Source: a virus | Length of the DNA stretch: 22,780 nt | IMG/VR virus record: IMGVR_UViG_3300030382_000316 | Span: 352 to 23,131 of that record | Strand: one strand, 5' to 3' | Part shown: piece by piece, positions 1 to 22,780 of the stretch | How the letters are laid out: the number at the start of each line of letters is the position of its first letter | Numbering within the stretch: position 1 is the stretch's first letter | Notes under the pieces: model-generated | Seen by the model: only the letters and a program-made list of their open reading frames with translations | Databases searched by the model: none | What the model was told of the DNA's origin: nothing | Program-made: the position numbers and the translations under genes

Positions 1-480
1 ATAAGCTTTTGCCCAACCAATCTTTGAGTCAGCTACTTTTATTACAGTATCAGTGTAGTGTATTTCTTCAGGAAGGTCAGGAAGTTTATTAATGTATTGT
101 CGTTCAACACTAAAGCCTACACCTGTACCACACATGAGTATGTAAAGTGTTTCATCGAATGCTCTTGGTGTATCAACAGCAACGTAACTACAGTTAAAGC
201 CTGCAACATTGTCTCTTTCTAATGCTTTACCTGCTGACATTAAGGCTCTCATGCTTGGCATGATATTAAGATTAAGAACATCAGGTTCTAAACATCTTTT
301 TCTAATATCTGATATATCAGTCTTATGATTCTTTTTTAAATGCTCTTGCATAAAGTCGAAGTATCTTGTAACTGTCTCTTGCCAAGTCTCTCGTCTTCCT
401 AAGTCTTCATTCCAACGAGCATACCTACTCAGATGTATGAACTCTTGATATTGTGTGGGTAGTTTAGTCTCGTTCTTCAT
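1..480 (-). CDS. nrdJ: Adenosylcobalamin-dependent (class II) ribonucleotide reductase, N-terminal 160 residues, cut by window edge
   Basis: Reduces ribonucleotides to deoxyribonucleotides with a B12 cofactor, supplying dNTPs for phage replication. Only the N-terminal 160 codons lie in the window, read leftward from the ATG at 480. Visible family segments are RRETWQETVTRY (about residues 29-40), NIMPSMRALMSAGKALERDN (72-91), AGFNCSYV with C97, the likely first redox cysteine, and CGTGVGFSVER (117-127). This pattern fits the monomeric class II enzyme, not class I or III, and no separate small subunit is seen nearby. The start overlaps the end of the DUF3310 gene by 17 bases, so the two are co-transcribed at the end of the replication operon. 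The class assignment is confident; nucleoside di- versus triphosphate preference cannot be read from this fragment. Confidence 0.88.
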   Translation of the reverse strand, partial: MKNETKLPTQYQEFIHLSRYARWNEDLGRRETWQETVTRYFDFMQEHLKKNHKTDISDIRKRCLEPDVLNLNIMPSMRALMSAGKALERDNVAGFNCSYVAVDTPRAFDETLYILMCGTGVGFSVERQYINKLPDLPEEIHYTDTVIKVADSKIGWAKAY

Positions 481-724
481 CTTTTAAAACTCCCATCAAT
501 TTTTTCTCGTACCATTCTGCTTTTTCTAAATCTTGTATTCCATTCTTGTATCTAAATCTCCAACGGTATTTCAGTGAGTTACCGCGTAGGTAGCCTACAA
601 ACTCTTCGTGTGTAAGCATAGCTTCTATAGCATCTATACATTCTATATCGCCTTTGTTATAATGTGGTGGGTTATTAACTAAATCTTTTATTTCTTCTTC
701 GTCATAGTAAATCATTTTCGCCAT
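464..724 (-). CDS. DUF3310 (T7 gp1.7-like) small protein
   Basis: An 86-residue protein made almost entirely of a DUF3310 domain: NPPHYNKGDIECIDAIEAML (about 18-37), then EEFVGYLRGNSLKYRWRFR (about 40-58) and a closing DLEKAEWYEKKL helix. The domain is found in T7 gp1.7, a nucleotide monophosphate kinase without a P-loop, so a role in nucleotide supply fits the position beside ribonucleotide reductase. That function is inferred from the family and not proven by catalytic residues here. The ATG at 724 lies 3 bases past the endonuclease stop, so the gene is read in the same operon. Confidence 0.75.
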   Translation of the reverse strand: MAKMIYYDEEEIKDLVNNPPHYNKGDIECIDAIEAMLTHEEFVGYLRGNSLKYRWRFRYKNGIQDLEKAEWYEKKLMGVLKDEERD

Positions 725-727
725 TGT

Positions 728-1147
728 TTATCTCCAACTCTTAGGTAAATTATCTTTATGAAACCACCTGAATTTATTTCGTTCTGCCCATTCAGCATGG
801 CTTCGTTTAGTGCCGTCTTTTCTTTTTTTAGCGGCAGGCATCGCCGCATAAGGATCTGAAAATAAAAATACTAACTCGCAATCTTCTGGTAAATATTCTC
901 TAACCCATTTATATTTATTGTACTCTGCATAATCCCAGAACCTTCCTTTCGCTTCTAAGTATATGATTTTATTATCAATTACTTTAATAAAGTCTGGATG
1001 ATATTTGTGAGGAATTGAATATTCAATCAATCCTTTATGATGTTCCCAGCTTTTTAATTCATTTTGATGTAGTTGATACTCCCATTTAGAATCATATCCT
1101 TTAGGTAGGTTCTTTTCTTTTGGTCTTTTTACTCTAGGCTTTCTCAT
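728..1147 (-). CDS. T7-type endonuclease I (Holliday-junction resolvase, gp3-like)
   Basis: Resolves branched DNA and helps degrade host DNA, as T7 gp3 does. The 139-residue product has the PD-(D/E)XK active site: E23 in an N-terminal helix, D52 in HPDF, then E65-A-K67 in IIYLEAKG. These match the T7 positions E20, D55, E65 and K67 closely. The C-terminal part (LVFLFSDP, then EWAERNKFRWF) also resembles the family. The ATG at 1147 shares its A with the preceding gene's TGA stop, which suggests translational coupling. A TTG one codon upstream (1150) is possible but less likely. It belongs to the replication and recombination operon with polymerase and exonuclease. Confidence 0.87.
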   Translation of the reverse strand: MRKPRVKRPKEKNLPKGYDSKWEYQLHQNELKSWEHHKGLIEYSIPHKYHPDFIKVIDNKIIYLEAKGRFWDYAEYNKYKWVREYLPEDCELVFLFSDPYAAMPAAKKRKDGTKRSHAEWAERNKFRWFHKDNLPKSWR

Positions 1148-1359
1148 CAATGCACCGTTTCATCTGTTGACATATCCATGCCTTGTTCTCTTAATATTAA
1201 TTCTATTTTAATTAAACCTTCTAAGTGGTTTAATAATTTTGTATCTATTTCAGGTAACTCACAGCCTGAAAATAAAGAACTACCTATTGCTACAAGTAGT
1301 TCATCTAATTTAATTTCTTTAATATTTAATTCGTCTATTGTTTCAAAATATTCTGTCAT
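1147..1359 (-). CDS. Hypothetical small acidic protein (70 aa)
   Basis: I do not recognise this protein. It is short, leucine- and isoleucine-rich and mostly helical by appearance, with many Glu and Asp residues and no cysteine pattern, membrane segment or nucleotide-binding motif. Its ATG overlaps the upstream stop by 4 bases (ATGA) and its stop shares a base with the endonuclease start, so it is tightly embedded in the replication operon. That coupling is the main reason to treat it as real. An open frame on the other strand here is a shadow. Confidence 0.65.
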   Translation of the reverse strand: MTEYFETIDELNIKEIKLDELLVAIGSSLFSGCELPEIDTKLLNHLEGLIKIELILREQGMDMSTDETVH

Positions 1360-1601
1360 AATTTTTCCTGTAAATCTTTAAAAGTTAAATTCGGATTTCT
1401 TTTTAATTGTTTTTCAACCCACTTATCTGTCATAAAAGAAAGACGAAGTGTTCTTTGTTGCATATAATATTTTTGATCTGGCATAGCTTCCGCCAATCCT
1501 TCTAGTGTAACACTTTCTTCTTCAGGAAGCAAGCTATTAATCCATTCAACTTGTAATTGTTTAGCTTTCTTTCTAATTGCTTTTGATTTTTTTCCGTTCA
1601 T
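1356..1601 (-). CDS. Hypothetical basic protein (81 aa) between exonuclease and endonuclease genes
   Basis: Not recognised. The N terminus is strongly basic (MNGKKSKAIRKKAKQLQVEW), which would suit nucleic acid contact. The rest looks helical, with RTLRLSFMTDKWVEKQLKRN near residues 50-69. There are no cysteines, no transmembrane segment and no known catalytic motif. Its start shares one base with the exonuclease stop (TAATG) and its stop overlaps the next start, so it is translated as part of the replication block. A role with DNA is a guess from charge and neighbours only. Confidence 0.65.
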   Translation of the reverse strand: MNGKKSKAIRKKAKQLQVEWINSLLPEEESVTLEGLAEAMPDQKYYMQQRTLRLSFMTDKWVEKQLKRNPNLTFKDLQEKL

Positions 1602-2422
1602 TATAAGGTTTCTTCAGTAGGATCATAATTCTTTTCAAGCTTCCAATAAGTTAATATACTATTAAACATAGACAGGTGTTTTTCATGAGATGCTTTATCC
1701 CAAAGATGACACAGGATTAAACTCGTATCCTTTCTGTCTACAAAAATAGAAACTCTTTCAGGATCATTGTATCCACAACCCTGCGCATAAGCTGAGAGTT
1801 GCATGCCGTGGCTATCATAAACCAAGCGTTTAGGATTCTTACCAAAAAGATTATCTTTAGTCTTGAAGTCTACAAATATTCCTGATTTAGAATATAGATC
1901 TATCATACCACCGTATCCTTCTTCAGCGCAGAAAGAATCCTCTGCTATCCAATCTTCATTTGGATAGTGTTCGTCTAAATAATTCTTTATTGCTTTATAT
2001 GGTTTGTTTGTAGAAGTACCAAGGAATCCTTTCTCAATCATCGCGTGAATTTTTGTACCTTTCTCGGCGGCTTCTTTACCAAACTTTTGTGAATCCTGTC
2101 TGCACCTGTAGCTAAAAGATTTTAAAGATTCTCCTTCGTACCTTTCTAATGTTAAGGCAGAATTTAAAACTTGATTCATCTTCCAGTTTTCAAGAGAAGG
2201 TTTAGCAATCATGTTCATAACAGTTGTGACTGATGGAACTAGATTAAATTGCCGTGCATCTCTTAGATTAGTCTTTCTTTCTTTTCCGTTTACACCAATG
2301 ATAGTGTACTTTGGTTGACCTTCTTGAGTGTACCAATGACCTGATTCGGCGGTAAATTTATTATGAAGTTTTTCTTTAGAACTGTCAAGCTTTTCTTCTA
2401 TTAGTGTTTCTTCTTTTTTCAT
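1601..2422 (-). CDS. PD-(D/E)XK exonuclease of the RecB/Cas4 type
   Basis: Probably the phage 5'-3' exonuclease that works with endonuclease I in host DNA degradation, recombination and removal of RNA primers, replacing T7 gp6. The 273-residue sequence shows the RecB-family order: KGTKIHAMIE with H126 (motif I), GGMIDLY with D175, VDFKTKD with D185 and K187 as the metal-binding pair, and QLSAY (Q208 to Y212), the QxxxY motif. There is no iron-sulfur cysteine cluster of the full Cas4 type. The start overlaps the GIY-YIG gene stop by 4 bases. The fold is confident; polarity and substrate are inferred from position. Confidence 0.82.
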   Translation of the reverse strand: MKKEETLIEEKLDSSKEKLHNKFTAESGHWYTQEGQPKYTIIGVNGKERKTNLRDARQFNLVPSVTTVMNMIAKPSLENWKMNQVLNSALTLERYEGESLKSFSYRCRQDSQKFGKEAAEKGTKIHAMIEKGFLGTSTNKPYKAIKNYLDEHYPNEDWIAEDSFCAEEGYGGMIDLYSKSGIFVDFKTKDNLFGKNPKRLVYDSHGMQLSAYAQGCGYNDPERVSIFVDRKDTSLILCHLWDKASHEKHLSMFNSILTYWKLEKNYDPTEETL

Positions 2423-2976
2423 ATGCTTTCTATTACCTCTATGACTTTGTTAATATTAGTGTAGAACCATTCGCCTTCGTATTCATTACATATTCTTTTT
2501 AATCTTCTATGTGCTGTACTTTCTGCGCTTCTTCTATCTTTAAATTCTTTTCGATATTCTATTCTGTAATCTCTGAACGGACTGGATGTTTGGTATCCTT
2601 TACATCTATCATCTGCATCAATAGCCATACCAACTTTAAACCAACCTTTCCATGCGGGGTTACTTATAATATATACTTCTCCTTCTGTAGAAGATTCATA
2701 CTTTTCAAAAGAAGAAAAGGCGGCGGCTTCAAAAGTTTTATAATTTCCAGGTTTATGTAAAGGATGTGATCTTGGTATATATTTACCATTGACTGTCATA
2801 ACTTTATCAAATCTTTTACGTAAGGTTTCTGCTCTTTCTCTTGTATGATTACCACTTTTCAAACTACTTCCTGTTTTGGGATAATAATACCACCATTCTC
2901 CATCCACGAATTTATATCTTTCAGGATGTTTTATATATTTACCCATAGGGTTTTCAGGTATATTAATGTGTTTCAC
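2419..2976 (-). CDS. GIY-YIG superfamily protein, T5orf172-like domain
   Basis: A 185-residue protein whose C-terminal half carries a GIY-YIG-type nuclease core: VYIISNPAW (about 101-109), FKVGMAIDADDRCKGYQTSS (113-132), an AESTAHRRL helix with E152 and H156, and GEWF (168-171). This matches the T5orf172 group, which occurs in phage and bacterial DNA-binding proteins. The N-terminal 95 residues are Trp/Tyr- and Arg-rich with KYIPRSHPLHKPGNY, perhaps a DNA-binding part. It overlaps the polymerase gene end by 14 bases. It could be a free-standing homing-type endonuclease between polymerase and exonuclease or a resident DNA-processing enzyme; the tight overlap favours the latter. Confidence 0.7.
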   Translation of the reverse strand: MKHINIPENPMGKYIKHPERYKFVDGEWWYYYPKTGSSLKSGNHTRERAETLRKRFDKVMTVNGKYIPRSHPLHKPGNYKTFEAAAFSSFEKYESSTEGEVYIISNPAWKGWFKVGMAIDADDRCKGYQTSSPFRDYRIEYRKEFKDRRSAESTAHRRLKRICNEYEGEWFYTNINKVIEVIESI

Positions 2977-4696
2977 TCCAGTTATCTCCTATTTTAAATT
3001 CACCATCTAAAGGACAGCGCATACTGAAATGCTCTCCTGCTTCTCTAATAGCTTCGACACCAAGCGTACCAAATTCTTCTGCTTGATCTTGTTTAACTTC
3101 TACTTGCCATTCATCATGTATGTTAGCAACAAATTTGTAATCTATATTGTTTTGTTTTGCTTTATCATTCAGAATAACAAGCGCTTTCTTCATAACAATT
3201 GCACCACCGCCTTGTAATAAGGAATTTAAAGCGGCGTGTTTGTTACGAATATAAATCTTTCTACCATCTATTCCTTTGAGATGTCCTCTATAAGAGGCGC
3301 GTTCAACCTTATCTCTAAGAGATTTAAAGGATGGTTGATTATCAAAGAAATGTTTTCTAATCTTAGCACCTGCAGCTTTATTACCACCAATAACTTGACC
3401 AAGTTTAGCATCACCCGCGCCATAGCACAAGGCGTATATCATGGTTTTGGCTTGATCTCTTGACTTAAGACCTGCAGTTTTTTGATTATGAGAATGTATA
3501 TCGCCGTGTATAATTTCATTTATAAATTTCCTGTCTCTCATATAATGTGCCAGCATTCTTAATTCTAATCCGCTTGCATCAATACCTACTAATTTATATT
3601 CATCATCTACAATCCAACATTCTCTACATTCTTTTCCGTATTCACTACGAACATTAGGAACTTGTCCAGTATTAGGACTACGGTGTGCCATACGACCAGT
3701 TATAGTACCGTTAGTAATAACGAAACCGTGTATTCTATTGTCATCTCTAACAGCATCTATCCAAGATTCAATTTGCGCAATTCTTTTTTGTAATAATAAA
3801 AACTCTGCAATAAGTTTTGCTTCAGGGATATGTTTAACTTTTGAAAGAGAAGATTCATTTACAATAGGTTGTCCTGTTGGTGTGAAATTATTAGGTTTCC
3901 AACCAAAGTCTTTTAAGTATTCACCTATTTGTTTACGAGAACCTAGATTAAATTCTTGTAGTTTCTGTCGCATGAAAGGTTTATAATCTTTTGATTCTAA
4001 AGCTCTTTCATATTCTTCACTTGTTAATCCTGATTTAGATAAGCCACCATCTTTCTTAAACTTAGGTGTTACTAATTTTACATCAACCCACTTAGGTTTA
4101 AATGTAGAGCGTACTTCTTTCTGAACAATAGACATTCTTTCTTTTAAAGAAGAAGATAAGATAGATGCTTTCTTTGTATCAAATAAAAAGCCATCATCTT
4201 CTTGTTGTTTTATAATCTTAAAGACATCATGTTCTAATATAACAGACTCTTCAGAAAATTCTTCTGCTTCAGAAGTAAGATAATTAAATATCTTTTCATT
4301 TAAAATAACATCTTGCTTACAATATTTAAGCATGTCTTCTGTATAAACTTCCCAATCATTAGGCTCTTTACCTTTAGGACAGTGTACAATATAACCCCAA
4401 TTACTTAGGCTGTGTCCACCATCACGAACAGGATCAAATAATCTTGACATCACCAATGTATCTACAATAATTTTATCTTTAAATAAATCTATATTATATA
4501 GTTTCTTTATTACTGGAATGTCAAACCCAATAATGTTATGACCAATTAAAACATCAGCATCTTCTAATAATTTAATACCTTGTTTTATATCGTCTGGTCT
4601 AAAAGATTTAACTTCTTGTCCTAAAGGTTTAGCAACAAGACAATGAATCTTATCAGGTTTTAATCCGTTTGTTTCTATATCAAATATTATGTCCAT
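2963..4696 (-). CDS. Family A DNA polymerase with 3'-5' exonuclease domain (T7 gp5-like)
   Basis: Replicates the phage genome. The proofreading domain looks intact: DIET with D6 and E8, GHNIIGFD with N54 and D59, and YCKQD with Y125 and D129. The polymerase has TGRMAHRSPNTGQVP (333-347), motif A DASGLELR with D373, motif B R413 to Y425 (RDQAKTMIYALCYGAG) and motif C HDE (527-529). The residue equivalent to E. coli Pol I F762 is Y421, as in T7. At 577 residues it is about 130 shorter than T7 gp5, apparently without the thumb insertion that binds thioredoxin in T7. The ATG at 4696 follows a GGAG ribosome site. It sits directly after primase-helicase in the same operon. Confidence 0.95.
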   Translation of the reverse strand: MDIIFDIETNGLKPDKIHCLVAKPLGQEVKSFRPDDIKQGIKLLEDADVLIGHNIIGFDIPVIKKLYNIDLFKDKIIVDTLVMSRLFDPVRDGGHSLSNWGYIVHCPKGKEPNDWEVYTEDMLKYCKQDVILNEKIFNYLTSEAEEFSEESVILEHDVFKIIKQQEDDGFLFDTKKASILSSSLKERMSIVQKEVRSTFKPKWVDVKLVTPKFKKDGGLSKSGLTSEEYERALESKDYKPFMRQKLQEFNLGSRKQIGEYLKDFGWKPNNFTPTGQPIVNESSLSKVKHIPEAKLIAEFLLLQKRIAQIESWIDAVRDDNRIHGFVITNGTITGRMAHRSPNTGQVPNVRSEYGKECRECWIVDDEYKLVGIDASGLELRMLAHYMRDRKFINEIIHGDIHSHNQKTAGLKSRDQAKTMIYALCYGAGDAKLGQVIGGNKAAGAKIRKHFFDNQPSFKSLRDKVERASYRGHLKGIDGRKIYIRNKHAALNSLLQGGGAIVMKKALVILNDKAKQNNIDYKFVANIHDEWQVEVKQDQAEEFGTLGVEAIREAGEHFSMRCPLDGEFKIGDNWSETH

Positions 4697-4706
4697 GTTT
4701 TCTCCA

Positions 4707-6365
4707 TTAAAAATCTATATCGTCAAATGTTTCTTCACCAGTTATCTCGTGCATTCGACCTGTTTTAAGATTATATTTTAAGTGACAAGCTAATCCTGTA
4801 TCTCCTGTGTATCTAGATTTTAACACTCTAATTTTAGTTGTGTTAGCTTCTTCAGGATCATCTGCTTGTTGGTTTCTTTCTAAGGCTATGACACTATCAG
4901 ATAATTGGCTTATTCCTTGTGAACCTTTAAGATGCGACAGTGATACAACAACACCTTGCTCGTGTCCTCTATCTCCTGCGGCTCTACGAAGATGCGCAAC
5001 TAAGAACATACCAACTCCAGTTTCTTCAACAAGAGAACGAAGTCTATTCATTAGTTGATCAATGCCTCGTCTTTCATCTGATTCCGTTATACAATTAACA
5101 AGCATATGTAAATGATCTATTATTACCCACTCACATTCACAACCAATAATCATATATCTTAGTTTAGAAAATATATCGTCTATGTTTGTAACACCTAGAT
5201 GTGAATGAATAAAGACTCTACCTTCTTGTATTACTCTATCAAAGAGATCGCTGAGTTCTTCGTCTGTATATTTCTCTCGTTTCTCTGATAAATATAGGCG
5301 GTCATTTGCTTCAATAGATATAATTCCGTCTGCTGTTTTCAACCAGTTCTCTTCAAGAGCAATGATACCTATGTTGTCTTTAGTATTCTTTATAAGATAA
5401 TGTGAAAGCTCTCGTGTGAATGAGCTTTTACCTAGTCCTGTTCCACCTGAAATACAAACCAATTCTGATTTGCGCATTCCGTATAGTTTTTTATTCAATC
5501 CTTCCCAAGGATAAGCAAGACTATCTTTTACTTCTCGGTGTAACCACTTATCTTTTTCTCCAGACAATTCTAATATGCCTGATGGTGTAAATTTCTTAGC
5601 TTCCCACCACGCTTTAGTAAATTCGCTGTATCTATTCTGTTGTAGCATGGCGTTGGCATCTTTAAATCCAACAGGTAAAGACATGATCTTAACCTTGCCA
5701 GGTTTTATAACCTTTGCTACATCTCTTGCGGCTTTTCTACCTGCTTGATCGTTATCAAAACAAAGGACAACACTTTCAAATGATTCAACAAATTCTATAC
5801 TGTCTCTAATGTCTCTGACTGCAGACTGTGCGCCTCTTTTAATAGACACGACTGCCCATTTGCTGTCCATCATTTCATGTACTGCTAGTGCATCACACTC
5901 ACCTTCTGTTATAGTAAGATGTTTACCACCAGTATTACGAAATAACTGTTCACCAAACAGTCCTGTATTCTCATACGTACCACTGAATCTAAAATCTTTA
6001 TCGGCAACTAATCTTGTTTTAGTTCCTACAATTTCATTGCCATTAAAAAATGGATAGATATGTTTTGAAATCTTACCATCATTATTATAAACAATTCGAA
6101 CACCGTATTTTTTAGCAGTCTTTTCGCTGATACCACGATCAGTAAGTTCTGCATAAACTCCTGTGTAGGAATTTAAGAATGTTGTTTCTTTTGGTTTAGT
6201 GGTTGTTATAGTATTAGTACCTGTCGGTTTCTTATAATCAGTGAACCAAGTGCCGCAACTAAAACATTTGGCAGTACCATTTGTATTCATTGCAACAGGA
6301 TCAGATCCACCGCATTGTGGACAGGGTAATTTATATTCTGACCAATTACTTTCTTGTAAATTCAT
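4707..6365 (-). CDS. Bifunctional primase-helicase (T7 gp4-like)
   Basis: Unwinds DNA at the fork and makes RNA primers. Residues are numbered from the ATG at 6365. A zinc-binding domain has C15, C18, C34 and C37 (CPQCGG and CFSCG). The TOPRIM primase part shows TITEGECDA (about 150-158) and VVLCFDNDQAG (about 199-209). The RecA-like helicase has Walker A GGTGLGKSS (307-315), Walker B VIIDHLH (about 414-420), LKGSQGISQLSDSVIALER (about 479-497) and SRYTGDTG (517-524) near the arginine finger. The open frame extends to a TTG at 6380, but that stretch contains the GAGGGAG ribosome site, so the ATG at 6365 is preferred. It ends 10 bases before polymerase. Confidence 0.95.
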   Translation of the reverse strand: MNLQESNWSEYKLPCPQCGGSDPVAMNTNGTAKCFSCGTWFTDYKKPTGTNTITTTKPKETTFLNSYTGVYAELTDRGISEKTAKKYGVRIVYNNDGKISKHIYPFFNGNEIVGTKTRLVADKDFRFSGTYENTGLFGEQLFRNTGGKHLTITEGECDALAVHEMMDSKWAVVSIKRGAQSAVRDIRDSIEFVESFESVVLCFDNDQAGRKAARDVAKVIKPGKVKIMSLPVGFKDANAMLQQNRYSEFTKAWWEAKKFTPSGILELSGEKDKWLHREVKDSLAYPWEGLNKKLYGMRKSELVCISGGTGLGKSSFTRELSHYLIKNTKDNIGIIALEENWLKTADGIISIEANDRLYLSEKREKYTDEELSDLFDRVIQEGRVFIHSHLGVTNIDDIFSKLRYMIIGCECEWVIIDHLHMLVNCITESDERRGIDQLMNRLRSLVEETGVGMFLVAHLRRAAGDRGHEQGVVVSLSHLKGSQGISQLSDSVIALERNQQADDPEEANTTKIRVLKSRYTGDTGLACHLKYNLKTGRMHEITGEETFDDIDF

Positions 6366-6387
6366 AAGCATCTCCCTCAAATGAAAA

Positions 6388-6421
6388 GGGGTAGGCGATC
6401 CAAGACTAAATTTCCTACCCC
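6388..6421 (-). terminator. GC-rich hairpin between the SSB pair and primase-helicase
   Basis: A perfect 8-bp stem, GGGGTAGG paired with CCTACCCC across an 18-base loop, lies in the 64-base gap between two genes. On the transcribed (minus) strand it is followed by TTTTCATTTG. It could be a leaky intrinsic terminator that lowers primase and polymerase output relative to SSB, or an RNA-processing or stabilising hairpin. The T-tract is short, so full termination is unlikely. Confidence 0.5.
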
Positions 6422-6429
6422 CAATTATG

Positions 6430-6711
6430 TTATGAATCAGATTCGTCTTCTGATTCTACCTCTTCGACTTCAGTTTCAGTATCCTCTTCTTCAACTTCTT
6501 TCTCACCCATATAGTCAGCGACTAATAGATTTTCGAAGTGAACAATCGAACCAATGATTTCTTCTATGTCTGCAACTGCTGTTGCTTTCTTAGAATTTAA
6601 TCGTTGAAGTCTAGCTAAATAAATCCGTCCGTTAGCAGACAGATCCTCGGCATATACTTGAACACCATCAATATTAACAAATGGTCGGTTATCTTCTGTT
6701 GGAGTATTCAT
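6430..6711 (-). CDS. Hypothetical protein with acidic tail, downstream of SSB (93 aa)
   Basis: No firm function. The first part, VNIDGVQVYAEDLSANGRIY (about 12-31), and a following helical stretch through about residue 67 look like a small folded or coiled-coil domain. The last 25 residues are almost all Glu, Asp, Val and Ser and strongly acidic. Similar short proteins occur beside SSB in marine phages. The acidic tail may imitate the SSB C terminus or bind a basic partner; this is inference. The start shares one base with the SSB stop (TAATG), so the two are translated together. Confidence 0.65.
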   Translation of the reverse strand: MNTPTEDNRPFVNIDGVQVYAEDLSANGRIYLARLQRLNSKKATAVADIEEIIGSIVHFENLLVADYMGEKEVEEEDTETEVEEVESEDESDS

Positions 6712-7124
6712 TAAAATTCCTCTCCATCAAGAAGTTCCGCACCATCTTCTGATCGGTACTCAACAAGATCAAGAACTTGAACAGCTTGTAGATCTAAACC
6801 TACATAGTCTCCAAATTTATTTGATCCTTCGTATTCAGCATATTGAATTTTAACTTTAGAGCCATTACCAACTGCGTAATTAACCTCTTGTTTATTAACA
6901 TCCAATAGTCTAGGCGCAGGTCTGACCATTCCATTAGGACCATTAACTTTTCGTTTAATGATTACGGCTTGACCTTCATCCATTTGTTTGAGCTTGTGTC
7001 CACGACTTGCAAAATCATTTGCAGTATCGTCATCAACAACTAAGTTGACTGAGTACACAGGTTCAAACCTTGTGTTAGGCTGTTTAATGCTTGCCCAATA
7101 AGCAGTTCCTTCTATAAGTGCCAT
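6711..7124 (-). CDS. Single-stranded DNA-binding protein
   Basis: Coats single-stranded DNA at the fork and probably recruits primase-helicase and polymerase. The 137-residue protein begins MALIEGTAYWASIKQPNTRF, has a beta-rich OB-like body (VNLVVDDDTA, VIIKRKVNG, VKIQYAEYEG) and ends in the acidic GAELLDGEEF, as T7 gp2.5-type proteins do. The frame stays open to an ATG at 7145, but a GGAGG ribosome site ends about 9 bases before the ATG at 7124, which fixes that start. It is the first gene of the main replication operon, expressed from the promoter at 7318-7346 through a leader of about 190 bases. The assignment rests on pattern and context. Confidence 0.78.
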   Translation of the reverse strand: MALIEGTAYWASIKQPNTRFEPVYSVNLVVDDDTANDFASRGHKLKQMDEGQAVIIKRKVNGPNGMVRPAPRLLDVNKQEVNYAVGNGSKVKIQYAEYEGSNKFGDYVGLDLQAVQVLDLVEYRSEDGAELLDGEEF

Positions 7125-7216
7125 AGTAATATACCTCCATAGCATTAAGGGTTATTATTATAATTCACAACCACGCTCAATAAAGCAGAGGAAGTGAGCC
7201 AATGAACCCCATCATC

Positions 7217-7247
7217 CTAGCATGACACTAAGTTAAGTGCATACTAG
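7217..7247 (-). promoter_or_regulatory. Stable hairpin in the leader of the replication operon
   Basis: On the minus-strand transcript CTAGTATG then CACT pairs with AGTG, one bulged base, then CATGCTAG, around a 6-base loop. This gives 12 pairs with one wobble. It lies in the leader of about 190 bases between the 7346 promoter and the SSB start. No T-tract follows, so it is not an intrinsic terminator. A role in mRNA stability, processing or regulator binding is possible. The rest of 7125-7317 shows only GAGCCA and TGGCTC segments that could pair over a longer distance. Confidence 0.5.
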
Positions 7248-7317
7248 AGGGATGGAGATTGAGGGCATCATATACACTTACTGGCTCTTTTCGCTTTACC
7301 GCGCAAATTGCCTTCTA

Positions 7318-7346
7318 AGTATATCATATATGATACTCCCTGTCAA
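7318..7346 (-). promoter_or_regulatory. Sigma70-type promoter of the replication operon with palindromic spacer
   Basis: Read leftward, the -35 TTGACA (7346-7341) and -10 TATACT (7323-7318) are separated by exactly 17 bases; transcription would start near 7311. Both boxes are close to the bacterial consensus, so host RNA polymerase should use it. The spacer and first two bases of the -10 are covered by a perfect 14-bp palindrome, TATCATATATGATA (7322-7335), a likely operator. The sequence after the -10 (ATACTT, three bases, AGGC) is shared with the promoters at 12089-12117 and 12697-12725. Confidence 0.8.
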
Positions 7347-7615
7347 GTAGAAAAATACTCGTTATATATTTTTCTCCAAGTCTTTTCTCTGTTCTTTGAA
7401 TTTCTCCAAAGCAAATAGAAACTTAATGTCAGTAATGGGTGGATAACAACAAAGATTAATAAGTTTGCTAACTCATATCCTATGCCTGTTACTTCTCCAA
7501 TTAAATAAATAATCCCACAACAAATATTAAATAACAACGTAACTATTCCCTCAAAAGTTAATTCAATATCGGGAATTGGTATCTTTGTTGCTATATTATA
7601 AATCAAATCAATCAT
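7343..7615 (-). CDS. Small membrane protein with two predicted transmembrane segments (90 aa)
   Basis: Unknown function. Two long hydrophobic stretches, about residues 24-42 (IVTLLFNICCGIIYLIGEV) and 49-69 (LANLLIFVVIHPLLTLSFYLL), are separated by a short GIGYE turn. A basic, Tyr-rich tail (RNSKNREKTWRKIYNEYF) should face the cytoplasm. It sits outside the lysis region and in the early arm, so a role at the host membrane early in infection is more likely than a holin; this is inference. An AAGGA ribosome site precedes the ATG. Its stop codon overlaps the -35 box of the next promoter. Confidence 0.6.
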   Translation of the reverse strand: MIDLIYNIATKIPIPDIELTFEGIVTLLFNICCGIIYLIGEVTGIGYELANLLIFVVIHPLLTLSFYLLWRNSKNREKTWRKIYNEYFST

Positions 7616-7618
7616 ATT

Positions 7619-7873
7619 TTAATCCTTATCGTTTTTAAATAAATTATAAATTAGGTTTTCATTCCCAATTTCTTTCCTTAGTTTTTTTAAGGGTACTAAG
7701 GAGTTCCCCATCTTCCAAGTATAACCATCACTACTTCTAGTTATAGTTTCAATAGCCTCAATAGTATCTAAAGATACCATAGTATCTATAACTTCCATGA
7801 GATTATAAGAAAAAGTCTTAAGTTCTAAGACTTCTCCCTCAAAATTCTTTACTTTTAAAATATATTCATTCAT
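7619..7873 (-). CDS. Hypothetical protein (84 aa) upstream of the small membrane protein
   Basis: Not recognised. The 84 residues look like a compact alpha/beta domain (YILKVKNFEGEVLELKTFSY at the start, then an MEVIDTMVSLDTIEAIETIT helix) with no cysteines or membrane segment. It ends 3 bases before the membrane protein start, which makes co-translation likely. No good ribosome site precedes the ATG at 7873, so expression may depend on readthrough from upstream. Confidence 0.55.
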   Translation of the reverse strand: MNEYILKVKNFEGEVLELKTFSYNLMEVIDTMVSLDTIEAIETITRSSDGYTWKMGNSLVPLKKLRKEIGNENLIYNLFKNDKD

Positions 7874-7935
7874 AAGTTGTAGTCCAAAGTTTTAAAGTCT
7901 AGGTAGTCTATCATAAATCACACCAAATTGCAAAA

Positions 7936-8649
7936 CTAATTTGCATATCCTGATTTATATATGACAAATCCATTGTCCTCTTTTTTAGCAGGTCCTTTAG
8001 CAAGTAAGCCTACAACTACATTTGACTTGTCCATGAATCTCATGTCGTGTTTATCGCCATCAATAACTCTACGACCACGAAAAGTTTTAGGAAGTTTTTG
8101 CGCAAAGACAACTGCAATATTATGTTTTACTTTATCAAAGTGTTTAGCATATTTAACAGACGCTTCACTATAACTCCATGTTAAATGATAGTTAAATATA
8201 TAGTCTATGTTTCTTGTAGGAATTTTGGTGTAGTCATAGAATTGTACTTGCGGAAACATCTCAAAGATAGTTTGTCCGCCTTCAACTATAATCTTTTCCC
8301 ATTGTATATCAGATGTACCATTCAATCTAATAGCAGGCTTTTTATCTTTACGATTACAAGCATTGATAAACTTTATAATATCTAATACTAGCTGCGACAT
8401 AAATTCTTCACGATCATTTAAAAACAAATCAGTCTTGCGCTGTCTAGCTTCCTGGATACTAGGGAATATACCACCAAAACCTGCCGTATTTAAGCATGCT
8501 TCTTTACAACCTGCCTCAATCTGGTAAGGACAGATGCGTGTATTAATTGGACGCATATGTAGAACACACGACCAATATTCATCTGATAGTTTATTACTCT
8601 TGGCAATCTTTGGATTGCTGTCCACTGATAACAGTTTATAACTACTCAT
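7936..8649 (-). CDS. GP88 family protein (Pfam GP88-like)
   Basis: Belongs to the GP88 family, common in mycobacteriophages and environmental phages, of unknown biochemical role. Residues are from the ATG at 8649 (237 residues). The family hallmarks are CPYQIEAGCKEACLNTAGFGG (C40, C48 and C52, possible metal ligands), QEARQRKTDLFLNDREEF (about 66-83), IRLNGTSDIQWEK (about 107-119), FYDYTK (about 138-143) and NYHLTWSYSE (about 154-163). The frame is open to 8709, but the extra 20 codons lie wholly inside the upstream gene, so the internal ATG with an 8-base overlap is chosen. The clustered cysteines hint at a bound metal or iron-sulfur centre; that is inference. Confidence 0.8.
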   Translation of the reverse strand: MSSYKLLSVDSNPKIAKSNKLSDEYWSCVLHMRPINTRICPYQIEAGCKEACLNTAGFGGIFPSIQEARQRKTDLFLNDREEFMSQLVLDIIKFINACNRKDKKPAIRLNGTSDIQWEKIIVEGGQTIFEMFPQVQFYDYTKIPTRNIDYIFNYHLTWSYSEASVKYAKHFDKVKHNIAVVFAQKLPKTFRGRRVIDGDKHDMRFMDKSNVVVGLLAKGPAKKEDNGFVIYKSGYAN

Positions 8650-8947
8650 GGATACCATCCCTTCTAATTTCTTCATCGAAATCAAGATCATCTGGTCTGC
8701 CGTCCTCAATCAAATAGCGATAAGCTACCTGTCCAATAAAACTATTATCAGATTCAGGATGATTCTTTTCAACTAGTATATTTTTAACTGCTTGTACAAA
8801 CCTAGATGTTTCAGTACCTACATGGTTCTCTAAAGCAGGAAAGGATTTACATAATAGTGCAATGTTTTCTATACGCCTCAATGCTAAGTCAGCAACATCT
8901 CTTACTGCACTCTCAGCACCAATCAGTTCGTCTTTGATTTTACTCAT
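8642..8947 (-). CDS. Hypothetical helical protein (101 aa)
   Basis: Not recognised. It is mostly helical (SAVRDVADLALRRIENIALL, about 13-32, then ETSRFVQAVKNILVEK) with an acidic end (DDLDFDEEIRRDG). No metal or nucleotide motif is visible. Its start overlaps the stop of the preceding small gene by 4 bases and its end overlaps GP88 by 8 bases, so the three form one translational unit. Confidence 0.65.
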   Translation of the reverse strand: MSKIKDELIGAESAVRDVADLALRRIENIALLCKSFPALENHVGTETSRFVQAVKNILVEKNHPESDNSFIGQVAYRYLIEDGRPDDLDFDEEIRRDGIHE

Positions 8948-9120
8948 GGTCTTTCCCCCAATAATTCATCAACTCTTTGTTGAATAAAAATCATGCGTGC
9001 TTCATGATCAAATATTTCTAAAGCATCTGCCTCAACAATTGCTTCTTTGATAGCCTTTGTATATCTATCGCCTTGTACTTTTATAAAATTAAGTATATTT
9101 TCTGTGTAATTTATTTCCAT
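8944..9120 (-). CDS. Small hypothetical protein (58 aa)
   Basis: A short reading frame from the ATG at 9120 to a TGA that overlaps the next ATG by 4 bases (ATGA). The product begins MEINYTENILNFIKVQGDRY and ends FIQQRVDELLGERP, and looks entirely helical and charged. The gap it fills, the two-base spacing from the upstream gene and the stop-start overlap support it as a real gene. The function is unknown. Confidence 0.65.
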   Translation of the reverse strand: MEINYTENILNFIKVQGDRYTKAIKEAIVEADALEIFDHEARMIFIQQRVDELLGERP

Positions 9121-9122
9121 TT

Positions 9123-9344
9123 TTACCTCTCAAAATGATATGTTCTAGGATTTTCCAATCCATTTATTAATTTAATTCGTTTCATACCCCGCATTTTGAA
9201 TATGCCCTTAGTCAAGAGTGTGTATTGTTTGTTGCCGTTCACTCTTATAACTAAAGACATATTCTTAAACTGGCGTAGATATTCTCTAGCATCTTTGACA
9301 TTTTTAAGATTCAACTTAATGCCGTAGTGTATAGATTCTATCAT
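9123..9344 (-). CDS. Hypothetical basic protein (73 aa) after DUF932
   Basis: Not recognised. The product is basic and looks beta-rich (MSLVIRVNGNKQYTLLTKG, about 29-47, then KMRGMKRIKLINGL), which could suit nucleic acid binding. No cysteine or membrane pattern is present. The ATG overlaps the DUF932 stop by 4 bases and the stop is 2 bases from the next gene, so it is in the same transcript. Confidence 0.65.
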   Translation of the reverse strand: MIESIHYGIKLNLKNVKDAREYLRQFKNMSLVIRVNGNKQYTLLTKGIFKMRGMKRIKLINGLENPRTYHFER

Positions 9345-10315
9345 GCCACCAACTTCAAACTAGGAATCATCTTTTCATTCAAAGTCTTTCTAACTTTATC
9401 AAGTCTATCAATTTGTAATGATGCGTAGTTTCCAATAGATGATTTCTTAGTTACAGAACCATGTGTTGCCCACTCAGTCATGGCATTGTATAATGCCCAC
9501 GCTGTCGGATCTAATTGTTTACTATTATATATCCAATAGTTCCACAGTTTAGATAGTGTTTTATTTCTGATTACATCAGGCTCATCTAAGATTGCTTGCG
9601 TACCATATAGACTAATATTTAATCTATTTTTTAGATGTGCCTCTGCTGACTTAGAATTAGCCAAGTGTGCTAGTATACTCATAGCAGAATCTGGTGCTAC
9701 TTTAGTATCAACCATCTCTTGCCACAATTCAGTTTCTTGAGCATAAAATATAATTGCGTTTGATAATTTATCAGCAACACGCTGTAGATTAAGACCTTTA
9801 GTGTGTTTAGATTTGTGGATTGCAAAGTTATTAGCGAACACTTGCATATTAAGACAGATGAATCTAAAACCACCGACCTCAACTGTGAATGACCACGAAC
9901 CATCAAAACTATTTCGTGCTGATATAGTTAATGCTACATCATCATTCTTTCTACCAAGATTAACTCTGTGTTCTGGTAATGTGTAGATACTATATGCTCT
10001 AGCACCATCATGAGAACATCTAGTTTCTCTTGTGATCCCAGTTATATCTAAATCAGATAACTCAATAACATCTTCTGCTGTTATAAATGCATCAATATGC
10101 TCAACTGGTTTGTAGCCTTTACCAACCACACTCAATACTTTATTAGTATCTTCACGCACCAATGCAACATGAGAATTTATATCAGTAAAGTCTGTATAAG
10201 CACCATCAATTGGACTTATCCCATGTCTCAGACTAAGTAATGGTTCTCTGCGTACTGAAAAATCAGCACTACCATAATCGCCTAGATTTGCTAGGACTTC
10301 TGTTCTATTATTCAT
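9341..10315 (-). CDS. DUF932 phage/plasmid-like protein (324 aa)
   Basis: Resembles the DUF932 family of phage and plasmid proteins, whose function is not established. Typical parts are VLSVVGKGYKPVEHIDAF (about 60-77), the DDVALTISARNSFDGSWSFT block (about 124-143), then FICLNMQVFAN (about 152-162), where the domain usually has an NG/NM turn, and a helical C-terminal half with a WALYNAMTEWATHGS segment. The length is normal for the family, with no break. Its ATG at 10315 overlaps the preceding gene's stop by 4 bases. Its place ahead of GP88 and the replication genes suggests an early role, perhaps with DNA. Confidence 0.75.
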   Translation of the reverse strand: MNNRTEVLANLGDYGSADFSVRREPLLSLRHGISPIDGAYTDFTDINSHVALVREDTNKVLSVVGKGYKPVEHIDAFITAEDVIELSDLDITGITRETRCSHDGARAYSIYTLPEHRVNLGRKNDDVALTISARNSFDGSWSFTVEVGGFRFICLNMQVFANNFAIHKSKHTKGLNLQRVADKLSNAIIFYAQETELWQEMVDTKVAPDSAMSILAHLANSKSAEAHLKNRLNISLYGTQAILDEPDVIRNKTLSKLWNYWIYNSKQLDPTAWALYNAMTEWATHGSVTKKSSIGNYASLQIDRLDKVRKTLNEKMIPSLKLVA

Positions 10316-10521
10316 AAGTCTTTATCCCCCCATATTTTAAGACTTTCCTTCTCGTCTGCGAAGCAATTAATATAAAATCTTGTTCCGTCTTCGCTTTCAA
10401 AACAAAATCTCATTGTATAAAAAGTATTCCCTGTACGACTCTTACTAGCCTCAAACTTTTTAGGTTGTGATCTTCTTCTTATTTTAACAATATCATGTAA
10501 ACTTATTTCAGCACTACTCAT
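10312..10521 (-). CDS. Hypothetical small basic protein (69 aa) ahead of DUF932
   Basis: Not recognised. The N-terminal half is basic (KIRRRSQPKKFEASKSRTGN) and the C-terminal half looks like a beta sheet (TFYTMRFCFESEDGTRFYIN). The ATG at 10521 has a good GGGAG ribosome site 8 bases upstream, and the stop overlaps the DUF932 start. It is the first gene after a 174-base intergenic region with a candidate promoter and terminator, so it may head its own transcription unit. Confidence 0.6.
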   Translation of the reverse strand: MSSAEISLHDIVKIRRRSQPKKFEASKSRTGNTFYTMRFCFESEDGTRFYINCFADEKESLKIWGDKDL

Positions 10522-10534
10522 AATTCTATCTCCC

Positions 10535-10582
10535 GAATTAAAAAAATTAAAATTGTGGTAGTTTTGATAAAGCAGACTACCA
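10535..10582 (-). terminator. Candidate leaky terminator or attenuator upstream of the DUF932 group
   Basis: On the minus-strand transcript TGGTAGT (10582-10576) can pair with ACTACCA (10562-10556) across a 13-base loop, followed by CAATTTTAATTTTTTT. A competing hairpin, AGCAG with CTGCT (10588-10584 with 10575-10571), would trap the first TGGTAGT in its loop. The two structures exclude each other, as in an attenuator. The T-tract starts a few bases after the stem, so termination may be partial. Confidence 0.4.
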
Positions 10583-10645
10583 ACTGCTTGTAAGGAAATG
10601 TTTATAAGATCTATTATTTTATCGACTTTGGCAATCTCAACTTAA

Positions 10646-10693
10646 CCTTTTTAAAAAGGAATGTATTCTAATCTGCCCGATCTATCCTTACAA
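10646..10693 (-). promoter_or_regulatory. Candidate leftward promoter with palindrome at the start site
   Basis: TTGTAA (10693-10688) and TAGAAT (10670-10665) are spaced by 17 bases, a plausible but weaker sigma70 promoter. A perfect 14-bp palindrome, CCTTTTTAAAAAGG (10646-10659), lies over the expected start near 10658. It would serve the genes from 10521 downward. Confidence 0.42.
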
Positions 10694-10695
10694 TA

Positions 10696-11136
10696 TTAAT
10701 TAATATCAACAATGAATTTATCAGCAAGATCAGATACAATCTGCATGATATTATCTTTGGCATCAGCAGGTAATAATGCAACCGCTAACTCACTAGCTAT
10801 TGTATATCTAGCACCATGATAACCATTGATATCAGTTTCAAATTTAAGATTATCAGTATAGCTATAACTATTAGCATAATTTAATTTGAATACTTCATTG
10901 CCGTATTGATCATTGAAAGAATCTACATCTTCAGTTAAAAGTTTTCTCATACGAGAAACTTTTTCTTCTGCTTCTTTAACTTCTTTCTTTGCTTCATTTA
11001 AATCATTAAGAGCTTCTTTAATATCAGCATACTCTTGTAGATTTTTAAATTGCGCTTCAACATGATCAGCATTAGCTAGTATTTTAGTACAAACACCATC
11101 AACCATTGCATCTATTTCAAATTTTCTGAATTGCAT
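10696..11136 (-). CDS. Hypothetical coiled-coil protein (146 aa)
   Basis: Not recognised. A long charged helix, about residues 36-70 (YADIKEALNDLNEAKKEVKE, then AEEKVSRMRKLLTED), should form a coiled coil. The C-terminal half (residues 75-146) looks folded, with aromatic repeats (NYANSYSYTDNL, NGYHGARYTI) and a final amphipathic helix. No enzyme motif is seen. It starts one base after the stop of the neighbouring gene and probably shares its transcript. An oligomeric structural or regulatory role is possible, but only by appearance. Confidence 0.6.
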   Translation of the reverse strand: MQFRKFEIDAMVDGVCTKILANADHVEAQFKNLQEYADIKEALNDLNEAKKEVKEAEEKVSRMRKLLTEDVDSFNDQYGNEVFKLNYANSYSYTDNLKFETDINGYHGARYTIASELAVALLPADAKDNIMQIVSDLADKFIVDIN

Positions 11137-11137
11137 A

Positions 11138-11488
11138 TTACACCAACCTTGCAGGAATACGAATCATCTGCATTGTAGTATTAGTATGACTTACAGGTGT
11201 GATTTGATACCCGCCTTCGACATTGGTTCTTTTATACCATATGTCTCTGAGTGGATTATCATTTCGTTTGTAAGCAACCCATTTGCCAAAGTTAAAAGCG
11301 GTATATGTAGTACCTTTGTTGATACTATAACCCCTGCTCTTTTTAGCATTGCGCTTGATTTGATTAAAACCAACTGCATTTCCGATTGCCCATAATGTTC
11401 TAATAGAACGCGGTGCGGAAGCGATTGGTTGTGTGAATTCTACAGTATCTCTGTAGTTCCCTTTCTTTGTATAAGTTATTCTACTCAT
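11138..11488 (-). CDS. Hypothetical basic protein (116 aa)
   Basis: Not recognised. It is rich in Arg, Lys, Thr and Tyr (RITYTKKGNYRDTVEFTQPI at the start, then FNQIKRNAKKSRGYSINKG and FGKWVAYKRNDNPLRDIWYK), which suits a small nucleic-acid-binding protein. The frame is open to a TTG at 11500, but that codon forms part of the GGAG ribosome site for the ATG at 11488, so the shorter form is chosen. Open frames on the opposite strand and in another frame here are shadows. Confidence 0.62.
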   Translation of the reverse strand: MSRITYTKKGNYRDTVEFTQPIASAPRSIRTLWAIGNAVGFNQIKRNAKKSRGYSINKGTTYTAFNFGKWVAYKRNDNPLRDIWYKRTNVEGGYQITPVSHTNTTMQMIRIPARLV

Positions 11489-11566
11489 TACAATCTCCAA
11501 TTTTGAGCAATATTATGAAGGCAACTGCTCTTTAGCCTATTCGAAATTTTTTGCCCACCCTTACCC

Positions 11567-11583
11567 GATAGAACACATCTATC
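11567..11583 (-). promoter_or_regulatory. Small intergenic hairpin
   Basis: GATAGA and TCTATC pair across a 5-base loop in the 121-base gap between two small genes. No T-tract follows on the transcribed strand. Function unknown; it may be an operator or RNA-processing hairpin. I see no convincing promoter in this gap. Confidence 0.25.
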
Positions 11584-11609
11584 TCAACCTTTTCTTAACT
11601 TAACATTTA

Positions 11610-11822
11610 TTACCATGTTCTAACAATCCATTCAACCCCTATATACCTGTTGTATCTTGAAGTTAAAACCTTGTTTCTTTTACCTTTTTTGTATATAAAC
11701 ATTCTATCTTCTTTGTGAGAGAATTGTTCTTTATACTTAAACCCTTGTTTTTTAAGAGATTGTAAGGCTTTAAAATAACTATCAAATAGTTGTTCGCCTC
11801 GTTGTTCTTCAATACTTCTCAT
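11610..11822 (-). CDS. Hypothetical basic protein (70 aa)
   Basis: Not recognised. The first 35 residues look helical (EEQRGEQLFDSYFKALQSLK) and the rest strongly basic with beta character (MFIYKKGKRNKVLTSRYNRY, about 41-60). The pattern would fit a small DNA- or RNA-binding protein. The ATG overlaps the stop of the zinc-ribbon gene by 4 bases, so both are translated from the promoter at 12117. Confidence 0.58.
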   Translation of the reverse strand: MRSIEEQRGEQLFDSYFKALQSLKKQGFKYKEQFSHKEDRMFIYKKGKRNKVLTSRYNRYIGVEWIVRTW

Positions 11823-12037
11823 GATTGTACACCATAATCTATATTACAATTATCACAATACAGATCGTAATGTGCAACATGAGTAGTAAATGAATATAGA
11901 TTTGAACCACATTCAACACAAGCAGTAGGTGTTTCTGCACCAAAATCTAAAGAATTATCATTCTTAGCAAATCCCTGATCTACTAGACTGCCGTCATTTG
12001 TTATTATTATTTCGCCGTTTACAATATCTATATCCAT
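11819..12037 (-). CDS. Small zinc-ribbon-like protein (72 aa)
   Basis: A 72-residue protein with two CxxC pairs in its C-terminal half: CVECGSN (C40 and C43) and YCDNCNIDYG (C60 and C63). Together they would form one zinc ribbon. The N-terminal half is a short acidic beta-rich stretch (MDIDIVNGEIIITNDGSLVD). Such ribbons usually bind DNA, RNA or RNA polymerase, so an early regulatory role is possible but unproven. The ATG follows an AAGGA ribosome site and is the first start downstream of the promoter at 12089-12117. Confidence 0.65.
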   Translation of the reverse strand: MDIDIVNGEIIITNDGSLVDQGFAKNDNSLDFGAETPTACVECGSNLYSFTTHVAHYDLYCDNCNIDYGVQS

Positions 12038-12069
12038 AGTAGTTCCTTATATTTAAATAAATGTCGCTT

Positions 12070-12188
12070 CTGCCACCGAAGCCTTAGAAGTATGGCACAT
12101 CTGGCGGAAAATGTCAAGGGGTTTACACGCGGAATAAGGCAATTATAATAATCAATATATAGCTTTGCGCAAATTGTATTAAGACATG
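12070..12188 (-). repeat. Promoter cassette, copy 1
   Basis: This intergenic block matches 12673-12794 in order and spacing. The shared parts are an identical 24-bp stretch around the -35 (12108-12131 here, 12716-12739 there), CAATATATA, TTGCGCAAA (12165-12173) and GTATTAAGA (12176-12184). The leader hairpin keeps its pairing although its bases differ. The conserved elements upstream of the -35 may bind an activator or act as UP-like sequence. Confidence 0.75.
12089..12117 (-). promoter_or_regulatory. Sigma70-type leftward promoter (copy 1 of duplicated cassette)
   Basis: TTGACA (12117-12112), a 17-base spacer and CATACT (12094-12089) form a strong promoter, with transcription starting near 12082. 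The early leader would fold GCTTC with GAAGC around 7 bases. The zinc-ribbon gene starts about 45 bases downstream. The promoter sits inside a cassette repeated around 12697-12725. Confidence 0.75.
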
Positions 12189-12191
12189 GCA

Positions 12192-12461
12192 TCATATTGA
12201 TTTCCGTATATATTTCTCAATGACTGGTATTAAAAGCATAGGCAATAAACAACCTAATATAACACCAAAGAAAAATTCGTTGATCGTCATGCTTTCAAGT
12301 AATGACGCAACTGCATCTGAAATAGTATTGCCTAATCCAGCACCAACAACAGCACCTAAAGCACCATTTCCCTTAGTGAATAGTCTATCAAACTCTAAGC
12401 CTGTATAAGCACCCAGAATTAGAATACCATTATCCACTAATCCAAAGACTAACCCTTCCAT
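12192..12461 (-). CDS. Small glycine-rich membrane protein (89 aa)
   Basis: Two hydrophobic segments are visible. The first region (about 4-20 and 31-48) is glycine-rich with GALGAVVGAGLGNTISDAVA, a glycine-zipper-like pattern. The second (about 63-80) is FFFGVILGCLLPMLLIPV, followed by a basic tail (EKYIRKS). Similar short membrane proteins occur in marine phages and bacteria with no known function. It overlaps the preceding gene by 13 bases. A holin-like role is conceivable from two helices but unlikely in the early arm. Confidence 0.62.
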   Translation of the reverse strand: MEGLVFGLVDNGILILGAYTGLEFDRLFTKGNGALGAVVGAGLGNTISDAVASLLESMTINEFFFGVILGCLLPMLLIPVIEKYIRKSI

Positions 12462-12637
12462 TTTAATTTTCTCTTTTTATCAATATCTTCAGACTTTAAA
12501 ATTTCTGCTCCCATTAATTCAATAATCTCAAATGCCTCGCTGAGAGAAGCTCCTAAAACAATTCTTAATGCTCTAATAAGATGGATTTTATCAGTGCAAT
12601 TAACAAATGCATTTATTTTTGGATAATCACGTTCCAT
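12449..12637 (-). CDS. Small protein resembling the bL12 (L7/L12) C-terminal domain (62 aa)
   Basis: The 62-residue product has KIHLIRALRIVLGASLSEAF (17-36) followed by EIIEL. This follows the ribosomal protein L7/L12 C-terminal pattern K-I/V-x-x-I-K/R-A-V-R ... G-x-x-L-x-E-A-x-x-x-V/I-E. The rest of L12 (N-terminal dimer domain and hinge) is missing, so it is not a ribosomal protein. It might contact translation factors that normally bind L12, or simply share the fold. The similarity is by eye and needs a profile search. It is the first gene after the promoter at 12697-12725. Confidence 0.5.
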   Translation of the reverse strand: MERDYPKINAFVNCTDKIHLIRALRIVLGASLSEAFEIIELMGAEILKSEDIDKKRKLKWKG

Positions 12638-12672
12638 AGTTTTTCCTCTTTATGTTAAGTTATATATAAGTT

Positions 12673-12794
12673 TTGCTTTGGCGACAAAGCCTATGAAGTA
12701 TTGCACAGACGCTGAAAAATGTCAAGGGGTTTACACGCGTATAGCACAACTTAGTACACAATATATAATGTTGCGCAAAAAGTATTAAGATGTG
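12673..12794 (-). repeat. Promoter cassette, copy 2
   Basis: Second copy of the intergenic cassette at 12070-12188, with the identical 24-bp block at 12716-12739, CAATATATA, TTGCGCAAA (12771-12779) and GTATTAAGA (12782-12790) in the same order and nearly the same spacing. The leader hairpin here is GCTTT with AAAGC. Sequence between the conserved words has diverged. Confidence 0.75.
12697..12725 (-). promoter_or_regulatory. Sigma70-type leftward promoter (copy 2 of duplicated cassette)
   Basis: TTGACA (12725-12720), a 17-base spacer and AATACT (12702-12697) give a strong promoter with a start near 12690. It would express the L12-like and glycine-rich membrane genes. The AGGC four bases after the ATACTT is shared with the promoters at 12117 and 7346. 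Confidence 0.75.
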
Positions 12795-12860
12795 GTGGGT
12801 TAATTAATAGCCTCTTAATACACAAAACCCACAATCAAATAAGGATTTCACTTTTTTACT

Positions 12861-12915
12861 TGTGGATAAGTTGTTAATAAGCTGTTAATAGACTGTTAAT
12901 AAGCTGTTAATTAGC
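12861..12915. repeat. Array of five 11-bp repeats headed by a consensus DnaA box (candidate origin)
   Basis: TGTGGATAA at 12861-12869 is the exact reverse complement of the bacterial DnaA box TTATCCACA. It is the first unit of five units with an exact 11-bp period: TGTGGATAAGT, TGTTAATAAGC, TGTTAATAGAC, TGTTAATAAGC and TGTTAATTAGC. Units 2-5 differ from the box mainly in the central GG to TA change. The period places every unit on nearly the same DNA face. AT-rich sequence flanks it (12800-12860). This resembles an origin iteron array or a DnaA-controlled site. It lies in a gene-free stretch (12638-13157) at the junction of the two arms. Confidence 0.7.
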
Positions 12916-12946
12916 AATTTCATGCCCTCAATACTACGCGCCATCT

Positions 12947-13023
12947 AAATTTTGAGATTCTAATTGACCTCTCAATTTGAGCCTTGCGAATCTCAGTAGT
13001 CGCTCAATTCGAATCCAAAATTT
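12947..13023. repeat. Competing inverted repeats next to the DnaA-box array
   Basis: AAATTTTGAGATTC (12947-12960) can pair with GAATCCAAAATTT (13011-13023), 13 pairs with one bulge. Alternatively TGAGATTC (12953-12960) can pair with GAATCTCA (12988-12995), 8 pairs. The two foldings exclude each other. CTCAATT words recur at 12971, 13003 and 13124. It may be a structured RNA element or part of an origin. Beyond it, GCTAAG (13040-13045) and CTTAGC (13062-13067) form another stem. Confidence 0.45.
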
Positions 13024-13114
13024 GGTGGTAGGGGAGACTGCTAAGTATAGTGGAAGCGCTTCTTAGCGCATAATTAACAGGGTTCGTAGCGTAGAGATCT
13101 GTAGCAAAGAAGAG

Positions 13115-13140
13115 GGGTGGAATCTCAATTTCATCCACCC
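13115..13140 (-). terminator. Hairpin just after the 13158-13433 gene
   Basis: GGGTGGA (13115-13121) pairs perfectly with TCCACCC (13134-13140) across 12 bases, 17 bases past the gene stop. On the minus-strand transcript the stem is followed by CTCTTCTTTG, pyrimidine-rich but without a clean T-run. A weak terminator is the simplest reading. Confidence 0.4.
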
Positions 13141-13157
13141 GACTTCAGGGATCCTAT

Positions 13158-13433
13158 CTATTTCTGGCTTTGAGCCACATAGTCTTGGATCTTATTGCGA
13201 TACTTAGCTGGTAGACTTTTCTTATCGAATAGCTTGCTAGCTTGATCGAAAGTAAATCGTCCTTCCTTAGTCTCATTCCAGAGGCAGCCTTGGATTTGCT
13301 TAGATACTCTGTAGTTAGGCTTGCCGCCTATAGAGCCACAAAGTCTGAAGCTTAAGCCGCGTATTTGTCCCCATGTTGCTGGACCTTTTCTAGTCGCAGC
13401 AGGAACTTGATTTATATCGAATGTTTCAGTCAT
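13158..13433 (-). CDS. Hypothetical protein (91 aa), the only gene in the central regulatory region
   Basis: Not recognised. The product has PATWGQIRGLSFRLCGSIGG and later EGRFTFDQASKLFDKKSLPA, and ends in a basic helix (KYRNKIQDYVAQ). The look is of a small helical DNA-binding or regulatory protein. The frame is open to an ATG at 13502, giving 114 residues. However, the ATG at 13433 has an AGGA site 9 bases upstream, and composition drops from about 45 to 28 percent G+C before it, so the shorter start is preferred. It lies beside the candidate origin and under the leftward promoter at 14197, a place where phages often keep a replication initiator or regulator. Confidence 0.6.
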   Translation of the reverse strand: MTETFDINQVPAATRKGPATWGQIRGLSFRLCGSIGGKPNYRVSKQIQGCLWNETKEGRFTFDQASKLFDKKSLPAKYRNKIQDYVAQSQK

Positions 13434-13487
13434 GATATTTTGTCCTATATTAGTTAAGTTATTGAGACTATTAGATAAATTACGAAT

Positions 13488-13577
13488 ATCTGAGAAGTCC
13501 ATTTGGAGATTACTTAGTGTAATAGAAAACTTGTTTTCGTTAATTGCACTTAGGAATTCTATGTGGACTTCTCAGAT
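13488..13577. repeat. Large imperfect inverted repeat (about 90 bp) upstream of the 13158-13433 gene
   Basis: Outer arms ATCTGAGAAGTCCA (13488-13501) and TGGACTTCTCAGAT (13564-13577) match over 14 bp without error. Inside, AGTGTAAT pairs with ATTGCACT (one wobble) and GAAAAC pairs with GTTTTC across two bases. The whole could fold into one long stem-loop in RNA, or extrude from DNA. It is AT-rich and lies in the leader of the gene below. No open frame supports coding here. Confidence 0.65.
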
Positions 13578-13639
13578 TTCATAATTTTCAATACAAATCA
13601 ATAACTTAAGTAAGATAGGTTATCAAAATACCTGACTGA

Positions 13640-14054
13640 GAGATTTGGTAGAAATTATGTTATCGCTGAGACTAGGGAAGGTTCTGTGGTTGCAACATGT
13701 GGGACATATGCGTGGTTTAAGGTGAATGCCTTGACTTTGTAGCTCTATAGGTGGTGAGACTGAGTACAGCGTAGATATGTGAATCCATGGTTGGATATGG
13801 AAGGAGGCTAGGGAAGGACTGCGTTGTGATTTACTTACGATCAAGCTGGTGAGATAGTTGATTAGAAAAGACACCAGCTAAGTGTTGTGATAAGATACAT
13901 CTCTTCAGACTATGTAGGTGAAAAGACTGAGATAGCATAGGTCACTGATGGCGGGGGGTTATGAAATTTATAGAGATTCCACACCCTTCAACGCGTAGGA
14001 TCTTGTAGAGTAGAACCCCCATGCAGGATCCCCTACCACCCTCCATCCATATAT
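13640..14054 (+). other. Higher-G+C non-coding stretch, candidate structured RNA
   Basis: About 415 bases at roughly 45 percent G+C, compared with 27-28 percent just upstream, without a convincing gene on either strand. The plus strand is G-rich. Several perfect stems can be drawn: AGCTGGTG with CACCAGCT (13844-13851, 13872-13879), GGGGGTT with AACCCCC (13954-13960, 14014-14020), AAGG with CCTT around 13720, and ATCTC with GAGAT near 13900-13930. It ends at a plus-strand terminator-like hairpin (14055-14075). CTAGGGAAGG occurs twice (13672 and 13808). No strong plus-strand promoter is seen at its left edge, and a minus-strand leader from 14162 would cross it instead. RNA identity is unproven. 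Confidence 0.3.
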
Positions 14055-14075
14055 ATGTAATGGTTACATGTTTTT
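14055..14075 (+). terminator. Plus-strand intrinsic terminator-like hairpin
   Basis: ATGTAA, TGG loop, TTACAT, then GTTTTTATA. The 6-bp stem is AT-rich but is followed by five T residues. It has no protein gene upstream on its strand, so it would end a non-coding plus-strand transcript or insulate the terminase promoter. Confidence 0.45.
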
Positions 14076-14123
14076 ATAGAAAATGAATGTAAACCAGTTT
14101 CCCCGAACTTAATAGACTATAAA

Positions 14124-14167
14124 ACTCTTCGTCAGAGTGTACTATCAACCTTGGGGGGGACAAGGTT
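14124..14167 (-). promoter_or_regulatory. Leader hairpins just inside the leftward promoter at 14197
   Basis: AACCTTG (14147-14153) and CAAGGTT (14161-14167) pair over a 7-base loop of GGGGGGA on the plus strand. On the minus transcript this hairpin would be at or near the 5' end. About 10 bases further on, ACTCT and AGAGT (14138-14124) form a second hairpin followed by TTTATAG, a weak terminator pattern. A short leader RNA or attenuation is possible. Confidence 0.35.
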
Positions 14168-14168
14168 C

Positions 14169-14197
14169 ATTGTACAGTCGTAAATGACTTTTGTCAA
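14169..14197 (-). promoter_or_regulatory. Leftward sigma70-type promoter of the divergent pair
   Basis: TTGACA (14197-14192), a 17-base spacer and TACAAT (14174-14169), with a start near 14162. It points into the central region, toward the 13158-13433 gene over 700 bases away. TTGACAAAAG and GACTGTA are mirrored in the rightward promoter at 14214-14241. Confidence 0.72.
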
Positions 14198-14213
14198 TCT
14201 TTTAATTATCTAC

Positions 14214-14241
14214 TTGACAAAAGAGCATATGACTGTAAACT
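14214..14241 (+). promoter_or_regulatory. Rightward sigma70-type promoter of the terminase operon
   Basis: TTGACA (14214-14219), a 16-base spacer and TAAACT (14236-14241). The expected start falls at about 14248, the A of the terminase small-subunit ATG, which has no ribosome-binding sequence before it. CTTTTGTCAA and TTGACAAAAG (14189-14198 and 14214-14223) and the outer TACAGTC and GACTGTA (14173-14179 and 14231-14237) form a mirror-symmetric block with the leftward promoter. Confidence 0.72.
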
Positions 14242-14247
14242 AGATCT

Positions 14248-14670
14248 ATGACTGGTTTACTAAACTCCCTCAACCGCAAGAAAGAATTAACTGTTAAACA
14301 ACAATCATTTCTAGACCATCTCGTTGATACAAACGGAGATGCTAAGAAGTCTGCTGAGTTAGCAGGCTATTCAGGCAATCATTATCAAGTCTTAAAGTCT
14401 CTGAAGAATGAAGTGTTGGAACTTACAACAGAAGTTCTTGCGCAATCTGCACCACAAGCAGCTTTCAAATTACTAGACATCATGAATGCAGATGCGCCAA
14501 TCCCGCAAGCAACCAACAAACTACAAGCAGCACAAACAATACTGGATCGTGTAGGCATTGCAAAGACAGAGCGTTTAGATATAAACCATAAAGTATCCAG
14601 TGGTATTTTTATTATGCCAGAGAAAGAAACAGTAATCATAGACGCGGAAGTTATAAAGGACAGTGAGTGA
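14248..14670 (+). CDS. terS: Terminase small subunit
   Basis: Recognises phage DNA and starts packaging with the large subunit. The 140-residue protein has an N-terminal helix-turn-helix-like block (LTVKQQSFLDHLVDTNGDAK, then KSAELAGYSG), typical of terminase small subunits that bind DNA. A helical oligomerisation part follows (EVLAQSAPQAAFKLLDIMNA, then QAAQTILDRVGIAK). It ends in a short tail (ETVIIDAEVIKDSE). It opens the rightward operon and lies 1.9 kb before the large subunit, separated by small genes. No ribosome site precedes the ATG, and the predicted transcription start is at or next to it, so it may be translated leaderless. Confidence 0.83.
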   Translation: MTGLLNSLNRKKELTVKQQSFLDHLVDTNGDAKKSAELAGYSGNHYQVLKSLKNEVLELTTEVLAQSAPQAAFKLLDIMNADAPIPQATNKLQAAQTILDRVGIAKTERLDINHKVSSGIFIMPEKETVIIDAEVIKDSE

Positions 14671-14851
14671 AGAACTAGACAGCAATAACAAAGCATTCAT
14701 GGATTTTTGTAAGTGGCTATACGATGAGAATTGTTATGAAAGATCACATCACGGTCAAAAACCTTACAAACACTTCGAAGTCTATTATATGACACATACT
14801 AAATGGCTAAGAACACAATATGAAGAACGGTACAATAACAATGGAAATTAA
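14663..14851 (+). CDS. Hypothetical small protein (62 aa) after the terminase small subunit
   Basis: Not recognised. The product is rich in aromatic and charged residues (FMDFCKWLYDENCYERSHHG, about 12-31, then HFEVYYMTHTKWLRTQYEER). It starts at a GTG inside the end of the preceding gene, with 8 bases of overlap. An AAAGGA lies unusually close upstream, so the start could instead be the ATG at 14699. No membrane segment or catalytic motif is seen. Confidence 0.55.
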   Translation: MSEELDSNNKAFMDFCKWLYDENCYERSHHGQKPYKHFEVYYMTHTKWLRTQYEERYNNNGN

Positions 14852-15062
14852 CTACAAGCATTTAGAACAAGAGAATGAGTCTTATTTTAAACATATGTTT
14901 GTTGCGCTGCGCTATGCTTCTAAGTTACTCAAACTTGTAGGCTGTTTAATCATACACGCTTTCTTACCTTTTATCATGTATAATGTCATGCGACCAACAT
15001 TCATGAGAATTAATCAAGAAGACAACGAGCGTAAACTTAGAAACAAGAATGCCGCCGATTAA
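14841..15062 (+). CDS. DUF6356-like membrane protein (73 aa)
   Basis: A small protein with an N-terminal charged helix (LEQENESYFKHMFVALRYAS) and one membrane segment (LLKLVGCLIIHAFLPFIMYNVM, residues about 29-50). A basic tail (RINQEDNERKLRNKN) follows. The H-x-x-x-A-x-x-Y-A and I-H-A-F-x-P-F pattern matches the DUF6356 family, common in marine phages, with no proven role. Starts at 14841 and 14820 are both in frame; the shorter is listed because it reduces overlap with the gene before it, but neither has a good ribosome site. The next gene starts inside its end. Confidence 0.65.
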   Translation: MEINYKHLEQENESYFKHMFVALRYASKLLKLVGCLIIHAFLPFIMYNVMRPTFMRINQEDNERKLRNKNAAD

Positions 15063-15249
15063 ATTCAAACCAACCGAAAAGAATTACGACAGGCGCACAG
15101 ATAAACATACCATCGTACATCATTACATGAAATCTACATCAAAGAAAGATCTATTTGACTATTTAAATTCAAGCAATGCGACACCAAAGAAAACACACAA
15201 GGTTTTAAAAGAACTACAGCGAAGAGGAATAAAAGTAGCATGGAGTTAA
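15049..15249 (+). CDS. Hypothetical basic protein (66 aa), marine-phage type
   Basis: A short basic protein beginning MPPIKFKPTEKNYDRRTDKH, with YMKSTSKKDLFDYLNSSNAT near its centre and a helical basic end (KTHKVLKELQRRGIKVA). Proteins with this layout recur in marine phages near terminase genes, but the function is unknown. It overlaps the DUF6356-like gene by 14 bases and the oxygenase-like gene by 10 bases, so translation is probably coupled. Confidence 0.68.
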   Translation: MPPIKFKPTEKNYDRRTDKHTIVHHYMKSTSKKDLFDYLNSSNATPKKTHKVLKELQRRGIKVAWS

Positions 15250-15953
15250 ATCAAGAAGAACTTAATATGCAAGTACATAGTCTTCCTGCGGCTGTCATGC
15301 TGGAATGTCAATTGCCAGATGATATTATAGATGATCTAAACGAATACTTAGACGAATACAAAGAAACAGCAGAGAAGAAATCATTGGCTGGAACACTTGT
15401 AGGTCAAATACACCAAGGCGAACAACTGCTCATGGACCACAAGCATAAAAGCTTAGAAGATTATTATAGCTTTATAACAACAATGGGAGCAATATACATC
15501 AATACTTTTGCGAATATAACAGGTGCAGAGTTTGAATCGCGTATTGTAGACATTGATGAACTGTGGTCTGTACATAGTTTCGAAGGAGATTATAACCCGA
15601 TACACGATCACGGCACCAAAACTTTGATGGGAATCAGCACAACTTGCTGGACAATGGTTCCAGAACAAATAGGAAAGTTTGGAGAAACACAAAAAGACAA
15701 CGAAAGCAACTACAGCCTATACAATGACTCAGGTGCTTGTGATGGGTTTTTGGCTTTTACTTATGGTCGTAACGAAATAATGAATACCGAGAGATTAAGA
15801 CCACCACAGTCAATATCTTTACAACCTAAGATCGGTAGACAGTTGATGTTTCCATCTTGGATGCAGCACATGGTCTATCCGTTCTTTGGAGACGGAGAAA
15901 GAAGAACAGTCGCAGCGAACTTGAATTGCTGGAAACAAGAAGAATTAAAATAA
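15240..15953 (+). CDS. 2-oxoglutarate/Fe(II) oxygenase-like protein (237 aa)
   Basis: Resembles the phage and cyanophage 2OG-Fe(II) oxygenase family (TIGR02466 type). YNPIHDHGTKTLMGI (about 118-132) supplies the first metal-binding histidine, H122 or H124. GRQLMFPSWMQHMVYPFFGD (199-218) supplies the distal histidine H210, and R221 or R222 in GERRTVAANLN could bind 2-oxoglutarate. The fold is a double-stranded beta-helix. Possible targets are virion proteins, host proteins or nucleic acid; the sequence does not tell which. It lies in the structural arm between the terminase subunits. The ATG at 15240 overlaps the previous gene; an internal ATG at 15267 is an alternative. Confidence 0.75.
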   Translation: MELNQEELNMQVHSLPAAVMLECQLPDDIIDDLNEYLDEYKETAEKKSLAGTLVGQIHQGEQLLMDHKHKSLEDYYSFITTMGAIYINTFANITGAEFESRIVDIDELWSVHSFEGDYNPIHDHGTKTLMGISTTCWTMVPEQIGKFGETQKDNESNYSLYNDSGACDGFLAFTYGRNEIMNTERLRPPQSISLQPKIGRQLMFPSWMQHMVYPFFGDGERRTVAANLNCWKQEELK

Positions 15954-15972
15954 TAATAAAAAAGGAAATAAA

Positions 15973-16161
15973 ATGAGTATAAAAAGAAACTATTGGTATA
16001 TAGGTTTGAGTGAATGGTTTAGAACTAGCTTTCTTGGTGAGACTGTAACAGTACGCGCCAGAAACAAGAAAGGGCATTTCATAAAAGATGATCCTAAAAC
16101 TGAAAAGAACGAAGCTTACATGACAACTAAGAAACCAAGAACCAAGAAAAAAACTAAATGA
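15973..16161 (+). CDS. Hypothetical small basic protein (62 aa)
   Basis: Not recognised. It has an aromatic N-terminal half (NYWYIGLSEWFRTSFLGETV) and a lysine-rich tail (TTKKPRTKKKTK) that should be unstructured and could bind nucleic acid. A clear GGAA ribosome site precedes the ATG. The stop overlaps the next small gene by 4 bases. Confidence 0.6.
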   Translation: MSIKRNYWYIGLSEWFRTSFLGETVTVRARNKKGHFIKDDPKTEKNEAYMTTKKPRTKKKTK

Positions 16162-16247
16162 ATAAAGCCGTAAAGATTATTGCAACTCTTGCAGCAATGC
16201 TTTGGGTAGTTTCAATAATTGGTATTATTAAATTTCATTTATTATGA
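16158..16247 (+). CDS. Tiny membrane peptide (29 aa)
   Basis: The frame starts with an ATGA overlap on the previous stop and ends in another ATGA overlap with the next start. The product is almost entirely one hydrophobic helix (IIATLAAMLWVVSIIGIIKF), so it is a single-pass membrane peptide. Its exact fit between two overlapping genes supports it despite its size. The function is unknown. Confidence 0.6.
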   Translation: MNKAVKIIATLAAMLWVVSIIGIIKFHLL

Positions 16248-16375
16248 CAAAGATTTGGAGACAAAAAGAATGGGAGCAAAAGATTAAGAAGGAACCAGAT
16301 AAACCCTTAACGATTGCGCCTGGAATAATAATTAATAAACAAAAGAAGAAGAAAAAGAATGTTAAATCTTCCTGA
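16244..16375 (+). CDS. Tiny basic peptide (43 aa)
   Basis: Starts at the ATG that overlaps the membrane peptide stop. The product is MTKIWRQKEWEQKIKKEPDK followed by PLTIAPGIII and a lysine-rich end (NKQKKKKKN). It overlaps the next gene by 17 bases. It is probably real because it fills the gap with coupled starts, but nothing tells its function. Confidence 0.5.
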   Translation: MTKIWRQKEWEQKIKKEPDKPLTIAPGIIINKQKKKKKNVKSS

Positions 16376-16652
16376 AGGATATATACGCAAAAGAAGCTCT
16401 ACTATTCCTTTTGGCTATGCAGTAGACGAAGAGTTTACAGGCTATTTAAAACCAATAGATATAGAGATTGAAGCGCTTGATCAAGTTACAAATCTTGTAC
16501 ATCAAAAGGCAATTAGTCTTGCAGAAGGTGTAGAAATATTACAATATAAAACTAATAGAACTCTATCTCGTATGGGGTTAAAGAAAGTAGTAGATAAAAA
16601 ATATGATGAAAGACTGGGAAATAAATCCAAATCTTTACTTGACAGATTCTAA
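16359..16652 (+). CDS. Hypothetical protein upstream of terminase large subunit (97 aa)
   Basis: Not recognised as an enzyme. It is a helical protein: PEGYIRKRSSTIPFGYAVDE near the start, then DIEIEALDQVTNLVHQKAIS and EGVEILQYKTNRTLSRMGLK, ending in a basic stretch. Similar proteins sit just before the large terminase subunit in marine phages. The last 50 bases overlap the terminase large-subunit gene in another frame, a long overlap for this genome. No cysteine, membrane or nucleotide motif is present. Confidence 0.65.
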   Translation: MLNLPEGYIRKRSSTIPFGYAVDEEFTGYLKPIDIEIEALDQVTNLVHQKAISLAEGVEILQYKTNRTLSRMGLKKVVDKKYDERLGNKSKSLLDRF

Positions 16653-18288
16653 AGGCGACTTTATACTAAAGAAAGATGGAACTCCTAAGAAAAAAGGAGG
16701 AAGACCTAAAGGTAGCAAATCTAACTATCATTTCCACACAGAAACAAAAGCTAAGTTTGCTGCAAGAAAATCTTTAAGAGAAAAGAAAAAGACAATAAAA
16801 AGATTAGAGTCTCAGCTTAGTAATAAAAAAGACTATTTAAAGAAACAAGAAAAGACTCTAAAGAAAGTAGGTGGTATAGACGATAATAAAGTTGTTACTA
16901 CAGACGAAGTAAAAGAACTTCCATCTGCAGTACAAAGGCACATAGAAGAAACTGGAACAGGTATTTCTTTTATGCCAAACGAAGGACCACAAACTTCCTT
17001 TTTGGCAGCCGCAGAAAAAGACGTACTATACGGCGGTGCTGCTGGTGGTGGTAAAAGCTTTGCGATGTTAATAGATCCTTTGCGGTATTGTCATGTTAAA
17101 GAACATAGAGCTTTAATACTTAGAAGAACAATGCCAGAGTTGCGAGAACTAATAGATAAAGCTCGTGAGATATATCCTAAAGCATTTAAAGGCGCTAGGT
17201 TTAAAGAAGTAGAAAAGGTGTGGCATTTTCCAAGTGGAGCTAAGATAGAATTTGGATTCTTAGAAAAAGATGCTGATGTCTATCGTTATCAAGGACAAGC
17301 ATATAGTTGGATTGGCTTTGATGAGATAACACATCTACCAACAGAATTTGGTTGGAATTATTTAGCTTCTCGTTTAAGAACTACGAATCCAGCAATTAAA
17401 ACATATTTAAGATGTACAGCTAACCCAGGTGGGGTTGGCGCACATTGGGTTAAAAAAAGATATGTTGAGCCAGTAGAACCTAATACAAGTTTTAAAGGTA
17501 AGGACGGCTTAACAAGAAAATTTATACCAGCTAGATTAATGGATAATCCTTATCTAGCCAAGGACGGAGAATACGAGCGAATGCTGATGTCTCTACCTCC
17601 CATTCAAAGAAGGCAGTTACTTGAAGGGAATTGGGAAGTAAACGAAGGCGCAGCTTTTGTTGAGTTTAATGTAGATCATCATGTTATTCCTCCCTTTGCG
17701 ATTCCGATCCACTGGGAACGAGTAAAAGGAATTGATTACGGTTACGCAGCCGAGAGTTGTTGCTTATGGGCAGCAGTAGATCCCGAAGATAAGACCATCA
17801 TTATATATAGAGAATTATACAAAAAAGGTCTAACAGGGGAAGCTCTCGGTACTAGAATAACTGAGATGGAAATGGATGAAGTCAAGTCTGTGATGGGAGT
17901 ATTAGATACTGCAGCTTGGGCAAGGACAGGATATACAGGTCCAACAATAGGTGAGATGTTATTAAAAGAAGGTCACAAACTGAGACGAGCAGATAAAAAT
18001 AGGATAGCTGGTAAAGTACAGATACACGAACATTTAAAACGTAGAGATCAAACAGGTAGACCTAGATTGCAGATTTTTAATACTTGTGTTAATGTTATAA
18101 AAGAACTTCAAGGGATTCCTCTTTCTAAAAAGAATCCTGAGGATGTTGATACAAATGCACCAGACCATGCGTATGATGCACTAAGATATTTAATAATGAG
18201 TAGACCAAGATTGGATGATCCATTTGATACAATGATACGACTTAAACAACGAGCATACGATCCATCAGATACAGAATTTGGATATTAG
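16603..18288 (+). CDS. terL: Terminase large subunit (packaging ATPase and nuclease) with an AT-hook-like N terminus
   Basis: Pumps phage DNA into the prohead and cuts it. The ATPase has Walker A YGGAAGGGKS (143-152), Walker B WIGFDE (236-241) and coupling motif CTANPGG (271-277). The RNase H-like nuclease has acidic residues D378 (GIDYG), D435 (GVLDTA) and D521/D525 (DHAYDAL). Before the ATPase come about 130 residues that include KKGGRPKGSKSN (30-41), an AT-hook-like core, and a charged coiled-coil helix (about 48-90). This leader is longer than usual. The start overlaps the preceding gene by 50 bases; a second ATG is at 16606. The portal gene follows after 4 bases. Confidence 0.94.
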   Translation: MMKDWEINPNLYLTDSKGDFILKKDGTPKKKGGRPKGSKSNYHFHTETKAKFAARKSLREKKKTIKRLESQLSNKKDYLKKQEKTLKKVGGIDDNKVVTTDEVKELPSAVQRHIEETGTGISFMPNEGPQTSFLAAAEKDVLYGGAAGGGKSFAMLIDPLRYCHVKEHRALILRRTMPELRELIDKAREIYPKAFKGARFKEVEKVWHFPSGAKIEFGFLEKDADVYRYQGQAYSWIGFDEITHLPTEFGWNYLASRLRTTNPAIKTYLRCTANPGGVGAHWVKKRYVEPVEPNTSFKGKDGLTRKFIPARLMDNPYLAKDGEYERMLMSLPPIQRRQLLEGNWEVNEGAAFVEFNVDHHVIPPFAIPIHWERVKGIDYGYAAESCCLWAAVDPEDKTIIIYRELYKKGLTGEALGTRITEMEMDEVKSVMGVLDTAAWARTGYTGPTIGEMLLKEGHKLRRADKNRIAGKVQIHEHLKRRDQTGRPRLQIFNTCVNVIKELQGIPLSKKNPEDVDTNAPDHAYDALRYLIMSRPRLDDPFDTMIRLKQRAYDPSDTEFGY

Positions 18289-18292
18289 ATAA

Positions 18293-20518
18293 ATGGCAGA
18301 AGAAGAAAACAAACAAAATACTTTTTTAGATGCAGATAGCATTTATGAAGATGTTGAAAATGAGCATGGAAAAACATTAAAGCTCGAATATGAGCAGTCT
18401 AGAAATCTAGTAGGTTTAATCAAATCTCGTTTTGCTGCTTGTGAAAGCGCAAGAAAACCTGATGAATCTCGTTGGCTAAACTCCTATCAAAACTTTAGAG
18501 GACAATACGGTAAACGTGTTAAGTTTAGAGAAAGTGAAAAATCTAGAGTATTTATAAAAGTAACTAAGACTAAGACTGTTGCCGCATATGGTCAATTAGT
18601 TGATGTCTTATTCGGCTCTGGGCAATTTCCGCTATCGGTTAAAGAAACCAAAATGCCAGAAGGCATTGCAGGAAATGCTCGCGTAGCAATGAACACGTCT
18701 CCTATGAGCATCGAAGCACCACAGGACATGGGAGATGTCGAGGTAGAACAAAGCGCTGAACCAGAAACTAACCCTTTCGATGTCGGTTATGACGGCGATG
18801 GTAATGTTCTACTGCCTGGAGCTACCTTTAAAGACGGTGAAAATTTCTTAAGTTCTTTAAAGGATAACTACACTGATCAACAAGGAAGAGTTATTCTTGA
18901 ATCAGGACTATCTGCAATTCCACAAGTTCCAGAGATTAGTCCAGCACAAAAAGCTGCACGTAATATGGAGAAACTAATTCATGATCAATTAGAAGAATCT
19001 AATGGTGTATCTGAATTACGAAATGCTTTATTTGAAGCAGCTATGCTTGGAACTGGAATCATTAAAGGACCATTTAGTTTTAATAAAACATTACACCGTT
19101 GGAATAAAGAAGGCGATACAAGAGAATATAAGCCTGTCCAAGTAAGAGTTCCGCGCGTAGAGTTTGTTAGTTGTTGGGATTTTTATCCTGATCCGAACGC
19201 TACGTCCATTGATGAATGTGATTTTATTATACATAGGCATAAGTTTAATAGAAGTCAACTAAGAGGATTAAGAAATCTTCCATACTTTGACAAAGATGCA
19301 ATTAGAAATACACTAAGTGAAGGTCCTAATTACGAAGAAAAATACTTTGAGAATCAACTCAACGAAGAAAATAATATAGAAGATTATAGTACAGATCGTT
19401 TTGAAGTATTAGAATATTGGGGAATAATGGATGCTGACTATGCGCGTGAAGTTGGTATTGATCTTCCAGAATCAATAGATGATTTAGACGAAGTACAAAT
19501 AAACGCATGGACTTGTGGTGGAATGTTATTAAGAGCAGTAATCAATCCGTTTACTCCTCCTAATATACCATACCATGCTTTCCCTTACGAAAGAAATCCA
19601 TATAGTTTTTTTGGTATTGGTGTACCAGAAAATATGTCTGACTCACAACAAATAATGAATGGTCACGCAAGAATGGCTGTTGATAATTTAGCACTAGCAG
19701 GCTCTTTAGTCTTTGATGTAGACGATTCTGCATTAGTAGGCGGTCAATCTATGGAGATATATCCAGGAAAGATATTCAGACGACAAGCTGGAATGCCAGG
19801 ACAAGCTATACACGGATTAAAATTTCCTAATACTGCACCTGAAAACATGATGATGTTTGATAGGTTTAGACAACTAGCAGATGAGCAAACAGGTCTGCCA
19901 AGTTATTCACACGGACAAACAGGTGTTCAAAGCATGACAAGAACAGCATCTGGTATGTCAATGCTATTAGGAGCAGCAAGTCTTAACATTAAAACAGTCG
20001 TTAAGAATATTGATGACTTTTTATTGAAACCTTTAGGTGAAGCATACTTTCATTGGAATATGCAATTCATTGAAGAAGACATAGATACTGTTGGCGATTT
20101 AGAAATTAATGCAATGGGTACTAGTAGTCTAATGCAAAAAGAAGTAAGAAGCCAACGGTTGACTATGTTCTTACAAACTGCACAGAATCCTACAATTGCT
20201 CCGTTTATTAAAGTATCAAAACTAATTAGCGAACTAGCTTATACTCTAGATTTAGATCCTGATGAAATACTCAACGATCCTGAAGAGGCTGCTATCGCTG
20301 CACAAATTATAGGAATGCAAAATGCTCAACAAGAAACTGGCAACCAAGCTGCAGGGACTGGTCAAGAACAAGCTAATATGGGAACCCCTACTGGAACACC
20401 TCAACAATCTCAAGAACTCGGAGATACAGGCACTGGTGGTGGCAACATCGGAACAGGAAATATACCGCAGCCAGGGGAGGATCAATTCTCTGGTACGCTT
20501 AGAGCAGCTAAAGGATGA
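18293..20518 (+). CDS. Portal protein
   Basis: Forms the ring at one prohead vertex through which DNA enters and leaves. At 741 residues it fits the large podovirus portal size. The N-terminal part is helical and charged (about 1-90). A long variable acidic and glycine stretch lies near 115-210. The central region has VPRVEFVSCWDFYPDPNATS near 285-305. A conserved DEQTGLPSYSHGQTGVQSMT segment begins near 530, with TRTASGMSMLLGAAS after it, typical of portals. The C-terminal 70 residues are low-complexity Gln, Gly, Thr and Asn and probably lie inside the capsid. It follows terminase directly. Confidence 0.87.
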   Translation: MAEEENKQNTFLDADSIYEDVENEHGKTLKLEYEQSRNLVGLIKSRFAACESARKPDESRWLNSYQNFRGQYGKRVKFRESEKSRVFIKVTKTKTVAAYGQLVDVLFGSGQFPLSVKETKMPEGIAGNARVAMNTSPMSIEAPQDMGDVEVEQSAEPETNPFDVGYDGDGNVLLPGATFKDGENFLSSLKDNYTDQQGRVILESGLSAIPQVPEISPAQKAARNMEKLIHDQLEESNGVSELRNALFEAAMLGTGIIKGPFSFNKTLHRWNKEGDTREYKPVQVRVPRVEFVSCWDFYPDPNATSIDECDFIIHRHKFNRSQLRGLRNLPYFDKDAIRNTLSEGPNYEEKYFENQLNEENNIEDYSTDRFEVLEYWGIMDADYAREVGIDLPESIDDLDEVQINAWTCGGMLLRAVINPFTPPNIPYHAFPYERNPYSFFGIGVPENMSDSQQIMNGHARMAVDNLALAGSLVFDVDDSALVGGQSMEIYPGKIFRRQAGMPGQAIHGLKFPNTAPENMMMFDRFRQLADEQTGLPSYSHGQTGVQSMTRTASGMSMLLGAASLNIKTVVKNIDDFLLKPLGEAYFHWNMQFIEEDIDTVGDLEINAMGTSSLMQKEVRSQRLTMFLQTAQNPTIAPFIKVSKLISELAYTLDLDPDEILNDPEEAAIAAQIIGMQNAQQETGNQAAGTGQEQANMGTPTGTPQQSQELGDTGTGGGNIGTGNIPQPGEDQFSGTLRAAKG

Positions 20519-20547
20519 TGTAGAGATGAGAATTAAAGAGGGAGACA

Positions 20548-21645
20548 ATGTTTAATAAAAGAGAAGGAAAAGCATTCGGCGGACTTCTATCTGCAGTACG
20601 TAGAGCTATAAAGGTTGGTAAGCCTGTTGAGCTTAGAAAGGTATTGGGTAAAGCTGCAGATGAATCAGGTAAATTAGAAATGAAACTAGCACGAATAGAA
20701 GAAGAAGCTGGTATAGATGCTTTTATGCGTAGACATGTCGGAGATATGTCGGAAGAATATCCAAATATAAATTTTTCAGATGCTAGATTAACAGACGAAG
20801 ATGTTATAGCTTCGCTGTCTCCTGCAAAAGCAAGAGAATTTAAAAAGCTAACTAAACAAATGGAACAGGCTGACGATGCATATGAGCAGATTAAAGATAG
20901 GCTGGTAGAAATTGGCGAAGATCCTTGGTTTTATCCTGAGGGGGTAGATGAAAGTATAAAAACACCCACAGGTAGCAGAGGACTACAAGATGCAAGAAGG
21001 GAAACATATCAAGCATATAATAAAAGCGTAAGAACTAGAAAACAAGAAGGCGGAGAACTAGACGCACAAATGGCAGACATGATGAAAGAACCCACACACA
21101 CAATGCCTGACGGAACAGAAATGCCAGGCGCAACACACGAAGAATATGCAGGATCAATGGCAGAAGAGCCTATGGTTCCTGATGAAACAATGGAAGAAGA
21201 TTTTGTAGACTATATTGTAGAGTCTACACTTGAACCCGAAGATATAAATTATTTAGAAGAAGCACTAGCTACTGATGATCGTTTGAGTATGATATTCGAT
21301 CAGATAGTAGAAACTGCTTCAGAATTTTCTGGTTCTGGTCCTGTTGAAGGTCCAGGAACTGAGATGTCCGATTCGATACCCGCAAGGTTATCGGATGGGG
21401 AATTTGTCATAACTTCAAAAGCAACTGATAAAATTGGTTCTGATAACCTACAAGGTATGATGGAACAAGCTGAATTAGAAGCTGATATGGATGAAGTTAA
21501 AAGACAAGTAAAAGCAATTGGCGGAGAAATACAAAGCGAGGTAGAGAAAGTATCTTCTACTGTTGTTGAGGAAGATCCAATCAGACTCAAAAACAAAGAA
21601 GCTATGAGAGCTTTAGATCCTCGTTTAAGTTTATTCGCTAGTTGA
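20548..21645 (+). CDS. Portal-adjacent structural protein (365 aa)
   Basis: An acidic protein between portal and scaffold genes, present at this position in related marine phages and probably virion-associated; its function is not established. The first part is helical and basic (KAFGGLLSAVRRAIKVGKPV). The middle is Glu- and Met-rich with MPDGTEMPGATHEEYAGSMA (near 190). Near 265 comes GPGTEMSDSIPARLSDGEFV, a segment seen in several phage structural proteins, then a helical end. A GAGGGAG ribosome site precedes the ATG. The 140 bases after the gene hold only a GATAGAG/CTCTATC hairpin (21652-21684) and no clear promoter. Confidence 0.68.
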   Translation: MFNKREGKAFGGLLSAVRRAIKVGKPVELRKVLGKAADESGKLEMKLARIEEEAGIDAFMRRHVGDMSEEYPNINFSDARLTDEDVIASLSPAKAREFKKLTKQMEQADDAYEQIKDRLVEIGEDPWFYPEGVDESIKTPTGSRGLQDARRETYQAYNKSVRTRKQEGGELDAQMADMMKEPTHTMPDGTEMPGATHEEYAGSMAEEPMVPDETMEEDFVDYIVESTLEPEDINYLEEALATDDRLSMIFDQIVETASEFSGSGPVEGPGTEMSDSIPARLSDGEFVITSKATDKIGSDNLQGMMEQAELEADMDEVKRQVKAIGGEIQSEVEKVSSTVVEEDPIRLKNKEAMRALDPRLSLFAS

Positions 21646-21785
21646 TTAACCGATAGAGCTACTTACTTATTGTAACCCTCTATCAAATTATAACCTTTAG
21701 CTACTTTGCAAGTCAAACCCTTATCAAGAGACGTTCTTGTAATAAGCCACTTTGAAGATAGCGCAAACCCTAAAAGGAGAACAGA

Positions 21786-22661
21786 ATGGCAGAAGTTGAA
21801 AATACGCAGGAAACTGTAGAAGAAACTAAACCAAATCCGTACAACGCGAAAAAATCGTGGCATACGGATGATGTTATGCCGAAAGAAAGCCAACTGACGG
21901 CTGAAAGTTTATTTGTTGCACCTCAACCTGAAAAGGTAGAAGGCGACCAGCAAATCGAAGAACAATCAGTACCGAAAGAGAAAGCTTACTCTAAGCCTAA
22001 CTATAAAAAAAGATACGATGACCTTAAAAAGCATTACGATACAAAACTTAATGAGTTCAGAACTAGAGAACAAGAGTTAGCAAACAAAGTACAACAAGTA
22101 CAACCAGTTTACGAAGCTCCTAAATCTGTAGAAGAATTAGAACGATTTAAGAATGAATATCCTGATGTCTATGAGGTGGTTGAAAGCGTTGCTCATTTAC
22201 AGAGTGAAAATCAAATGAAGACTTTATCTGATAAAGTTAATTTAATTGAAGCTCGTGAACAAGATATTATGAGGCGTGAAGCTGAAAAAGATTTGATGGA
22301 TCAACATCCTGATTATCAAGATTTACGTAATAATGATTCTTTTCACAATTGGGCAGAAACACAACCCGAAGAGATACAAGATTGGATTTATAATAATCCT
22401 AATAATTCATCTCTTGCTAGTAAGGCTATTGATCTTTACAAAATGGATAGTGGTCAGTCTACAACTGCAAAACAACAAAAGCCGAGTCCTAGACGACAGG
22501 CTCAAGCTTCAGAACTGGTATCAACTAAAACGACATCAGTTGAAGCTCAAGAACCTAAAATTTGGACTCAAGAGGAGATTGCCGCCTTACCTATGGATGA
22601 GTTTGATCGTCTCGAATCCGAGATAGATAAAGCTCTTGAAGAAGGTAGAGTGCGTAATTAA
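21786..22661 (+). CDS. Capsid assembly scaffolding protein
   Basis: Guides prohead assembly before DNA enters. At 291 residues it is acidic, Gln- and Glu-rich and without large hydrophobic stretches. It has a disordered N terminus (about 1-70), a coiled coil (KKRYDDLKKHYDTKLNEFRT, then REQELANKVQQ, about 73-105), a helical middle (SVEELERFKNEYPDVYEVVE and onward) and a helical C-terminal segment (PMDEFDRLESEIDKALEEGR) that probably binds capsid protein. An AAGGAG ribosome site precedes the ATG. It is followed 33 bases later by the major capsid gene, the classic order. Confidence 0.84.
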   Translation: MAEVENTQETVEETKPNPYNAKKSWHTDDVMPKESQLTAESLFVAPQPEKVEGDQQIEEQSVPKEKAYSKPNYKKRYDDLKKHYDTKLNEFRTREQELANKVQQVQPVYEAPKSVEELERFKNEYPDVYEVVESVAHLQSENQMKTLSDKVNLIEAREQDIMRREAEKDLMDQHPDYQDLRNNDSFHNWAETQPEEIQDWIYNNPNNSSLASKAIDLYKMDSGQSTTAKQQKPSPRRQAQASELVSTKTTSVEAQEPKIWTQEEIAALPMDEFDRLESEIDKALEEGRVRN

Positions 22662-22694
22662 AGTATAACTATTAACATTTAAAGGTGACTTAAA

Positions 22695-22780
22695 ATGGCT
22701 TATAATCAATCTGATGCTCTATTCGAGCAATCGACTGATACTAATGGTAACTTTGGCAACTCCGTAACTGGACAAACGAA
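22695..22780 (+). CDS. Major capsid protein, first 28 codons (cut by window edge)
   Basis: The open frame begins MAYNQSDALFEQSTDTNGNF and runs off the window. Position straight after the scaffold gene, an AAAGGTGA ribosome site and the polar, Asn- and Thr-rich N terminus typical of marine podovirus capsid proteins support the call. The fold cannot be seen from the fragment. Confidence 0.75.
   Translation, partial: MAYNQSDALFEQSTDTNGNFGNSVTGQT

Follow-up and report, generated by a model that had tools for sequence, protein, structure and literature searches.

A candidate host-DnaA loading array in the control region of an HMO-2011-like marine phage

Main

A marine virus record from IMG/VR carries, in a gap between two genes, one exact DnaA box followed by four weakened copies of it in strict 11-bp register. 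The array is probably a functional DnaA-type element of some kind. The more specific reading that we favour, a host-DnaA loading track in the origin or early-control region of an HMO-2011-like phage, appears to us about evenly balanced between right and wrong. That reading builds on the array itself and its statistics, on the way it and parts of it recur and are conserved in related phages, and on its oriC-like design. HMO-2011-type phages are an abundant marine group, and the start of their replication is not described in the open-access papers that we found; such a phage may borrow host DnaA to begin or time its own replication. The window analysed here comprises 22,780 bases of a 23,131-base record, and all positions below refer to it.

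Results

The array spans 12861–12915. Its first unit, the strong site, is an exact consensus DnaA box, TTATCCACA, on the minus strand at 12861–12869 (reading TGTGGATAA on the plus strand), as the original prediction had stated, and it is the sole exact DnaA box of the whole 23,131-bp record. Four weak units follow on the same strand: unit 2 (TTATTAACA, or TGTTAATAA on the plus strand; 12872–12880) begins after a 2-bp gap, and units 3 (CTATTAACA, or TGTTAATAG on the plus strand; 12883–12891), 4 (again TTATTAACA; 12894–12902) and 5 (TAATTAACA, or TGTTAATTA on the plus strand; 12905–12913) complete the series. The array is thus an ordered run of 9-mers with 2 bp between them, TGTGGATAAGT TGTTAATAAGC TGTTAATAGAC TGTTAATAAGC TGTTAATTAGC, whose starts (12861, 12872, 12883, 12894 and 12905) fall at exact 11-bp steps. 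Two features that characterize oriC-type arrays are found here: at least one high-affinity TTATNCACA box, which is exact at 12861–12869 in the window and present in 15/15 of the arrays described below, and, judging by geometry, a putative cluster of low-affinity sites in one orientation, 2 bp apart. An 18-nt inverted repeat (83%; arms at 12801–12818 and 12896–12913, with 77 nt between them) spans the strong box and could bring the end of the array into pairing with DNA on the promoter side.

A lone box would prove nothing, because 0.26 exact boxes are expected by chance somewhere in the window (P = 0.23). Boxes with at most one mismatch are not enriched window-wide either (7 observed versus 7.4 expected), so the signal is the array and not box density. 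Shifted by 11 bp, the array matches itself at 36 of 44 positions, compared with a mean of 23.6 and a maximum of 28 in shuffled sequences (n = 300). Eleven base pairs gave the best self-match among periods of 8 to 15, bearing out the claim that four further units follow the box at this spacing. The array also holds four DnaA-like unit pairs in register, against 0.01 expected. Given this periodicity and these pairs, we rejected a chance origin. A coding repeat was rejected too, as no plausible gene runs across the array in the window.

Relatives were collected by a TerL search, which does not select for the array (80 loci), and 26 non-redundant IMG/VR records, the window included, were picked for upstream coverage. 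The array is present in 15 of the 26, in a gap 2.7–4.6 kb upstream of TerL; a few of the array-negative records reach only ~4.3–5.7 kb upstream of TerL, and some absences could therefore be record ends. All 15 arrays contain an exact TTATCCACA in or next to degenerate TGTnnATA units, most of them in 11-bp register, and DnaA-like unit pairs at gaps of 2–3 bp occur in 14 of the 15. The strong box stands first on the plus strand in the window's clade and is invariant in 5/5 of its aligned members. Clade alignments as a whole show an invariant strong box and variable flanking DNA; in an alignment with a mean column identity of 56%, the box and ATGCCCTCA form the longest invariant blocks. Comparison with related phages had been proposed as a check on the original prediction, and it came out in its favour: relatives keep both the exact box and the spacing of 11 bp even though the surrounding intergenic DNA has diverged. 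Conserved box, conserved spacing and oriC-like layout together argue for reading the units as a DnaA-box array.

The weak units vary in a restricted way. Among 48 of them, taken from ten arrays, TGT and A6 are kept in 48, T7 in 45 and A8 in 44. Variation is concentrated at positions 4–5 (the complements of C6 and C5 of TTATCCACA), with the consensus base at position 4 in a single unit of the 48. Set against the published consensus TTA/TTNCACA, the weak units would be boxes damaged mainly at C6, subject to the proviso that the DnaA specificity of the host may differ.

Beside the array lies a second conserved element, TATTGAGGGCAT (12922–12933, minus strand), of the type (T/G)GAGGGC(A/G). In 15/15 array-bearing records, (T/G)GAGGGC is a minus-strand element that flanks the array toward TerL, and it keeps its place and strand even in relatives that have no DnaA array. 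It may be part of an origin, a packaging site or a promoter element. For the array itself, the exact, in-register DnaA box speaks against a packaging site (repeats near terS).

What occupies the array slot is exchangeable. Two relatives (L014 and L030) have repeated GTACCTT there, beside the same GGAGGGC and without DnaA boxes, and five others (L015, L016, L026, L028 and L033) carry the array plus GTACCTT repeats. These GTACCTT/AAGGTACA repeats (L014:4785–4849 and L030:6229–6285), in or adjoining the slot, are candidate iterons for a phage protein. Since GAGGGC persists without the array, GTACCTT repeats can take the array's place and a predicted promoter lies nearby, the region is, as far as its sequence tells, a modular control region with the DnaA-like array as one interchangeable part.

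A slot that can hold another protein's repeats also lends weight to the idea that the units are iterons for a phage-encoded initiator or regulator, one copy of which matches the DnaA box by coincidence. The homogenisation of weak units within lineages fits this idea as well. However, the weak units drift among TTAA, TATA and AGAT types while the exact 9/9 consensus box stays in every array, and the core of the units itself matches the DnaA consensus; we regard iterons of this kind as doubtful.

Array layout and distribution also differ among relatives. In the clade of L016, L019, L026, L028, L029 and L033, the units read TGTATATAACC on the minus strand, and in most cases the far end carries a TGTAGATAA unit, to give the order strong, four weak, near-strong; in L364 and L366 the far-end unit is TGTGGATAA. 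The orientation of the box relative to its flanks is therefore reversed between the two main clades, which counts against a directional opening model, as that model does not predict reversal. On the TerL tree, at least 4–5 gains or losses of the array are needed. The close relatives L014, L030, L055 and L023 have no array, and such patchiness indicates that it is not essential to this type of phage. The exact box is likewise absent from the regions examined in HTVC115P, HTVC103P, HTVC033P, HMO-2011, CRP-1 and CRP-235.

The TerL of this phage is 64% identical to that of Pelagibacter phage HTVC115P, and its next best matches are HMO-2011-type phages. A T7-type single-subunit RNA polymerase was not found in seven relative records (four of them >51 kb), although the T7 positive control worked; the window's own record is a fragment. 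The phage is thus HMO-2011-like and not a true RNA-polymerase-bearing T7-like virus, and the label 'T7-like' originally given to it was wrong in the sense that matters here. None of nine relative records has a DnaA domain, and a phage-encoded DnaA was accordingly rejected. From these two absences, the phages appear to have neither a DnaA of their own nor the T7 route to origin opening. An integrase arm-site array (attP) was also rejected, as 12 relative records contained no tyrosine integrase (PF00589).

The left arm of the window is coded on the minus strand and includes a family A DNA polymerase (2963–4696), a T7-type primase-helicase (Toprim + DnaB_C; 4707–6380) and, as the first ORF of this replication arm, a 62-aa ORF of no family (12449–12637). 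The right arm has plus-strand genes, the first of which is the terminase small subunit gene terS (14248–14670). Between the 62-aa ORF and a second minus-strand ORF (13158–13502; 114 aa, no family and no match among annotated phages) sits the array. ORFs similar to the latter occupy the same position in relatives L007 and L029. The coding strand switches within 13503–14247, ~0.6 kb right of the array, which places the array near the junction of the divergent arms but not, as first proposed, exactly at it.

The array had also been described as lying beside AT-rich DNA. Its left flank is 73% AT over 60 bp, a modest enrichment against 65% overall, and the least stable 60-mer lies ~245 bp to the left; in several relatives, the least stable stretch is the array itself. 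GC skew, suggested as a further check for an origin, gave no independent support. In the window, L007 and L029, we found no skew switch at the array independent of gene direction; skew changes with the coding strand, which accounts for it, and we rejected it as evidence for an origin. A skew switch of this kind lends support to an origin and does not strictly define one.

A predicted sigma-70 early promoter (TTGACA-17-AATACT with an extended -10 TG; 12697–12725, minus strand) lies 136 bp from the array and points into the replication/early arm. Most relatives in the two main array-bearing clades have similar predicted sites at distances of 46–153 bp. A purely transcriptional role would suit an array that sits upstream of such a promoter: DnaA would activate or repress the early promoter of the replication arm and so sense the replication state of the host, and the region would not be an origin. 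DnaA also acts as a transcription regulator through paired boxes 2–3 bp apart (PMC11317965). Yet five to six ordered units exceed the box pairs of the DnaA-bound regions in that study, and the distance to the promoter -35 is long and variable. We consider a solely regulatory role unlikely.

The units of the window can be read in another way, as sites through which host CtrA would repress phage genes or set their timing, whether or not DnaA competes for them. Units 2–5 form three overlapping CtrA-type TTAA-N7-TTAA motifs (12874–12910), which the original prediction had not noted, and another lies outside the array (12804–12818). The four in the gap compare with 0.07 expected, and the window total of 9 with 2.5 expected (0/100 shuffles as high). 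Clusters of CtrA sites between divergent genes, with CtrA binding demonstrated, are known in alphaproteobacterial phages (PMC9437464); for the DnaA sites of its phages, that study found no positional asymmetry. Among the 15 arrays, though, TTAA-N7-TTAA pairs are found in the gap of only four, against 14 with DnaA-like pairs, and the sister phages L008, L009 and L011 have none in the gap. The 11-bp spacing alone makes TGTTAATAA units CtrA-like, as it does in a TM6 bacterial array. CtrA therefore fails as a general account, and we judge a CtrA-controlled gap to be very improbable; for the window's own lineage it is a serious rival, and a dual DnaA/CtrA element is possible.

To place the array among other box arrangements, we compared it with pattern matches in larger collections. 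Among the listed IMG/VR matches (L086–L314; for example, L150, L246 and L257), exact DnaA boxes repeated in tandem every 11 or 12 bp are common; the 12-bp pattern, intended as a negative control, was also widely matched there, and some of the 12-bp arrays may be coding. IMG/VR contigs also contain consensus boxes in tandem with 3 bp between them, in agreement with PMC11317965, and their existence means that a broad box pattern does not single out the strong/weak design. Scans with patterns that bar the consensus at unit positions 4–5 returned 11 and 28 contigs (two patterns), much fewer than repeated consensus boxes. DnaA boxes in phages are thus not new as such, and strong-plus-weak arrays are far rarer. 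In a collection of bacterial and archaeal genomes, a strong-plus-three-weak pattern had only two matches: one in Patescibacteria (L390:754–794), 3.4 kb from dnaA-dnaN, and one in TM6 (L389:5670–5710), which shows the same TGTTAATAA pattern and lies on a contig other than the one with dnaA. We found no description of DnaA-box arrays in pelagiphages in the open-access papers searched.

Discussion

The most economical reading of these features would be that host DnaA is recruited to the gap, with origin opening favoured over control of the early promoter. In the loading track that we propose, the high-affinity box would anchor host DnaA, and cooperative head-to-tail binding would then load DnaA onto the four C6-weakened copies, 2 bp apart, one after another, as it does in E. 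coli oriC. The filament so formed would open the DNA beside or within the track, where the phage's own primase-helicase and family A polymerase could start. We infer that DnaA binds the array, forms a filament and opens the strands there, and that replication starts at this place.

Several observations count against an origin: the patchy distribution, the absence from the examined regions of isolates, the reversed orientation, the weak AT enrichment and the lack of a skew beyond that of the coding strand. Because of them, our confidence in the origin reading is only about one half.

Clusters of boxes can have a different use. Plasmid-borne clusters titrate DnaA, and clustered boxes also make up datA and DARS (PMC5835720), a precedent for a phage array that serves as a DnaA trap or modulator of its nucleotide state, with replicated phage genomes binding host DnaA and altering host initiation. 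Early in infection, one strong and four weak sites per genome would trap DnaA poorly, the weak sites would depend on cooperative loading to bind at all, and a trap has no need for a fixed position beside GAGGGC. Of the readings weighed here, we find a trap the least probable.

The proposed loading track could also be part of a hybrid origin, in which lytic phages supply a T7-type primase-helicase and a polymerase of their own but rely on the host initiator for the opening step. The strong-to-weak track would read the host's DnaA supply and could be swapped for a GTACCTT module that serves another protein; in the window's lineage, CtrA might read the track as well, forming a DnaA/CtrA gate like those of alphaproteobacterial origins. 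We put this forward tentatively, as a scheme more likely wrong than right. If the loading-track reading is true, phage replication or early expression would be tied to the host's DnaA supply, and relatives that vary in unit number, orientation and weakness would amount to natural experiments on DnaA cooperativity.

Iteron plasmid origins with DnaA boxes also place tandem repeats next to such a box between genes; in the phage, by comparison, the repeats themselves are DnaA-like, and we identified no gene for a Rep-type initiator in the window. With HMO-2011-type phages (PMC9038755, which makes no mention of DnaA), the window shares the likeness of its TerL to that of HTVC115P (64%), the family A polymerase and the T7-type primase-helicase; unlike in the window, no exact box is present in the regions examined of the isolates checked. 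The CtrA clusters of alphaproteobacterial phages (PMC9437464) resemble the window in having TTAA-N7-TTAA repeats near divergent genes, but the CtrA-type sites of the window fall on its DnaA-like units, and most relatives have not conserved them.

In vivo, DnaA favours pairs of boxes 2 or 3 bp apart (PMC11317965), and both these double boxes and the tandem boxes of other phage contigs have the same 11- or 12-bp head-to-tail spacing as the array. The closest parallel is E. coli oriC, which has two clusters, each of four low-affinity sites with gaps of 2 bp; a strong site donates DnaA to each cluster, and filling is cooperative (PMC6070618). Each half of oriC combines a high-affinity box (R1 or R4) with four low-affinity sites at 2-bp gaps (PMC6070618), and the phage array likewise combines an exact TTATCCACA with four weak units, its strong site leftmost as TGTGGATAA, like the first box of oriC. 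The two differ in that the weak units of the phage are tandem copies that are almost identical and keep 6/9 or more matches in register, whereas those of oriC are far more diverged (longest in-register chain at 6/9, 1), and in that the strong site of the phage directly touches the weak ones. Phage-borne and more regular in geometry than E. coli oriC, the array would, if our reading is correct, be a compact, regular and evolvable phage version of the oriC strong/weak design.
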